In this document: in pieces, positions 1 through 59,862 of the stretch
Layout of the letters: each line of letters starts with the position of its first letter
Position numbering within the stretch: position 1 is the first letter of the stretch
Origin: Bacteroidota bacterium
GTDB lineage: Bacteria; Bacteroidota; Bacteroidia; Chitinophagales; UBA8649
Assembly: GCA_002862745.1 (NCBI GenBank)
Contig: PKDX01000016.1
Coordinates: 1 to 59,862 of the forward strand
Reading direction: 5' to 3'
Length of the DNA stretch: 59,862 nt
The notes under the pieces: generated by a model
Database searches by the model: none
Told to the model about the DNA's origin: nothing
The model's input: the letters and a program-made list of their open reading frames with translations, nothing else
Translations under genes and position numbers: made by a program

Positions 1-3000
1 ACATCGATGAAGTTTTGTCCTGTAATACCCACTGGTGCATTGGATTCTGGTGCATTGGTCCAATTGTATAGCAATCCACCAGTTGCCGTTAACGTCAATG
101 AGTCACCTAGACAAATTGCTGTATCAGGCGTTAGGCGCTGTGATGATGGTCCATAGTAGATGAAGATGCTATCACTAGTCGAGCATGATGTGCCGCTCGC
201 CGTAACGGTAGCTATGTACCAATCTCCTGCAGCTGGACCGTTTGGTGCCGAAGGATTCACTTGATTTCCTGGAGAAACATAGGTCGTATCTCCAAGAATT
301 GGAAAGAAGCTAAACGGTTGCGTTTGCGCAGACCATGCAACGTCAAAGTTTCCACAACCAGCTCCAGAGCAACCGGTTTCTATCGAAATATTATCTAGCC
401 CCCAATCATCATTGATACCTGTGGAGTGTGATGGTTGGAACCATCGAATGATCGTATTTGGCGTTTGGGCTCCAGCCGGAATTGGATAGGTGAAGAATTG
501 GGTGAAGTTTGTCGCTCCTGTGGCTATCGAATAATTATCGATTTCAATCCAGGTAAGACCGCCATCAATAGAATATTGAAGGACTGGAACCTCAGTGCTT
601 TCGTAAGCATTTTGATATCCCGCATAGAAATCAAATTCTAAACTACCTCCATTGGATAAGTCTAATGGAACAGTCTCGAAGAAACGCGCAGTACCCGAAG
701 TACCCTGCGTGGCGTGAAGGGCGTTGCTCACACCATTAAAGCCATCAATAATGACGTTAAGCGTGTTCCCCCAAATAGCGGGATCAATTGATCCAGACTC
801 CCAATCTTCAAGAAATCCAAAGGTGTCAATCACTTGAGTCGTTAAAAGAAGTGGAGCACCTCCACAATACACTGTTGAGTTTGTTCCTGTGAAGAAACTT
901 ATACTTGGTGGAGCAGCACCATTAACTACAACGGTAGCCGTATCATAGTTTCGACAACCATTGGCAGACGTTATCTCTAAGGTGTAGATGTAAGTCGAGT
1001 CGCTTACACTTGGAGTCGAGCTTGGATTGGCAATAGAATCAGCATCTAACTCGCCTGTTCCGCCCCATGCAAAAGAATAAGGACCCGCTGCGATGTCCGC
1101 CACGACATTGAATTGAACTGTATTGTTTAGACAAATCGTGTCTTCAGACTGACTTAACGTGTAATTGAAATCGGGACCCACATTTACAAAAAGATCTTCT
1201 TGTGAAGAACATGTTGTTCCGATAGGTGTCACGGTTACAGTGTACGTGGTAGGCGTTGATGCGCTTACAATTGGATTGGCAATTGTTGGATCGCTTAATC
1301 CTACTGCGGGTGACCAACTGTATTCAAATACTCCACATGCTGGCCCACAGCATCCTGCGGAAATTGTAACATCATCAATTGCCCACTCATCACAGCTTGT
1401 ACATGCGCTGAATTGGATCTGCGCAAATCTGAACTGAGTAGAGGAAGTTTGTGCAGCCGCTGGGATGGGCTCAGAGAAAAACTGGAAGGCAGGGTTGGTC
1501 TCCCAGAGCGCCTCATCATAGACGGCAATATCTACCCAAGTCGCTCCTCCGTCAATTGAGTACTGCAGGGCAACATTTTCCCCGGCATCCGCATTTTCAC
1601 ATCCAGAACCTGAAGTGGACGAACTACCCATGATGAGCCAAAAGTCGATGCTTCCGCCAGACGATGCGTCAATCGGGAGGGTTTCGGCTATACGATCTGT
1701 TCCAACGCTTGTTCCACCATCAAAATGTAAAGCATCACCTGAAATAGAACCGCAATCTCCATTTAAGTCATAGGAAGTCACGTTGGCCCAAATACTTGGG
1801 TCAAATCCACCATCGAAGTTATCCGACAAGGTCACCCCAACACAAGGCGTTGCTGTGATTTCCACACTGTCGCCTTCACAAATGAAAGGATAGCCATCAA
1901 ACTCTATGCGCGACGGAGCCTCTCCTGCCACAAATACATTAAAGCTGTCAGCAACCGCACAGTTATTTGCGGCAGTGATAAGCACGTTGTATGAATTTGT
2001 TCCATTGGCAGTAGGTGTAGCTACTACAGAAGCTGCATCATTGACGTCTAAGTCTGCATCAGGAGACCAGTTATAGGTGTAGTTTGATCCTGAAGTTGGA
2101 TTGACTGTCAAGTTAACCGCCTGGTTTCGACATACCGTATCATCACTTTGTGAAAGGGTGTAGGTGAATCCAGGTACTACGTTTACATCAATTGTATCTG
2201 TCGCAGAACAAGTCGTTCCTTGTGGGGTAACAGATACTACATACTGAGTGCTAACATTTCCTGTGAATACAGGTGTTGGTGATGTAGGATCATCTAGTCC
2301 GGTAGCTGGAGTCCATAGATATTCGTAAACATTTGCTTGAACATAAGGAATGAAGCTCCATGCATCATTTGAAGCGCTCCAGTCTGAAGCATTTCGATTA
2401 GGAACGGGAGCTCCATCAACTGGATCGACCAAGGTATTGTTTTGAATTCCTTGGGTCATATTGCCACCATCATTAATGATGTCTGAAGAAATAATATCAA
2501 TGACACCTGTTCCTTCATAAAGGATGATTTGACCGGTTACGCCTAGGCCACCGCCAAAGTGAGGAACGCCACTGTAGTCAATGATGAAGCGTCTATTAGG
2601 CGCACTTCCTTCAATACAGTAAGAAATAGTTCCACCACTGTTGGGATTTAGATCATTCCATGCCAACGCGATGAGATTGGTTGGGTCGAAGAGACTATTG
2701 TCAACGTATAAATCCTCACCAGTACAACAACCACTCGCTGAACCTGGGTTAAAGGTTACGAAACCGTTAGACGACACATAGATGTCGGTGTACGTGCTTC
2801 CGTAAAAGAGGAACGGAAATCCAATGGGTATTGCTGCACTTACCTGATCATCAGAAAGACTGAGTGTAGTAGGAGAGGTACAGGCTACAGGGGCATAAGG
2901 AATCGGTGTGACAACATATTGTCCTGAAGCAGGAGGAAGTACCTGGGTGAAAAGGTTCAACGAGTCTCCAGCACACAGGGTAGTGTCATTGGACGAGTTG

Positions 3001-4292
3001 ATGATTGGTTGACTTCCCGAAACAACAATTTCAACCGTATCAAAGACATTGCAACCATCTGTCGATGTGACTTCAACCACATAGGTAGTTGTTGAGGCAG
3101 GCGAGGCAACAACACTTAACGAAGTAGCATCATTTAATCCTGTGGCCGGTGTCCATTGAACACTGCCAATTGGGATGGAGGATGGACTAGGAACCGCAGT
3201 TAATGTTGTCGTACCAAACAAGCAGATTGTATCATCAGGAATTGGTGCGAGATTAATCGCGGGTACCACATCCACAAGTACACTATCCTCACCACAGGCT
3301 GATGTCATGGTATAATAAATATCGTTCGCAGGAAACACAGTAGGTGTTAAGGTGTTGGCATTGATAATATCTTGGTTTGGAGTCCAAACTACATTGACTG
3401 CTCCACTACCCATTAGCATTTCACCTGGTCCTGTAGGATCACACGCTGCGATTACAGGAGGTCCTGCATCTGTGGGATTCATAGTGTAGGAGACAGTATC
3501 CGAGCAGGTATCGGAAAGACCGTTTGTGTAGTATACAACTATTGTGGAGTCAATCGTAGGAATCATAACTCTTGTATTGGTATCTCCAACGAGTGGGTCA
3601 TCCCAATAATAAAAGTAGGTACTATCATTTCCTGTAATTTGAATATTATCCAATCCCCAGTGGTCAAATCCTGACCCAGAATCAGAAGTTTGAATCCATC
3701 GAATTTGAGTATTCGTAGTCCATGCTGCTGGTGGAAGGGTAAAACAATAATTTCCCCATGAAGTAAATCCACAACCCGCTTGGCCTCCACATCCATTGGT
3801 GTCTGGATTGAAGTAGTCAATGGTTACCCAGGTATTCCCGTTATCAGTACTGTACTGAAGAAATACTCCTTCGTCAGGTAAATCAGGCCCTTCACATGGT
3901 GCTGCCTCACTTTGAATAGCCATCCTGAGATCAAAACAGATAAGGGCCCCTTGGCTCGTATTGAGTCCATTTGTTGTCAAAGACCGTGGAACAGAAGCTA
4001 GGTCTCCCATCCACAAATGTGGATCATTAGCGCCAGATGGACCTGGTCCACAAGGGTTGGAGTATACCGCCTGCGAGGTGGTTTGCCAGTTTGTGTCAAG
4101 CGGCCCAGCAGGTCCGAATAACTCAATGACAAGACCTTGGCCATATCCTGCAGCTGAAAAGGTTATGGTGTCTTCACAATCTACCTGTGCAGAGGACGAA
4201 CTTGTAAAAAGATCAACGATACAACCTTGATTTTGAGCGGTAGCTGTTGAGGTCAGCAGTAAACAGCTAAGTATAAAAGAGAGATGTTTCAT
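1..4292 (-). CDS. giant secreted adhesin with Reelin-like and PKD/Ig-like modules (partial, C-terminus outside window)
   Basis: The minus-strand frame stays open from an ATG at 4292 to the left edge, giving about 1,430 residues without the C-terminus. It begins with a signal peptide (MKHLSFILSCLLLTSTATAQ). At least three modules share the pattern 'LQYS.D.G..W..I' followed 40-60 residues later by 'W.(I/L)D(N/D)(I/V)', which resembles Reelin subrepeats; they lie near 3.6-3.9, 1.3-1.7 and 0.4-0.7 kb. Between them are Ig/PKD-like repeats with 'YTLSQS.DT.C' and 'TY.VTVTP.GT.C' signatures. A section near 2.3-2.9 kb has a nidogen-like 'FPFLFYGSTYTDIYVSSNG' motif. Expected to be exported by T9SS and act as a surface adhesin; the sorting domain must lie beyond the window. 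It is 24 bp downstream of a small secreted-protein gene and probably shares its transcript. Module names are from pattern recognition only. Confidence 0.85.
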   Translation of the reverse strand, partial: MKHLSFILSCLLLTSTATAQNQGCIVDLFTSSSSAQVDCEDTITFSAAGYGQGLVIELFGPAGPLDTNWQTTSQAVYSNPCGPGPSGANDPHLWMGDLASVPRSLTTNGLNTSQGALICFDLRMAIQSEAAPCEGPDLPDEGVFLQYSTDNGNTWVTIDYFNPDTNGCGGQAGCGFTSWGNYCFTLPPAAWTTNTQIRWIQTSDSGSGFDHWGLDNIQITGNDSTYFYYWDDPLVGDTNTRVMIPTIDSTIVVYYTNGLSDTCSDTVSYTMNPTDAGPPVIAACDPTGPGEMLMGSGAVNVVWTPNQDIINANTLTPTVFPANDIYYTMTSACGEDSVLVDVVPAINLAPIPDDTICLFGTTTLTAVPSPSSIPIGSVQWTPATGLNDATSLSVVASPASTTTYVVEVTSTDGCNVFDTVEIVVSGSQPIINSSNDTTLCAGDSLNLFTQVLPPASGQYVVTPIPYAPVACTSPTTLSLSDDQVSAAIPIGFPFLFYGSTYTDIYVSSNGFVTFNPGSASGCCTGEDLYVDNSLFDPTNLIALAWNDLNPNSGGTISYCIEGSAPNRRFIIDYSGVPHFGGGLGVTGQIILYEGTGVIDIISSDIINDGGNMTQGIQNNTLVDPVDGAPVPNRNASDWSASNDAWSFIPYVQANVYEYLWTPATGLDDPTSPTPVFTGNVSTQYVVSVTPQGTTCSATDTIDVNVVPGFTYTLSQSDDTVCRNQAVNLTVNPTSGSNYTYNWSPDADLDVNDAASVVATPTANGTNSYNVLITAANNCAVADSFNVFVAGEAPSRIEFDGYPFICEGDSVEITATPCVGVTLSDNFDGGFDPSIWANVTSYDLNGDCGSISGDALHFDGGTSVGTDRIAETLPIDASSGGSIDFWLIMGSSSTSGSGCENADAGENVALQYSIDGGATWVDIAVYDEALWETNPAFQFFSEPIPAAAQTSSTQFRFAQIQFSACTSCDEWAIDDVTISAGCCGPACGVFEYSWSPAVGLSDPTIANPIVSASTPTTYTVTVTPIGTTCSSQEDLFVNVGPDFNYTLSQSEDTICLNNTVQFNVVADIAAGPYSFAWGGTGELDADSIANPSSTPSVSDSTYIYTLEITSANGCRNYDTATVVVNGAAPPSISFFTGTNSTVYCGGAPLLLTTQVIDTFGFLEDWESGSIDPAIWGNTLNVIIDGFNGVSNALHATQGTSGTARFFETVPLDLSNGGSLEFDFYAGYQNAYESTEVPVLQYSIDGGLTWIEIDNYSIATGATNFTQFFTYPIPAGAQTPNTIIRWFQPSHSTGINDDWGLDNISIETGCSGAGCGNFDVAWSAQTQPFSFFPILGDTTYVSPGNQVNPSAPNGPAAGDWYIATVTASGTSCSTSDSIFIYYGPSSQRLTPDTAICLGDSLTLTATGGLLYNWTNAPESNAPVGITGQNFID

Positions 4293-4316
4293 AGTTTTTC
4301 GTAGAGGTTGTTAGCC

Positions 4317-4730
4317 TTATTTTAATTCGATGTTGGTGAACTTGAGGTCGGTTAATGTGCTGTGATTATCTAGATCTAGATGCTTATTGAACACGCGCAA
4401 GAAAGGCTCAGATGTCTCGCACGTACCGGTAATTGTTTCTAAGGGGCTCAATATTATGGAATGATGTAATCCGTTGTCTTCATTGTTGCATGATCGGCAT
4501 ACCCCATTTCGATATTTTTCCAGGTCGAAAAATATTGTAACCTCTTCATTTGTCTTGTTTTCAAAAGTTACAAGAGCATATGATCGATGCATTCCATTGG
4601 CTATATCGTGGCAGTCTTGTAGCTCATAGGAAATCTTATAGTCGTTTGTTTCTACGACACTTTCTTGAGCGATAGCCGGTTGAAGTAAAATAGTTCCAGT
4701 TAAAAGCAGGGTAAATATGGTGTAGCGCAT
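4317..4730 (-). CDS. small secreted hypothetical protein
   Basis: A 137-residue protein with a clear signal peptide (MRYTIFTLLLTGTILLQPAIA then QE). The mature part is about 115 residues with five cysteines (DCHD, CRSC and GTCE among them), suggesting a disulfide-bonded beta-rich domain. The wording 'ALVTFENKTNEEVTIFFDLEKY' reads like an Ig-type fold that describes no family I can name. It precedes the giant adhesin gene by 24 bp on the same strand, so co-transcription and a helper or partner role on the surface are possible but unproven. No function assigned. Confidence 0.7.
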   Translation of the reverse strand: MRYTIFTLLLTGTILLQPAIAQESVVETNDYKISYELQDCHDIANGMHRSYALVTFENKTNEEVTIFFDLEKYRNGVCRSCNNEDNGLHHSIILSPLETITGTCETSEPFLRVFNKHLDLDNHSTLTDLKFTNIELK

Positions 4731-4833
4731 AATGTTTTATTCCTTTTGAAGATAGGGTTAATGGCCAAAATAACCTAATGTTTTTCAATTGATTACTCAA
4801 TAATTACAAAATCTCTAATTGATTAAAATTCTT

Positions 4834-4849
4834 TGTGGATTTGTGCACA
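4834..4849. promoter_or_regulatory. two overlapping near-DnaA-box sequences upstream of gyrB (weak)
   Basis: TGTGGATTT (4834-4842) and TTGTGCACA (4841-4849) resemble the DnaA 9-mer TTATNCACA/TGTGNATAA with two and one mismatches. They sit 55-70 bp upstream of the chosen gyrB start. A DnaA-responsive gyrB promoter is possible, but the match is imperfect and only two copies are seen. Confidence 0.2.
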
Positions 4850-4903
4850 TATCGTGTTGATTTTATTAGAAAAAAGGGGGCGTCTGATGTAAATTCACTG
4901 ACT

Positions 4904-6853
4904 ATGTCAAACACGTCAAATTATAGCGCAGATAATATTCGAGCGCTCAAAGGTTTAGAGGCTGTTCGAATGCGACCAGGTATGTACGTCGGAGGAACTG
5001 ATGCTCGCGCACTTCACCAGTTGGTATGGGAAGTTTTAGATAACTCTGTCGATGAGGCACTTGCCGGTCACTGTGATACAATCAACATTGTCATTGGGCC
5101 CGATGGAAGTCTATCGGTGAAAGACAACGGAAGAGGAATTCCGATTGGCATGCACAAAGAAATGCAAAAGTCTGCCCTAGAGGTTGTCATGACAGAGCTT
5201 CACGCTGGGGGTAAGTTTGATAAGAATAACTACAAAGTATCCGGTGGATTAAACGGAGTGGGGGTAAGTTGTGTTAACGCCTTATCGAGCGCAATGAAGG
5301 TGGAAGTTCACCGCGAAGGAAAGGTTGTCGTTCAAGAATATAGTGCCGGTAAACCATTATATGATGCTAAGCAAGTTGGTGAAACGGACAAGTCCGATAC
5401 AGGTACTACAGTTACCTTCATGCCTGATGCTAGCATCTTTGATGATACGACATTTAAATACGAGACGCTTTCCAATCGCATTCGGGAAATGGCCTTCCTT
5501 AACAAGGGCATCAATATCACATTGACTGATGAACGACGTAAGGATGCTGATGGGAACTTCGTGACTGAGCAGTTCTTTTCAGAAAATGGATTAGTCGACT
5601 TCGTTCAATATCTCGATAATACGCGCACAAGCCTTATCGAAAAACCCATCTACATCTCAAGCGAGGAAGATGGTGTCGCTATGGAAGTAGCGATCAATTA
5701 CAACACGGGATATGCTGAAATGATTCAGTCATATGCCAACAACATCAATACGTACAATGGAGGAACGCATGTCAGCGGATTTAAGCGGGCCATCACTCAT
5801 TACTTCAAGAAGTATGGTGAGCAAAATGGTTTATTCTCCAAACTAAAGTTTGCTATGAGTGGTGAGGATTTTAGAGAAGGACTGACATCGGTTATTTCTA
5901 TCAAGATCCCCGATCCTCAATTCAAGAGCCAGACTAAGGATGAGATAACGAACTCAGAATTAACCGGTCTTGTGTCAAACTGCGTAGGTAAAATGCTTCA
6001 GATTTATCTTGAGGAAAACCCTAAACAGGCTCGACTCATTGTAGAGAAGGCCGTTCTTGCGGCAACAGGTCGCCATGCAGCGCGCAAGGCTCGCGAGTTG
6101 GTGCAGCGAAAAAATGTACTTACAGGAAGCGGCCTTCCAGGTAAGTTGGCAGACTGCTCAAGCAAAGACGCTGAAAGCTCAGAGATCTTCCTTGTAGAGG
6201 GAGATTCAGCAGGGGGTACAGCAAAGCAAGGCCGAGATCGAATGTTCCAAGCCATACTTCCCCTTCGAGGAAAAATTCTCAACGTAGAAAAAGCCCTAGA
6301 GCACAAGATGTATGAGAATGAAGAGATCAAAAACATGTTCATGGCGCTTGGGGTCAAAATCGGAACAGAGGAAAACGACCGAGCGCTTGATATTACAAAG
6401 CTTCGCTACCACAAGATTGTAATTATGTGTGATGCCGACGTAGATGGAAGCCACATTGTAACCTTGATTCTAACCTTCTTTTTCCGTTATATGCGGGAGT
6501 TGATCGATAGGGGATACATTTACATCGCTTCCCCACCGTTATACCTTGTGAAAAAAGGAAAACAATTTCAATACTGTTGGGACGATGACGAGCGAGATGC
6601 TGCCATTCAGCGTTTTAAAGGTGATAAAGAAAATGTATCTGTAGGCGTGCAGCGTTACAAGGGGCTTGGGGAGATGAATGCTGAGCAACTTTGGGAAACT
6701 ACCATGGATCCGGATACACGTAAACTCAAGAAAGTTACCGTAGATTCTGCGGCTGAAGCGGATCGCGTGTTTTCAATGCTTATGGGCGATGAAGTGCCAC
6801 CACGAAGAGCCTTCATCGAAGAAAATGCCGCCTACGCTAAAATTGATGCCTAG
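4904..6853 (+). CDS. gyrB: DNA gyrase subunit B
   Basis: ATP-dependent type II topoisomerase subunit that, with GyrA, introduces negative supercoils. About 649 residues, the usual size for Bacteroidota GyrB. Visible are the GHKL ATPase motifs (DNSVDEALAGH, DNGRGIP, GGLNGVGVSCVNAL), the transducer region, the TOPRIM motif EGDSAGG and MCDADVDGSHI, and the C-terminal 'RRAFIEENA' typical of GyrB. The frame is open to a TTG/ATG-like position at 4835, but the conserved family N-terminus (NYSADNIRALKGLEAVRMRP) starts just after the ATG at 4904, so that start is preferred. The stop overlaps the stop of the convergent gene at 6850 through a shared CTAG. GyrB is preferred over ParE because of the length and the SADNI.(A/V)L.G.EAVR N-terminus. 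Confidence 0.96.
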   Translation: MSNTSNYSADNIRALKGLEAVRMRPGMYVGGTDARALHQLVWEVLDNSVDEALAGHCDTINIVIGPDGSLSVKDNGRGIPIGMHKEMQKSALEVVMTELHAGGKFDKNNYKVSGGLNGVGVSCVNALSSAMKVEVHREGKVVVQEYSAGKPLYDAKQVGETDKSDTGTTVTFMPDASIFDDTTFKYETLSNRIREMAFLNKGINITLTDERRKDADGNFVTEQFFSENGLVDFVQYLDNTRTSLIEKPIYISSEEDGVAMEVAINYNTGYAEMIQSYANNINTYNGGTHVSGFKRAITHYFKKYGEQNGLFSKLKFAMSGEDFREGLTSVISIKIPDPQFKSQTKDEITNSELTGLVSNCVGKMLQIYLEENPKQARLIVEKAVLAATGRHAARKARELVQRKNVLTGSGLPGKLADCSSKDAESSEIFLVEGDSAGGTAKQGRDRMFQAILPLRGKILNVEKALEHKMYENEEIKNMFMALGVKIGTEENDRALDITKLRYHKIVIMCDADVDGSHIVTLILTFFFRYMRELIDRGYIYIASPPLYLVKKGKQFQYCWDDDERDAAIQRFKGDKENVSVGVQRYKGLGEMNAEQLWETTMDPDTRKLKKVTVDSAAEADRVFSMLMGDEVPPRRAFIEENAAYAKIDA

Positions 6854-7458
6854 AATGCCATACGAAAGCCGAAGGTAGGCGTGAGATATCTCCTGCTGGC
6901 ATAACGCGTTTCAATCAAGTTCATTTCGAGCCCTGCGGTGGCCCAAAAGCGATCGCCCACCTGATATTGGTATCCTCCTTCGAGGTAGACATTTTGAGTC
7001 CGAGCTGTGGCTCGATTACCTTGCTGCCGCTGAATCAGGAAAAACTGTCTGGCAGAAGCTCTTACATAGATTCCATCAAATAGAAATAGCGTTGCGTAGA
7101 CTTGTCCTCCAGTCTGGATATAATGAAATTTCGAAAACCCACTCCAATTATGATAATGCATAAACATGGGGCCGAAGCCTACCTCAAAAATCTCCTCCAA
7201 GAGCTGATAGCCGATGGTTGGCTCTAAACCATAAAGCATTTCGTTGCCATAAATGGAAAAGTTGAATTTTGTGCCAAAACGAAGGCCTTGCACAAAGGTG
7301 GATTGGCTGCGATTTCCTTGGGATCGTCGATTGGGACCTTTAAACTCCTCTTCTTCGAATGGCGCTTCTTCATAGTTCCCTTGGGCATTGGAAGTTAAGT
7401 GCAGGCTCATAAGTACTGCACATAATGCAAGGGTTCGGATTTGGTTAGTACATATCAT
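6850..7458 (-). CDS. putative outer-membrane beta-barrel, third gene of a PorP/SprF operon
   Basis: A 202-residue protein with a signal peptide ending near 'LTSNAQG', an acidic linker (EEAPFEEEEF), then about 150 residues of alternating aromatic/hydrophobic strands (FGTKFNFSIYGNE, IYVRASARQFF, YLEGGYQYQVGDRFW) ending in 'FGFRMAF', a typical outer-membrane C-terminal aromatic. The predicted fold is a small beta-barrel. Its ATG lies inside the end of the PorP/SprF gene (14-bp overlap), so the two are translationally coupled. It probably assists the surface protein encoded first in the operon. No named family recognised. Confidence 0.7.
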   Translation of the reverse strand: MICTNQIRTLALCAVLMSLHLTSNAQGNYEEAPFEEEEFKGPNRRSQGNRSQSTFVQGLRFGTKFNFSIYGNEMLYGLEPTIGYQLLEEIFEVGFGPMFMHYHNWSGFSKFHYIQTGGQVYATLFLFDGIYVRASARQFFLIQRQQGNRATARTQNVYLEGGYQYQVGDRFWATAGLEMNLIETRYASRRYLTPTFGFRMAF

Positions 7459-8500
7459 CTGGGCAGTAAACTTGTTGACGTTCTTTGGTATTTTTTCTTA
7501 AGCTGCCAATATGAATGAGCGAGATTTCGAATCCGCCATTCCCTCGACTTGCTTTCGACAGGGAAGATAAGTTGATATCATAATTCATCAAAATCCTAGT
7601 TCGAGCAATCTCATAGCCGATTACAGGGATAATGGCATCAACTGCTCGGTAATGAAGCCCCCACCATAGACGTTGTTTCGCGGTAAATCGATCTTGATCA
7701 ATGGGCATGGAAAAGTTACTTCCTACGACAAATTCCAAAGCTCCTTTCTGTGTGGTAAAGAGCATGGAGGGATGGATTGTAAAGCGATAGGGCCCTTGAA
7801 TGCTTCCTTGGAGGGTAACCATAGGTCGCAATCCAATGCGATTGTCACTATTTAAAAAGGTTTCCCTTGGTCGGTTAACATGGTGAAGCGAAAAGTTAAC
7901 AGCCAACCCATTGTCGTTCCAGAACCTATGGCTCGATTGGATGCCAAGTGCTAGATCCCAGTAGCGATCGATAAACCCATTCTGAGAAAAGAATTCACCT
8001 GAGGGGAGGCTTAGGTCAAATCCTGTTCCGTTTCTCCACTGACTGTTAAATCGGAACGCCTCAAAATCAATATTTCGTCGATTAGATATTGCATTAAATC
8101 CAATGGATACAAAATGCCTTCCCTCCCGGTCGAGCTGCTTATGAAAGGCTATGGAGGCTCCATATTCTGTCATACGAAGCTTCCCGTCGCCTGCAACATC
8201 ATGCAGGGTGATAAGTCCGAGTCCAAACCAATCTTTTTTCTTTCTCTTTCTTCCTCGAATACGCCATTCGGCGAAGGCTGATGAGGTATTGTAGGTAAGA
8301 AATTGCGGTTCGATTGCCCAGGGCCACTGTTCTTTATGATTAACTCCAACTCGATAGTCTCCGCGAAAGAATCCTGTGGATGCTGGATTTAGTGCAAGGG
8401 GACTTGAAAAGTGCTGGGTGAAATGCACGTCCTGTGCCATGACAAGCGAATAACCTAAACAAGCGATAACAAGGCCTGTGATGTAAAGCCATTTGTTCAT
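7445..8500 (-). CDS. PorP/SprF family T9SS outer-membrane protein
   Basis: A 351-residue protein of the PorP/SprF family. The characteristic start after the signal peptide, 'AQDVHFTQHFSSPLALNPAS' with 'TGFFRGDYRVGVNHKEQW', is plain, followed by beta-barrel repeats. SprF-type proteins work with one partner adhesin carrying a CHU_C (type B) tail and are needed to present it on the cell surface. Here the gene directly follows such a protein with an ATGA overlap at 8497-8500 and overlaps the next gene by 14 bp, so it is the likely dedicated partner. The family call is firm; pairing with the upstream protein is inferred from position. Confidence 0.93.
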   Translation of the reverse strand: MNKWLYITGLVIACLGYSLVMAQDVHFTQHFSSPLALNPASTGFFRGDYRVGVNHKEQWPWAIEPQFLTYNTSSAFAEWRIRGRKRKKKDWFGLGLITLHDVAGDGKLRMTEYGASIAFHKQLDREGRHFVSIGFNAISNRRNIDFEAFRFNSQWRNGTGFDLSLPSGEFFSQNGFIDRYWDLALGIQSSHRFWNDNGLAVNFSLHHVNRPRETFLNSDNRIGLRPMVTLQGSIQGPYRFTIHPSMLFTTQKGALEFVVGSNFSMPIDQDRFTAKQRLWWGLHYRAVDAIIPVIGYEIARTRILMNYDINLSSLSKASRGNGGFEISLIHIGSLRKNTKERQQVYCPDDMY

Positions 8501-11500
8501 CGAATCAAGGTTAAATTTCCGCGCAATACTTGCCTGCTGTTGTCGATAAAACGAGCTTCAACAACGTAGACATAGACTTCCTGTTCTTGCAATACTCCTC
8601 TAAATCGACCATCCCATCCTAGATTGACATCGTTGCTTTCAAAGACAAGTTCTCCCCAACGATTATATATCCGGTAGGATAAATCCGCAATATGGCGACC
8701 CTCAACATAGGCCGTATCATTCAGGCCGTCTCCATTAGGTGTAAAGGCGTTGGGCATTCCAAGAAGAGGATTTACTTCAATCGTGATTGATTTACATAAA
8801 GTGTCAGCACAGGGTAGTCCGTCTATCACGGCCTGCAAGCACGGCTGAATTTCCCCGAACCGTTCATAGAGATATTGAATGACTTCATCATCATTGATCA
8901 GGTTTCCATCTCCCATATCCCATACAAGCCCATCATAATCTTGGCTCAAATTGGTAAGCGTGACCAAACTTCCATATTCAATTACTGAGGAATCTAGACT
9001 AAAGTCAGCTCTTGGATTCCCATAGACCTCAACCATTAATGTATCGGTGTCTTGGATGTTACAAGATGTGGAGTCGGTCAGGGTAAGGATGACTTCATAC
9101 ATTCCTGGACCTCCATAGATGTGGCTTGGGCCCTCTAGATTGGATGTAGTTCCATCCCCAAAACGCCATTCTATAGCATTAAAAGATCCAGAGGTAAGCA
9201 CAGGTTGAATGGCTTCTTCATCACAAACTGGCCCTAGGCTAAAAGTAGCCTCGATTTTTGGTCGTACTTCAAACTGAAAAAACAGCGTATCAGGTCTTCC
9301 ACAGAGCAAGCTTGGATCAGACGCAATGTAAGATGCGGTGTAGATTCCAGGACCATATAGATTCGTTGTCGAGGAATCCGTTGAGGTGTTGCCGTTGCCC
9401 CATAACCATTGACGAAGAACACCACTATTTAAACTAGATCCTTGAATTTGCAACTCATCACAATCAAAGAGCAAGGTATCGATTTGAGCTTCAGCCAAAA
9501 AACTATCAATACGCGTTTGAACGGTTGCGATGGCTGTATCGCTTGGTATGCAGCCACTTGAGTCATAGGCGATAAGTTGGATTTGAAAGCTTCCACTGTC
9601 TTGAAAGGTGTAGATTGGATTGAGCAGAATAGAGGTGTCACCTGTGCCAAAATCCCACAGCACATCTGAAAAATTCGTGCTTGAATTTGTGAAGTCAATG
9701 GTGATCGGTGCGCAACCCACTGTATCCAATAGATTGATTGATGCTAAGGGAGAGGTTGGAATGGTTACATCTGTTGTAAAACTATCGGTGAGCGAGCAGG
9801 AGTTACTATCCAAAAGAGCAAGGGAAACAGAGTAGGTTCCCGGATTGAGATAGGAATGGACGACTACGGAATCTGAAGAAGTAGTCCCATCCCCTAAATC
9901 CCAGTTATACTGAGTCGTAGGCAATACAAAGGGTGCGCGAAGAATGACCTGATTTGAATCACACACAACAGTTAAAACATCGTTAAAGTCTGCACTTAGG
10001 CTGTCATCACCTACTTCAACTTGTAAGGTCGCTGTATCGGTTATATTACAAACCGTGGTGTCAATTCCAATTAATGTCACTGTATAAATTCCTGTATCTG
10101 TGTACGTATGCAATGGACTCTGTCCTGTGAAAGGAGGACTGCCATCGCCAAAATCCCAGATTAATTCTTGAACGTTAAATGCACTATCACTGAACTGCAC
10201 AGTTAGGGGTAGACAGCCCGTAGCTCTTGGAAACGCCTCTACCACTACTTCGGGTTGAGGTATACCTACATCAACTTTTAAGAGAGCGGTATTACAGCGA
10301 AGGCTTGGTGCCATTCCATTGTTTTCTGCATAGGCACCTGTTGTAGATGGAAACAGACTTCCTCCGGTACCGCAATCAGCACAAACGGCTTGATAGATTA
10401 CCCCATTGGCATCAAATCGCGAGGTTCCTCCATCGACGTGTTCGGTGCTTCCATTTCCTCCAAAGTATGAGCCAAAGAGATGGCCTGTCATGTCTCGATC
10501 AAAAACGGTAAAGTAAAAGTCGCTTCCATCCTCTGGGTTTGGATTAAACTGGTCTGGGGTAGTGGCGAAACCTGTAGTAGTTCCGACACTGGCATTTCGA
10601 TTATTGTTTACAAGTCCACCCCAGCCACTCACGTAGACTCTTTCACATTTGTCGACCAAGAAAGCAGTAGGGGATAACTTTACCTGCCCATTGCCAGGGC
10701 CAAAAACCGTCGAGTAAATGGTAGTGGTTAAATCAGGACTAATTTTGTGTATGAAGTGGTTACCTCCCGCTTCAATATAGGCAGCATTGGCCGTAGGGTA
10801 GTTTCCTTCGGATTGCCCTGTTACATAAACGTCACCATCGCGATCAACTTCCACAAGATAACTTTGGTCATAGACCGCCGTCCCCAGAAAAGTAGTGTTT
10901 CCTTGACTGCCATCTCCTGCATCAAATAATCCTAAAAATCCATCGGTTATTCCTGCAAAGCTTGGTTGGATTGTAGTGGTTGTCGTTAGGAAATCAGCAC
11001 TCTTTGTTCCTCCAGTAACGTAGACTTGCCCGTTCCCATTGAGTTTGAGTGAATAGCCTCCATCATCATCACTTCCTCCTATGTAACGGCTGTGTCGCAA
11101 GGTGGTTAAGTCACTCGATAACGAGGTTAAGACCGCGTCTTGTTCTCCGCCAAGCCCTGTAGTTAAGCCATCACCTCCTAAGGGGAAATCAAGAGAGTTC
11201 GTGGAGGACGCAATGAAGACATTATCGGCATCGTCGAGGATAATTTCACCGCGGAAGGCATCGCCATAGTTATAATGTAGGTCTGTGCCATTATATTGGA
11301 TGTTGGCCACATTATCGTTGTCGTCATTTAATCCATCATTGCCACTACCTCCTAAAAAAGTGGAGGAAAGCATAGCGCTTCCCGTTGCATCAATCTTAAA
11401 CACCACCATGTCTGAACCTTGAGTAAATAAGATTCCATTGCCGCTTGTAAAGTTTGCTGCAGGACTACCTGCTGGATTGTTAAAGGTGATATCAAAACCA

Positions 11501-12531
11501 CATTGTTGAGCGACAGGGCACATAGGAAAATCACTTGACCCTGTGGTTCCTAATACATAAAGTTCTCCGGCCTCATTGACAATCATCGAATTCGGTAAGT
11601 CCCCATCGCTTCCGCCAATAATCAAGCTATAGAGTATGTTCGCTCCGTTGGGATCAAATCGAGTAATCCCTATATCTACATTTCCTTGGTAGCTATTAAA
11701 AACCCCTGATGTAGTGGGGTATTCTCCTCCGGCATTTTGTGTATTGAGCAACATGCCTCCAGCATAACCATTTCCATTATTGTCATAGGTCGCTGTGAAG
11801 CCAAAATTATCGCGCTGAGACCCCGTGTAGGTTGAGAAGATCAACGTTGGGTCGATAACTAAAGGCTTAATTACATCAAATGCTGCTAGGTTGTATGTTA
11901 TCGTGTCCTGTGTAAGCTCGAAGGAACAAGGTATTTTTTGTTCTGCTCCAGCGTCCAATTGAAAGGCCACAGGATTTTCTTCAATCATAGTGGCTGCTGA
12001 GGTATTAAAGACTAGCCCATCTTGGTTTTGCTGAGGAGTAATTCCGTCTATGGCAATCTTTATATTAGAGGGGTCTCCTCCCGGATGAACAACAAAGCTG
12101 TATTTTAAAATAGAGGCATTTCCATCGAAGACAAAGTCAATATTGGGGTAGATGTTGTGCAGGGTAACTTGCTCATAGTCATAAGCCTCTGCACCTCCAA
12201 TAGAAAGAGTTGACGATGTAAAGTAACGAGTGGGCATAGGGCCGGCATTCACCCAAGTGATATCATCTGGAGTATCACTGTCTAAAAATCGCATCGAAAA
12301 TTGATGCCCTTCCAAGGCACTAATGGTCTCGTGCCCGAGATTATCATAAAAAACGAAGACAAGTCCATCTTCCTCAATCCATATATCGCCAAAACTTAGT
12401 GGGATGTTGCCCACAATTTGATCACTCCATTGACCAGCATTAGCACGTATTTGTCCTTGAGCTAAAGCATTATGCACGATCCCAAGGAAGAGGCTGAGGC
12501 ATATAATCCATCGCATAGATCTTTCCAACAT
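8497..12531 (-). CDS. SBBP/PKD-repeat surface protein with gliding-type (CHU_C) C-terminal sorting domain
   Basis: About 1,344 residues. Start options are ATG 12531 or 12516, both giving a signal peptide ending 'GIVHNALAQ'; the frame is open further upstream to 12573. The order is: an N-terminal ~220-residue domain beginning 'IRANAGQWSDQIVGNIPLSF' (DUF7948-like); SBBP-type beta-propeller repeats ('FSTYTGSQRDNFGFTATYDN', repeated 'GGS.GD'); about six PKD domains with 'WDFGDGSPPFTG'-type motifs; and a C-terminal T9SS type B domain ('PNAFTPNGDGLNDTAYVEG', 'YNRWGELVFES'). It should be exported by T9SS and displayed on the surface as an adhesin. First gene of a three-gene coupled operon with PorP/SprF and a small barrel. 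Confidence 0.92.
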   Translation of the reverse strand: MLERSMRWIICLSLFLGIVHNALAQGQIRANAGQWSDQIVGNIPLSFGDIWIEEDGLVFVFYDNLGHETISALEGHQFSMRFLDSDTPDDITWVNAGPMPTRYFTSSTLSIGGAEAYDYEQVTLHNIYPNIDFVFDGNASILKYSFVVHPGGDPSNIKIAIDGITPQQNQDGLVFNTSAATMIEENPVAFQLDAGAEQKIPCSFELTQDTITYNLAAFDVIKPLVIDPTLIFSTYTGSQRDNFGFTATYDNNGNGYAGGMLLNTQNAGGEYPTTSGVFNSYQGNVDIGITRFDPNGANILYSLIIGGSDGDLPNSMIVNEAGELYVLGTTGSSDFPMCPVAQQCGFDITFNNPAGSPAANFTSGNGILFTQGSDMVVFKIDATGSAMLSSTFLGGSGNDGLNDDNDNVANIQYNGTDLHYNYGDAFRGEIILDDADNVFIASSTNSLDFPLGGDGLTTGLGGEQDAVLTSLSSDLTTLRHSRYIGGSDDDGGYSLKLNGNGQVYVTGGTKSADFLTTTTTIQPSFAGITDGFLGLFDAGDGSQGNTTFLGTAVYDQSYLVEVDRDGDVYVTGQSEGNYPTANAAYIEAGGNHFIHKISPDLTTTIYSTVFGPGNGQVKLSPTAFLVDKCERVYVSGWGGLVNNNRNASVGTTTGFATTPDQFNPNPEDGSDFYFTVFDRDMTGHLFGSYFGGNGSTEHVDGGTSRFDANGVIYQAVCADCGTGGSLFPSTTGAYAENNGMAPSLRCNTALLKVDVGIPQPEVVVEAFPRATGCLPLTVQFSDSAFNVQELIWDFGDGSPPFTGQSPLHTYTDTGIYTVTLIGIDTTVCNITDTATLQVEVGDDSLSADFNDVLTVVCDSNQVILRAPFVLPTTQYNWDLGDGTTSSDSVVVHSYLNPGTYSVSLALLDSNSCSLTDSFTTDVTIPTSPLASINLLDTVGCAPITIDFTNSSTNFSDVLWDFGTGDTSILLNPIYTFQDSGSFQIQLIAYDSSGCIPSDTAIATVQTRIDSFLAEAQIDTLLFDCDELQIQGSSLNSGVLRQWLWGNGNTSTDSSTTNLYGPGIYTASYIASDPSLLCGRPDTLFFQFEVRPKIEATFSLGPVCDEEAIQPVLTSGSFNAIEWRFGDGTTSNLEGPSHIYGGPGMYEVILTLTDSTSCNIQDTDTLMVEVYGNPRADFSLDSSVIEYGSLVTLTNLSQDYDGLVWDMGDGNLINDDEVIQYLYERFGEIQPCLQAVIDGLPCADTLCKSITIEVNPLLGMPNAFTPNGDGLNDTAYVEGRHIADLSYRIYNRWGELVFESNDVNLGWDGRFRGVLQEQEVYVYVVEARFIDNSRQVLRGNLTLIR

Positions 12532-12634
12532 TCTCTGTGTTGGAAAACAACTTCTATTCAACGAATCTACCATAGGTATAAAATAGTAAATTTCAACCTA
12601 GAGACGAAGTATTTTAACCTAAAGCAATACCGTA

Positions 12635-14011
12635 GTGCAGAGTATATCATCAAAATGGCCTAAGGGGATTCCATATATCATTGGCAACGAAGCGGCAGAA
12701 CGCTACAGTTTTTATGGAATGAAAGCAATTCTGATTGTTTTTCTGGTCGGTCTTCTCCAGCAATCGGGCATGGCTGAATTTGAGGCAAATGCTAAGGCTT
12801 CCTTTTGGGTTCATTTATTTGTGATGGCAACCTATGCCACTGGGATAATGGGGGCACTGCTCAGTGATATTCTCTGGGGTAAGTATCGAACCATCATCAA
12901 CTTATCTCTTGTGTATTGCGTAGGTCATTTTGTCTTGGCTTTTTGGGAAACACCTCAGGGATTTTTTTGGGGTTGTACATTGATTGCCATAGGTGCAGGA
13001 GGAATTAAACCATGCGTGTCAGCGCATGTAGGAGATCAGTTTGATGCTACCAATAGTCATTTGATTGAGCGGATGTATAATTGGTTTTACTTTTCTATCA
13101 ATGTGGGGGCTATCATCGCGTATCTCAGTGCAGAAAGAATTCTCAGAAATCCCTATTTGACGGAAATTGGTTGGAATGCGCGCGTAGCTTTTGGACTTCC
13201 TGGGCTGCTTATGCTCATTGCCTTGATTGTATTCTATCTAGGAAGACGAAAGTATATCTCGGTAAAACCCGCCGGATGGTCGGTGTACAGAAAGGAGATT
13301 TTCTCCAGCAAGGGGGCTACTCTTGTTGGTCGACTTTTACCTTTCTATATCTTTTTAGCGATATTTTGGTCTTTGTTTGATCAAACGGCCACAAGTTGGG
13401 TAATACAAGCCCAATCAGATTTGATGATAAAGACGGTAGATTTAGGATTCTTCCAATTTGAGTTTTTACCTTCTCAGATAGGCTTTGTAAACCCACTCTT
13501 TGTCTTATTGTTTATCCCTTTATTTACCTACATCATTTATCCTCGTTTAGGTAAAATCATGCCCCTCACCTACTTTAACAAAATGTGCCTCGGCTTTTTC
13601 TTTGCCGTATCGAGCTTCGCGTTAGTCGCCTGGGTTCAGGTGCAGATGGATAGCGGATATTCTATGAGTTTTCTCTATCAAATTGTTGCCTTTGTACTCT
13701 TAACTTTTGCAGAGATTTTGATATCAATTACCTCTCTAGAATTCTCCTACACTCAAGCTCCTAAGGTGTTAAAATCCTTTATTCTTAGTTTTTGGTTATT
13801 AGCCGTTGCCTTTGGCAATGGATTTACAGCACTTATCAATGGTCTGATTGCAGAGACTTCGTTAAACAAATACATACAGAACGGAGAGGCGGAGTACTTT
13901 ATGTTTTTTACGGCCTTAATGGCTCTCGGAAGCATTGGGTTTTATATTGTTAACAGGAATTATAAGCAAACTATGATTCTTCAAGAAGCATCGGATTATG
14001 AAGTGGAATAG
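12635..14011 (+). CDS. POT/PTR2 family proton-coupled peptide transporter
   Basis: A 458-residue inner-membrane protein of the major facilitator superfamily with about 12 hydrophobic helices. The POT signature is present at the N-terminus (GNEAAERYSFYGMKAIL, matching the ExxERFxYYG motif), as is 'GAGGIKPCVSAHVGDQFD' near residue 125, a POT hallmark. It imports di- or tripeptides with protons. The only usable start that keeps the ExxER motif is a GTG at 12635, because a stop lies just upstream in frame and the next ATG is inside the motif. The end overlaps the following lipoprotein gene by 14 bp, which links peptide uptake with a cell-wall-type peptidase. Confidence 0.93.
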   Translation: MQSISSKWPKGIPYIIGNEAAERYSFYGMKAILIVFLVGLLQQSGMAEFEANAKASFWVHLFVMATYATGIMGALLSDILWGKYRTIINLSLVYCVGHFVLAFWETPQGFFWGCTLIAIGAGGIKPCVSAHVGDQFDATNSHLIERMYNWFYFSINVGAIIAYLSAERILRNPYLTEIGWNARVAFGLPGLLMLIALIVFYLGRRKYISVKPAGWSVYRKEIFSSKGATLVGRLLPFYIFLAIFWSLFDQTATSWVIQAQSDLMIKTVDLGFFQFEFLPSQIGFVNPLFVLLFIPLFTYIIYPRLGKIMPLTYFNKMCLGFFFAVSSFALVAWVQVQMDSGYSMSFLYQIVAFVLLTFAEILISITSLEFSYTQAPKVLKSFILSFWLLAVAFGNGFTALINGLIAETSLNKYIQNGEAEYFMFFTALMALGSIGFYIVNRNYKQTMILQEASDYEVE

Positions 14012-14846
14012 ATCTCTAATTGTTATCGTCACCGTTACTTGCTTTACTTGGCTTTTGATAGGGTCTACTGGGTGCACTTTTTCTCAGGATGAAAAGGATC
14101 CTAGTCCATCCATGGATTCTGATGTAAAGGAGGATACGATGGATCAAGAAGATAGTGAAGATGGGTCGGCAGGCGAAAGACGTAATGAAGACTGGCAGGA
14201 AGAAGTGGACCGGGAAGAAGCCATACGGGACTCTTTGCAAAAGGTAATGGAGGCTGAAGAAAGAGCAGCAGCAGAAGAGCGGCTAAGAGAACGAGAAGAG
14301 GCCTTTATTCGCAATGCGCCCACTAAGTTGCTAGAGGCGCTATCGGGATTGGATATTCCGATAGATATCAAAGAACGACTGACTATTCTTGAATTGAGCT
14401 ACTTTGGGATGGATAGTGTCTATCATCATGATGGGTTATTGGTGGTAGAGAAATTGAGTGCTCGGGCAGTTGAAAAAGTATTTAATCAGCTCAAACGCGA
14501 TAGCTTTCCGATACAATCGATCATACCAATTAATGCCTTTGATTGGGATGACGACCGCTCAATGCGAGCAAATAATACCTCTTGCTTCAATTACCGAAGT
14601 GCGGTAGGATCGGGCCGCTTGTCTGAACATGCTTATGGACATGCAATAGATATTAATCCGCTGATTAATCCCTTTTTCAAGGGAGGAAAGGTTTACCCGA
14701 GTAACGGAGTTTATGTCGACACGATTCCGGGAACTATTCTGGCAGGAGATCCTGTGATCCAATACTTTGCTGAAATTGGTTGGAAGTGGGGAGGCGACTG
14801 GATTAACTCTAAGGACTACCAGCACTTTTCAAAAAACGGCCGATGA
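13998..14846 (+). CDS. M15-type (D,D- or L,D-)peptidase lipoprotein
   Basis: A 282-residue lipoprotein. A signal peptide ends in 'LLIGSTGC' (lipidated Cys26), followed by an acidic linker and an Arg/Glu-rich segment with coiled-coil character (residues 60-105). The C-terminal domain carries the M15 zinc motif SEHAYGHAIDINPL (His211, Asp218) and the closing 'W.WGGDW....DYQHF' (His276), as in Peptidase_M15_4 / L-alanyl-D-glutamate peptidase-like enzymes. It should cleave stem peptides of peptidoglycan from the envelope side. Its ATG overlaps the end of the peptide-transporter gene, suggesting wall-peptide release coupled to uptake. Exact bond cleaved is not known. Confidence 0.85.
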   Translation: MKWNRSLIVIVTVTCFTWLLIGSTGCTFSQDEKDPSPSMDSDVKEDTMDQEDSEDGSAGERRNEDWQEEVDREEAIRDSLQKVMEAEERAAAEERLREREEAFIRNAPTKLLEALSGLDIPIDIKERLTILELSYFGMDSVYHHDGLLVVEKLSARAVEKVFNQLKRDSFPIQSIIPINAFDWDDDRSMRANNTSCFNYRSAVGSGRLSEHAYGHAIDINPLINPFFKGGKVYPSNGVYVDTIPGTILAGDPVIQYFAEIGWKWGGDWINSKDYQHFSKNGR

Positions 14847-14886
14847 GTCTTTCCTATGGCATGACTTGGTTTAACTGTAGTGCGAT

Positions 14887-15966
14887 ATGCTAAGTCCTAA
14901 GCGATTTTTCAGGGGATCAGCGCTTGCCTTGGTCGCTCTTCTTATTTTTGCATTGCTTGTCGTTCAATATTCAGATGACAATAATGATCAAGACCAAGGT
15001 CGCTCATATCCTAAGGATGAACAAGAAGATGAAAGTGGAACGAATAAAAGTTCAAGTGACGAGCGCAGCCTGCCTTCAGACGGAGGCTCGTCCTCGCCGC
15101 TATCATCCAATCAATCCATAGAAGCAAATGATTTGCTTCCTGAACTTCTTCAGGGAGAAAAGCTTATTCATCACTTTGCCTATGATTTAGTATACAACGA
15201 AATGCACGAACAGGCCCAATGGGTTGCCTACACATTAAAGCCGGAAAGCCTTGTAAAACGTTGTAGTCGAACGGATAATTTTCGCCGCGACCCCTTCGTA
15301 AGAACGGGAACTGCCGATGTTGCTGATTACCGTGGTTCAGGTTATGATCGAGGCCACTTAGTACCTGCAGGCGATATGGTTTGGTCAACGACTGCGATGT
15401 CTGAATCCTTCTTTTTTAGCAATATATGTCCTCAAAATCCAAGTTTTAATCGGGGTATATGGAAAAAGCTTGAGGAGTTAATGCGAACATGGGCGGCAGA
15501 TGCTGACTCACTCTGTATTGTCACGGGCCCGCTGCTTAGTGAAGGATTACCCACTTTGGGTGGGAATAAGGTTTCAATTCCTAAGGATTTTTTCAAGGTG
15601 ATTCTCCGATTTAGACAGGGACAAATGGAAGCGATTGGCTTTGTCTTGCCCAATCGCAGAAATTCGCAATCCCTCAGGTCTTTAGGGTTAAGTGTCGATC
15701 GTGTGGAGTCATTAACGGGAATTGATTTTTTTGCTGGTTTACCTGATGCCACGGAAGAACAAGTGGAAAGTAATTTATGCTCGTCCTGTTGGACCTGGTC
15801 GGTCAATCGAAATGTTTACCAGTATGAAGAATCAAGCGGTCAAGGCAATGGTGGACGCTCGTCAACGTCAGTGCAATGCTCAGGGACGACGAAAAAGGGT
15901 AGACGATGTCGCAATCGAACTAGAAATGCTAGTGGATATTGTTACCACCATGTGGGCCAGCGGTGA
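14887..15966 (+). CDS. membrane-anchored DNA/RNA non-specific endonuclease (NUC1) with C-terminal Cys/His motif
   Basis: A 359-residue protein. Residues 11-28 form a hydrophobic anchor or uncleaved signal; residues 30-80 are a low-complexity Asp/Ser/Glu linker. The central domain has the beta-beta-alpha-metal nuclease signature 'RGSGYDRGHLVPAGDM' (Asp154, Arg155, His157) and the metal-binding Asn in 'NICPQNPSFNRGIW', typical of Serratia/EndoG-type nucleases. The last ~35 residues contain 'CSGTTKKGRRC' followed by 'GYCYHH', a Cys-Cys-Cys-His zinc-type motif found on Bacteroidota secreted proteins (DUF5763-like). It likely degrades extracellular or periplasmic nucleic acid. It starts 40 bp after the M15 peptidase gene, so co-expression is possible. 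Confidence 0.9.
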   Translation: MLSPKRFFRGSALALVALLIFALLVVQYSDDNNDQDQGRSYPKDEQEDESGTNKSSSDERSLPSDGGSSSPLSSNQSIEANDLLPELLQGEKLIHHFAYDLVYNEMHEQAQWVAYTLKPESLVKRCSRTDNFRRDPFVRTGTADVADYRGSGYDRGHLVPAGDMVWSTTAMSESFFFSNICPQNPSFNRGIWKKLEELMRTWAADADSLCIVTGPLLSEGLPTLGGNKVSIPKDFFKVILRFRQGQMEAIGFVLPNRRNSQSLRSLGLSVDRVESLTGIDFFAGLPDATEEQVESNLCSSCWTWSVNRNVYQYEESSGQGNGGRSSTSVQCSGTTKKGRRCRNRTRNASGYCYHHVGQR

Positions 15967-16125
15967 GTATGCATGGAAGTGATTTGGTATTGACACCCCT
16001 TTCGGCCCCTCGGGGGACAAAATAATTCATGGCACCCAAAGCATAGATAGGCAATGAGTAATGCTATCCTCCCAATGATTTTTTGATATTACTTGCGTGT
16101 TATATGAAAAATGTAGAGTATAAAA

Positions 16126-16148
16126 AAGCCCCGCGTTTTGCGGGGCTT
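16126..16148 (-). terminator. Rho-independent terminator after tRNA-Ser
   Basis: A perfect 9-bp stem (AAGCCCCGC / GCGGGGCTT) with a 5-nt loop. On the minus strand it is followed by a run of T (CTTTTTTATA) and lies 12 nt past the tRNA 3' end, so it should end the tRNA transcript. Confidence 0.9.
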
Positions 16149-16159
16149 CTTTGAGTTTG

Positions 16160-16245
16160 CGGAGAGACCGAGACTCGAACTCGGGCATCGCTATTAGACG
16201 ATGACGGATTAGCAATCCGCTGCATTACCACTCTGCCACCTCTCC
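16160..16245 (-). tRNA. tRNA-Ser(GCU)
   Basis: The minus strand folds as a class II tRNA of 86 nt. The acceptor stem is GGAGAGG with TCTCTCC plus discriminator G, the T-stem is CCGAG / CTCGG around loop TTCGAGT, and the anticodon stem-loop GGATTGCTAATCC presents anticodon GCT. A long variable arm (TCATCGTCTAATAGCGATG region) fits tRNA-Ser. The 3' CCA is not encoded; the sequence continues CAA. It is followed by its own terminator. Confidence 0.95.
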
Positions 16246-16299
16246 TGTAGGATATCCTAGCGGAATGCGAATATACACCATCGGCGTTACATTCGCTAT

Positions 16300-17733
16300 C
16301 TATCCAATACTCATTTGAATTTTCTTCTCGATTTCATCGACCTGCTCTTTAAAGTCAAGGTCGGTATCGATAAGGTTTTGCACCGCTTGGCAGGAATGAA
16401 TCACTGTACTGTGATCTCTGCCACCAAAGTGCTTTCCAATAACCTTGAGAGAGTTTTTGGTATAACTCTTAGCAAGGAACATTGATAATTGACGTGCTTG
16501 AACGATGGCACGCTTGCGTGTTTTTTCTTTGAGTTGCTCTTGAGGAACTTCGAAAAATTCGCAGACGGTCTTTTGTATGTAGTCGATGGATACTTCTCGA
16601 GAAACGCTCTTGACAAAGTTTTTGATGATCTTTTTTGCAAGATCTAAATCGATTTCCTTTTTGTTGAGAGAGGACTGCGCTAATAAACTGATTAATGCTC
16701 CTTCGAGCTCTCGCACATTAGAGTTAATGTTGTAGGCCACAAATTCAATAACATCTCTGCTTAGCTCAATTCCGTCCGAATACATCTTCTTCTCAAGAAT
16801 TGCAATACGCGTTTCGAAATCAGGCTGCTGTAAATCTGCAGAAAGTCCCCAGCGGAAACGACTTAATAGGCGCTCTTCCATTCCTTCAAGATCTCTTGGA
16901 GGACGGTCAGAAGTCATTATTAACTGCTTTCCGTTCTGGTGGAGATGATTAAAGATGTGGAAGAAGATGTCTTGAGTTTTCAGCTTGTTGGCGAAAAACT
17001 GGATGTCATCCATAATTAAGACATCAATGAGTTGATAGAAATGCACAAAATCATTTATGGCATTATTCTTTAACGCATCGATAAATTGATTGGTGAATTT
17101 GTCACTGGTAACATAGAGAACCGTCTTGTTACCATAAAGACGCTTGATTTCGTTGCCTATGGCTTGGGCGAGATGGGTTTTGCCAAGACCGACGCCTCCA
17201 AATAGCACTAAAGGATTAAAGGCAGTGCCTGCAGGCTTTTGGGCAACAGCATATCCTGCTGAACGAGCAAGTCTATTGCAATCTCCTTCAATAAAGTTAT
17301 CGAAGTTGAAAGAGGACTTGAGTTGCGAATCAATATTGACCTTTTTAAGACCCGGGATGATAAAAGGATTCTTGATTTGAGTTCCAACAACTAAGGGTAC
17401 CGTAGACTCTTGGTTTTTTGTGTTCCCTGTATTATAGTTAGGGTACTCAACAGTATAAGGTCCTTTGTTTACATCACTATTTTCAACGACAATGCGATAC
17501 TCTAATCGAGCATCTGCGCCTAGTTCTCTTTGCAAGGTTTTACGAAGGAGTGCTACGTAGTGCTCTTCAAGCCACTCATAGAAGAATTGGCTGGGAACTT
17601 GAATGGTAAGAACGTTTTTCTGTAACTCTACAGGAAGAATCGGCTCAAACCATGTTTTAAAACTCTGTTCGCTGATGTTGTCGCGAATGATGTTTAAAAC
17701 ACTGGACCAAACTGATTCAGGAGTCCTTGACAT
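16300..17733 (-). CDS. dnaA: chromosomal replication initiator protein DnaA
   Basis: A 477-residue AAA+ initiator that binds DnaA boxes and opens oriC. Domain I is residues 1-80 (starting 'VWSSVLNIIRDNISEQSFKT'), followed by a variable linker. The AAA+ core holds Walker A GGVGLGKTHLA (Lys185) and Walker B LIMDDIQF (Asp242-Asp243). Domain IV has the DnaA signature 'GGRDHSTVIHSCQ'. The length is normal. No cluster of DnaA boxes is visible in the 98 bp upstream or around the neighbouring tRNA, so oriC cannot be placed here. The 98-bp upstream gap is A/T-rich and probably contains the promoter. Confidence 0.97.
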   Translation of the reverse strand: MSRTPESVWSSVLNIIRDNISEQSFKTWFEPILPVELQKNVLTIQVPSQFFYEWLEEHYVALLRKTLQRELGADARLEYRIVVENSDVNKGPYTVEYPNYNTGNTKNQESTVPLVVGTQIKNPFIIPGLKKVNIDSQLKSSFNFDNFIEGDCNRLARSAGYAVAQKPAGTAFNPLVLFGGVGLGKTHLAQAIGNEIKRLYGNKTVLYVTSDKFTNQFIDALKNNAINDFVHFYQLIDVLIMDDIQFFANKLKTQDIFFHIFNHLHQNGKQLIMTSDRPPRDLEGMEERLLSRFRWGLSADLQQPDFETRIAILEKKMYSDGIELSRDVIEFVAYNINSNVRELEGALISLLAQSSLNKKEIDLDLAKKIIKNFVKSVSREVSIDYIQKTVCEFFEVPQEQLKEKTRKRAIVQARQLSMFLAKSYTKNSLKVIGKHFGGRDHSTVIHSCQAVQNLIDTDLDFKEQVDEIEKKIQMSIG

Positions 17734-17831
17734 AGTTTTTTAATTATTAGAGTGACAGAATTGGTTAATACCAAAGCGCATTCGAAAATGAGAAAAAGAA
17801 ATCAAAGAAAAAAATGAAATTCATTTGTTTT

Positions 17832-18740
17832 TTAAGAAAAAATTTCCCTATTAACTGCTGATCGCATTTTGCCTTTGAATCGGTCGAATATCAGGTCCAC
17901 TCTTCCCAATTGCACCCCTCCCCAACCTACTTGATTGATAATCACGGGATTGCCCTCTATATTTTCCACCACAACGGGGTCTTCTAGGAAGGTGTGGGTG
18001 TGACCTCCGATGATCATATCGATGTTTTTGGAATTTTTTCCGAGGACTAAATCGGATACTTTTTTTGAGGAATAGTCAAATCCGAGGTGAGATAAACAGA
18101 TTACAAAGTGACAATTTTCCTCATTTTTAAGATGTTTTGCAGTTTTTTCAGCGCACTCCATTGGATTTTGATAGTGGATTTTTCCGTAAAGTTCTGGTAA
18201 AACGAGTCCGTCAAGTTCAACCCCTACTCCAGTGACACCAATTCGTAAATCTCCCAATTGAAAGATTTTATGCTGCTGTACCTCATCATAAAGAGGAGTA
18301 TCATCAAAACGATAGTTTGTATTTAAAAAAGGGAAGCTTGCATGGGGTAGTTGCTTAACAAGCCCATCAATGCCGATATCGAAGTCATGGTTTCCCAGGG
18401 TAGCTGCATCATACTGCATCGAAGACATTGCTTTAAATTCTAATTCGCCGTGGTAAAAATTAAAGTAAGGGGTTCCTTGCCAGATATCCCCGGCATCTAA
18501 AAGCAATACATGGTCTTCCTCTTCTCGAATCCTCGATACGATTTTGGCACGTGCTGATACTCCTCCTAGGCCAGGGAACTTGCTATCGCTTGGGAAGGGG
18601 TCAATTCGACTATGGGTATCATTGGTATGAAGAATAGTCAGTTTTTGAACGTCTTTTCCCTGTGCTAAGGCAATGTTTGGAGCCAACAAAAGCCCGCCGC
18701 CTGCTATGGTTAGTTCTTTCAGGAATACTCTTCTTTTCAT
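17832..18740 (-). CDS. Tat-exported metallophosphatase (5'-nucleotidase N-terminal domain)
   Basis: A 302-residue calcineurin-like phosphoesterase matching the catalytic half of UshA/5'-nucleotidase. Metal-binding motifs are visible: 'LTILHTNDTHSRI', 'LLLDAGDIWQG', 'ATLGNHDFDIG' and 'IIGGHTHTF'. The N-terminus 'KRRVFLKEL' followed by a hydrophobic stretch is a twin-arginine (Tat) signal, suggesting export of a folded metalloenzyme. The gene overlaps by 4 bp the preceding gene, which encodes the C-terminal substrate-binding half as a separate protein. Together they should hydrolyse nucleotides in the periplasm or at the surface. Confidence 0.93.
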   Translation of the reverse strand: MKRRVFLKELTIAGGGLLLAPNIALAQGKDVQKLTILHTNDTHSRIDPFPSDSKFPGLGGVSARAKIVSRIREEEDHVLLLDAGDIWQGTPYFNFYHGELEFKAMSSMQYDAATLGNHDFDIGIDGLVKQLPHASFPFLNTNYRFDDTPLYDEVQQHKIFQLGDLRIGVTGVGVELDGLVLPELYGKIHYQNPMECAEKTAKHLKNEENCHFVICLSHLGFDYSSKKVSDLVLGKNSKNIDMIIGGHTHTFLEDPVVVENIEGNPVIINQVGWGGVQLGRVDLIFDRFKGKMRSAVNREIFS

Positions 18741-19486
18741 CGTACTACAATATGTGGGTCTGGCATAATGGCTTGGCCTGACTGGTGGATCATTATAAAA
18801 TATTCAATAAAGGCATCGCGCAATCCTAAACCTGTATTCTTTGGCTCAAATTGCTTGAGAATCGTCATTTTGTCTCCACCATTGGCGATGTAGTCCGATA
18901 GAGCCACTTGATACAATTGCTGACCATCAATGGGCATGCCGTCTATCTTTATATCTCTTGCTCTTTTATCATCTATTTTGTAGGAAATACCATAGGCTGG
19001 CCATCCTCCTTTTAAGGCAATGACATCAAGTACCTTTTGCAAGCTATCTCCAGGTATCTCAAGTACCACGAGGTAATTATCAAAGGGCATAAGTTCGTAG
19101 ACTCTTCCGAGTGCTAAAGGTCCTGCTTTGAGCACGGGAATGCGAATACCTCCTCGGTTCATAAAGGCACAGTCAACCTTCTGGTCTAGGAGATTTTCCG
19201 CTCGATTAATCATCGCCTTGCTCATGAGGATGCCTAGCTTTCCATTGGCGTCAGCTTTGAGTAAGTCTTCTTGCACTTGGGCAATGGGTTGAGCCATGCT
19301 ATCCAAAAGAAACTCTTGATAGGGAAGTAAGAGCGAATCTAGAAAGCTCAGCGTTTTTCCAGTCGTACTGTCGATCTGAACTTCTATTGTATTCTCTTCA
19401 AATCGTATAATTTGGAGGGACTTTTGGCAGGCATTAAGGAGGAATGTGATGCCAAGTAGGACGAATAGAATTTGCCTATGGATCAT
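18737..19486 (-). CDS. 5'-nucleotidase C-terminal domain lipoprotein
   Basis: A 249-residue protein beginning with a lipoprotein signal (FLLNACQKS; lipidated Cys). The body matches the substrate-binding domain of 5'-nucleotidases: 'ADANGKLGILMSKAMI', 'CAFMNRGGIRIPV', 'LGRVYELMPFDNYLVVLEI' and 'YQVALSDYIANGGDKM'. It contains no phosphoesterase metal motifs. It lies first in a coupled pair with the Tat-type metallophosphatase (ATGA overlap), so the usual single-chain enzyme is split here into binding and catalytic subunits, an arrangement also known elsewhere in Bacteroidota. Confidence 0.92.
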   Translation of the reverse strand: MIHRQILFVLLGITFLLNACQKSLQIIRFEENTIEVQIDSTTGKTLSFLDSLLLPYQEFLLDSMAQPIAQVQEDLLKADANGKLGILMSKAMINRAENLLDQKVDCAFMNRGGIRIPVLKAGPLALGRVYELMPFDNYLVVLEIPGDSLQKVLDVIALKGGWPAYGISYKIDDKRARDIKIDGMPIDGQQLYQVALSDYIANGGDKMTILKQFEPKNTGLGLRDAFIEYFIMIHQSGQAIMPDPHIVVR

Positions 19487-20031
19487 ACGTCGAACATATG
19501 TTTAACTTCTACTTGTAGTCTCGTAATTACCTGTTCTGTAGTGATTACATTTTGGTCATTTTCGATATAGAATTCTAAAATTCTTTTTCCCAATTCGAAG
19601 CCTGGTGCTTTTGGGTCTAAGTCTGCTGAGCACTTTTCAATAATTTGCCTTAAACTTTCTTGATAGGCATATATGGTTTCCCAAGCGGCTCTCGATAGAT
19701 AAATCTGTTGGGTAATATTATGTTCAAATTCAGCGCGCATTGTGGTAATTAGAGCCTGTTTCAAGGAACTTGCTGTCATTTTGGGGCTTTGTGTTCTTCG
19801 GATAAGTTCCGCAGCAGACATTCGATGCATGAAAAGCGCCATACGTTCATAGGCCTGAAGACGAATTGGAATAAGGTCTTTTCGAGCAAGTTCTCCCAAT
19901 TCGCGTTTCAATTGAATTTCTTCTCTACGAATTTGCTTTTTCGTCAGGGTATGTACCATGGCTAAACTGATACCACCGATGAGTATGGCAGGCAAAATAC
20001 CTAGTAAAAGGAACAGGGTTAAATTATCCAT
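19483..20031 (-). CDS. membrane-anchored protein of the DUF7935 type
   Basis: A 182-residue protein with one N-terminal membrane helix (residues 5-28), then a Lys/Glu-rich helix 'TKKQIRREEIQLKRELGE' and the family pattern 'IPIRLQAYERMALFMHRMSAAELIRR', 'MRAEFEHNITQQIYLSRAAWE' and a C-terminal 'LQVEVKHMF'. These match a widespread Bacteroidota family without a known role. It overlaps the nucleotidase binding-subunit gene by 4 bp and is divergent from the Fe-S carrier gene with a 41-bp gap holding both promoters. Operon position suggests an envelope role but nothing specific. Confidence 0.75.
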   Translation of the reverse strand: MDNLTLFLLLGILPAILIGGISLAMVHTLTKKQIRREEIQLKRELGELARKDLIPIRLQAYERMALFMHRMSAAELIRRTQSPKMTASSLKQALITTMRAEFEHNITQQIYLSRAAWETIYAYQESLRQIIEKCSADLDPKAPGFELGKRILEFYIENDQNVITTEQVITRLQVEVKHMFDV

Positions 20032-20072
20032 TTTTGTAACTTTCCGTTAAGGTAATTCTTATTCGGTCGATT

Positions 20073-20417
20073 ATGGCAAAAAACCTTAAAACATTAGCAT
20101 CTGCTTGTCCAGTCTCTTTCACGCCGATGGCACTCAAAGAACTCAAGCGTTTGGCATCGGATGAAAATACTCCATTGCGCATAGGCGTGAAACGCGGTGG
20201 TTGTGCAGGTATGGAGTATATCCTCAATTTTGAAGCCATGAACAAAGATGACGAGATGTGGACCTTTGAGGAACTCGAAGTCGTAATGCATAAAGAGCAC
20301 AGGGAAACATTGCAAGGCGTTGTAATCGACTTTGAAATGGGACTTTCCAATCGTGGTTTTACCTACCAAAATCCGAATGCATCAACAACTTGTGGCTGTG
20401 GCACGTCATTTAGTTAA
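20073..20417 (+). CDS. A-type iron-sulfur cluster carrier (HesB/IscA/SufA family)
   Basis: A 114-residue cytoplasmic protein. The three cluster-ligating cysteines of the A-type family are visible: one in 'KRGGCAGMEYILNF' and two in the C-terminal 'TTCGCGTSF'. It receives or passes on Fe-S clusters during maturation of target enzymes. No other suf or isc gene is next to it, so assignment between IscA and SufA is not possible. The last 41 bp overlap the start region of the following CHU_C protein gene in another frame. Confidence 0.93.
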   Translation: MAKNLKTLASACPVSFTPMALKELKRLASDENTPLRIGVKRGGCAGMEYILNFEAMNKDDEMWTFEELEVVMHKEHRETLQGVVIDFEMGLSNRGFTYQNPNASTTCGCGTSFS

Positions 20418-22494
20418 GATTTTATGTTGCCTTTGGGTGACGAACCTGCTCGCTCAGGAGATTGTCCCACCCCTTCCTAATGATTATGCTCAGGTCACAT
20501 CATTGAACTATTGCACTAATGAGGTAATCATTCAAACATCGTCAATCGGTGCTTTTACTATCCCCGGCAATGAAGTTATACTCATCCAAATGCAAGGGGC
20601 GCCAAGAGAAATTAGTGATGACCAAAATCATGGGAGGCATCTCTCTGATTTAGCTACGGCAGGATACTATGAGATTCATGAGATAAGTCAAGCACTCACT
20701 ACTTCAAATCCAGGAGAACTACGACTGCGTTTTGTATATAATATGGAAGCAGTCTTTGATGTCAGTCAATCCGTCCAAGTTGTCACTTTCCCAAAATACA
20801 CCACGGCCAATGTAAGTAATGCAGTCACAGGACAATCTTGGAATGGTGTGACAGGAGGTATCGTTGCGTTTCAAGCTCTAGATAGCATTTCTATCGGCGC
20901 AACGATTAGTATTTCAGAAGGGGGATTTCAGGGTGGTGCAGTGCAGCCCGACTATGATTGCTTTGGCATTTTTGGTTTTCCAGGTTTCGATGGTACATCA
21001 CTCGATAATGGCGGAGAAAAAGGAGAGGGAAGTGGCGATGCTTGGACTCAATATGGGCGTGGAAGAAATGGTAGTGGCGGCGGAGGGGGTAATGACCATA
21101 ATTGCGGTGGCGGTGGCGGTGGTAACGCCGGGCAAGGTGGCCAAGGTGGGTTGTCTTCTGGATTCTTTTGCGGTGCTGGTTTCGGCGGTTTTGGCGGTGA
21201 TTCTATTCCGTCCAACCAAGGACATAGACTCTTTATGGGCGGCGGTGGCGGTGCAGCTGATGTGGGTAATGGTGATGGGACTTGGGATGGCAATAATGCA
21301 GGTAATGGCGGGGGCATTGTGATTTTATCTGCGCCAACGATTCATGGACTGAATGGACAAATATCAGCACGCGGTGCTTCTGTAACTCAAACGACCAATG
21401 ATGATGGCGGAAGTGGGGGTGGCGCTGGAGGTAGTGTCTTCTTAGATGCAGAAACCTTATCAGGTGTAATGACTATTGATGTGCGCGGCGGCGCTGGAGG
21501 GGATGTCTTTGATGGTATACGCTGCCCTGGACCAGGCGGTGGTGGAGGCGGTGGTGCTGTCCATACCAATATGAGCAGTCTGCCAGCGTCTTTTGTAGTA
21601 GATCTTAGTCCAGGAGTAAATGGAGTAAATCTTGTTGCCTCGTGTGATGATGTGACAGGGGGTGCAATTGCAGGAGATCAAGGAAAGGTTTTTGGGGAGC
21701 GAACGTTATCTCGAATGGATATTCCCTTTCAGCCGATTACGTTAGATAATGCTTTTTTACCGGACACGCTTTGTCCTGGAGATTCAATTGTTTTAGATGC
21801 TAGGGCTACGGCAAGTCATCCATTGATTTGGGCCTGGAGTAATAATGCTTCGACAGAGTCAACGGCATCCTATCAACCAAGTAATACATCATTGATTTCT
21901 ACGACGATTTCTTATTCGGATCTTACAGGGTCTTGTGATTCTTCTTTTGACCTATTGATTACGGTCAATCAAGCATTGATATCCTTTGATCAATTTCCTG
22001 AAGACCCCTTGCAAATTGGCGATACGGCGCGTGTGACAGCTAATGTAGCCTCGAGCGAGCCCATTGCTCAATGGAATTGGGAAATGGGGGAAGGATTTCT
22101 TAGTGCCGATAGTAACCTTTTATTGGTGAGCCCGCCCTACAGCCGATCGTTTTGCTTAAATGCAGTCGATGAAGAAGGTTGCCTGTTCCAAGCATGTGAA
22201 TCGGTATTTATTGATCGAATTCTTGTAGTGCTGCCCGATGCCTTTAGCCCCAATGGCGATGGATTAAATGATGTTTATGAAGTATTTCCTCATCCCAACC
22301 TGCAAGTCGTTTCCCAGAAAATCTTTAACCGATGGGGTGAAGAAGTGGCATCTATTGATGGCCTCAACTTTTGGGATGGTCGTTGGGAAGGAGAGGACCA
22401 ACCTGCAGAGACCTACCTCATATATATTGTTTCAGAAAACATTTACACGGGATTTCGTCAAGCGCAGTACGGTCGCTTGAGTCTTATTCGGTAG
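20377..22494 (+). CDS. glycine-rich T9SS type B cargo protein
   Basis: About 705 residues from ATG 20377 (start chosen because it gives a signal peptide ending 'WVTNLLAQ'; the frame is open upstream to 20332). The N-terminal ~180 residues form a beta-rich domain with no recognised family. Residues ~180-390 are a glycine-rich region with many runs of three to six Gly and alternating Gly-Asn/Gly-Asp, resembling a parallel-beta or silk-like structural segment. A PKD-like part follows, then the CHU_C sorting domain ('PDAFSPNGDGLNDVYEVFP', 'FNRWGEEVA'). Expected on the cell surface. Its start overlaps the Fe-S carrier gene, but a functional link is unlikely. Confidence 0.88.
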   Translation: MHQQLVAVARHLVKILCCLWVTNLLAQEIVPPLPNDYAQVTSLNYCTNEVIIQTSSIGAFTIPGNEVILIQMQGAPREISDDQNHGRHLSDLATAGYYEIHEISQALTTSNPGELRLRFVYNMEAVFDVSQSVQVVTFPKYTTANVSNAVTGQSWNGVTGGIVAFQALDSISIGATISISEGGFQGGAVQPDYDCFGIFGFPGFDGTSLDNGGEKGEGSGDAWTQYGRGRNGSGGGGGNDHNCGGGGGGNAGQGGQGGLSSGFFCGAGFGGFGGDSIPSNQGHRLFMGGGGGAADVGNGDGTWDGNNAGNGGGIVILSAPTIHGLNGQISARGASVTQTTNDDGGSGGGAGGSVFLDAETLSGVMTIDVRGGAGGDVFDGIRCPGPGGGGGGGAVHTNMSSLPASFVVDLSPGVNGVNLVASCDDVTGGAIAGDQGKVFGERTLSRMDIPFQPITLDNAFLPDTLCPGDSIVLDARATASHPLIWAWSNNASTESTASYQPSNTSLISTTISYSDLTGSCDSSFDLLITVNQALISFDQFPEDPLQIGDTARVTANVASSEPIAQWNWEMGEGFLSADSNLLLVSPPYSRSFCLNAVDEEGCLFQACESVFIDRILVVLPDAFSPNGDGLNDVYEVFPHPNLQVVSQKIFNRWGEEVASIDGLNFWDGRWEGEDQPAETYLIYIVSENIYTGFRQAQYGRLSLIR

Positions 22495-22532
22495 GGTAAG
22501 CGAACGAATGTGACATAGCGTATTAATAATTT

Positions 22533-22542
22533 AACAATTGTT
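22533..22542. promoter_or_regulatory. palindromic operator candidate upstream of arsR-type gene
   Basis: AACAATTGTT is a perfect 10-bp palindrome, extended to TTAACAA/TTGTTCA with one mismatch. It sits directly upstream of the candidate -7 element of the sulfur operon, a position suited to repression by the encoded ArsR-family regulator. Confidence 0.45.
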
Positions 22543-22544
22543 CA

Positions 22545-22552
22545 TATATTTG
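22545..22552 (+). promoter_or_regulatory. Bacteroidota -7 promoter element for the sulfur operon
   Basis: TATATTTG fits TAnnTTTG exactly and ends 4 nt before the ATG of the regulator gene. Transcription would then begin at or next to the start codon, implying a leaderless or near-leaderless mRNA. No clear -33 TTG is visible at the expected distance. Confidence 0.5.
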
Positions 22553-22556
22553 CATA

Positions 22557-22859
22557 ATGAAAGTTGCTCAACTACATGACCTAGCCTTAGAGGATATGGC
22601 GCAGACCTTAAAGGTGATTGCCCACCCGGTAAGACTGGAAATTTTACTTCACCTTGCCGATAGCACAAAGATTGATGTAACTACCCTATGCGATAAATTA
22701 TCTTGTGGATGTGAGGCTTCTATGATGTCTCATCATCTTACGAAAATGAAGGCACATGGCATTCTGACTTCAGTTAAAGAAGGAAAGCAAGTGTATTATC
22801 AAGTGGCTAGAAAAGAGGTGCTCAACCTGTTTCAGTGCATGCTAAAATCCAATTCGTAA
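22557..22859 (+). CDS. ArsR/SmtB family regulator, probable sulfide/persulfide sensor
   Basis: A 100-residue winged-helix repressor. The recognition-helix region 'CGCEASMMSHHLTKMKAHGI' and the wing 'VKEGKQVYYQV' fit the family. Cysteines lie at 45, 50, 52 and 94; pairing of one near the recognition helix with the C-terminal Cys94 (last helix) could form the disulfide or tetrasulfide switch used by BigR/SqrR-like persulfide sensors, although 'LxCGC' also resembles metal-type ArsR proteins. Context favours sulfur sensing, because the next two genes are a TauE/SafE permease and a persulfide dioxygenase. Only 3 bp separate it from the permease gene. Confidence 0.88.
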   Translation: MKVAQLHDLALEDMAQTLKVIAHPVRLEILLHLADSTKIDVTTLCDKLSCGCEASMMSHHLTKMKAHGILTSVKEGKQVYYQVARKEVLNLFQCMLKSNS

Positions 22860-22862
22860 ACC

Positions 22863-23681
22863 ATGGAAGGTATTGTGCTTATCGGATATATAGCAGCGGT
22901 CTTTATTGGATTGGTTGTTGGCTTAACAGGTGCCGGCGGGTCTATTTTGGCCTTACCCATTTTAACCTATTTTTTTGGCGTTCCCGTAGAACTCGCCACA
23001 GGTTACTCCCTCTTTGTGGTGGGATGGGTGGCTGCCGTTGGGGCCTTGCGCAATGGTCAGAAAGGTAACATTGATTATAAAATAGCTATGGTCTTTGCTC
23101 CACCTACGATCGCTGCAGTCTACTTCACTAGAAAAATTATTGTACCAGCTATTCCTGAGACTATCGTTCAGTGTCAAGGAGTTTCTTTAAGTAAAGACTT
23201 GGGCATTATGTTGCTTTTTGCGGTCGTTATGCTCTTTGCAGCGATATCTATGTTGCGCAAGAAGACGCAAAACACTTTGGATTCTAGTGATTTGCAATGG
23301 GATGTTGCAAGAGTTCTTAAAGTAGTCACTGAAGCCACCGTAGTTGGTGTGCTCACCGGGTTAGTCGGTGCAGGAGGGGGCTTTATCATCGTGCCTGCGC
23401 TCGTCCTATTGGCTAAGCTTCCCATTCATCGGGCAGTAGGAACATCAATGTTTATTATTGCTAGTAAATCGCTGATTGGTTTTTTGGGGGATGTCACGAA
23501 CCCAAGCCTTACAATCGATTGGACTTTTCTCATTGGGTTTACCTTCATCGCCATGCTTGGTCTTGCTGTAGGACTTCCCTTTAGTGCCAAAGTGCCTGCA
23601 CCGAAGCTCAAAAAAGGATTTGGAGTCTTTGTACTTGTTATGGCCGTCTTCATATTAATTGATAAAATTTCTTCTTTATAA
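22863..23681 (+). CDS. TauE/SafE family sulfite/sulfur-compound exporter
   Basis: A 272-residue inner-membrane protein with about eight hydrophobic helices. It shows the two-fold repeat of the family: 'GLTGAGGSILALPIL' near the N-terminus and 'GLVGAGGGFIIVPALVLLAKL' in the second half. Family members export sulfite, sulfoacetate or related sulfur anions. It sits between an ArsR-type regulator and a persulfide dioxygenase whose product is sulfite, so removal of sulfite made by that enzyme is the likely role, as in BigR operons. Confidence 0.92.
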   Translation: MEGIVLIGYIAAVFIGLVVGLTGAGGSILALPILTYFFGVPVELATGYSLFVVGWVAAVGALRNGQKGNIDYKIAMVFAPPTIAAVYFTRKIIVPAIPETIVQCQGVSLSKDLGIMLLFAVVMLFAAISMLRKKTQNTLDSSDLQWDVARVLKVVTEATVVGVLTGLVGAGGGFIIVPALVLLAKLPIHRAVGTSMFIIASKSLIGFLGDVTNPSLTIDWTFLIGFTFIAMLGLAVGLPFSAKVPAPKLKKGFGVFVLVMAVFILIDKISSL

Positions 23682-23691
23682 ACCCTGTTAT

Positions 23692-25095
23692 ATGCCAGCT
23701 ACAATACAACAGATCTACACTAAATGTCTTGCTCAAGGTGCCTACTTTCTCATGAGTGAATCAGAGGCCATTGTCATTGATCCTTTGCGAGAAATTGATT
23801 CTTATCTAGCACTCGCCGAAGAGCATGGAGTTCGAATCAAATACATTTTAGAGACGCATTTTCACGCTGATTTTGTGAGTGGACACCTTCATCTTGCCGA
23901 AGCAACAGGTGCTACCATTGTCTTTGGACCACAGGCAAATCCGACCTACGAAGCGCACATTGCAGAAGATGGGGAAGAACTTTCTTTTGGAGGAGCCAAA
24001 ATTCGAGTTATTCATACGCCTGGTCATACCATGGAGTCAACAACCTATGCCATGCTGAATCAGGAAGAAAAGGTAGAAGCGATTTTTACCGGGGATACGC
24101 TCTTTTTAGGTGATGTGGGTCGGCCTGATTTAGCTCAAAAGGGAGCAGACCTTACCATGGAGGATCTTGCGGGTATTTTATATGATAGCCTTCGAAACAA
24201 GATTATGCCCCTGGATGATGACGTCATCGTATATCCCACCCATGGGGCAGGCAGTGCATGCGGTAAGAACATGTCGACAGACACCTTCGACACGCTTGGT
24301 AATCAAAAGCGCGAGAACTACGCTTTACGTGCTGATATGACAAAAGAGGAGTTTATTCAAGAAGTCATTGATGGAATTCCAGCGCCTCCCGCCTACTTCC
24401 CTCAAAATGTGGGAATGAATAAGCATGGTTACGATACTTCGCATCGTCCTGATCTCTCTGCTTTAGCATTAAGTGTTAATGCCTTTAAAGAACAATCGCT
24501 TGAAGAAAATATCGTCGTATTAGATGTACGAAGTCGTGAAGAGTTTGTGCAAGAATTTATACCAGGGAGTCTCTTTATTGGCTTGGATGGGCAGTTTGCT
24601 CCGTGGGTAGGTTCTCTTTTGAAGGATATACACACGCCGATTCTTTTAGTGGCCAATCCCCATCAAGTCGAAGAAGCTGTAATGCGTCTTGCTCGAGTCG
24701 GATTTGATTACGTAAAGGGATATCTCGATGGAGGAATTGCGGCATGGAAAGCAAGTGGCGGCACCTTGGATGCGATAGCTTCTGTGTCGGCAAATGCCAT
24801 TGAACCCAGCTTGGAAGAGGGTGGATTGCTCTTAGATGTTCGCAAGGATTCAGAGTTTACAGCCAATCATGTTATCGGTGCGGTAAGCGAACCGCTCGAC
24901 TATTGGATAGATCCTTCCATGGTCGCTTCATATCCAAGTAATTCAACCTATGTGCACTGTGCGGGTGGCTATCGGTCGGTCATTGCGTGTAGTTTACTTA
25001 AAAAGCTTGGATTGTCAGACGTAATTAATGTGGAAGGCGGAATGGATGCCATTGCACTTACGCCAATTCAATGCGCGCAATCAGCTTGCCTCTAA
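23692..25095 (+). CDS. persulfide dioxygenase-type MBL hydrolase fused to two rhodanese domains
   Basis: About 467 residues from ATG 23692. The N-terminal ~240 residues are a metallo-beta-lactamase fold of ETHE1 type ('ILETHFHADFVSG' with His56, 'VIHTPGHTMESTTY', 'IFTGDTLFLGDVGRPDL'), which oxidises persulfide to sulfite at a mononuclear iron. Two rhodanese domains follow. The first (~residues 265-360) lacks the catalytic Cys in its loop ('ILLVANPHQVEE'); the second (~370-460) has it ('YVHCAGGYRSVIA'). This layout matches CstB-like enzymes that oxidise persulfides and move sulfur to form thiosulfate. It is 10 bp after the TauE gene; the pair forms a sulfide-detoxification operon. Confidence 0.93.
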   Translation: MPATIQQIYTKCLAQGAYFLMSESEAIVIDPLREIDSYLALAEEHGVRIKYILETHFHADFVSGHLHLAEATGATIVFGPQANPTYEAHIAEDGEELSFGGAKIRVIHTPGHTMESTTYAMLNQEEKVEAIFTGDTLFLGDVGRPDLAQKGADLTMEDLAGILYDSLRNKIMPLDDDVIVYPTHGAGSACGKNMSTDTFDTLGNQKRENYALRADMTKEEFIQEVIDGIPAPPAYFPQNVGMNKHGYDTSHRPDLSALALSVNAFKEQSLEENIVVLDVRSREEFVQEFIPGSLFIGLDGQFAPWVGSLLKDIHTPILLVANPHQVEEAVMRLARVGFDYVKGYLDGGIAAWKASGGTLDAIASVSANAIEPSLEEGGLLLDVRKDSEFTANHVIGAVSEPLDYWIDPSMVASYPSNSTYVHCAGGYRSVIACSLLKKLGLSDVINVEGGMDAIALTPIQCAQSACL

Positions 25096-25104
25096 ATCTC
25101 ACTA

Positions 25105-25518
25105 ATGGAAGATAAATCAAAGCCCTTTGATCCGGACTTGCTGAAGCGTATGATGATGGGAGATTTCGATCCCAATGCCAACGAGGATTGGTCGCCATCC
25201 AAGAAATCCTCTCGTAGCAATTTTTCCAAGAAGAATGCCCCTTTACCGAGTATTGATCTTCATATTCAAGTGCTTAATCCAAACCTCAAAGCTGCATCTG
25301 CGATAGAGATTTTTGACTACCAAATGGAAGCGTGTCGCGGGTTTCTTCGGGATAGCAAGGCACAGGGGGTTAAGAAGATTAAAGTGATTCACGGTGTAGG
25401 TAGTGGTAAGCTCGCGGATGCCGTAAGAAGGATAGCCAAGGAGGAGTTTGGCGCGTCTATGGTGAGTCGCCATACCAAAAAGAAGTTGCGTAGTGGAGAA
25501 ACGGTTATCGTATTTTAA
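25105..25518 (+). CDS. Smr-domain protein
   Basis: A 137-residue protein. The first ~50 residues are polar and probably disordered. The C-terminal ~85 residues form an Smr domain: 'IDLHIQVL' at the start, a helical middle, then 'KIKVIHGVGSGKLADAV' (the HGxGxG signature). Smr domains are nucleic-acid-binding or nicking modules found in MutS2 and stand-alone proteins. The gene follows the persulfide dioxygenase gene by 9 bp and may be carried on the same transcript, but its function is probably unrelated to sulfur. Confidence 0.88.
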   Translation: MEDKSKPFDPDLLKRMMMGDFDPNANEDWSPSKKSSRSNFSKKNAPLPSIDLHIQVLNPNLKAASAIEIFDYQMEACRGFLRDSKAQGVKKIKVIHGVGSGKLADAVRRIAKEEFGASMVSRHTKKKLRSGETVIVF

Positions 25519-25543
25519 ATAGCCTTGGTCTCGTCACGAGGTT

Positions 25544-27961
25544 TTAAAAAACCCATCCTAAGCTGAAGGTTACATTTCTTGGATCACTGGGAAGAATACC
25601 CGGGCCGGGATATCCAGAGGCACGGCGCGTAAAGTAAGTCGCATTGAGCGCATTGTTTACATTGATTTCCGCACTGAGCTGTTTCCATTGGACTTTCGCA
25701 TAGAAATCTAAAATTTGATACGCAGGAATAAGGCCATGCACGGCATCAGGGGAGAAGTTGGCATTGGTAGCATCGGCAAATTGCTCTCCTGTCCAAGACC
25801 ACTGGACTCCGACCGTGTATTTATTATCGTAGGCTACCGTTAGTGCAGTTCTGAAGATTCCCTGAGGAACAAGTTCGATTTTCTTGCCATCAACGGCTGG
25901 ATTTTCCTCTAGAGCATAGCGTCCATTGGAGTAACTGTAGTTCAGCATGGTGGTGAGCGACCACAATTGTTGCTCATCGCCGTAAGATTTTAGATGAAGC
26001 CAGTCGATTTCAAGCAACGATTCGATGCCATAGGTATTGCTTTGGCCAATATTACTTCGAAAACGATAGGTAGAGAGCAATTGAGAGTCGACTTGAAGCA
26101 AAAATCCGATTCGATTTGCATAGCGGAGGTAGTAGGCCGTCACATCAAACCGCATTCCTTGATAGCTTCCGCGAATTCCTACGTCCATATTGTAGCCTTT
26201 TTCGTCTTTGAGGTTAGGATCGATGCGGAAATTTGGATTAACAATGCGTAAATCATTAAAATTTATTGCACGATAGTTCTGTGACCAGTTCGCATAAAAA
26301 TCTAAGCCATTGGGTAGGGTCTTGCTTAGGCCAATTCCCAGCAAAAAGAAGCTTCTTGGACTGGAAAACGACTCATTTATAATCGTATCATAAAGAATAT
26401 TACCGGCTAAGTCCGTATTAAATTGCCGAAAAGAGCCTTCTCCATTGCTCTTGACAAACTCATAGCGAATGCCAGGTACAATCTTCCATGATTTGGGCAG
26501 ACGGAAAATGTGTTCGGCGAATAAAGCATGGTTAATACTCGGGAAATCATACTGCGATCCATCGATGACATTAGGTGTTAGATATTCATAGCTCGCTGTG
26601 CTCAGTGAATCGGTTATGCCTTGTCGCTTTGAGGTATTACCCGTATAATTTCGAATCCCAATTAGAAAGCTTTGAGGGCGATCGGACCACATCCATTGAC
26701 TGATATAACGGCTCTCATGGCCGAAATTTCGGTATGTATCCTTGAGTAAGTCCCGATTTTCGCCAAAATCGACGCGTGCAATGCTTCCAAGGAAACCAAC
26801 AGCGTCTCTTCCGGCCCTGAGAATCCAAAATTTCGTGTTGAATCGGCCATTTTTCCCAATTTTTCCATTCAGCGTGACTGCAGGTAGGTGCCAATACACT
26901 CTAAAAAAGTTCCTACTTCGAATCGATTGGTTTGGATTTTGAGCGAAAAGGGCATCGGTTAATCCGCCTGGTTGCTGGGCTTCGTAGAGGTAGGTGGTGT
27001 GTTCTAATTGCGCCGTCCAATTCTTTGATAAGATAAAGGCTAACTGGCTGTGATTAAATCCCGCTTGGAATCCACTATTAGGTCTCCAACCCTTACCCTG
27101 TCTGTAATTTCCAAAGGTGTAGAAGGCCACCTTATCCCCTCCGTAGCCAAAGCCTAAACTCTGGTTGTATAGACCGAAGCTACCTATTGATGATAGGACT
27201 TCATGGCGCCATCCACTATGGTATTCCGCTCCTTTGAGAAAATAGTTTATTGTCCCTCCAAATTGCGGTCCATATTGAAGTGAAGATGCACCTCTGACGA
27301 TGTCGATGCGCTCGATAGCCTCTGCGGGTGGGACGTAATACGCATCGGGATATCCAATGGCATCAGCTGCAATATCGTATTGATTTTGGCGTACGTTAAA
27401 GTTGCTGGATCTGGCAGGGTTAAGGCCTCGGGCACCGATTTCTGTGTTTAGCCCAGACCCACTACTTTCCCAGACGTTAAGCCCTGCAACTTTGGCATAA
27501 ATCTGTCGCTGAATTCCTATGGCTTTATTGCCTATTACCTCATCTAAATCGATGCGTTCCGTTTTACGTGCTGCATAGATTCCCATGCCGTCAATGTCTC
27601 GTAAGTAGGAAGAGGTGACATCGGTTACTGTCGTTTCATCCAAGCTCTCCGATTGAATGGCAGGAGGTCGCCGCATATAGAGATTTAAGGTGTCTTTTGA
27701 TCCTCCTTGAATCGTAAGATAAAGGTCTTCAAAGCCCCGGTGTTTACACTCGATAAAGAGATCTTTTGTCGTGGTAATTATGCAGGGTTTTGTGGGATTG
27801 CTTTTACAGATTAGGCTGTCTTCGTAGACGTCATACACACTGACATTACGCAGGGAAGTTGAGTCCTCACGGGACATGACATTTATCATCACTTGGGCAT
27901 GGCTTAGAGCAGGCAGAAGGATGAACAGCCAAAGGATGATATGGACTTTTTGCAACCGCAT
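25544..27961 (-). CDS. FecA-type TonB-dependent outer-membrane receptor
   Basis: About 805 residues. ATG 27961 is chosen because it gives a normal signal peptide ending 'LPALSHAQ' and overlaps the previous stop as TAATG. After the signal comes a short carboxypeptidase-regulatory-like beta domain (residues ~25-105), then a plug domain ('VAGLNVWESSGSGLNTEIGA', 'ERIDIVRGASSLQYGPQFGG') and a 22-strand barrel ending 'VTFSLGWVF'. The plug and barrel read like FecA, the ferric-citrate receptor. Last of four coupled genes (DUF4856, imelysin, HTTM, receptor), so it should import a metal complex or other scarce nutrient. Confidence 0.93.
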   Translation of the reverse strand: MRLQKVHIILWLFILLPALSHAQVMINVMSREDSTSLRNVSVYDVYEDSLICKSNPTKPCIITTTKDLFIECKHRGFEDLYLTIQGGSKDTLNLYMRRPPAIQSESLDETTVTDVTSSYLRDIDGMGIYAARKTERIDLDEVIGNKAIGIQRQIYAKVAGLNVWESSGSGLNTEIGARGLNPARSSNFNVRQNQYDIAADAIGYPDAYYVPPAEAIERIDIVRGASSLQYGPQFGGTINYFLKGAEYHSGWRHEVLSSIGSFGLYNQSLGFGYGGDKVAFYTFGNYRQGKGWRPNSGFQAGFNHSQLAFILSKNWTAQLEHTTYLYEAQQPGGLTDALFAQNPNQSIRSRNFFRVYWHLPAVTLNGKIGKNGRFNTKFWILRAGRDAVGFLGSIARVDFGENRDLLKDTYRNFGHESRYISQWMWSDRPQSFLIGIRNYTGNTSKRQGITDSLSTASYEYLTPNVIDGSQYDFPSINHALFAEHIFRLPKSWKIVPGIRYEFVKSNGEGSFRQFNTDLAGNILYDTIINESFSSPRSFFLLGIGLSKTLPNGLDFYANWSQNYRAINFNDLRIVNPNFRIDPNLKDEKGYNMDVGIRGSYQGMRFDVTAYYLRYANRIGFLLQVDSQLLSTYRFRSNIGQSNTYGIESLLEIDWLHLKSYGDEQQLWSLTTMLNYSYSNGRYALEENPAVDGKKIELVPQGIFRTALTVAYDNKYTVGVQWSWTGEQFADATNANFSPDAVHGLIPAYQILDFYAKVQWKQLSAEINVNNALNATYFTRRASGYPGPGILPSDPRNVTFSLGWVF

Positions 27962-29286
27962 TATTCGAAGGGCAAAATCCATGTTTTCGGGGAGAAACTG
28001 TCTTTTTCTTTTGCAAGATTTATGTCAGAATTGATGTAAGGTGTGCTACCTCGTCCGTTGAGTGAACACCAACAATGGGCATAGATTTCTACCTCGGTTT
28101 GCCAACTCTTGGAATATTCCCTATTAAGGTAATGGGCGTATTGCAAAATCATATCCGGTTGAGTGGCCATCATTTTTTCTTGCTGTGGGTTTAGTTGGTC
28201 ACTTGGTCTGACCATCGTACGGCGATTACCCGCTGTATCGACAACCTCAAATTCACAGTATCCCGCTTTTTCCATAAGCATTACACGCCATGAAAAGCGA
28301 AAGCCTTGTTCATGCCAGAAGAGGTTTCCGCTGTAGAGATGATGCCGCAGGGGAACAATTACTTGCAGGATAAAGTATAGTGAGAGCACATAGGGCACGA
28401 TGGATTGTATTAGGGGATGAGCAATTTGCTTATTACTTGATGTGGATGGGATCCGATGCGTCAGATTTTTCCATGGAAAATAGACGAGAGTTCCTACGAT
28501 CATGACATAGGGGAATACGCCAATTTGCGGGAAAATGATGGCGGTGAGTCCATGAAAAACTGCGGCCATGATCCAGGTAAAGGTTCGTGTTTTGGGAATC
28601 AGCAATAGGAATCCTGCCAAGACGTCAAACAACATGCCTCCCCAACTCATTAGATAAGCCGTTGCTTCATAATCGAGTAGGGGTCCAATGAGTGGAAGGT
28701 CGGTACGTGCCTTCAACCAAATGCTCAGAGGCATGGCTTCCAAAAGCCAATCGGGCTGAATTTTCGCGATGCCGGCAAAAAAGTACAAGAGGGTAAACTG
28801 GATTCTTAGCGCGTAAATAGTCCATGCGGCTACTTCCTTTTTGGGCTTCCATCCAAAAAGCTTTTGGTCAAGCGAAAACGCATGATGGGCGGGAAGAAAA
28901 ATTAATAGGAAGGCGCAACAGGAAATAAAGTAGTAGTGATTGAGATAATAGGTGGCATCAAGCAGTTCAAAGTAGGTGAAGAGTACAAAGAATAGCACGG
29001 AAGTAATACGGTACAACAGGCCGAATGCCACGCAAAGCGCACTCACCATAAGAAGAAAGAAAAGCCCATAGAGCACAGTGGGCTCAGCCACACTTACCCA
29101 ATGAAATCCGAAGTATTTGAAGTGGAATGCGCTTTCGAGGAATTGCTCTTGAATCCAGCCATTATGATAGAACCTTACTAGACTCATAAAGGCCATAAGT
29201 CCAAAGCCTATTCTAAAAACAACAAGCGGTCCTATGGAGAGGGACCGCTTGAGTATAGCTTGTGTTCGTTGGATGAGATTAGTCAC
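27961..29286 (-). CDS. HTTM domain (vitamin-K-dependent carboxylase-like) membrane protein
   Basis: A 441-residue inner-membrane protein with about eight to ten helices. The HTTM family pattern is clear: 'VVFRIGFGLMAFMSLVRF', 'LLDATYYLNHYYF', 'YFFAGIAKIQPDWL' and a C-terminal soluble part with 'FRFSWRVMLMEKAGY'. It is related to gamma-glutamyl carboxylase, but bacterial members have no proven activity. The start is a GTG at 29286 overlapping the imelysin stop by 8 bp, and its stop overlaps the receptor start. Tight placement between imelysin and a FecA-like receptor suggests it modifies or supports one of these uptake components. Confidence 0.9.
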   Translation of the reverse strand: MTNLIQRTQAILKRSLSIGPLVVFRIGFGLMAFMSLVRFYHNGWIQEQFLESAFHFKYFGFHWVSVAEPTVLYGLFFLLMVSALCVAFGLLYRITSVLFFVLFTYFELLDATYYLNHYYFISCCAFLLIFLPAHHAFSLDQKLFGWKPKKEVAAWTIYALRIQFTLLYFFAGIAKIQPDWLLEAMPLSIWLKARTDLPLIGPLLDYEATAYLMSWGGMLFDVLAGFLLLIPKTRTFTWIMAAVFHGLTAIIFPQIGVFPYVMIVGTLVYFPWKNLTHRIPSTSSNKQIAHPLIQSIVPYVLSLYFILQVIVPLRHHLYSGNLFWHEQGFRFSWRVMLMEKAGYCEFEVVDTAGNRRTMVRPSDQLNPQQEKMMATQPDMILQYAHYLNREYSKSWQTEVEIYAHCWCSLNGRGSTPYINSDINLAKEKDSFSPKTWILPFE

Positions 29287-30376
29287 CGTCGGTATCTTGA
29301 TAGGAAATCAAAATTCCTAAGGAAGATGTCATATCCACTTTGAGGTAGACGACTAATTGCTGAAGGTCCGTGTACAATTGATCGGCAGCACCTGCTTCTT
29401 CGACGAGCCAAGCTTCCAAAGGACGATCAATAGCGTTGACTTGATTTATCAAGTCGTTAATGTGATTACGGATAACTCCTGATAGTTCCGTTCCGCTATG
29501 TTGAGCTCCTACGTGATTCATATATGTCCTGAGTGAGTAACTACTGCCTTCACTTCCTTCAATAAGTTGTAGAAGACCTTCTAAGCTTGCCATTAAAAGT
29601 GCTTTTGAGTTGCCACTGTACGGGGCTTCGACATGACCAGGTAATGGATTTCCTAGGCTGCGAATACCTAAGGGAATACCGACCTTACCATCACGGATAA
29701 ATTTTTCAAAATCTAGGTTGAGGCTATTGACCACCATGCCGAGTGATGATCCTACGTCGGTGCCATCTTGTTGAACGTACATAGTCGAATAGGCTATCCA
29801 TTCATTGGATACAGCAGACGCTATTTCCTGGCAACGCGCCGAAAGGGCAGTGAGGTAGTCGCGACGATTGCTGTCATTAGTCAGTGCATTAAGAATATCA
29901 TCATCACTATTGGCACTCCATAACAGGTATTCTATTGCTGGAAAGCCTTGGGCATCGAGTGTGGAAACCCTTCCTAATGCATATTCTCCTGAGGCAATGT
30001 TTTGCTCAATCAGCGCAGTATCGCTTGGAAAAGTGTTAAGTTCATTGCGCAGAGCATAGGAATTGGACGGCTCAAAACTGCTGTAGGGCGTGCATTTTTG
30101 AAATGCCGTACGGGCATTAAGTAAGGCATTTCTAGCGTCTTCAAGATGGGGAAGGCTTAGATCAGCAATCAATGTATTTATGCTATTGTCAAGTGATTCG
30201 CAGCTTGTCGCTAGCACAGTAAAATTAGGGCCAATGATATTATTTGCCTGATCTGCTAAGACACTACTTCGATCATAGTCGGGATGTTTATTGGCACCAT
30301 CCGTAGAGCAGCCTATAATTGCCAGAAGCAAAAGAAGGACTATCGATGTAAGTGTATTGGTTCTTGCGCGTCTCAT
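29279..30376 (-). CDS. imelysin family lipoprotein
   Basis: About 365 residues from ATG 30376, chosen because it gives a lipoprotein signal with lipobox 'LAIIGC'. The imelysin signature region is 'QGFPAIEYLLW', where the usual GxHxxE has Pro in place of His but keeps Glu; 'SVLADQANNIIGPNF' at the N-terminus and the helical bundle pattern also fit. Imelysin proteins (M75 / IrpA-like) are iron-regulated periplasmic or surface metal-binding proteins, not proven peptidases. Second of four genes in a probable metal-uptake operon. The missing His may mean altered metal binding, although this variant is seen in related Bacteroidota. Confidence 0.88.
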   Translation of the reverse strand: MRRARTNTLTSIVLLLLLAIIGCSTDGANKHPDYDRSSVLADQANNIIGPNFTVLATSCESLDNSINTLIADLSLPHLEDARNALLNARTAFQKCTPYSSFEPSNSYALRNELNTFPSDTALIEQNIASGEYALGRVSTLDAQGFPAIEYLLWSANSDDDILNALTNDSNRRDYLTALSARCQEIASAVSNEWIAYSTMYVQQDGTDVGSSLGMVVNSLNLDFEKFIRDGKVGIPLGIRSLGNPLPGHVEAPYSGNSKALLMASLEGLLQLIEGSEGSSYSLRTYMNHVGAQHSGTELSGVIRNHINDLINQVNAIDRPLEAWLVEEAGAADQLYTDLQQLVVYLKVDMTSSLGILISYQDTDGD

Positions 30377-30441
30377 ACTGCGTGACAAAGATAAAATCCC
30401 TATTCCCCAAAATCGATGTTGATGCGTCATTTCGATTTATT

Positions 30442-31581
30442 TTACAATTGATTTTTTACCGCTTCTAAACCATAAATCGAAGCCAACTGATTTTTAATGT
30501 TGTTAAGGTCAGCAATGGTTACTGACGTAAAGGAAGCTTCTCCATTTACTTCTAACAGTCCGAGTAGAGCTGCCCAGTCACTACCGGAAATTATACGATC
30601 TTGATTGTACGCTAGTCCTTGAATGAAGGTGTAAGCCTCTGATAACTCGTGATAGAATTTCGCGTCATCGCCAACGTTAGCAATAGCGCAATTGAGGTAA
30701 TGAATCCCAGTCGTTACGGATATCATTTCCCAGTGTTGACGCACTTCTTGAGCTGCCTCATCCCTTGAGGTATAGTCCATAGTTGAAATGGCATAACGTC
30801 CGCTAATAAATGCAGTCAATAGATTTTGGAATGTTGGAATTCCTACAGCTTCTCCTTTTTTGACGTACTTCCCGAAGTATTTAAGGTGTGCACTTTCGAA
30901 GTTAGATGCAGTAGCATCGGTTGGTACACCCCAATATCCGAAGGCCTCATCCCAATGGTGTTCCATGTCAGTTCCTTTGCCAGGTGTTACGATTGTATTG
31001 TCCACGGCATCTCCAATCTTACCTTCACGCGTATACACTTCACATGCTTGGTAATAGAAGACGGCGTGCATCAAGGTTTTCTCAATGATTTCAGAGTACT
31101 CTACACCATCAGCATTAAGGAAATAAGATCCTGACCCGTCAGCTTTCGTTACACTACCTGGTTGACCTGGTGCCCATGTTGAGTCTTTATACATCGCAGC
31201 ATCTTGCGCAAAGGCATTGATGTAAGCTTCAATTTCATTCGCATCGATGGCACCTAGACCACTGTAAGTTTTACTTTTAAGCTGCTTAGTAGAAGCATTT
31301 AAGTCTGGATTACTGAAAGGGCTGTTCTCGTTGGCATACATGTTTAATAAAGTAGTAGCATCAGGAGCATTACCCTCCGTCACTTCATCTATGGTGCTGA
31401 TCATTTCAGATAACATGTTGAGTCGATCGGTTTGTCCTGAGTAGGACACATTGTCAAAATTGTAGGATTCTGGAGGATTGTAAGGCGCGGGTAGATTGAC
31501 GCCATCATCGCTGCAGGAGGTAAGACCCATTGCAAACAGTCCGCATAATGCTCCAAAAATGATTTGGGAAAGGTTTTTCAT
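30442..31581 (-). CDS. DUF4856 lipoprotein, first gene of imelysin/HTTM/TonB operon
   Basis: About 379 residues from ATG 31581 (lipoprotein signal with 'AMGLTSCSDDG'). Sequence features of DUF4856: 'YNPPESYNFDNVSYSGQTDR' near the start, 'MLMHAVFYYQ'-like middle region with 'LMHAVFYYQACEVYTREGK', and 'HHWDEAFGYWGVP'. Families of this kind occur beside imelysins and resemble them in being all-helical envelope lipoproteins. It starts the four-gene operon, with a perfect 17-bp inverted repeat 28 bp upstream of the start codon. Function unknown; a substrate-binding or metal-binding role is inferred from context only. Confidence 0.87.
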   Translation of the reverse strand: MKNLSQIIFGALCGLFAMGLTSCSDDGVNLPAPYNPPESYNFDNVSYSGQTDRLNMLSEMISTIDEVTEGNAPDATTLLNMYANENSPFSNPDLNASTKQLKSKTYSGLGAIDANEIEAYINAFAQDAAMYKDSTWAPGQPGSVTKADGSGSYFLNADGVEYSEIIEKTLMHAVFYYQACEVYTREGKIGDAVDNTIVTPGKGTDMEHHWDEAFGYWGVPTDATASNFESAHLKYFGKYVKKGEAVGIPTFQNLLTAFISGRYAISTMDYTSRDEAAQEVRQHWEMISVTTGIHYLNCAIANVGDDAKFYHELSEAYTFIQGLAYNQDRIISGSDWAALLGLLEVNGEASFTSVTIADLNNIKNQLASIYGLEAVKNQL

Positions 31582-31608
31582 TTTGATTTCAATATTAAAC
31601 ATACACTC

Positions 31609-31625
31609 TTTAGAATGTTTCTAAA
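31609..31625. promoter_or_regulatory. 17-bp inverted repeat, operator candidate for the DUF4856-imelysin operon
   Basis: TTTAGAA-TGT-TTCTAAA is a perfect 7+3+7 inverted repeat, 28 bp upstream of the first gene of the operon. It resembles the TTAG..CTAA cores recognised by iron- or manganese-dependent DtxR/MntR-type and similar regulators, but the regulator is not identified. Confidence 0.55.
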
Positions 31626-31686
31626 TAAGAAAACAGTCAAGAAATTGTCACAAACAGAGAAACTCTAATTCACCAAGGCCTAAAAC

Positions 31687-31695
31687 TTAGTCTAA
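31687..31695. promoter_or_regulatory. second TTAG-N-CTAA palindrome upstream of the same operon
   Basis: TTAGTCTAA is a 9-bp odd palindrome about 105 bp upstream of the operon start, sharing the TTAG/CTAA core of the 17-bp repeat. Two related half-sites suggest co-operative control, but the match is short and could be chance. Confidence 0.3.
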
Positions 31696-31710
31696 ATAAG
31701 ACAAAGAGGA

Positions 31711-32271
31711 TTACATCCATTCAATTTTGGATGTTGAAGGATCTCTGCGGCTCGTATCCCTTCTAAGCGGTGTTGCCGCGTCATACTTGCCGAGATAGAA
31801 AAAACCTAAGCACCGCTCATCACTTTCGAGGCCTAGGAAGCTATGAAGATCTTCGCTGTATTTAGGGGAGCTCCAATAGCCACCAAGACTAGAATCCACA
31901 CATGATATCCAGAGGTTTTGCACAGCCATGGCTGTTGCAGCGATCTCTTCCCATTCTGGTACCTTGTCTTCATGCCGCTTCATCACAATACATAGGATAT
32001 GACTTGACTTGTCGAATTTATACTGAAGCCTCTCTTTCTTGATGTCGTCGTAGGCTGGATTTAGGCGAAAGATTTCCTCTACAAGTCCTTGCTTACTTGT
32101 TCCACCAAATACTTTAAAAAGCCAAGGTTGAGTCAATCGATGGGTTGGGGCAGTATTGGCATTTTGGATGAGTTCTTCAACGACTTCCTTATCGACTACT
32201 TCTCCAGTAAACAGGGTAGGATAGACCGACATGCGGGACTGGATAATTCGAGATACTTCGGGGTTTAGCAT
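31711..32271 (-). CDS. nitroreductase family protein
   Basis: A 186-residue FMN-dependent oxidoreductase of the NfnB/YdjA type. Visible: the N-terminal 'IIQSRMSVYP' phosphate-binding segment, 'NANTAPTHRLTQPWLFKVF', the middle region 'ATAMAVQNLWISCVDSSLGG' and the closing 'LGFFYLGKY'. Substrates of these enzymes cannot be told from sequence; quinones, flavins or nitro-aromatics are usual. It stands alone upstream of the DUF4856 operon on the same strand, separated by 130 bp with operator-like sequences, so it is probably a separate transcript. Confidence 0.88.
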   Translation of the reverse strand: MLNPEVSRIIQSRMSVYPTLFTGEVVDKEVVEELIQNANTAPTHRLTQPWLFKVFGGTSKQGLVEEIFRLNPAYDDIKKERLQYKFDKSSHILCIVMKRHEDKVPEWEEIAATAMAVQNLWISCVDSSLGGYWSSPKYSEDLHSFLGLESDERCLGFFYLGKYDAATPLRRDTSRRDPSTSKIEWM

Positions 32272-32319
32272 AGTAAAAGCGAATATAGGAGCAAGAAGGT
32301 AATTATGAGGTATTCCTAC

Positions 32320-32715
32320 TTATCCTTCAAAGTCCTCTTCTAGAAGCTCTAAAGAAACTTGACCCATTCGACAAGCTTCTTCTATACTCTTGAGATAAGG
32401 TAAAATGTTAGGGTCAATGCTAATGGGCCTAGCGAAAAACGTCACCTGTTGAATGCCTAGGTTGCTCAGTTGCCGAGATAGTAGTTGAATATGCTCTTTC
32501 AACGCGTCATTTTTCAGCAGATAGTCATAATAGGCAATCTCTTCTTCTACTTTGATTAAGCCATACTTACCACTTACAATGAAAAAGGCCTCTCCTTGTC
32601 TTTGGGCGCGTTTGTTTACCCATTGAATACGACGGCTTGTATAGCGTTCGATGGCTGGAATTTTTCCAGGTGCGTTTGATTTTTCCGCGGAACAGTAGGT
32701 AGCATGAATCTTCAT
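32320..32715 (-). CDS. DUF6884-like hypothetical protein
   Basis: About 131 residues from ATG 32715 (the frame is open 10 codons further to 32745). 'MKIHATYCSAEKS' at the N-terminus followed by 'FFIVSGKYGLIKVEEEIAYYD' resembles the DUF6884/YaaA-like pattern (short beta strand ending in a Cys/Ser loop, then a 'SGKYGL...YD' stretch). The role of that family is unknown. It is divergent from the M23 peptidase gene and stands alone. Family assignment is tentative. Confidence 0.6.
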   Translation of the reverse strand: MKIHATYCSAEKSNAPGKIPAIERYTSRRIQWVNKRAQRQGEAFFIVSGKYGLIKVEEEIAYYDYLLKNDALKEHIQLLSRQLSNLGIQQVTFFARPISIDPNILPYLKSIEEACRMGQVSLELLEEDFEG

Positions 32716-32795
32716 GGAATCCGTAAAATAAATAAACCGATACATTTGATATCAGGAAAAGAAAACAATCAACACCTCAACTCCAATCAGAGACT

Positions 32796-33377
32796 ATGAT
32801 TAAGTGGCAGACCGGAAAATATCATCCAGTAGTTCATCTCCCCGAAGACTACGAGATAAGAGACTTTACCACGGGTAACTATGGTCCTTCAGATTATGAA
32901 TTTGACATAGGAAGGTATGATGAGTTACGGCCTGGAATGTATTCCACTGATCTGTTTTCCGATGGTCGATTTTTGCATATTGGTATTGATATCGGAGCTC
33001 CAGTAGGAACACCTTGTATGGCCTTTGATGATGGTGAGATTTCCCATGTTGGATACAATCCGGCGGATGGAGATTACGGCTTTGTAATCATCACAAAACA
33101 TCTAGTCGGAGAGCATACTATCTGGGCACTCTATGGACACTTAAGTGCGGATTCAATCAAGGGAAAACAAGTTGGTCAGAAAATCACTCGAGGCGAAGTC
33201 ATTGGCTGGATGGGGGATAAGCATGAGAATGGAGGCTGGGAGCCCCATGTACATTTTCAATTATCTCTTGATGAACCCGAAACGCATGATATGCCTGGCG
33301 TGGTGAGTCCTGAGGATAGAGACTGGGCACTACAAAAGTATCCCGATCCGAGACGAGTCCTTGGACCTATTTATTGA
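32796..33377 (+). CDS. M23 family metallopeptidase
   Basis: A 193-residue protein made almost wholly of a LytM/M23 domain. Zinc ligands are visible in 'HIGIDIGAPVGTP' (His61, Asp65) and 'HVHFQLS', with 'LYGHLS' between. Members cleave cross-bridges or stem peptides of peptidoglycan, or act on other substrates. There is no recognisable signal peptide at the N-terminus ('MIKWQTGKYHPVVHL'), which is odd for a wall hydrolase; it may be cytoplasmic, use an unrecognised export route, or the start may be further upstream. Confidence 0.88.
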   Translation: MIKWQTGKYHPVVHLPEDYEIRDFTTGNYGPSDYEFDIGRYDELRPGMYSTDLFSDGRFLHIGIDIGAPVGTPCMAFDDGEISHVGYNPADGDYGFVIITKHLVGEHTIWALYGHLSADSIKGKQVGQKITRGEVIGWMGDKHENGGWEPHVHFQLSLDEPETHDMPGVVSPEDRDWALQKYPDPRRVLGPIY

Positions 33378-33416
33378 GTGTGGGGATTTGGTAGGCCTAT
33401 ATTACTTCCCCCTCAA

Positions 33417-36329
33417 TCAATATCCAAAGATCTCTTCAAGGCTTAACTCTTGGAATTCGCCCATACTACGGAGAACGTCTAAATCAATGTTCTCCTTTTT
33501 TCCAATCACGCAGATGTGGTAGCTCTTTCCTTTGACATGTGCATCAAAAAATGCTTTCAAGTCATCTAACGTTGTGTTTTTGATTTCATCATAAATCCGT
33601 CGGTTCACGTCATAGTCTAAACCTAAATCGCGGATACTTTCATATTCCCAATAAACACTACTACCTGTTACCCAAGTACTTTCTATTTTTTTTATAACGG
33701 CTTCCTTCGCCGCATTAAACTGCATTTCGGCTTCAGGCATATTGTTCATCAACTCAAACATCGCCGTGGTTGCATCCGATAGTTTATCGGCTTGTGTGCC
33801 AATGTATGCATTCAAATAATGACTCTTGTCTTTGTTGCTCGGTGTAGCCATATAGCTATATGCAGAATAGGCTAAAGCTTTCTTTTCCCGTATTTCTTGG
33901 AATACAATGGAAGAGAGTCCAAAACCGAAGTACTCATTAAACACGCGACTAGCTGCTAAAAGCTCAGGATTGAACACTTCGTCTTTGGAGAGAAAAAGTA
34001 GTTCTACTTGTTGCATATCATAAGGAGCATAGAATACTTTATTCTCGGAAGTAGCTAACTCTACATACGTTCGCTTTTGGGGTAATGGAGTTAAGTCACT
34101 TGATTTGGTGTGGTGCCTTGCGATTATCACTTTGGCGTCATCTGCAGGCATTTGACCGTAGTAAAAAATTCTGTGCTCCGATGTACTCAATGCTTTGATT
34201 TTCTCTACGAGTCGATCTACATCCATGCTTTCCAGCTCTTCCATACTCAAACGATCCGTAAATGGGTTCTCAGCTCCGTACTTTGCATAAGCACCCAAGC
34301 CTTTGCCAAGGATAGTGCCCTTGTCCAACTTTGCATTTAATCTGGATTTCAGAATATCGTTCACTAGCTCGCGATATACGAGTGAATCGGCTTCAGCATT
34401 GGCCAAAACATGCTCAAAGAGTTCTATGCCCTTGTCCAAGTTATCTTCTAGGCCTGTTAAATAGACAAAAACTTGGTCACTCCCTGCATTGACACCGAAT
34501 TCTAATCCATAACGATAAAACTCTTTCTGCAATTCTTCTGCTGAATATCTATTGGTGCCTAAATAAGGCAAATATTGGATGGCTAATGCTAATTCTTTAT
34601 CCGTATTACTTCCGATATCGAATAGGTAGTATAATTCGAAAATCTGATTGTTCTCATTTTGGACATAACTCAACTCAATGTCATTCAAGGAAGAAACACT
34701 AATGGAAGATTCATAGTCTACGAATTTTGGCGTTAATCTTGCGGAGCTCACGGTATCGAAGGCTGCGTAAAAAGCTGACTGACTCTCTCGATCTACTTCA
34801 ACAGCGGTAATTTCGGGTTTAGGTACGCTGTGTCGATCAGACTCACCCATACGTTTGTAAGACACTACATAGTTATCGGTGTAATACTGATTGGCGAAAT
34901 CAATAATATCTTCTTTGGTTACGGCTGCCATACTATCCAATTCAAAAACTACATCAGCAAAATCCAGTTCATTGATGAAGGCGTCAACCATTGCAAAGGC
35001 TCTATTTCGATTACTCTCCAATCCCTGAATTTGGCTAAGTTTTAAGTCATTTATGACAGCTTCTAAAAGCCAATCATCAAAATCACCCGCTTTGATCTTT
35101 TCAATTTCAGCGAGTAACAAGTCCTTTACCTCTTCCAAAGTTTGTCCTTCTTTGGGAATGCCATACAAGAAGTGTATGCTGTGATCTTTCATTACAGAAG
35201 GGTATGAGCCTGCACCAAGCACTTTCTGCTTAAGGTTTAAGTCGATATCTATTAATCCAGCTTGGCTGTTGGCAAGAAGCATATCGATAAGGCTCATCAT
35301 TTGAGATTCTTTTGTTCCTGCTCCGTCAAACTTAAATCCCATATATACCATTTCTTGTTGTGGCCCGAAGGTTTCTTTAACTATAGGCTCATTCAAGTCT
35401 TTATCGACAGGTATTTGAAATTCTGGAACATCTTGCGCTTGCCAATCCCCGAAGTATTGTTCAATCCAATCAATCGTGGCATCTGGATCTAAGTCTCCTG
35501 AGAGGCAAATGGCTACATTATTCGGGACGTAATACGTGTTAAAATATTCGTGGATGTTATACATGGACGGATTTTTCAGATGTTCTCCTACACCAATCGT
35601 AGTCTGTGTCCCGTAAGGGTGGTTGGGTAACAATCCTTCCAATACACCCTGATATACCCATCGTCGATCAGAATCCTGCGAACGATTAAACTCTTCGTAC
35701 ACCGTTTCTAACTCTGTATGAAATAGTCGAAGAACTAAGGTTTGAAATCGTTCACCTTCAACCATTAACCATTTTTTCAGTTCATTTGAGGGGATGTTAT
35801 TGACGTAAACCGTTTCGTCATTGGATGTATAGGCATTCGTGCCTGTCGCACCCAAGCTGGAAATCATTTTGTCGTATTCATTGGCTATAGAAAACTTAGA
35901 TGCTTCCAATGACAAGCTATCTATACGTGCATATAGGGCCACTTTTTTCGCTGAGTCACTTTCTTCCTTATGCGCTTCAAATGTTGCCGCGATCTCATCG
36001 AGAAGAACTTTTTCAGATTCCCAGTCTTTAGTTCCCATTCTATGCGTGCCTTTAAACATCATGTGCTCGAGGTAATGTGCTAGTCCTGTTGTCTCGCTTG
36101 GGTCGAACTTTGAACCTGCTTTTACCGCTATCAAGGTTTGAATACGGGGTTCCGCTTCATTAACTGAAAGGTATACGCGTAGGCCATTATCTAAGGTGTG
36201 CATCAGCGTATTACTCGGATCACCTTCTACCTGCTCAAAACTGTGCTTGTATTGTTGAGTGACCTGTTTGTTGGTTGTGCATGATGCTATACATGCAAGT
36301 GAAATGAGTATTAAAAGTTTGTTTTTCAT
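33417..36329 (-). CDS. M16 family zinc protease lipoprotein (two M16 domain pairs)
   Basis: A 970-residue protein with a lipoprotein signal ('LACIASCTTN'; lipidated Cys17). The N-terminal half has the inverted zinc motif HYLEH (residues 85-89) and the downstream Glu region 'ELETVYEEFNRSQD'. The C-terminal half has the M16 fold ('NIELSYV'-like segments and 'FVNEYFGFGLSSIVFQEIRE'-type pattern) without a zinc motif, as in pitrilysin/insulinase-type enzymes where it forms the other half of the chamber. It should degrade peptides on the periplasmic or surface side. A TAAGA-CTAA-TCTTA inverted repeat (36360-36373) lies upstream, between it and mnmE. Confidence 0.93.
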   Translation of the reverse strand: MKNKLLILISLACIASCTTNKQVTQQYKHSFEQVEGDPSNTLMHTLDNGLRVYLSVNEAEPRIQTLIAVKAGSKFDPSETTGLAHYLEHMMFKGTHRMGTKDWESEKVLLDEIAATFEAHKEESDSAKKVALYARIDSLSLEASKFSIANEYDKMISSLGATGTNAYTSNDETVYVNNIPSNELKKWLMVEGERFQTLVLRLFHTELETVYEEFNRSQDSDRRWVYQGVLEGLLPNHPYGTQTTIGVGEHLKNPSMYNIHEYFNTYYVPNNVAICLSGDLDPDATIDWIEQYFGDWQAQDVPEFQIPVDKDLNEPIVKETFGPQQEMVYMGFKFDGAGTKESQMMSLIDMLLANSQAGLIDIDLNLKQKVLGAGSYPSVMKDHSIHFLYGIPKEGQTLEEVKDLLLAEIEKIKAGDFDDWLLEAVINDLKLSQIQGLESNRNRAFAMVDAFINELDFADVVFELDSMAAVTKEDIIDFANQYYTDNYVVSYKRMGESDRHSVPKPEITAVEVDRESQSAFYAAFDTVSSARLTPKFVDYESSISVSSLNDIELSYVQNENNQIFELYYLFDIGSNTDKELALAIQYLPYLGTNRYSAEELQKEFYRYGLEFGVNAGSDQVFVYLTGLEDNLDKGIELFEHVLANAEADSLVYRELVNDILKSRLNAKLDKGTILGKGLGAYAKYGAENPFTDRLSMEELESMDVDRLVEKIKALSTSEHRIFYYGQMPADDAKVIIARHHTKSSDLTPLPQKRTYVELATSENKVFYAPYDMQQVELLFLSKDEVFNPELLAASRVFNEYFGFGLSSIVFQEIREKKALAYSAYSYMATPSNKDKSHYLNAYIGTQADKLSDATTAMFELMNNMPEAEMQFNAAKEAVIKKIESTWVTGSSVYWEYESIRDLGLDYDVNRRIYDEIKNTTLDDLKAFFDAHVKGKSYHICVIGKKENIDLDVLRSMGEFQELSLEEIFGY

Positions 36330-36359
36330 CGTTATGAATCTATTTTCTTAATATAACTA

Positions 36360-36373
36360 TAAGACTAATCTTA
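36360..36373. promoter_or_regulatory. inverted repeat between mnmE and the M16 protease gene
   Basis: TAAGACTAATCTTA has perfect 5-bp arms (TAAGA/TCTTA) around CTAA, 31 bp upstream of the M16 start. It may be an operator; it is too short and lacks a T run to be a convincing terminator. Confidence 0.3.
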
Positions 36374-36386
36374 CCTTTTGCATAGG

Positions 36387-37766
36387 TTACTTTCCTATAC
36401 AGAACTTCGAAAAGATATAGCCAAGCACTTCATCGTTAGTCACTTCACCGGTAATGTTACCCAGGGCATTGAGGCTTTGTTGGATATCAGAGGAAAGAAG
36501 GTCTCCTGTTAACCCAACTTGCAATGCCTGTTCAACTTTTTCCATAGAGGCAAGGGCTTCCTGCAGCGAGTAGACGTGTCGGCTATTGGTAAGAATAACA
36601 TCACTGTGAATGTCGCCAAGTCCTTCAAGGACTGAAGTAATTTTATCCTGTATCAAGGAGATGCTCTTTTCGGTGTCTTGGGTAAGGGAAACAAGCGTAA
36701 TCTCTGGAAAGGCATCTTGCCAAACCTGCGTATCACGGCATTCATCCATTTTGTTTCCGATGAGTATCACCGCGCTGTCATGATTTAGGCTTTCTACATG
36801 CTTGCGCACCGAGTGCGGACTTTCTTGCCCTGCGTCAAAGATATAGAGCATAAGTTGTGCCTTGGCCAATTCTTCCTTGGCTTTTGCCACGCCAACTTGC
36901 TCAATAACATCATCACTTTCCCGCAGTCCCGCGGTATCGATAAGCCTCAGGCGAAAGCCTTCAAACTGAATGACTTCCTCAATGGTGTCCCGTGTTGTAC
37001 CGGCGATGTTAGAGACGATAGCACGATTGTCTCTTAGGAGGGCATTGAGTAGGGTAGACTTCCCCGCATTGGGCTTACCGGCAATTACGGTAAGGAGCCC
37101 TTCTTTGATGACATTTCCTAGGGTAAAGGATTCAGCTAAAGGTTTAATTACGGATCGTATCTGCGCGATTAAGTCGAGTAAGTCCTGGCGTTCGGCAAAC
37201 TCCACGTCTTCTTCCCCAAAGTCGAGCTCGAGTTCGACAAGGGCTTTAAACTTGACTAATTCACTGCGTAGATTTTTGAGTTGATTCCGAAAGCCTCCTC
37301 GCATTTGATTTAAGGCTATTGTCCGATCATGTTCGCTTTTAGAAGCAATCAAATCGGCTACGGCTTCTGCTTGGGTAAGATCAATGCGTCCATGAAGGAA
37401 GGCGCGTAGGGTAAATTCACCGGCTTCAGCAGGAACAGCTCCCGTCTGAATAAGGGTATTTATAATTTTCTGGGCAATCACCATCGACCCGTGGCATGAA
37501 ATCTCAACACAGTCCTCAGTAGTAAAAGACCTTGGGCTGCGGAAGACGGTTATAAGTACTTCGTCAATGCGTTGGATGGCCTTGGCATTTGAGCGATCTA
37601 CAAAGTATCCATAGTGTGCGCTGTGGCTCGGGGCATCTAAAAGCGATTTACCCTGAAAACACTGATTGGCAATAGCAATGGCCTCCTCTCCACTCATGCG
37701 AATCACATGGATGGCTCCCATTCCTTCGGGGCTTGCGAGTGCTACAATGGTCTCTTGCCGTAACAT
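36387..37766 (-). CDS. mnmE: tRNA uridine-5-carboxymethylaminomethyl modification GTPase
   Basis: About 459 residues from ATG 37766, where the conserved N-terminus (RQETIVALASPEGMGAIHVI) begins and which lies just behind a TACCTTTG promoter; the frame is open to 37802 but that would place the promoter inside the gene. GTPase motifs are all present: G1 GKPNAGKSTLLNAL, G2 GTTRDTIEE, G3 DTAGLRE, G4 NKMDE. The C-terminal 'FCIGK' is the C(I/L)GK motif of MnmE. With MnmG it modifies wobble uridine of several tRNAs using a folate one-carbon unit. Confidence 0.97.
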   Translation of the reverse strand: MLRQETIVALASPEGMGAIHVIRMSGEEAIAIANQCFQGKSLLDAPSHSAHYGYFVDRSNAKAIQRIDEVLITVFRSPRSFTTEDCVEISCHGSMVIAQKIINTLIQTGAVPAEAGEFTLRAFLHGRIDLTQAEAVADLIASKSEHDRTIALNQMRGGFRNQLKNLRSELVKFKALVELELDFGEEDVEFAERQDLLDLIAQIRSVIKPLAESFTLGNVIKEGLLTVIAGKPNAGKSTLLNALLRDNRAIVSNIAGTTRDTIEEVIQFEGFRLRLIDTAGLRESDDVIEQVGVAKAKEELAKAQLMLYIFDAGQESPHSVRKHVESLNHDSAVILIGNKMDECRDTQVWQDAFPEITLVSLTQDTEKSISLIQDKITSVLEGLGDIHSDVILTNSRHVYSLQEALASMEKVEQALQVGLTGDLLSSDIQQSLNALGNITGEVTNDEVLGYIFSKFCIGK

Positions 37767-37773
37767 AAGGCCA

Positions 37774-37781
37774 CAAAGGTA
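37774..37781 (-). promoter_or_regulatory. Bacteroidota -7 promoter element of mnmE
   Basis: The minus strand reads TACCTTTG, an exact TAnnTTTG match, ending 7 nt before the chosen mnmE start, which gives a very short leader. It supports the ATG at 37766 over the upstream in-frame start. Confidence 0.5.
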
Positions 37782-37964
37782 GCCAATAACCCTATAGGCC
37801 ATGGCTTCACTGAAAAACTTAGGAAATGAATGGTTTACTCAATGATGTGTGGACTATGCTCATTAGGGTTAAATCATTGGTTGGGGCGACGTATTTTGCC
37901 CTTGGAAGGGGGCCGAACGGGGTGCCTACACCCAATTCCTCCATTACTTTAGAGCCTGCCTTCG

Positions 37965-38663
37965 CTAATTGAACTCAATAAAATCTCCTGATACCCATCC
38001 TGTCTCCCCTTCTTCTGTTTCAACCTTGTACCAAGTTTGACCGTAATAGGAGGTAAAATATGAACGCGGTATACCCATATACGATACTTTTTTTCCTTTT
38101 TCAATGGTTTCCAATGTTAAATGGTCTACATACTCACCATAATAATCAGACCATCCTTGAAATGCATCAAGTATTCTTACCGCTTGATTCTTACGCAGTT
38201 TAACAACAGCATCTTCGTCATATTCTCCATCCCAGGGATGCCAGTCGTAACTCCTATTCATTACGCCCACATTAGGATCATTTCCAGTGATTTCATCAAG
38301 TACGATAACCGCTTGATTTTTGTCTAAACTTCCTAGGACATTATCAATGATTTCTGGAGTGGAGCGCACGTTTACATTGCCGCCTGTGCAATAGGCATCT
38401 GGAGTAAACGATGGCTCATCTACAATGTCATCAATGTCCTCGCAAGGTTCTCTTTCGTCTAAACCATCTTCACAATCACAATATCCATCATTGATGTATC
38501 GCACGGCGATTTCTTTTCCTCCATCACAAGTAAAGCCATCGCTTGATGTTTCGACGGGAGCTTCTTGGGCTTCACCCGAGTTTTCTTGACCTCCACATTG
38601 TATCAATAAAAAGGAGAGGCTGTAGAGTGAAAAATAGTAAGATAATTTAGTTAGGTTAATCAT
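37965..38663 (-). CDS. lipoprotein with LDLa/glucosidase-II-beta-like Cys module and SH3b-type domains
   Basis: A 232-residue probable lipoprotein (hydrophobic start then 'LIQCGG'; the Q at -1 is unusual for a lipobox). Residues 44-74 carry 'FTCDGG', then 'INDGYCDCEDGLDE' and a final Cys (C-x15-C-x-C-x9-C), a pattern close to the calcium-binding LDL-receptor-A-like module of eukaryotic glucosidase II beta subunit. The rest contains two bacterial SH3-type segments: 'GGNVNVRSTPEIIDNVLGSL' near residue 93 and 'TWYKVETEEGETGWVSGDF' at the end. The role is unknown; the SH3b parts suggest wall or glycan binding. Confidence 0.8.
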   Translation of the reverse strand: MINLTKLSYYFSLYSLSFLLIQCGGQENSGEAQEAPVETSSDGFTCDGGKEIAVRYINDGYCDCEDGLDEREPCEDIDDIVDEPSFTPDAYCTGGNVNVRSTPEIIDNVLGSLDKNQAVIVLDEITGNDPNVGVMNRSYDWHPWDGEYDEDAVVKLRKNQAVRILDAFQGWSDYYGEYVDHLTLETIEKGKKVSYMGIPRSYFTSYYGQTWYKVETEEGETGWVSGDFIEFN

Positions 38664-38695
38664 TACAAAGGGCTTTAATAATTCGAAAAATAAAA

Positions 38696-38703
38696 TAATT
38701 TTG
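38696..38703 (+). promoter_or_regulatory. Bacteroidota -7 promoter element upstream of the deacetylase pair
   Basis: TAATTTTG matches TAnnTTTG and lies 19 nt before the ATG at 38723 in an A/T-rich gap. It would drive the two-gene coiled-coil/deacetylase operon. No good -33 TTG is seen. Confidence 0.35.
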
Positions 38704-38722
38704 TTTGCAAGGTTTTTGATTT

Positions 38723-39043
38723 ATGAAAAGCTACAAACATGCGATACTTTTTATTGGAATTATCATTGCCTCTCTTGTTGTCTATGCTCAACTTTTCATG
38801 CCCAATAAAAAAGCATTTGAAAAAGCAAAGTCTAACCAAGAAAAGATTAGTCAACAAAAATCCCTTGCTAAAGATAGCCTTTCGATAGAACAATCAAATT
38901 TAGATTCATTAACCGCGGTTCGGGAACTCAAAACACAAAGAGTTGAAGAATTTAAAGCGGATACAGGACTGTATTGGTTGATCCAGGAGATTGACAAATA
39001 CGATCGACTTGCTCAACGCGTAAAAGATCTACAATTACAATGA
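38723..39043 (+). CDS. small membrane-anchored coiled-coil protein paired with a polysaccharide deacetylase
   Basis: A 106-residue protein: a single N-terminal membrane helix (residues 7-24), then a long Lys/Glu/Gln-rich helix with heptad character (residues 30-90) predicted to be a coiled coil. It has no recognisable catalytic domain. It overlaps the deacetylase gene by an ATGA (39040-39043), and that protein has the same topology (membrane helix, then coiled coil), so a hetero-oligomeric complex on the periplasmic side is plausible. No known family recognised. Confidence 0.75.
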   Translation: MKSYKHAILFIGIIIASLVVYAQLFMPNKKAFEKAKSNQEKISQQKSLAKDSLSIEQSNLDSLTAVRELKTQRVEEFKADTGLYWLIQEIDKYDRLAQRVKDLQLQ

Positions 39044-39966
39044 GCTTCTTTAAACGACATGGATTACGCTTAGTTTCAGGCTTGCTTCTTGTGGGTATAC
39101 TAGCCATGGTTGCATTTTCTCTGTCATGGAAGAATAATGTTAAGCATCTAAACACCAAAGTATCTTCCGTCAGTAAGGAACAAACTTCCATTACACTGCA
39201 AAAAGATTCAATAGAAAGCATCGTTGTATCGTTGACAGATTCTGTAGGGGTTTTAGATAGTGTGACAGACTACTATGAATCATTGGACTTCCAACTGGAA
39301 ATTGCTCGGAGTCAATATGGAAAAGCTATTTACGCCTTGGAAGAGGAGATTTTGGCAGGTGATAATCCAACTAAAATCATGTACTTGACCTTAGATGACG
39401 GTCCATATGACCGAACCCACGATTTTCTTGACATCTTGGATAGTTGTTCAATTAATGCTACTTTTTTTGTCTTAGGAAAGCCCAAGATGAAGGCCGTCTA
39501 CGAGCGCATTCTTCGTGAAGGCCACCTTTTAGCAAATCATACCTATTCCCATAGAATTCGAACAGGTCTCTATCGAAGTACTTCTTCTTTTATTGAAGAC
39601 GTGGAGAAACTTGATCGCTTTATATGTGATGAATTCGGACTCCCAACGAATAATGTCGTGCGGTTTCCGGGCGGCTCATATCAGGCCTTTTCGCTAAGAC
39701 GCCCCATTATTGATTCCTTGCATTCCATGGGGTATCAGTACGTTGACTGGACGGGGTCTACTCATGACAGTTCAGATAGTTGTCTAACAGCAGATTCAGC
39801 TTTTTTCAATGCCACGCTTGATTGCGATCACGATATCGATGTGCTTTTGATGCACGATTTTAGTAAAATTAGTTTGGCTGCATTACCTCGAATCATCACT
39901 AATTTCCGCGAGCGCAATTATACATTTTTCCCATTGGTCAAGGAGAGTCATGTAATGGGGAGGTAG
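39040..39966 (+). CDS. membrane-anchored polysaccharide deacetylase (NodB homology domain)
   Basis: A 308-residue protein with an N-terminal membrane helix (residues 9-29), a Ser/Lys-rich coiled-coil linker to about residue 105, then a carbohydrate esterase 4 domain. All five motifs can be seen: TLDDGP, HTYSH (zinc ligands), RFPGG, a 'DWTGSTHDSSD' stretch, and LLMHD. It removes acetyl groups from N-acetylated glycans such as peptidoglycan or an extracellular polysaccharide. Coupled to a small coiled-coil membrane protein. Confidence 0.93.
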   Translation: MSFFKRHGLRLVSGLLLVGILAMVAFSLSWKNNVKHLNTKVSSVSKEQTSITLQKDSIESIVVSLTDSVGVLDSVTDYYESLDFQLEIARSQYGKAIYALEEEILAGDNPTKIMYLTLDDGPYDRTHDFLDILDSCSINATFFVLGKPKMKAVYERILREGHLLANHTYSHRIRTGLYRSTSSFIEDVEKLDRFICDEFGLPTNNVVRFPGGSYQAFSLRRPIIDSLHSMGYQYVDWTGSTHDSSDSCLTADSAFFNATLDCDHDIDVLLMHDFSKISLAALPRIITNFRERNYTFFPLVKESHVMGR

Positions 39967-39996
39967 ATTGTTTCCATTTAATTTCAGATACCAAAA

Positions 39997-40863
39997 CTAC
40001 TCAGTACGTATTGAGTCTTGAATGGTTTCAACTAATGCATTGGGAACACTGCCTATCCCCAAAATGTAATGTTGGATTACATCAATTTCTTCAGCGTGTT
40101 CGCAGCCTGAAAATTCGGGTATATCTCCATAGGTCATTAAGTACAACATGTCTTGCGTCATCTTTTGTCCCGTTGGGTAAAAGGACCAATGCCACGTTTC
40201 TTCCTGGTATCCCGTTCGACTTGTATCCCCATCATAACATTGATAATAACCGAAGCGAAGCGCATTTTCTTTTAACCATGCATACCGTTTGTTGTCTTCC
40301 GTCGCCTTGTGGTATCGGTTTCCAAGACCATCGATATCGACCTCTGTACCCCAGTGATGCCTTGAAATACCCGGCATAGCTACAATCTTCATTACGTCTA
40401 AACATTTTTCGGCTCCCCGCTTACCGGTTTTTTTCCAATCTCGATTCCAGAAATAGCATTGCTGTTGGTAATCACGACTTGCCGAACGGACCAAAAGTTT
40501 TATTCCGTCTTTTTTTGCAGCCTTGAACATAGCCTCTAACGAATCACATGCTTCCTGTCGTAAATAGAGCGTTCTACTTCCATAGCAATAGTCCCTTGCG
40601 ATGGCTCTGAAGTTAGTATCCTCGGAAAAGTCTAATTGACCTGTTAACTCTTCTAACGTAAATGTTGGTAGGTAGAGTGAATCCAATGAATCGAGGAGGT
40701 AGAGAGCGTGCAGCGAATCATAGGTGTGTTTGTTATGGCCCATGGCATCTCCCTGCAATTCTTCTTGAGAAGGAGATGCACTAGAGGACCCTTCCAGTTG
40801 GCATCCCACAATCAGCACTCCTATTCCAAGAATCCAACAATGCGTTTTAAAATGATAATACAT
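39997..40863 (-). CDS. VanY-like D-alanyl-D-alanine carboxypeptidase lipoprotein
   Basis: A 288-residue lipoprotein ('ILGIGVLIVGCQLEG'; lipidated Cys). The M15B catalytic domain spans about residues 130-245: 'LLVRSASRDYQQQCYFWN', the zinc motif 'SRHHWGTEVDI', and the closing 'EETWHWSF'. These match VanY/DacB-type D,D-carboxypeptidases that trim the terminal D-Ala of peptidoglycan stems. Convergent with the deacetylase gene; both act on wall or glycan in the same compartment but are on separate transcripts. Confidence 0.92.
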   Translation of the reverse strand: MYYHFKTHCWILGIGVLIVGCQLEGSSSASPSQEELQGDAMGHNKHTYDSLHALYLLDSLDSLYLPTFTLEELTGQLDFSEDTNFRAIARDYCYGSRTLYLRQEACDSLEAMFKAAKKDGIKLLVRSASRDYQQQCYFWNRDWKKTGKRGAEKCLDVMKIVAMPGISRHHWGTEVDIDGLGNRYHKATEDNKRYAWLKENALRFGYYQCYDGDTSRTGYQEETWHWSFYPTGQKMTQDMLYLMTYGDIPEFSGCEHAEEIDVIQHYILGIGSVPNALVETIQDSIRTE

Positions 40864-40927
40864 AGACTTTGACTACCTGCTAATCGTCTTTAAAAATACA
40901 ATCATTCTTTGTCTAATTCTTGTGATG

Positions 40928-40935
40928 TACCTTTG
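40928..40935 (+). promoter_or_regulatory. Bacteroidota -7 promoter element of purE
   Basis: TACCTTTG is an exact TAnnTTTG match ending 4 nt before the purE ATG, with a TTG 16 nt upstream of it as possible -33 element. This predicts a leaderless or nearly leaderless purE transcript. Confidence 0.5.
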
Positions 40936-40939
40936 AGGT

Positions 40940-41419
40940 ATGGTAGCTATAATAATGGGTAGTAAAAGCGATTTGCCGGTGATGCAAGAAGCTATTGATA
41001 TACTACATTCTTTTTCTATTGAAACGGAAGTCAACGTGGTATCCGCGCATCGTACACCTAAGGCCATGGTCGAATATGCTGAATCCGCCCTAGAGCGGGG
41101 CATAAAGGTTATAATCGCTGGTGCAGGCGGAGCGGCGCATCTACCGGGCATGGTGGCTTCTTTGACTACCTTACCGGTGATTGGTGTACCTATCAAATCA
41201 AGCAACTCTATTGATGGCTGGGATTCCGTACTGAGTATTCTTCAAATGCCTTCCGGGGTCCCTGTAGCCACTGTAGCTTTAAATGGGGCTAATAATGCGG
41301 GAATTCTTGCCGCTCAAATTATTGCGGTGCATAATGATGGGGTGCAGCACGCAATGCAATCGTACAAAGCCTCATTAAAGGAAAAGGTAGCGGCGATGAA
41401 CGCTGAATTAAATCAGTAG
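40940..41419 (+). CDS. purE: 5-(carboxyamino)imidazole ribonucleotide mutase
   Basis: A 159-residue class I PurE. The substrate-binding motifs are plain: 'IIMGSKSDLPVM' at the N-terminus, 'VVSAHRTP' and 'AGAGGAAHLPGMVA'. It converts N5-CAIR to CAIR in de novo purine synthesis, acting with PurK. purK is not adjacent in this window. The gene stands alone on the plus strand, with a promoter element right against the start codon and a convergent DUF423 gene 23 bp downstream. Confidence 0.97.
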   Translation: MVAIIMGSKSDLPVMQEAIDILHSFSIETEVNVVSAHRTPKAMVEYAESALERGIKVIIAGAGGAAHLPGMVASLTTLPVIGVPIKSSNSIDGWDSVLSILQMPSGVPVATVALNGANNAGILAAQIIAVHNDGVQHAMQSYKASLKEKVAAMNAELNQ

Positions 41420-41442
41420 CCTTCCTTAGACCAAACGGAATG

Positions 41443-41880
41443 TTATTTTTTTCGTTTCGACTTCCTTCCTCCATCTCGTTTTGCTTGCCGACTAATTTTA
41501 TGATTGACCAAGCCTGCAGCGCCAAACCATCCGGCGACAAATAACAGTCCTCCAATTGGCCTTACATTTCGTAGAAATCCGAAATGAATACTTTTACCCT
41601 CGAGGAGCATTCCAGTTTTCACATAAAAGAATCCGCAAAAAAAGATGATTCCGGCAATCAGGAGATTAACGGGCCATTTTTCTAGTATGTTACATTGCTT
41701 AAATACAAGAAGCATAAGAATACCTCCAAGACTATGATAGATCTGATAATTCAAGGTTGTGGTCCAGCGTGATAAAAGCTCTTCATCCTCTGTTATCTCA
41801 TAGATGAAATGACTTCCAAGAGCAGCTAGTAGAACGGATAATCCAAGAAGAATAAAAAAGAAAACGAAATAGTTTTTCAT
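41443..41880 (-). CDS. DUF423 family membrane protein
   Basis: A 145-residue protein with four hydrophobic helices. The DUF423 pattern is visible: 'LAALGSHFI' near the start, 'WTTTLNYQIYHSLGGILML' in the middle and 'PIGGLLFVAGWFGAAGL' near the end, followed by a highly basic tail. The family has no known function. It lies downstream of ung (7-bp gap) and likely shares its transcript. Confidence 0.85.
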   Translation of the reverse strand: MKNYFVFFFILLGLSVLLAALGSHFIYEITEDEELLSRWTTTLNYQIYHSLGGILMLLVFKQCNILEKWPVNLLIAGIIFFCGFFYVKTGMLLEGKSIHFGFLRNVRPIGGLLFVAGWFGAAGLVNHKISRQAKRDGGRKSKRKK

Positions 41881-41886
41881 AGTGAG

Positions 41887-42564
41887 TTATGATTCTAAGG
41901 ACCAATTAATCGGTCCTTGATTGGTTTTTTGAAGATAGTCATTACAACGTGAAAAATGCTTGTTGGTCAAAAAGCCACGATGAGCCGATAAAGGTGAGGG
42001 GTGAACGCTTTTAAGGATTAGGTGGTCTCCTTGGATAAGGCCTTCTTTTTGCTGAGCGAAGCGACCCCACAGCATAAATACGATGTTATCACGGTGTCTA
42101 GATAGCTTTTCAATGACATAATCTGTAAACCGTTGCCATCCGATATCCTTATGGGATGACGCTTCGTTTGCCCGTACAGTTAACATTGCATTGAGCAATA
42201 GAACGCCTTGGTCCGCCCAAGGAGTAAGATCACCATGATTTGGTGCAGGAATACCTAAATCCATAGTAATCGCCTTGAAAATATTGACTAGTGAAGGCGG
42301 AGTTTTGACTCCTTTCGGAACAGAAAAACTTAAGCCGTGAGCTTGTCCAGGGCCATGATAAGGATCTTGTCCAAGAATAACCACCTTGACATCATTCAAT
42401 GGGGTCGTGTTAAATGCATTGAATATCTGTGATCCCGGTGGATAGTGTACTATTCCCTCAGCGCGTTCTTTGAGTAGCTGTTGTTTTAACTTTTGAAAGG
42501 AGTCTTCTTGAAAGGCCGGGTTGAGCAGTTCAAGCCAAGAAGAATGAATCGTTATGTTACTCAA
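41887..42564 (-). CDS. ung: uracil-DNA glycosylase
   Basis: A 225-residue family 1 UDG that removes uracil from DNA. The catalytic water-activating motif 'GQDPYHGPGQAHGLSF' and the DNA-intercalating loop 'HPSPLSAHRGF' are present. The start is a TTG at 42564: a stop codon lies six codons upstream in frame and no ATG occurs before the conserved region. Follows the cystathionine lyase gene by 15 bp, so it may be part of that operon by read-through. Confidence 0.96.
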   Translation of the reverse strand: MSNITIHSSWLELLNPAFQEDSFQKLKQQLLKERAEGIVHYPPGSQIFNAFNTTPLNDVKVVILGQDPYHGPGQAHGLSFSVPKGVKTPPSLVNIFKAITMDLGIPAPNHGDLTPWADQGVLLLNAMLTVRANEASSHKDIGWQRFTDYVIEKLSRHRDNIVFMLWGRFAQQKEGLIQGDHLILKSVHPSPLSAHRGFLTNKHFSRCNDYLQKTNQGPINWSLES

Positions 42565-42579
42565 AACAATGCGAAGTGT

Positions 42580-43731
42580 TTATTGCAGGGCACTGCGCAG
42601 ATCATCGATAAGGTCCTCTACATCTTCTATTCCGACACTCAGTCGAATAAGATTGTCATAAAGCCCTATAGATTCTCGTACTTCTTTGGGTACCGAGGCG
42701 TGCGTCATGATAGCGGGGTGTTCAATCAGACTTTCTACTCCACCAAGAGATTCAGCTAAGGCAAATAATTTCACTCGTTCTAGAACAGTTCGAGCCGCTT
42801 CAATATCTCCATCAAGGTAGAAAGTAATCATGCCGCCAAATCCACTCATTTGTGTTGCAGCAAGCTCATGCTGTGGATGGCTTTCTAGTCCGGGGTAAAC
42901 GACTTTTTGAACACGCGGATGTTTTTCGAGAAATTCAGCAACTTGCTGGGCATTTTCTGCATGACGTTGCATGCGAACTCCTAAGGTTTTTATTCCTCGT
43001 AATACCAACCATGAATCAAAAGGACTAGCACATGGTCCGATGGAGTTCTGAAGGGTAAAGAGCTGATTGTAGATCGTTTCATTATTGGTCATAATCGCTC
43101 CTCCTACTACATCGCTGTGACCATTGATAAACTTGGTGAGTGAGTGATAGGCAATATCTGCCCCTAGCACCACAGGATTTTGAAAATAGGGAGACATGAA
43201 GGTGTTGTCGACTACACTGAGCGTATTGGTTTCTTTGGCGAGGGAGGCAATGGATGCAATGTCACTGATTTTAAGTGTCGGGTTGGTAGGGCTTTCAAGC
43301 CAAATAAGGTCAGCCCCTTCTTGCAATGCTTGCTTGACAGCACGGAGATCTGTCGTATCGATAAAGGTGAAGTCGTGTCGGTCTTGAAACACCGTAGTAA
43401 AAAGGCGATAGGTTCCTCCATACACATCATCACCACTTATGATTTTGCTTCCCGCGGGTAACATGTGCATGATTAAATCAATCATACTTAAACCACTTGC
43501 CGAGGTAAGGGCATAAGTTGTTTGCTCAAGCGAGGCAAGATTTTCTTCTAATCGACTCCTTGTGGGATTATGTGATCTTGTATACTCATATCCTTTATGT
43601 TCTCCTGGGCTGGATTGCACATAGGTAGAGGTTTGATAGATTGGAGGCATTACAGCGCCTGTCTCCTTGTCTGGATGACCCCCTGCATGAATGGCTCTTG
43701 TGGAGAATCCTTTATTCGACGAGTTTCCCAT
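42580..43731 (-). CDS. cystathionine gamma-lyase/synthase-type PLP enzyme
   Basis: A 383-residue Cys/Met metabolism PLP enzyme. The pyridoxal lysine is Lys200 in 'YHSLTKFINGHSDVVGG'; the N-terminal 'TRAIHAGG' and 'PPIYQTSTY' and 'YEYTRSHNPTR' are family signatures. It overlaps the end of a cystathionine beta-synthase-like gene by 20 bp, so the pair forms a reverse transsulfuration route (homocysteine to cystathionine to cysteine), in which case this would act as a gamma-lyase and could also release H2S. Gamma-synthase activity cannot be excluded. Confidence 0.92.
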   Translation of the reverse strand: MGNSSNKGFSTRAIHAGGHPDKETGAVMPPIYQTSTYVQSSPGEHKGYEYTRSHNPTRSRLEENLASLEQTTYALTSASGLSMIDLIMHMLPAGSKIISGDDVYGGTYRLFTTVFQDRHDFTFIDTTDLRAVKQALQEGADLIWLESPTNPTLKISDIASIASLAKETNTLSVVDNTFMSPYFQNPVVLGADIAYHSLTKFINGHSDVVGGAIMTNNETIYNQLFTLQNSIGPCASPFDSWLVLRGIKTLGVRMQRHAENAQQVAEFLEKHPRVQKVVYPGLESHPQHELAATQMSGFGGMITFYLDGDIEAARTVLERVKLFALAESLGGVESLIEHPAIMTHASVPKEVRESIGLYDNLIRLSVGIEDVEDLIDDLRSALQ

Positions 43732-44758
43732 TGTCTTGTATGATGTTTAAAATTGCACGGTCTTTTTCATCGCGTTCGCGATTGAGTGAAAAGTTGTTTT
43801 CTTCCATCCATTGGTCATTATACACTTTTGAGGCATATTTACTTCCTGCATCGTGAAGGATAACTAAAATTCTTTTAGGTTCACTTAGCTTTTGAGCATA
43901 GCGTATGGCTCCAACGACTGCGGCACCACATGACCCACCGGCATAGATTCCTTCCTGCTGACATAGCGCTCTTGTCATGTGAAAGCTTTCTTCATCTTCA
44001 ACCATTACAAATTCATCGATAACGTCAAAGTGAACATTTCCGGGAAGAAAGTCCTCTCCAATCCCTTCGAGAAGATAGCCATGGGCTCCACTCATATCTC
44101 CCGTCTCGTGATACTTTTTGAGAATACTTCCCTTGCAGTCGACCCCGACTACTTGTAATCCAGGGATATGTTCTTTAAGGTATTTACCTGTTCCACTGAC
44201 GGTTCCGCCTGTCCCCACGCTTGCCATAAAGACATCGAATTCGCCCTTTGTTTGCCGTAGAATTTCCGGACCGGTCTCCATGTAGTGACATTCGGCATTG
44301 TAGATGTTGTCGTATTGGTTGACATGAAAAGAGTTTGGTAACGATTTGAGACTCGCTGCCACGGAGTAATAGCTTCTTGGGTCTTCAGGCTCAACGTGGG
44401 TAGGGCATACAACAACTTTAGCCCCAAAAGCCCTAAGCGCATCAATTTTTTCTTGAGATTGTTTATCAGCCATCACAAAAATGCAATCAAATCCATGAGT
44501 ATTTGCATAAAGAGCAAGACCAATTCCCGTATTGCCAGAAGTACATTCAATAATGGTTCCTCCCGGTTTTAAGTCTCCATTTTCCACGGCTTTTTGCGCC
44601 ATGTAGATTCCCATACGATCCTTAATTGATCCACCTGGATTAAGGTATTCCAGCTTGACATAAATCTCCGACTCAGTATCTTTTGTCACCCGATTTAATC
44701 GAATAATCGGGGTGTTTCCTACCGCATCAATGATGGATGAATGTTTAAATGCGTCCAT
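43712..44758 (-). CDS. cystathionine beta-synthase-like / cysteine synthase-family enzyme
   Basis: A 348-residue fold-type II PLP enzyme without regulatory CBS domains. The PLP lysine is Lys46 in 'LNPGGSIKDRMG'; the substrate loop 'ECTSGNTGIGLAL' and the phosphate-binding 'GTGGTVSGTGKYL' are visible. Sequence style (PEDPRSYYSVAA, 'EGIYAGGSCGAA') and the coupled gamma-lyase gene point to a cystathionine beta-synthase rather than a plain O-acetylserine sulfhydrylase. It produces cystathionine from serine and homocysteine. Confidence 0.92.
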   Translation of the reverse strand: MDAFKHSSIIDAVGNTPIIRLNRVTKDTESEIYVKLEYLNPGGSIKDRMGIYMAQKAVENGDLKPGGTIIECTSGNTGIGLALYANTHGFDCIFVMADKQSQEKIDALRAFGAKVVVCPTHVEPEDPRSYYSVAASLKSLPNSFHVNQYDNIYNAECHYMETGPEILRQTKGEFDVFMASVGTGGTVSGTGKYLKEHIPGLQVVGVDCKGSILKKYHETGDMSGAHGYLLEGIGEDFLPGNVHFDVIDEFVMVEDEESFHMTRALCQQEGIYAGGSCGAAVVGAIRYAQKLSEPKRILVILHDAGSKYASKVYNDQWMEENNFSLNRERDEKDRAILNIIQDNGKLVE

Positions 44759-44822
44759 GATCTATTACATTTCTGTTAAGGTACTACAACAAGGCAGTCT
44801 TTATCGCTTCCTCTTGTGCTAA

Positions 44823-45563
44823 CTATTCGAGGGCCTTTTTGATTTCGTCTACTAGAATAGACTTTTCAGTTAAGCCATTATTTCGCCAAACCTCCTTACC
44901 CTCGCTGTAAATAGCAAAAACAGGTATGCTAGATACATTGAATGTTTTTCCCAGTTCGGGGTTAGCGGCAACATCCACTCGCTCTACATGTATACTCTCC
45001 CCATATTTTTTCTCAATGTCATCAATAATAGGAGCCATGGCCTTGCAAGGAGCGCACCAAGGCGCATAAAAGTCAATGAGTAATGCATTGCTTTCTTGGA
45101 CTAAAGTCATTACTTCCTCTTTTGTAATCGCCGAACTCCCTAAATCATTGAGCGATTGGGTAACTGGCCATCCTTCATTTTGCCATCCATAAAGACCACC
45201 TTCTAAATTGTAGACTTCCATAAAACCCTGCTCAGCGAGAATCGAAGCAGCCTGACTACTTCGCCCCCCTGAAGCACAATAGACCACAATAGGCTTAGAT
45301 TTCTCCATCAGTTGAATCTTAGCTTCGAAATCATCATCATAGAAATTGATAATTGTTGCCCCTTCAATAATGCCAAGCTGAGTTTCCTCAGGTGTTCTGA
45401 CGTCAAGAATCAACGCCTTATCCATTAGCTCTTTTGCCAAAACCTCATTGGATATATCTTCTAGTATACCACCTTCCTCGGGATGTTGACCTAGGCTATT
45501 GCAAGCGAAGAAAAACGTGGATACAAAAAGTAAAAAGGTAAGCCGAGAAGAAGGAGAAAGCAT
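44823..45563 (-). CDS. secreted rhodanese-thioredoxin fusion protein
   Basis: A 246-residue envelope protein with an N-terminal signal ('LLFVSTFFFACNS', possibly a lipoprotein with relaxed lipobox). Residues ~35-130 are a rhodanese domain with active-site loop 'YCASGGRSSQAA'; residues ~140-245 are a thioredoxin domain with the redox motif 'APWCAPCKAM'. The fusion can move sulfane sulfur or reduce the persulfide formed on the rhodanese Cys. It lies 65 bp from the CBS/lyase operon on the same strand, which adds to the sulfur theme here. Confidence 0.92.
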   Translation of the reverse strand: MLSPSSRLTFLLFVSTFFFACNSLGQHPEEGGILEDISNEVLAKELMDKALILDVRTPEETQLGIIEGATIINFYDDDFEAKIQLMEKSKPIVVYCASGGRSSQAASILAEQGFMEVYNLEGGLYGWQNEGWPVTQSLNDLGSSAITKEEVMTLVQESNALLIDFYAPWCAPCKAMAPIIDDIEKKYGESIHVERVDVAANPELGKTFNVSSIPVFAIYSEGKEVWRNNGLTEKSILVDEIKKALE

Positions 45564-45658
45564 AATTGTAAGCGTTTTTATTCAACAATGAAATCATAAG
45601 ATAAAGCTACATGGAAGAAGAGAAATGTATTTGTACTATTTTGTAAGAAATAATTTCT

Positions 45659-47914
45659 ATGAAACGGATTGCGCTCTTTGGGCTTCTTCTGCCCCTCCTC
45701 TCATATGGTCAAATTCTAGTGAATGTTCCACTTTCTGATGGTGTATTGCCAGCGACCTGGCAAAATGTGGATGTCGACGGTTTTGCCGCTGATGTATTTT
45801 ACACCGACCAAGGGATTTGGGCGGGTTCAACAGTTTGGGAAGAGGTAAATTTCTCAAGCTATGGCCGGGCATTTTATTCTACGTCCAATTTTGAGACGGC
45901 TACGGGCAATGCCAACGATTGGATGATAACCGATGCCATCTCGATTACTCAAGCTACTCGACTTGATTTTGAATTAGTCTCTTCTCAGTTTAACGGGCCG
46001 GAAAGCCATACGGTGTATGTAGCTGACTCCATTGCAGGTGCCACGCCACAGCCAAGTGACTTCGGAGCACCTGAACAAAACTTCACAACAGTCCCTGGCC
46101 AATGGTCCTCCAACGAAGTGGACTTGTCGGCCTATATCGGAAGTACGATATATATCGCTTTTGTGAATGACAATCCTTCTTCAGGGAATATTCAGGGAAT
46201 AAGAAATATTATTGTCAGAGAGCTTTTAGCTAATGACGTATCGATTGAGGCATGGAACTCTAATGCAGTTAATCAACGCACGCCTCTAAATTCTACGACG
46301 CGCTATTCGGTGTTAGATTATTCGAAAACCAGTGCTTTTCAACCACGAGTGACCCTCAGAAATCAAGGACTTAATGCCTTGGACTCCTTAGTTATCACAA
46401 TGAATATAGATGATGATGTTACAGGATACGCTATTTCCGATACCTATACATTGTCTCCGGCGTTAGCTGCAGGCGATACCACAACAATTGCTTTAGCCGC
46501 CATTGGACTAGATACCTTATTTCCTGCCCTGCAGTCAAACCAAGAATTAGACGTTGAAATTTTTACGGATTCTTCTAATGGTAATGGGTTAAGTCTTGCA
46601 GAGGACACAGTTTTTTCTTTTATGATAAATCCTCGTCAGTATTTTTCACCACCGTACACATCCTCCTTTGAATATGTACTAGGAGGATCGTCCTTTAGTT
46701 GGGAATGGAATGAATGGGGATGGAAGTCCTTTGATATAAATGATGATAATGACGCTATCCTTGTTGATCAACAAGCGAATTATACAGCAGCTGATGGTGC
46801 TTACATGCTTTTCAGCGGTGTACGATATTCCGGTGCTGTAACTGATGGAGATGTTGGCGACTATGTAGAGACTCCAGAGATGCAATTTGACACTGGGGAT
46901 TATGTGCTTTCTATGTTAGGCGCGGCAATAACTGGAAGTGGATCGACATTGGAAGTTGATCTTGTTAGACCTAATGGCTCTTCGCTTTCATTAGGCCAAC
47001 TAAGCACAGGGGGAGGCACAACTCACCAAACGGTTTCACTTGCCTTTAATGTTCCAACTACGGATTCAGGATATGTACTTCGGTTTACTGAGCGTACAGG
47101 CGATCGAGGGTCATGGGATTTACTATCTATCGAAGAGTTAACGCCACCTGTTGCGGGAGGAAATCTTGCAGCAACAGATGAGACCAATCCCTTTGTGGAG
47201 TATTGCGACAAAAATGTAATCTTAACCAATACTTCGGTGGCAACAGGCGGCACTACAACAGTAGATTGGGGCGATGGAACTGCCGTTCAACCCATTGCAC
47301 CTGGAGCGAGCGTACAGCATAGTTATTCTTCTAATGGTAGTTACACTATTACGGTTACTGCCACGAATCCAGCAGGAAATGATCAGTTTACGATTGACCT
47401 CGAAGTAACCGATCCACCGGCGTTAAATGCAGATTTTATTGTCATCAATCAGGGCAATGGTAATGTGAGCATTACCTTGGAAGAGACCTTCCCTTGTGGA
47501 GGAGTGCAAACGACGATTGATTGGGGAGATGGTACGGTGAACTCTTCGACAAGCCATGTATATTCTTCCAATGGAACATACACGATTACACTGACTGCAC
47601 AGACGGCTATAGATATTGATCAATCCAATAACTCAGTGACTATTTCTGGCTTAGCGACGTCTATTGATGATGAAGTCTCTTCAGGACTTCGGGTAGGCCC
47701 GAATCCAGTGCACGATGAAATACAAATATCGTGGGAGAAGCCAATTGACCGTATTGCAATTATGGATGCTCAAGGGCGCCTTATAAAGGATTGGATGTCT
47801 TCAGGCAACACGTCAAGTGTGAATTTCAATTGCAAAGATTGGCAGGTAGGAAGCTACATTATTCAGATTCAAGATGGTCAGAACATACAAGCAATTCCGA
47901 TTCTTGTTGAATAA
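45659..47914 (+). CDS. secreted PKD-domain protein with T9SS type A sorting domain
   Basis: A 751-residue protein. Signal peptide 'MKRIALFGLLLPLLSYGQ'. A choice-of-anchor-J-like (MAM/concanavalin-type) domain covers residues ~20-185, starting 'PATWQNVDVDGFAADVF'. A middle beta region and a second anchor-J-like segment follow (~residues 330-500), then two PKD-like repeats with 'VDWGDGTAVQP' and 'IDWGDGTVNSS'. The last ~80 residues are a Por-type secretion tail ('LRVGPNPVHDEIQISWEK' ... 'GSYIIQIQDG'). Should be exported by T9SS and anchored to the surface. Its terminator (47939-47966) ends the unit. Confidence 0.9.
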   Translation: MKRIALFGLLLPLLSYGQILVNVPLSDGVLPATWQNVDVDGFAADVFYTDQGIWAGSTVWEEVNFSSYGRAFYSTSNFETATGNANDWMITDAISITQATRLDFELVSSQFNGPESHTVYVADSIAGATPQPSDFGAPEQNFTTVPGQWSSNEVDLSAYIGSTIYIAFVNDNPSSGNIQGIRNIIVRELLANDVSIEAWNSNAVNQRTPLNSTTRYSVLDYSKTSAFQPRVTLRNQGLNALDSLVITMNIDDDVTGYAISDTYTLSPALAAGDTTTIALAAIGLDTLFPALQSNQELDVEIFTDSSNGNGLSLAEDTVFSFMINPRQYFSPPYTSSFEYVLGGSSFSWEWNEWGWKSFDINDDNDAILVDQQANYTAADGAYMLFSGVRYSGAVTDGDVGDYVETPEMQFDTGDYVLSMLGAAITGSGSTLEVDLVRPNGSSLSLGQLSTGGGTTHQTVSLAFNVPTTDSGYVLRFTERTGDRGSWDLLSIEELTPPVAGGNLAATDETNPFVEYCDKNVILTNTSVATGGTTTVDWGDGTAVQPIAPGASVQHSYSSNGSYTITVTATNPAGNDQFTIDLEVTDPPALNADFIVINQGNGNVSITLEETFPCGGVQTTIDWGDGTVNSSTSHVYSSNGTYTITLTAQTAIDIDQSNNSVTISGLATSIDDEVSSGLRVGPNPVHDEIQISWEKPIDRIAIMDAQGRLIKDWMSSGNTSSVNFNCKDWQVGSYIIQIQDGQNIQAIPILVE

Positions 47915-47938
47915 CCTTACATCACAAACGGTCTAAAT

Positions 47939-47966
47939 AAAAGGGGGAGTGAGAGCTCCCTTTTTT
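47939..47966. terminator. intrinsic terminator, likely bidirectional
   Basis: AATAAAAGGGGGAG / CTCCCTTTTTTATT can form up to a 14-bp stem (two G-U) around TGAGAG, with a T run after and A run before it. It should end the T9SS cargo gene to its left; a similar hairpin ends the next gene. Confidence 0.8.
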
Positions 47967-48056
47967 ATTGCTGTAAGCTGTGGGTATCATTTCAAAGAGA
48001 GCGTTTGAGTTCTTGCCCCATTTGATTATTTTGTGTAAAACCAAAACACAATATTT

Positions 48057-48623
48057 ATGAAACCATTTTTTTATTTATTTCTTTCCTCTATTGTATTAAT
48101 GTCTTGCCAAAGCGAGGAAAATCCTATGAGTGACAGCGAGGAAAATCCTACGATTGAAAACGAGGAGAATCCTGTGAGCGAAGCATTTGAGCAAAACTCA
48201 GAAAATTTAAAATCTCTTTTTAAGGCGTGGGAGTCCCAAGATGTCGACGCATCAATGGTTTTTTTAGCCGACGACTTTGTTGAGATAGGTACAGGGTTTA
48301 ATGAGCCTGATCGAAACAAAGAAGAACATAAAGCGCAAATGACCAAGATGATGGGCATGATGAAGCCAACATTGAAAAATTCAGTATTCCTTCCAGGCGT
48401 CGATTCCACTACATTAGAAGCGGATGGCTCCGTACGGTATTATGGAACTTGGAATTTTGCGATTGGCGATAAAAACGAAGATCTTATGGTCTATGGAACT
48501 GCTGAATTTAATGAGGAAGGGAAGATTACTTCGTTAGCTCATTATGCAGATTTCAATATGACGATGATGCAAATTATGCCCGAAGAGGCGATGGAGCAAA
48601 TGGCAGAAAGTCCGATGGAATAG
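48057..48623 (+). CDS. NTF2/SnoaL-like lipoprotein with EENP repeats
   Basis: A 188-residue lipoprotein ('SSIVLMSCQS'; lipidated Cys). Residues ~20-42 contain three imperfect six- to eight-residue repeats of the form (S/N)EENP, a likely flexible spacer. The rest reads as an NTF2-like cone fold ('LKSLFKAWESQDVDASMVFL', 'YYGTWNFAIGDKN', 'EEGKITSLAHYADFN'), similar to SnoaL-type polyketide-cyclase-like proteins with unknown roles. A near-promoter TTATTTTG with TTG 18 nt before it lies upstream. Flanked by two similar terminators, so it is monocistronic. Confidence 0.78.
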   Translation: MKPFFYLFLSSIVLMSCQSEENPMSDSEENPTIENEENPVSEAFEQNSENLKSLFKAWESQDVDASMVFLADDFVEIGTGFNEPDRNKEEHKAQMTKMMGMMKPTLKNSVFLPGVDSTTLEADGSVRYYGTWNFAIGDKNEDLMVYGTAEFNEEGKITSLAHYADFNMTMMQIMPEEAMEQMAESPME

Positions 48624-48650
48624 TGATCTCAGATTAAATTATACTAAAAT

Positions 48651-48675
48651 AAGGGGAGCGAGAGCTCCCTTTTTT
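48651..48675 (+). terminator. intrinsic terminator after the NTF2-like lipoprotein gene
   Basis: GGGAGC-GAGA-GCTCCC with flanking A/T pairs and a T6 tail. The GAGA tetraloop and 6-bp GC-rich stem make a strong terminator. It closely resembles the one at 47939-47966. Confidence 0.85.
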
Positions 48676-48772
48676 AGTGTCCTAAAGGGTGTGGACTCAC
48701 CTTGCAAAATGTGATAAAGTGGATTAGGTAGATTTACTCTTCTCCTGTATCTTGGAGGGATACGGTAAAATT

Positions 48773-51700
48773 ATGGTTAAATCATCGATGCAATATCTAA
48801 CATCCATAGCATTTGTATTGCTATGTACTCTTTCTTCTTTATCTGCGCAGACCATTCATCAAGATTACGTTGATGGAGAACTATTTGTTAGGACGCATGC
48901 GGCGCTGAGCCCCAATGATGTATGGAGCAAACAAAAGACTCGATATACGGATCTTCAGGCTGTTTTGTCAACGCTTGATGTTACATCAGTCGATTATCTC
49001 TATCCTGTATTGCGCCATCAAAGTGAGGAATTAGACAATATTCTATGGGTGAAGTTTACCCATACAGCCTCTATTGATTATGTGCTTAAGGCACTAAACG
49101 CGATGGATGAGGTTGATTATGCTGAGCACGTTCCATTAATGAAAACAACGCTCGTGCCTAATGATCCAGGAACAAACCAAGTCTATGCACTGAATTTAAT
49201 CGATGCTTTTGATGCCTTTGATATTCATACTGGAGGCAATTCAGTGATTTGTATAGTGGATAATGCTATTCAAATTTCTCACCCTGATTTGGCTCCAAAT
49301 GTTTGGGTTAATCCCGGGGAAATTCCAAACAATGGAATAGACGACGATAACAATGGTTATATAGATGACGTCAACGGATGGGATGCTGCTGACAATGATA
49401 ACGACCCTAATCCACCAAACTCATCCTTTAGCCATGGAACGCACTGCTCTGGAACGGCTGCCGCTGCCACAAATAATGGTACTGGTGTGGCGTCCATTGG
49501 ATACAATTGTAAGTTGATGTCCGCCAAGGCGACGCGCAGTAATAGCAACAACCAATTCTTAGATAATACCTATGGAGGAACAGAGTATGCCATTGCTGCA
49601 GGGGCAGACGTTGTATCCATGTCTTTTGGTGGTGGTGGATTTAGTAATGCCTATCAATCCCTATTCAATTTTGGACATGGTCAGGGGATCACTTTTGTGG
49701 CTGCTGCAGGGAATGACAACACCTCTCAAGTCTTTTATCCTGCCGGTTATAACTACGTGATTTCGGTCGCTTCTACAACAAGTAGTGACAGCAAGTCAAG
49801 CTTTTCCAATTACGGCACTTGGATTGACATCTCAGCACCAGGAAGTAGCATTTATTCGACTATTCCAAATAATACTTACGGAACACAAAGTGGGACTTCG
49901 ATGGCCTGTCCATTGGTCGCTGGATTATGCGGTTTGTTAAAGTCCTATAATCCAGCCCTTACACCAGATGAAATTGAAAATTGTCTCGATCAATCTGCGG
50001 ATAATATTGATGCACAGAACCCATCGTATGTTGGGGACTTAGGGGCAGGAAGAATTAATGCATTGGGCGCCTTGCAATGCACCAATCCAACCAATCCGCC
50101 GGTAGTCCAATTTATGTCAGATGCCAATGGGCCGCAATGTACAGGAGCTACCGTGCAGTTTATGGACCAGTCGCTTTATAATCCATCTTCTTGGTCTTGG
50201 AGTTTTCCCGGGGGAAGTCCAGCAACTTCTACAGCACAAAACCCAACGGTAACCTATGCCAACAATGGCCTTTATGATGTCACGCTTACGGCAACCAATC
50301 AATATGGATCGACCACGCTTACGGAGAGTGCATACATTGAAGTTGGACCTAATGGAGTTGAGGTTTTCTTTGCGGAGGATTTTGAGTTGGGGCTCAATGC
50401 TTGGACGATTGAGAATCCTGATGGAGGGATTACATGGGAGGCAGTTACTGTCGGTGGCACAAATAGCGGAAGTCAAGCTGCTAAACTCGATAATTACAAT
50501 TATGATGCCTCAGGCCAACGGGATGCTATAGTATCCCCAGCACTAGACTTTACTGGACGGTCTTCTCTTCGCTTGACTGTTGATTATGCACACAGAAGAT
50601 ATTCTCAAAATCAGGCAGATTCTCTAATCCTATCGATTTCTACAGATGGTGGAAATAGTTACACTCGACTATTTGCTGAAGCTGAAGATGGTTCAGGGAC
50701 ACTGGCCACGGGATACACTACTACGACAGAGTTTATTCCTTCTACACCTGACGATTGGTGTTACGCTGGTGTGTTGACGGGATGTATAGATCTTGACTTG
50801 AGCGCATACGACGGACAAGGCAATGTTCGGCTGAAAATCGAGAATGTAAATGACTATGGCAATAATATGTATGTAGACAACGTGCAGCTTTCAAGTAATT
50901 GCTTTATTCAACCCGGTGCTCCAACAGCTCAGTTTTCCTACTCAGCAAGTAGTGGATGCCCACCAATTACTGTGCAGTATACCGATGAATCCTATGGAAA
51001 CCCAGCACCATCTTCATGGTCCTGGTCATTCCCAGGAGGTTCTCCATCAAGTTCTACTCAGCAAAATCCAACAGTGACTTATGGCACGGATGGAACTTAT
51101 GATGTTTCGCTAACGGTTTCTAATGGGAATGGAAGTGATACCTATACTCAAACAGGTATCATAACGGTCAATAGTGCGCAAACCACTCAGTTTTATTTTG
51201 AAGACTTCGAAGTGGCAGGTCAATCGGGCTGGACTCTTACCAATCCTGATGGAGATGTTTCCTGGGCAGCTACAACAAATGCGGCAGGGATCAATGGCGC
51301 TCGAAGTCTTTGGATGAATTTCTACAACTATGATAATGCAATAGGCGAAGTTGATTCCCTGAATAGTCCTGCTCTTGACCTTTCTGGACAGAGTAATGTG
51401 CAGCTTACATTTGATTATGCCTATGCGCGATACGTTGATGCCAACGGAGCGACAACTGCTGATAAAATTGAGATTTTTGTGAGTACGGATGGCGGAAATA
51501 CTTACCCTGATTTGGTCTTTACAGGCGAGGAAAACGGCACAGGTAATTTCTCAACAAGTGCTGATATTCAGGCAGAATTTGTACCAAGCACGGCGGATGA
51601 CTGGTGTGGAAGCGGTTTTGGTGCGTCTTGCCCAACGATCGATTTGAGCGCTTATGATGGTTTGGCAGACGTGCGATTACGCGTTGTATCGACCAATAAT

Positions 51701-53005
51701 TATGGCAACAACTTCTATATCGACAATATTGAGTTAAGTAGTGGATGTGCTCCTTTAGCTACAGGTCCAACCGCTAATTTTTCTTCAACGAACGCTACAG
51801 GATGTGCTCCATTCTCAGTCACCTACACGAATAACTCATTGGGCTCACCAACCTCTGAGCAATGGTTGTTCCCAGGTGGAAGTCCGGCAGCATCTACTTC
51901 AAGTCCGGTTACAGTAACCTACAATAATGCCGGCCAATATGATGTGACCCTGATTGTCAATGATGGAGTTGATAATGACACGCTTTTGCGATCGAATTAT
52001 GTCGACGCTCAGACACCACAAAATGCTGCATGCCAAAATACAACGGTCGCCCTGAATGGAAATGGAATCTATTCATTAAGTGCTAATGAAATTGATGTGA
52101 CGCCCGCCTCACAGTGTGGGAACCCTAATGTCAGTTTGACTGGAATCACGACCTATACTTGCAATAATTTGGGACCAAACAATGTTGTATTGACTTACGA
52201 TTATGGAAGTTTTCAGTCTTCATGCGCTGCAACGGTGACGGTTGTTGATAATCGTTTTCCTGATGTGTACTGTGCCAATGCGACAGTCAGTCTCGATGCA
52301 AATGGTCAAGGAGTGCTTTCTCCAGACGACGTCGATAATGGATCTACAGATAATTGCTCGATTACCTCTCGAACGTTAAGCCAAACGACTTTCACATGTG
52401 CTGATATCGGGCCTCAATTTGTGGTCATGGATGTTACAGATGCTTCTGGAAATACAGAATCTTGCTCGATTTTGGTTAACGTGGTTGATGGTAATGTACC
52501 TATTCCAAGCTTTGGTTATGGTTTGAATGGCCTCGAAGTCAACTTTAATAATGCATCGGTTGGTAATTGGATTTCGGCTGATTGGAATTTCGGAGATGGC
52601 AGTACAGCCCAAGGTGATCTCGTTTCGCATACCTATTCAGCACCAGGTCAGTATATAGTGTCCTTGACATTGAACAACGGATGTACATCTATCTCTCAGG
52701 TCGATACCATTACTGTCTTTGGAAGTCCAAATTCAATTGAGGATTTCAATTTGGAACATGTAACGGCTAATCCAAATCCAACGCAAGACATTATTGAACT
52801 ATCCTATGCTGGGCCATTAACTTCAGTAGACTTAGAGTTACAAACCATGCTTGGGCAGCAGGTATGGTCTAAGTCCTCGGTAACTCTAGGTGGCGCCTAC
52901 AATGAAAGAATTTCATTGGCAAACTTGGCAGATGGAAATTATGTACTATCGATAATAGACTTAAACGGGAATCGTTATGATCTTGTAGTTAGCAAGACAG
53001 AGTAA
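48773..53005 (+). CDS. S8 subtilisin-type serine protease with PKD, adhesin-like and HYR-type modules and T9SS type A tail
   Basis: About 1,410 residues from ATG 48773 (in-frame TTG at 48752 ignored; the ATG gives the signal peptide 'VLLCTLSSLSAQ'). After a ~110-residue propeptide-like part, the catalytic triad is Asp163 ('CIVDN'), His221 ('SHGTHCSG') and Ser376 ('GTSMACP'). Then follow PKD ('WSWSFPGGSPATS'), an anchor-J/MAM-like module ('FEDFELGLNAWTIENPDGG'), PKD, a second module, PKD, two HYR-like domains, a further PKD, and a Por-type sorting tail ('VTANPNPTQDIIELSY'). It should be an extracellular or surface-bound protease exported by T9SS. Confidence 0.94.
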   Translation: MVKSSMQYLTSIAFVLLCTLSSLSAQTIHQDYVDGELFVRTHAALSPNDVWSKQKTRYTDLQAVLSTLDVTSVDYLYPVLRHQSEELDNILWVKFTHTASIDYVLKALNAMDEVDYAEHVPLMKTTLVPNDPGTNQVYALNLIDAFDAFDIHTGGNSVICIVDNAIQISHPDLAPNVWVNPGEIPNNGIDDDNNGYIDDVNGWDAADNDNDPNPPNSSFSHGTHCSGTAAAATNNGTGVASIGYNCKLMSAKATRSNSNNQFLDNTYGGTEYAIAAGADVVSMSFGGGGFSNAYQSLFNFGHGQGITFVAAAGNDNTSQVFYPAGYNYVISVASTTSSDSKSSFSNYGTWIDISAPGSSIYSTIPNNTYGTQSGTSMACPLVAGLCGLLKSYNPALTPDEIENCLDQSADNIDAQNPSYVGDLGAGRINALGALQCTNPTNPPVVQFMSDANGPQCTGATVQFMDQSLYNPSSWSWSFPGGSPATSTAQNPTVTYANNGLYDVTLTATNQYGSTTLTESAYIEVGPNGVEVFFAEDFELGLNAWTIENPDGGITWEAVTVGGTNSGSQAAKLDNYNYDASGQRDAIVSPALDFTGRSSLRLTVDYAHRRYSQNQADSLILSISTDGGNSYTRLFAEAEDGSGTLATGYTTTTEFIPSTPDDWCYAGVLTGCIDLDLSAYDGQGNVRLKIENVNDYGNNMYVDNVQLSSNCFIQPGAPTAQFSYSASSGCPPITVQYTDESYGNPAPSSWSWSFPGGSPSSSTQQNPTVTYGTDGTYDVSLTVSNGNGSDTYTQTGIITVNSAQTTQFYFEDFEVAGQSGWTLTNPDGDVSWAATTNAAGINGARSLWMNFYNYDNAIGEVDSLNSPALDLSGQSNVQLTFDYAYARYVDANGATTADKIEIFVSTDGGNTYPDLVFTGEENGTGNFSTSADIQAEFVPSTADDWCGSGFGASCPTIDLSAYDGLADVRLRVVSTNNYGNNFYIDNIELSSGCAPLATGPTANFSSTNATGCAPFSVTYTNNSLGSPTSEQWLFPGGSPAASTSSPVTVTYNNAGQYDVTLIVNDGVDNDTLLRSNYVDAQTPQNAACQNTTVALNGNGIYSLSANEIDVTPASQCGNPNVSLTGITTYTCNNLGPNNVVLTYDYGSFQSSCAATVTVVDNRFPDVYCANATVSLDANGQGVLSPDDVDNGSTDNCSITSRTLSQTTFTCADIGPQFVVMDVTDASGNTESCSILVNVVDGNVPIPSFGYGLNGLEVNFNNASVGNWISADWNFGDGSTAQGDLVSHTYSAPGQYIVSLTLNNGCTSISQVDTITVFGSPNSIEDFNLEHVTANPNPTQDIIELSYAGPLTSVDLELQTMLGQQVWSKSSVTLGGAYNERISLANLADGNYVLSIIDLNGNRYDLVVSKTE

Positions 53006-53325
53006 GGTTTTATTGATTGGGATATAATTCTCGCTCGAGCTTTCTGAGGTGCGCTTGAAAAGCGACTCTCAAAGTCCCGCGCAAATTAGCTTGTCCCCAA
53101 ATACTAATTGACAAAAATTACGGCTTCATTCCTTCGTAGATTAATGGGTGAGGTGGGTGGGGGAGGCCCCGCCTGAGTCAATTAAGGTAGTTGAGTATAA
53201 TACAACAACGACGCAATCCCAATTACCAGCTCATACACTCCTTTAACTTGCTTACGATAGCTAACCGCTAAACACCAAAGAATTCTTACTTAGATTCTAT
53301 TCCCTTTACAGCATAAATCAATTCT
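53006..53325. other. gap without recognisable gene
   Basis: 320 bp after the S8 protease gene. It contains a GC-rich hairpin, GGTGGGG / CCCCGCC with GAGG loop (53156-53173), without a T run, and a smaller GCGCTT..AAGCG hairpin. No promoter consensus, tRNA or convincing reading frame seen. It may be the left edge of the accessory region. Confidence 0.5.
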
Positions 53326-53463
53326 ATGTCTGTAAAAAATATACCTTGGACTTTCCATCAGTTTTCAGATAATGTTCGTGTAAATGGCATTACTGAAAAT
53401 AGGGTTGATGGTAACGACTTTTATGGCAGCTTAAGTGACTTAGATTCCTTTAGAATAAGGTAG
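53326..53463 (+). CDS. possible 45-residue hypothetical protein or gene remnant
   Basis: An ATG-started frame of 45 codons beginning 'MSVKNIPWTFHQFSDNV' and ending 'LDSFRIR'. It is polar, with no signal peptide, membrane helix or recognised motif. The composition is protein-like but there is no ribosome-binding site or promoter evidence. It could be a small protein or the surviving fragment of a longer gene in this accessory region. Confidence 0.3.
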   Translation: MSVKNIPWTFHQFSDNVRVNGITENRVDGNDFYGSLSDLDSFRIR

Positions 53464-53527
53464 TCTTCAAGTAGTCTTTGTAAAAAATAAGTATGTTTAA
53501 ATTAGCACACAACCTAAATTCTCCATT

Positions 53528-54382
53528 ATGTACAAGTTAAAACTGGCATTTTTCGCCTTGGTGGTTCTCTTAATGTCTTGTAAGACTGATGACACTCCAT
53601 CAAGTCCTCCCAAAATCGAAGGACGAAAAATCCTTATGATGGGCAATAGTTTTTTCCGTCCTTATGCGGATAATCTAACTGATGTTGTGCTTGATGCAGG
53701 AATTGAAAATCATAACAGTACGATAGTTTTTCGGGGAGGAGATAATGGGCGACCGCAAAATTTTTGGAATGATTCGGCAAGTGCAGAGCACTTAACGATT
53801 AAGTCGGTTCTTAATCAAGGAGATATTGAGATTTTTGGAATGACGGCAGGATATGATACTGCTGCTGGCGTAGATCTCACCTATGGTCATCGGGCTTGGA
53901 TTGATTATGCAGTAGAGAGAAACCCTGGGATTACAGTATTTATCGCCATTCCACAAGTTGATTTTCCGGCAAACTGGGAACAATTAGCTGCTGATTTTGG
54001 ATATACTACATTTCAGGATTTTTACGGTGCCTTTGTTAACATGGTACATGACTCCATAGTTGAACCCCTCCGCCTTGAGTTCCCCAATACCAAGATTTTT
54101 TCTATTCCTACAGGTTGGGCTTCTGTTGAACTTACCCAAATGAAACTTGATGACGAACTTCTAGATGACATAGGATTAATGGGCGCTAAGCCCACGTCCT
54201 TGTTTACAGACCAGAAAGGTCATCAAGGACAAATCATTATTGAGACAGGCAGCCTTGTGTGGCTTAACAGCATCTATGGAGTTGACTTAAGTACAAACAT
54301 ATACAACACAGGGTTCAATACTGATTTACATGCTGTTGCTCAGCGTGTTGTGGTTAATCATGATCCAAACTACAGGCAATAG
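53528..54382 (+). CDS. SGNH/GDSL-like hydrolase lipoprotein
   Basis: A 284-residue lipoprotein ('LVVLLMSCKTDD'; lipidated Cys18). The body starts 'GRKILMMGNSFFRPYADNL', where GNSF occupies the place of the GDSL nucleophile motif, and ends with 'FTDQKGHQGQIIIETGSLVW', placing a His near the expected Asp/His pair. This suggests an SGNH-type esterase, possibly the DUF4886-like branch, acting in the envelope on carbohydrate or lipid esters. The catalytic assignment is inferred; the family is not certain. Confidence 0.7.
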   Translation: MYKLKLAFFALVVLLMSCKTDDTPSSPPKIEGRKILMMGNSFFRPYADNLTDVVLDAGIENHNSTIVFRGGDNGRPQNFWNDSASAEHLTIKSVLNQGDIEIFGMTAGYDTAAGVDLTYGHRAWIDYAVERNPGITVFIAIPQVDFPANWEQLAADFGYTTFQDFYGAFVNMVHDSIVEPLRLEFPNTKIFSIPTGWASVELTQMKLDDELLDDIGLMGAKPTSLFTDQKGHQGQIIIETGSLVWLNSIYGVDLSTNIYNTGFNTDLHAVAQRVVVNHDPNYRQ

Positions 54383-54388
54383 AGCTTA

Positions 54389-54670
54389 CTAATCCTTGAG
54401 GTACTTCGCTTCGAGGTAAAAGGTGCCAAAAGGAACTAATGATGCTAAAAAGACCATAACGCTAAAACCAATCTTCCATTGGTACTGTATCGCGCTTGAC
54501 AGCCCTACAGCGCAGTAGAGAAGAAACAATAGGCCGTGCGCCATACCAATATAGAAATTAGGTTCAGGCATAGCATAGAAATGCTTTAATGGCATAGTTA
54601 TTCCAAACAGAAGCAAGAAGCTTATTCCTTCAAGTATTGCGATGTATCGGAATGTCTTTAGCAAGGTCAT
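54389..54670 (-). CDS. DUF3817 family membrane protein
   Basis: A 93-residue protein with three hydrophobic segments. The DUF3817 pattern is clear: 'EGISFLLLFGITMPLKHF', 'GMAHGLLFLLYCAVGL' and 'ASLVPFGTFYLEAKYL'. Members of the family are small integral membrane proteins of unknown role. Convergent with the SGNH-like lipoprotein gene (6-bp gap). Confidence 0.85.
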   Translation of the reverse strand: MTLLKTFRYIAILEGISFLLLFGITMPLKHFYAMPEPNFYIGMAHGLLFLLYCAVGLSSAIQYQWKIGFSVMVFLASLVPFGTFYLEAKYLKD

Positions 54671-54760
54671 TAGTTTCTGTTGACGGGTATTAATGGCAGT
54701 GCCTTATTCGAAGAAAATATAAACGGGTATAATAGCACCGCAAACCAAAATCTTTCCGTA

Positions 54761-54955
54761 TCAAGATAAATAGTATCCTGCAATTATCAAGGCAAAGATG
54801 CCAATGATAAACACCAATAAGAAACTTACTATTTTTCTGATGAAATTGGAATCTATATCTATAGAAGGACTATCGTTGGAATTATCCTCTGATACTAATG
54901 AGTAAATGCCATAAGAAAACACTACGGTAATAAACCCTGCAAGTAATGCTACCAT
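54761..54955 (-). CDS. small two-helix membrane protein
   Basis: A 64-residue protein with two hydrophobic helices (residues 1-18 and ~42-63) joined by an acidic Ser/Asn/Asp loop. Not recognised. Its ATG overlaps the stop of the upstream 56-residue membrane-protein gene (TAATG), so the two are probably translated together and may form one small membrane complex. Confidence 0.55.
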   Translation of the reverse strand: MVALLAGFITVVFSYGIYSLVSEDNSNDSPSIDIDSNFIRKIVSFLLVFIIGIFALIIAGYYLS

Positions 54956-55125
54956 TACTTCGTTTTTAGAATGTTAAAATATATTCCTGCGCAGAGTATA
55001 GGTGCAACCCATTGTCCAACAAATATGGACTTCTCAAAATCTCCTGAGAAATAGAAGTATTCTGAGAAAACAAGGCTTACCAACGCTGCTCCTATTATAA
55101 TTAAGTTTGATTTGGAAATTTTCAT
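54955..55125 (-). CDS. small membrane protein, upstream partner of the 64-residue protein
   Basis: A 56-residue protein starting 'MKISKSNLIIIGAALVSLVF' with two hydrophobic segments (residues 8-21 and ~35-51) separated by 'SEYFYFSGDFEK'. Not recognised. It ends in a TAA that overlaps the ATG of the next gene (TAATG), good evidence that both are real and co-translated. Confidence 0.5.
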   Translation of the reverse strand: MKISKSNLIIIGAALVSLVFSEYFYFSGDFEKSIFVGQWVAPILCAGIYFNILKTK

Positions 55126-55189
55126 ACGCTAAATGTAGACAATTTTCCATTGAATTGATTGTCAAGGTTTTGTGAAAATAAGTAGGAAG

Positions 55190-55212
55190 CCAGGTAGGAT
55201 TGCTCGCGCCAT
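55190..55212. repeat. degenerate copy of the tRNA-3'-end-like repeat
   Basis: CCAGGTAGGATTGCTCGCGCCAT matches 21 of 23 positions of the copy at 56371-56393. It lies between the two small membrane-protein genes and the esterase gene. It may be an older, decayed attachment site. Confidence 0.6.
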
Positions 55213-55262
55213 TTTTTTTTTATGTTTAAAAAAAGAAATATCTTCCACATTATTCTTTTCAT

Positions 55263-56330
55263 ATGACAAATAAAATATTATTACTGATTTTGCTTTTCCC
55301 CCTTTTCCCCCTTTTCTCCATTGCTCAAAATCAGGAGACTAGGACAATAAATTATGATGGTGAAATTCGAGAATATATAATCTATGTTCCATCAATTTAT
55401 AACTCGTCAAATCCAACTCCTTTAATGTTTAGTTTTCATGGTGGAGGTGGAGATGGCCAAGGGATGATTGGTTTAAATGATATGAGACCCATAGCCGATA
55501 CTGCAAATTTTATTGCCATTTATCCATCTGGTGCTGATGGTGCATGGATGCACAAAGTTCCGACGACATACAATGACATTTATTTTGTTGAAGCAATCAT
55601 AGATGCTTTGAGTATTGAATTTAATGTAGATGATGAGAGAATATATGCCTGTGGTTATTCTGAAGGTGGCATTTTTACCTACGAACTCGCTTGTAGGTTA
55701 AGTAATAGAATTGCAGCTGTCGCCTCAGTGTCGGGCTCAATGATGACTGATACTTACAGAAATGACCCAGCTCCTAATGGCTATGGTTTCCCTGTATGTT
55801 CGCCCTCTCATCCCACAGCGATAATGTTTATCCCTGGTACGATTGATATGAATCCTCACTCAATGTATAATGGGCTTAGTCCATATTATATGTCTGCAAG
55901 TGAAATTTCAACGTACTGGTCTGCTCAAAATAATACCAATTTGTCTCCTACAGTTAATCCGGTCCCTGATGTAAATACTTCAGATGGCAGCACTGTTGAA
56001 AGGAGTGTTTGGGAGGACGGAGATAATTGTGTTCGCGTAGAGGAGTTAAAAGTAACGGGAGGAGATCATGACTGGCCAGGAACTTTTGGTAATATGGATA
56101 TTAGTGCTAGTAATGAGATATGGAACTTTGTCTCTAAATTCGATATCAATGGATTAATTGATTGTAATTCGGGTAATCCTACAAGCAATTATGGAATTAT
56201 TGATTTTCAGAATAGAAACGTACTGGAAGTAACGGATATACTAGGAAGAAGGACAAAGGAGCTAAAAAATATTCCACTCTATTATCATTACGACGACGGA
56301 ACGGTTGTGCAAAAAATAATTCTTGAATAA
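55263..56330 (+). CDS. secreted esterase of the PHB-depolymerase/feruloyl-esterase type
   Basis: A 355-residue secreted alpha/beta hydrolase. Signal peptide ending 'LFSIAQ'; then 'YIIYVPSIYNSSNPTPLMFS' and 'FHGGGGDGQGM' (oxyanion region), the nucleophile elbow 'CGYSEGGIFTYELA' (Ser in GYSEGG, where most relatives have GxSxGG), and 'VTGGDHDWPG' with the catalytic His. It resembles LpqC/feruloyl esterases that cleave esters on polysaccharides or polyesters. The C-terminal ~50 residues ('VLEVTDILGRRTKELKNIP') look like a short Por-type sorting tail. It lies between two copies of the tRNA-3'-like repeat, and so may belong to an earlier insertion. Confidence 0.85.
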   Translation: MTNKILLLILLFPLFPLFSIAQNQETRTINYDGEIREYIIYVPSIYNSSNPTPLMFSFHGGGGDGQGMIGLNDMRPIADTANFIAIYPSGADGAWMHKVPTTYNDIYFVEAIIDALSIEFNVDDERIYACGYSEGGIFTYELACRLSNRIAAVASVSGSMMTDTYRNDPAPNGYGFPVCSPSHPTAIMFIPGTIDMNPHSMYNGLSPYYMSASEISTYWSAQNNTNLSPTVNPVPDVNTSDGSTVERSVWEDGDNCVRVEELKVTGGDHDWPGTFGNMDISASNEIWNFVSKFDINGLIDCNSGNPTSNYGIIDFQNRNVLEVTDILGRRTKELKNIPLYYHYDDGTVVQKIILE

Positions 56331-56332
56331 AC

Positions 56333-56365
56333 ATCAACTCGCTAATTAAGCGAGTTGATTATTTA
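56333..56365. terminator. terminator hairpin between the esterase gene and the first clear tRNA-3' repeat
   Basis: ATCAACTCGC / GCGAGTTGAT is a perfect 10-bp stem with loop TAATTAA (56333-56359), followed by TATTT. It should end the esterase transcript. On the other strand it lies just past the tRNA-3'-like sequence, the normal place for a tRNA terminator. Confidence 0.75.
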
Positions 56366-56393
56366 GTGACCCAGGGAGGATTGCTTGCGCCAT
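56366..56393 (-). repeat. tRNA 3'-end remnant / attachment-site copy 2
   Basis: GTGACCCAGGGAGGATT (56366-56382) is identical to 56530-56546. On the minus strand it reads AATCCTCCCTGGGTCAC, the T-arm end and acceptor strand of a tRNA, with CCA changed to CTA. It continues as TGCTTGCGCCAT, shared with the copy at 55190-55212. Interpreted as the 3' end of a tRNA left by an earlier insertion. Confidence 0.6.
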
Positions 56394-56496
56394 CCTCTTT
56401 GCTCCAAATTCCGAAAAGAAAGTTTGATCGCTTGCGATCATTTTCTCTCTAATTTCAGTCCTCGCAGAAACGAGTTTCGCTCGGTTAGAAATTAAG
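56394..56496. other. short non-coding segment between two att-like copies
   Basis: No reading frame of note. It contains the perfect inverted repeat TGATCGC-TT-GCGATCA (56425-56440). Probably the remnant of a deleted element lying between the two attachment-site copies. Confidence 0.45.
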
Positions 56497-56520
56497 AAAG
56501 CCCACCATGCGGTGAGCTTT
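56497..56520 (-). terminator. hairpin next to the tRNA-3' remnant
   Basis: AAAGCCCACC-ATGC-GGTGAGCTTT pairs at 9 of 10 positions. It sits 7 nt from the encoded CCA of the tRNA-like remnant, as the terminator of tRNA-Ser sits close to its gene at 16 kb, and so looks like a tRNA terminator on the minus strand. T-rich sequence on both sides allows either direction. Confidence 0.6.
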
Positions 56521-56527
56521 CTTTTCT

Positions 56528-56548
56528 TGGTGACCCAGGGAGGATTCG
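56528..56548 (-). other. tRNA 3'-end remnant, probable attL of an integrative element
   Basis: The minus strand reads CGAATCCTCCCTGGGTCACCA: part of a T-loop (CGAAT), T-stem strand CCTCC, acceptor strand CTGGGTC, discriminator A and CCA. The sequence then changes abruptly (GGCC...), and no tRNA 5' half follows. This is what remains when an element integrates into the 3' end of a tRNA gene; the integrase gene begins 140 bp to the right. Confidence 0.65.
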
Positions 56549-56642
56549 GCCTAGTGTTGATTTTAGTACATTTTAAGCAAAGAAGTTATTTTATCTGCTT
56601 TAAAACCCCAATTTATTGCCAGTTGCGGTTTAAAACCTGAGG

Positions 56643-56666
56643 AAAAACGCCCACAAAAACGCCCAC
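56643..56666. repeat. tandem 12-bp direct repeat upstream of the integrase
   Basis: AAAAACGCCCAC occurs twice with no gap (56643-56654, 56655-56666), followed by C. Tandem short repeats between an att site and an integrase gene often serve as arm-type integrase or excisionase sites; here they also overlap the integrase promoter region. Confidence 0.7.
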
Positions 56667-56674
56667 CTTTGCTG

Positions 56675-56682
56675 TAAATTTG
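56675..56682 (+). promoter_or_regulatory. Bacteroidota -7 promoter element of the integrase gene
   Basis: TAAATTTG fits TAnnTTTG and ends 4 nt before the ATG, again implying an almost leaderless transcript. The 12-bp tandem repeats end 8 nt upstream, so bound integrase could repress its own promoter. Confidence 0.5.
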
Positions 56683-56686
56683 GGGC

Positions 56687-58015
56687 ATGATTAACGTTAA
56701 ATTCTATCTCAAGAGTAAACAATCGTATAAACCAGTTTCAGTAGTTGCGACAATTAGGCACAGGGGAAACAAAGTATCTCATGCAACAGGTGTAACCATT
56801 CACCCTAAACTATGGGACTATTCAAAACAATTACCCTTAGTGGCTTCAAAGGCACCAAAGGAGTTTAAGAGCAATCCATTTTTGAAAGAGGAACTTGATT
56901 CTAAACGTGTCCAACTTTCTTCTTTACAAAATGCGTTAATGAATGCGGTAAATACTCATCAGGCTTTTTTACTACGCGGAGAAGTTCCATATGAAAAGCT
57001 AAAAGCCCTTATTCTTGCTCATAGAGGCGATTCTAAAATGTTAAGGGATATAGTATCTAATAAATCAAAGACTCCTTACCTCTTGGAATACTGCACCACT
57101 TTTGTCGAAGGTATGTCAACAGGACATACGCTCAAGGATGATTCTAAACCATATGGACCTGGAACGATTCGTCAGTGGAAGTCATGGTTGATGAATTTCA
57201 AGCTTTTTGTTAATTCTAGCTTCAAGTACAATAGGCTAGAATTTAATGGTGTCAATCAAAACTTATGTGATGCCTTCGTTCATTTTTGCTACCACGAGAG
57301 AGGAATGGCTATCAATACGGCTGGTCGAATGGTTAAGAATCTTAAGGCTGTCATGCGGAGGGCACATAAACAGCAGTTACATTCCAATTTGGCATTTACA
57401 CATTTTAGGAAACCTACAATGGATAAGACAATTGTTGTACTGTCCTATGAGGAAGTAAAAATGCTCTATGACTTGGACTTAACAGGGTCCCCATGGGAAA
57501 AGTACCGAGATATATTCCTAGTGGGTTGCTATACGGCTCTTCGTGTTAGCGACTTATCAAGGATAAGCAAGGACAACCTTTTGTATGATGGTGAGTTCCC
57601 ATTTCTTACCATTAAAACAATGAAAACAAAAGAGGATGTGGCCGTTCCAATACCAAAAACGATTTGTTTGCCTATCCTTGAAAAGTATGATTACGGTTTG
57701 CCCAAATTCAGTTCTACTAAACTGAATAAGTACATTAAGCTTATTGCTAAGAAGGCAGGTCTAGATTATGACGTTAAAATCAGTTTTTCTGAGGGTGGGG
57801 AAGAAAAGGAAATTGCAGTACCTAAATACAAACTCATAGCCTCACATACTGCTCGTAGGACAGGGGCAACTATGCTTGTGTCTAAAGGAGTTTCCTTGAG
57901 CTTGGTTATGACTATAACGGGTCATAAAACAGAAGCTTCGTTACGCAGGTACATCAACGTTGATAAGAAGGAGCGTATGCGGGAAATGAAGAACAACCCT
58001 AAGCTCTGGAGTTAG
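56687..58015 (+). CDS. tyrosine recombinase (Bacteroidota-type site-specific integrase)
   Basis: A 442-residue tyrosine recombinase. Residues 1-95 are an arm-DNA-binding domain ('VKFYLKSKQSYKPVSVVATI', 'HRGNKVSHATGVTIHP'); residues ~130-240 a SAM-like core-binding domain; residues ~250-430 the catalytic domain. Catalytic residues are Arg286 ('TALRVSDL'), His387-x-x-Arg390 ('SHTARRTGA'), His413 ('TGHKTEA') and Tyr422 ('RRYINVD'). This is the normal integrase type of mobile elements that enter tRNA genes in Bacteroidota. It lies just right of an attL-like tRNA remnant, pointing into the window's right end. Confidence 0.95.
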   Translation: MINVKFYLKSKQSYKPVSVVATIRHRGNKVSHATGVTIHPKLWDYSKQLPLVASKAPKEFKSNPFLKEELDSKRVQLSSLQNALMNAVNTHQAFLLRGEVPYEKLKALILAHRGDSKMLRDIVSNKSKTPYLLEYCTTFVEGMSTGHTLKDDSKPYGPGTIRQWKSWLMNFKLFVNSSFKYNRLEFNGVNQNLCDAFVHFCYHERGMAINTAGRMVKNLKAVMRRAHKQQLHSNLAFTHFRKPTMDKTIVVLSYEEVKMLYDLDLTGSPWEKYRDIFLVGCYTALRVSDLSRISKDNLLYDGEFPFLTIKTMKTKEDVAVPIPKTICLPILEKYDYGLPKFSSTKLNKYIKLIAKKAGLDYDVKISFSEGGEEKEIAVPKYKLIASHTARRTGATMLVSKGVSLSLVMTITGHKTEASLRRYINVDKKERMREMKNNPKLWS

Positions 58016-58171
58016 GCAATATATTAACCTCAATGATATAGAGCTTATTAGAAAGCAAGTTAACAACGAATTGCTATGGGAAGACTTGTAGGATAAATCA
58101 ATGGTAAATACGGTTACTATTTAAATTTTATAGCGTGTTTTATTTATATTAATTGCTATAAATTAAAGACT
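58016..58171. other. gap after the integrase with a possible coding remnant
   Basis: In the +1 frame relative to the integrase, about 58020-58091 reads 'INLNDIELIRKQVNNELLWE' plus DL and a stop, a protein-like helical stretch without a start codon. It may be the tail of a broken gene. The rest is A/T-rich and probably holds the promoter of the LamG protein gene. Confidence 0.3.
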
Positions 58172-59862
58172 ATGAGATGCTTTTGTTTCTTTCTGATTGT
58201 ATTAAGTTTTTTTGAGACATCGTTTTCTCAAAATAATATTAGCCTAGACCTTGGTGCAGATACAGTGAGCTTGTGTGATACTGCAACAACTCTTGACGCG
58301 GGTGCAGGCTATGGAAGTTATTTATGGTCGACAGGCGAAACAACACAAACCATAGATGTCGATTCTTCAGGGATGTATTCGGTGACGGTGGGGGATAATG
58401 CAGGTGTCGCAAACAACCACTCACTGAGTTTTGATGGGGTGGACGATTTTGTGGAAATGAGTAATTCATCAGTTTTTGATTTAACAACGTCATTAACTAT
58501 TCATTTAAAGATACAACCGGATCAGTATGTTACAACGCAAGGTCATGCAGCAGTTGTTTCAAAAAAGCCAAACAATGGCTGGGGAAGTGGATTTGAGATA
58601 ATGGTTCATCCGCCTTTAAGTGGCAGTAGTGCATATGGCATTGGAATAAACTACACAGATAATGGTGGTGACTATTCTTTTATCTATTATGATACATCAT
58701 TTGATGCTCAAAAATGGTATGATGTTGCTGTTACATACAATAGCACCCAGTTCTTGATTTACATTGATGGAGATTTAAAAGCAGTTCGCAATGGTTCAGG
58801 ATCTATTGGCCTAAACAGTGTGCCGATTGTCTTGGGAAGAAGAGCAGATACAACAGGTATTTACAGACATTTTTATGATGGTAAAATTGATGAACTAAAA
58901 ATTTGGAACACTGCCCTCTCTCAAAGTGAAATCCAACAATACATGAACTGCCCTCCTAAAGGGAATGAAGCAGGTTTAGTAGGTTATTGGAACTTCGAAG
59001 AAGGAACAGGAACAACCGCCAGTGACCTGACTAGCAATGGAAATAATGGAACCATTAATGGAGCTTCATGGTCTAATATTGTGTCTGTGCCTTCAGTTGG
59101 TTATCCATCAATGATTTTCAATGGTGTTTCAAATAATCAATTTGCGGAGTCGTTTAACCAAGCTAGTCAGATTTTCAACGGTGAAATAGACTTTACAGTT
59201 GAAACGTGGTTCAAGATGCCCCCTATTGATGCAGGAAATAACCTAAATCAATCAGGCTTAGGTAACGGTGCCATAATAACATCCTATAACAGGCTTTCGG
59301 GTGATGCTCTTTCAAATTTCACGCTAAATGTATCACCTGTTGGAACACCTAACGTTGGGAAGGCTGAATTCTTTACCTGTTATTCAAATTCTCGAGTTGA
59401 TGATAATCAGTGGCATCATATTGCAGCTATGTATGATGGGAATAACAATATTTCTTATCTATATGTAGATGGTATTTTAAATGATACCTTCGATCATACT
59501 CTTGATCTAACTCATAATCCTAATCGCACTTTAACTAACAATAGAATTAGGCTCAATAATTTCGCTCCTTTCCAAGGGCCTATTATGTTCGATTGTGAAT
59601 ACGCATCGGTTCAAATTTCTAAAGGTCTGAGATATAGCTCAAATTTCGAAACATGCCAACCTTCACTTGATTCAAATACACTTTTATTGTGGACGTTTGA
59701 TAACATAAATGGGAACGTTGTTTATGACCACAGTGTTCATCAAAATAATCTTCAACTTATAAACAATCCGTTATCTGGAAATAATGTAGACTTAGGTAAT
59801 TGTGCAATTTGTAATAGTTTTTCAAACTTTTCTGCGACGGATTCAGTATACGTAGACTTATT
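58172..59862 (+). CDS. secreted protein with LamG-like jellyroll domains (partial, C-terminus outside window)
   Basis: An open frame of 563 codons running off the right edge. The signal peptide ends near 'FETSFSQ'. Residues ~24-70 are a short Ig-like adhesion repeat ('LCDTATTLDAGAGYGSYLWS', 'GMYSVTVGDN'). Two LamG/concanavalin-like domains follow: 'HSLSFDGVDDFVEMSNSS' to 'DELKIWNTALSQSEI' (residues ~75-255), and 'MIFNGVSNNQFAESFNQA' to 'WHHIAAMYDG' (residues ~310-480). Each ends in or is followed by a 'WNFEEG' or 'LWTFDNING' motif typical of LamG proteins. Probably a large T9SS-exported adhesin or glycan-binding protein carried by the integrative element. Confidence 0.85.
   Translation, partial: MRCFCFFLIVLSFFETSFSQNNISLDLGADTVSLCDTATTLDAGAGYGSYLWSTGETTQTIDVDSSGMYSVTVGDNAGVANNHSLSFDGVDDFVEMSNSSVFDLTTSLTIHLKIQPDQYVTTQGHAAVVSKKPNNGWGSGFEIMVHPPLSGSSAYGIGINYTDNGGDYSFIYYDTSFDAQKWYDVAVTYNSTQFLIYIDGDLKAVRNGSGSIGLNSVPIVLGRRADTTGIYRHFYDGKIDELKIWNTALSQSEIQQYMNCPPKGNEAGLVGYWNFEEGTGTTASDLTSNGNNGTINGASWSNIVSVPSVGYPSMIFNGVSNNQFAESFNQASQIFNGEIDFTVETWFKMPPIDAGNNLNQSGLGNGAIITSYNRLSGDALSNFTLNVSPVGTPNVGKAEFFTCYSNSRVDDNQWHHIAAMYDGNNNISYLYVDGILNDTFDHTLDLTHNPNRTLTNNRIRLNNFAPFQGPIMFDCEYASVQISKGLRYSSNFETCQPSLDSNTLLLWTFDNINGNVVYDHSVHQNNLQLINNPLSGNNVDLGNCAICNSFSNFSATDSVYVDL

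Follow-up and report, generated by a model that had tools for sequence, protein, structure and literature searches.

The tRNA-Arg(TCG) gene of this Bacteroidota genome is probably an insertion hotspot, at which three layers of DNA would have been introduced by site-specific recombination, short gene-less units being possible minimal insertions. The window analysed here is a stretch of 59,862 bp that forms the entire contig C12 of the source assembly (72 contigs, 99% complete; in the following G000). To order the layers it was compared with two further species of the same genus, G001 and G002. All of these are metagenome assemblies, with breaks and possible misjoins at repeats. Copies of the tRNA 3' end in the window, an intact tRNA in the same genome, a G002 flank joined to the tRNA-mdh locus and an intact tRNA at the second junction in G001 are directly observed. 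Together these copies, the tRNA and the junctions in both congeners support the idea of the first-pass annotation, which was made from the window alone, that successive insertions took place at one tRNA 3' end.

The repeated sequence is the 17-mer GTGACCCAGGGAGGATT, which occurs exactly at 56366-56382 and at 56530-56546, where it had been annotated, and at no further site of the window when up to three mismatches are allowed. None of 100 shuffled sequences contained two matches. In the whole 2.06-Mb assembly, at up to two mismatches, the 17-mer was found three times, and the third site, the only one outside the window in this 99% complete genome, is the 3' end of an intact tRNA-Arg(TCG) gene (C21:1698-1772, minus strand). 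This gene adjoins mdh (malate dehydrogenase) and is the sole intact copy in the genome. An intact minus-strand tRNA beyond the window was thus present in the orientation predicted by the first-pass annotation, and a dispersed repeat unrelated to any tRNA is excluded.

The three copies in the window differ in their state of preservation. The third copy (56528-56548, minus strand), which reads CGAATCCTCCCTGGGTCACCA and forms the junction to an integrase element, is a tRNA end with encoded CCA. A terminator-like hairpin (AAGAAAGCTCACCGCATGGTGGGCTTTCTT, 56494-56523, minus strand) directly follows it and the 5' half of the tRNA is absent, as originally described; the window contains a single tRNA, a tRNA-Ser at 16159-16245. 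The second copy (56366-56382, minus strand) lies next to a separate hairpin, also anticipated, which is a two-way terminator-like structure at 56333-56359. The outermost copy is degraded, with 75% identity across 20 nt; aligned with the 56366 copy it has 78% across 37 nt. It emerged from the repeat families D1 and D2 and is located at 55185-55201 on the minus strand; its existence had been recognized correctly, while its start had been placed at 55190. Weak on its own, it is confirmed by its left flank, which corresponds to the sequence after the intact tRNA-Arg in G002.

This left flank (55092-55184) is native chromosomal sequence outside all insertions. It is 83% identical to G002:C18:1-94 and 89% identical to the flank directly after the intact G002 tRNA-Arg. 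A single G002 contig contains, in this order, the flank (C18:1-94, equivalent to 55092-55185 of the window), the degraded junction, at which the homology to the window stops, a scrap of an integrase, the rest of a 5.2-kb insert, a repeated part of the flank, the intact tRNA-Arg and mdh. The integrase remnant comprises 28 aa with 64% identity to residues 342-369 of the integrase in the window. The repeated part of the flank (CATTGACTTGATTGTCAATG...) leads into the intact tRNA-Arg, and the alignment at the outer junction shows that the flank is kept up to the tRNA end. As read from the assembled sequence, the G002 contig physically links the outer flank of the window to the tRNA-mdh locus, which in G000 is found on C21.

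The order of the layers follows from G001. Here a single alignment of 87% identity extends from position 54395 of the window to exactly 56382; beyond this point G001 has the intact tRNA, followed directly by the esterase gene described below when reading outward. The junction at 56382 implies that the esterase islet came first of all layers, that it predates the split of G000 and G001 and that the tRNA then stood at the site of the 56366 copy. The 164-bp unit and the integrase element are either later arrivals in G000 or were lost from G001. The G001 contig starts 65 bp before the tRNA, and its upstream end may be foreign, chimeric or rearranged, while the join of tRNA and esterase gene lies within G001-specific sequence. 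Positions 1-65 of this contig (G001:C165, L017) carry the end of a yqeY-like gene rather than mdh, and base 1 of the tRNA is C instead of G. A yqeY gene as the ancestral neighbour of tRNA-Arg was considered and rejected; it holds in G004 and fails in G000 and G002. At G003:C60 (L039, 1-75) the contig end coincides with the exact tRNA-Arg 3' end, as if the tail were repeated there too. It appears very improbable that faulty assembly of a genome recovered from a metagenome produced the repeats: C12 and C21 both end inside the element and the G001 contig end is odd, but the junctions agree across three genomes of the genus, and the copies in the window lie within one contig, each side being bounded by different sequence.

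The oldest layer, a 1.18-kb islet bounded by the copies at 55185 and 56366, contains a single open reading frame and no integrase. The gene (55263-56330, plus strand, 355 aa) encodes a secreted esterase-like protein with a weak alpha/beta-hydrolase match below the cut-off, and the two-way hairpin directly follows it. With att copies on both sides and no integrase inside, the islet has the make-up of a cis-mobilizable element (CIME), and in G001 the intact tRNA is found at its inner junction. The suspicion that the esterase gene is a remnant of an earlier element is supported by its G001 orthologue, which the intact tRNA directly adjoins. At the outer end of the islet (55202-55212, minus strand, repeat family D2) we found ATGGCGCGAGC, which is shared with the 164-bp unit: both have the common end ATGGCGCRAGC adjoining AATCC. 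Given this common end, the islet and the unit may be the loaded and the empty version of one thing.

The second layer is this 164-bp gene-less unit (56366-56529, minus strand) between the second and the third tRNA-Arg copy. The segment between the perfect copies had been taken for the remains of an earlier element. It is an earlier insertion layer indeed, but not a mere worn stump, since it consists of about 150 bp of the kind of gene-less unit that recurs behind other tRNAs. At its end a T-arm-like hairpin, GAGGAT-loop-ATCCTC, is located (56376-56397, minus strand; marginal alone, p 0.06). No second copy of the unit was found in its own genome and no match in phages. Among the relatives of the genus compared, no intact tRNA-Arg is followed by the unit.

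The third layer is an integrase-bearing element. Its tyrosine recombinase (56687-58015, plus strand; PF00589, PF13102, PF17293) starts 140 bp to the right of the third copy, as annotated, and covers positions 3-171 of 172 of PF00589, i.e. the complete catalytic domain expected of a genomic island, in addition to arm and core-binding domains. A cargo gene with laminin-G-like domains (58172-59860, plus strand) is cut by the contig end; since the window is the whole of C12, the element runs off the contig. The first-pass annotation had placed its beginning at about 56.55 kb and an intact tRNA at its far end past the window. In support of this, the 3' fragment at 56528-56548 and the intact tRNA at C21:1698-1772 flank the element in like orientation, both on the minus strand, in an order that is backed by G002, the gap between C12 and C21 remaining in the assembly. 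Between the integrase start and the junction there are two tandem copies of AAAAACGCCCAC (56643-56666, plus strand), which are candidate integrase arm sites. The motif is also present at C21:1618, near the other junction; over the initial 12 kb of that contig, this is the single site of the exact AAAACGYCCAC. Its presence near both junctions suggests putative arm-binding sites at the two ends of one element, a single match being not rare by chance.

Relatives of the integrase provided little further insight. The best segments in GTDB genomes matched the N-terminal part only, at 32-43% identity, and ARAGORN detected tRNAs in none of the 23 loci, which are therefore uninformative on site choice. 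Nearly all of these 23 distant relatives carry titles of Bacteroidetes or member groups, which together with the domains of the integrase suggests a host within the Bacteroidota. Viral contigs contained no relatives, phages only distant ones, and no solved structure matched the integrase by sequence. Part of the element appears to have moved recently: C21:490-776 (L004) is 96% identical to the G002 insert (L016, 169-457), compared with 83-87% for the common backbone. Such a difference is expected if DNA moves between species and suggests a recent transfer of part of the tRNA-Arg element.

Units resembling the 164-bp unit were sought by a survey in which the last nucleotides of each tRNA were searched downstream of it, using tRNA loci of about 3 kb from G000 and its relatives. 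Gene-less units of 157-181 bp that start with the last ~17 nt of their own tRNA were found in two genera, behind tRNA-Met, -Val, -Arg and -Pro; in two cases they form tandem pairs. In G000, downstream tail copies occur at +155 of tRNA-Met (exact), +142 of tRNA-Val (one mismatch) and +81 of tRNA-Ser (degraded). While the tRNA-Val of G000 has one unit, that of G002 has two tandem units of 157 bp. In G005, which belongs to another genus, tRNA-Arg is followed by a unit of 181 bp and tRNA-Pro(tgg) by two tandem units of 173 bp, one base apart, each consisting of the tRNA tail, a terminator-like hairpin and a hairpin-rich middle (G005:C60, L141). For the 73 tRNAs (93 kb) of the first three genomes surveyed, tail matches were located downstream only; neither upstream tail copies nor matches of a reversed-sequence control were obtained. 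None of the 15 tRNAs of G003 has a downstream tail copy. In G025, from another family, one of 34 tRNAs has one, of different make: downstream of this tRNA-Met (L182) lies a copy of the T arm and acceptor end whose T stem is interrupted by a 20-bp insert (ACTGCCTGCCGGCAGGCAGG).

The Met and Val units are 88% identical over 128 bp, which implies that the unit moved from one tRNA gene to another or was converted; the units of other tRNAs have no recognizable likeness to one another. An antisense reading frame common to the Val and Met units was dismissed, as by eye a frameshift breaks the frame of the Val unit in G002. The Val unit had no match in plasmids, and a search against Rfam returned nothing but tRNA above threshold. 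The tRNA-Met of G002 (G002:C5:49500-56500, L130, about 1391-4767) has no short unit; it is followed by an insert of about 3.3 kb and a displaced tRNA fragment of about 60 nt, and then by the common native flank. Beside this fragment a 180-aa open reading frame runs from an integrase-arm-like start, judged by eye, into a DUF3987 end, and seems to be a fusion left by a deletion within a decayed element. A literature search yielded no description of such units in other bacteria; with subscription papers mostly outside its scope, it is weak evidence of novelty.

The units share a nearly fixed starting point. Aligning the copies with their tRNAs, identity begins at the T-loop AAT (A58) for the 56366 copy of G000 tRNA-Arg, G005 tRNA-Arg, tRNA-Pro, tRNA-Val and tRNA-Ser. 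In the Met copy it begins one base before A58, with a loop A in place of G, and in the 56530 copy, i.e. at the integrase junction, two bases before A58. The rtT repeats of E. coli, known since the 1970s, behave alike: in the tyrT/tyrV locus of K-12 the copies start exactly at A58 with the last 19 nt of the tRNA and are arranged in tandem with periods of 175 and 178. The K-12 tyrT-tyrV spacer (L197, 1564-1695) is one rtT-type unit of period 175 that scores 132.9 bits with the RtT model. At the conventional E. coli islands argW, thrW and argU, the fragments start around C62 or extend to the anticodon rather than starting at A58; at leuX no fragment was found with the short cores used. This comparison is a small sample, made after the pattern had been seen.

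The near-constant A58 start bears on the possibility that the units are plain tandem duplications of tRNA tail and trailer, later homogenized by gene conversion without a site-specific enzyme. Arrays of near-identical units and repeats of 37-57 bp able to recombine fit such an origin, but it would have to produce almost the same start in unrelated units of different tRNAs in two genera and in E. coli, and to account for the relatedness of the Met and Val units despite their differing tRNAs. We therefore regard it as unlikely. A T-arm-like hairpin before every copy was also considered and had to be abandoned as a general feature: it is well supported for Val, Pro and Ser, but marginal for tRNA-Arg in the window, weak in E. 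coli and at chance level for G005 tRNA-Arg and for Met. With loops that range from 5 to 24 nt, which is atypical of a recombinase core, the hairpins are no more than suggestive (post hoc, combined p about 6e-4).

Alternatively, the units could be rtT-like repeats in the strict sense, i.e. structured RNA that is co-transcribed with the tRNA, retained because it functions as RNA and amplified through unequal recombination; the integrase element would then have severed the unit in the window from its tRNA. With 164 bp in the window, 157-181 bp for the related units and the A58 start, they agree in size, layout and starting point with units of about 175-178 bp that begin with a tRNA 3' end. The species-dependent number of tRNA-Val units and the several hairpins of each folded unit point in the same direction. 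However, no unit matched the RtT model of Rfam at E<=2, while the E. coli controls scored 133-138 bits, for which reason we do not file the units as rtT. Units of different tRNAs mostly have no sequence in common. In the Arg and Pro units the terminator-like hairpin directly after the tRNA end would hardly leave the remainder co-transcribed, which makes an RNA role less likely for these. Overall we consider this explanation rather doubtful.

Returning to site-specific insertion, each incoming DNA would bring a copy of the tRNA 3' end and insert at or near the T arm, leaving the tRNA whole and displacing the old 3' end outward. The esterase islet would have arrived first, followed by the 164-bp unit (56366-56530) and finally by the integrase element, which would begin near 56547, run off the contig and end at C21:1697, next to the intact tRNA. 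The integrase of the window presumably made the third junction, while by CIME logic layers 1 and 2 would be the work of integrases that acted in trans or have since been lost. The 157-181-bp units, which carry no gene, we take to be minimal att-flanked, recombinase-made insertions rather than random duplications, at about even odds; the Val and Pro arrays could instead have formed by unequal recombination. More tentatively, and with the chances rather against it, the gene-less units and the E. coli rtT may form one general class of tRNA-tail cassettes. These tiny elements would enter tRNA genes at A58 through a process of their own that is directed at the T loop, and would on occasion carry a gene, for instance the esterase.

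Compared with known systems, layer 3 is an ordinary tRNA-targeted integrase element and the order of three layers is ordinary tRNA-targeted accretion. To our knowledge, the rtT repeats have no accepted origin. The Islander catalogue holds tRNA-targeted islands with tyrosine integrases, among them 125 tandems of two or more, and drops candidates that are below 2 kb or lack an integrase (PMC4383910). With these islands the window shares the regenerated tRNA, the displaced 3' fragment, the integrase and the matching orientation; it differs by its two older layers of 1.18 kb and 164 bp, which have no integrase. Being shorter than 2 kb and without integrase, these layers are invisible to Islander, and the whole class of short units would escape it in the same way. 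CIMEs and tandem accretion have been described as att-flanked cargo without integration genes adjoining an integrase-bearing element at one gene (PMC5704250). By analogy, layers 1 and 2 resemble them in being att-flanked, free of an integrase and located beside an integrase element at one tRNA, while the 164-bp unit differs in having no gene at all. The locus provides a layered insertion record at a single tRNA gene, and comparison with two sister species gives its order. The rtT repeats of E. coli (Rfam RF00391) are matched in size, tandem layout and exact A58 start. In contrast to them, the units described here fail the RtT model, sit behind Arg, Met, Val and Pro tRNAs in two genera, carry in the Arg and Pro cases a terminator-like hairpin after the tRNA end, and have a like end in common with an islet that bears an esterase gene. 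The E. coli repeats thereby stand beside look-alikes with an A58 start in distant bacteria, and counting start points genome-wide would allow their origin to be tested.
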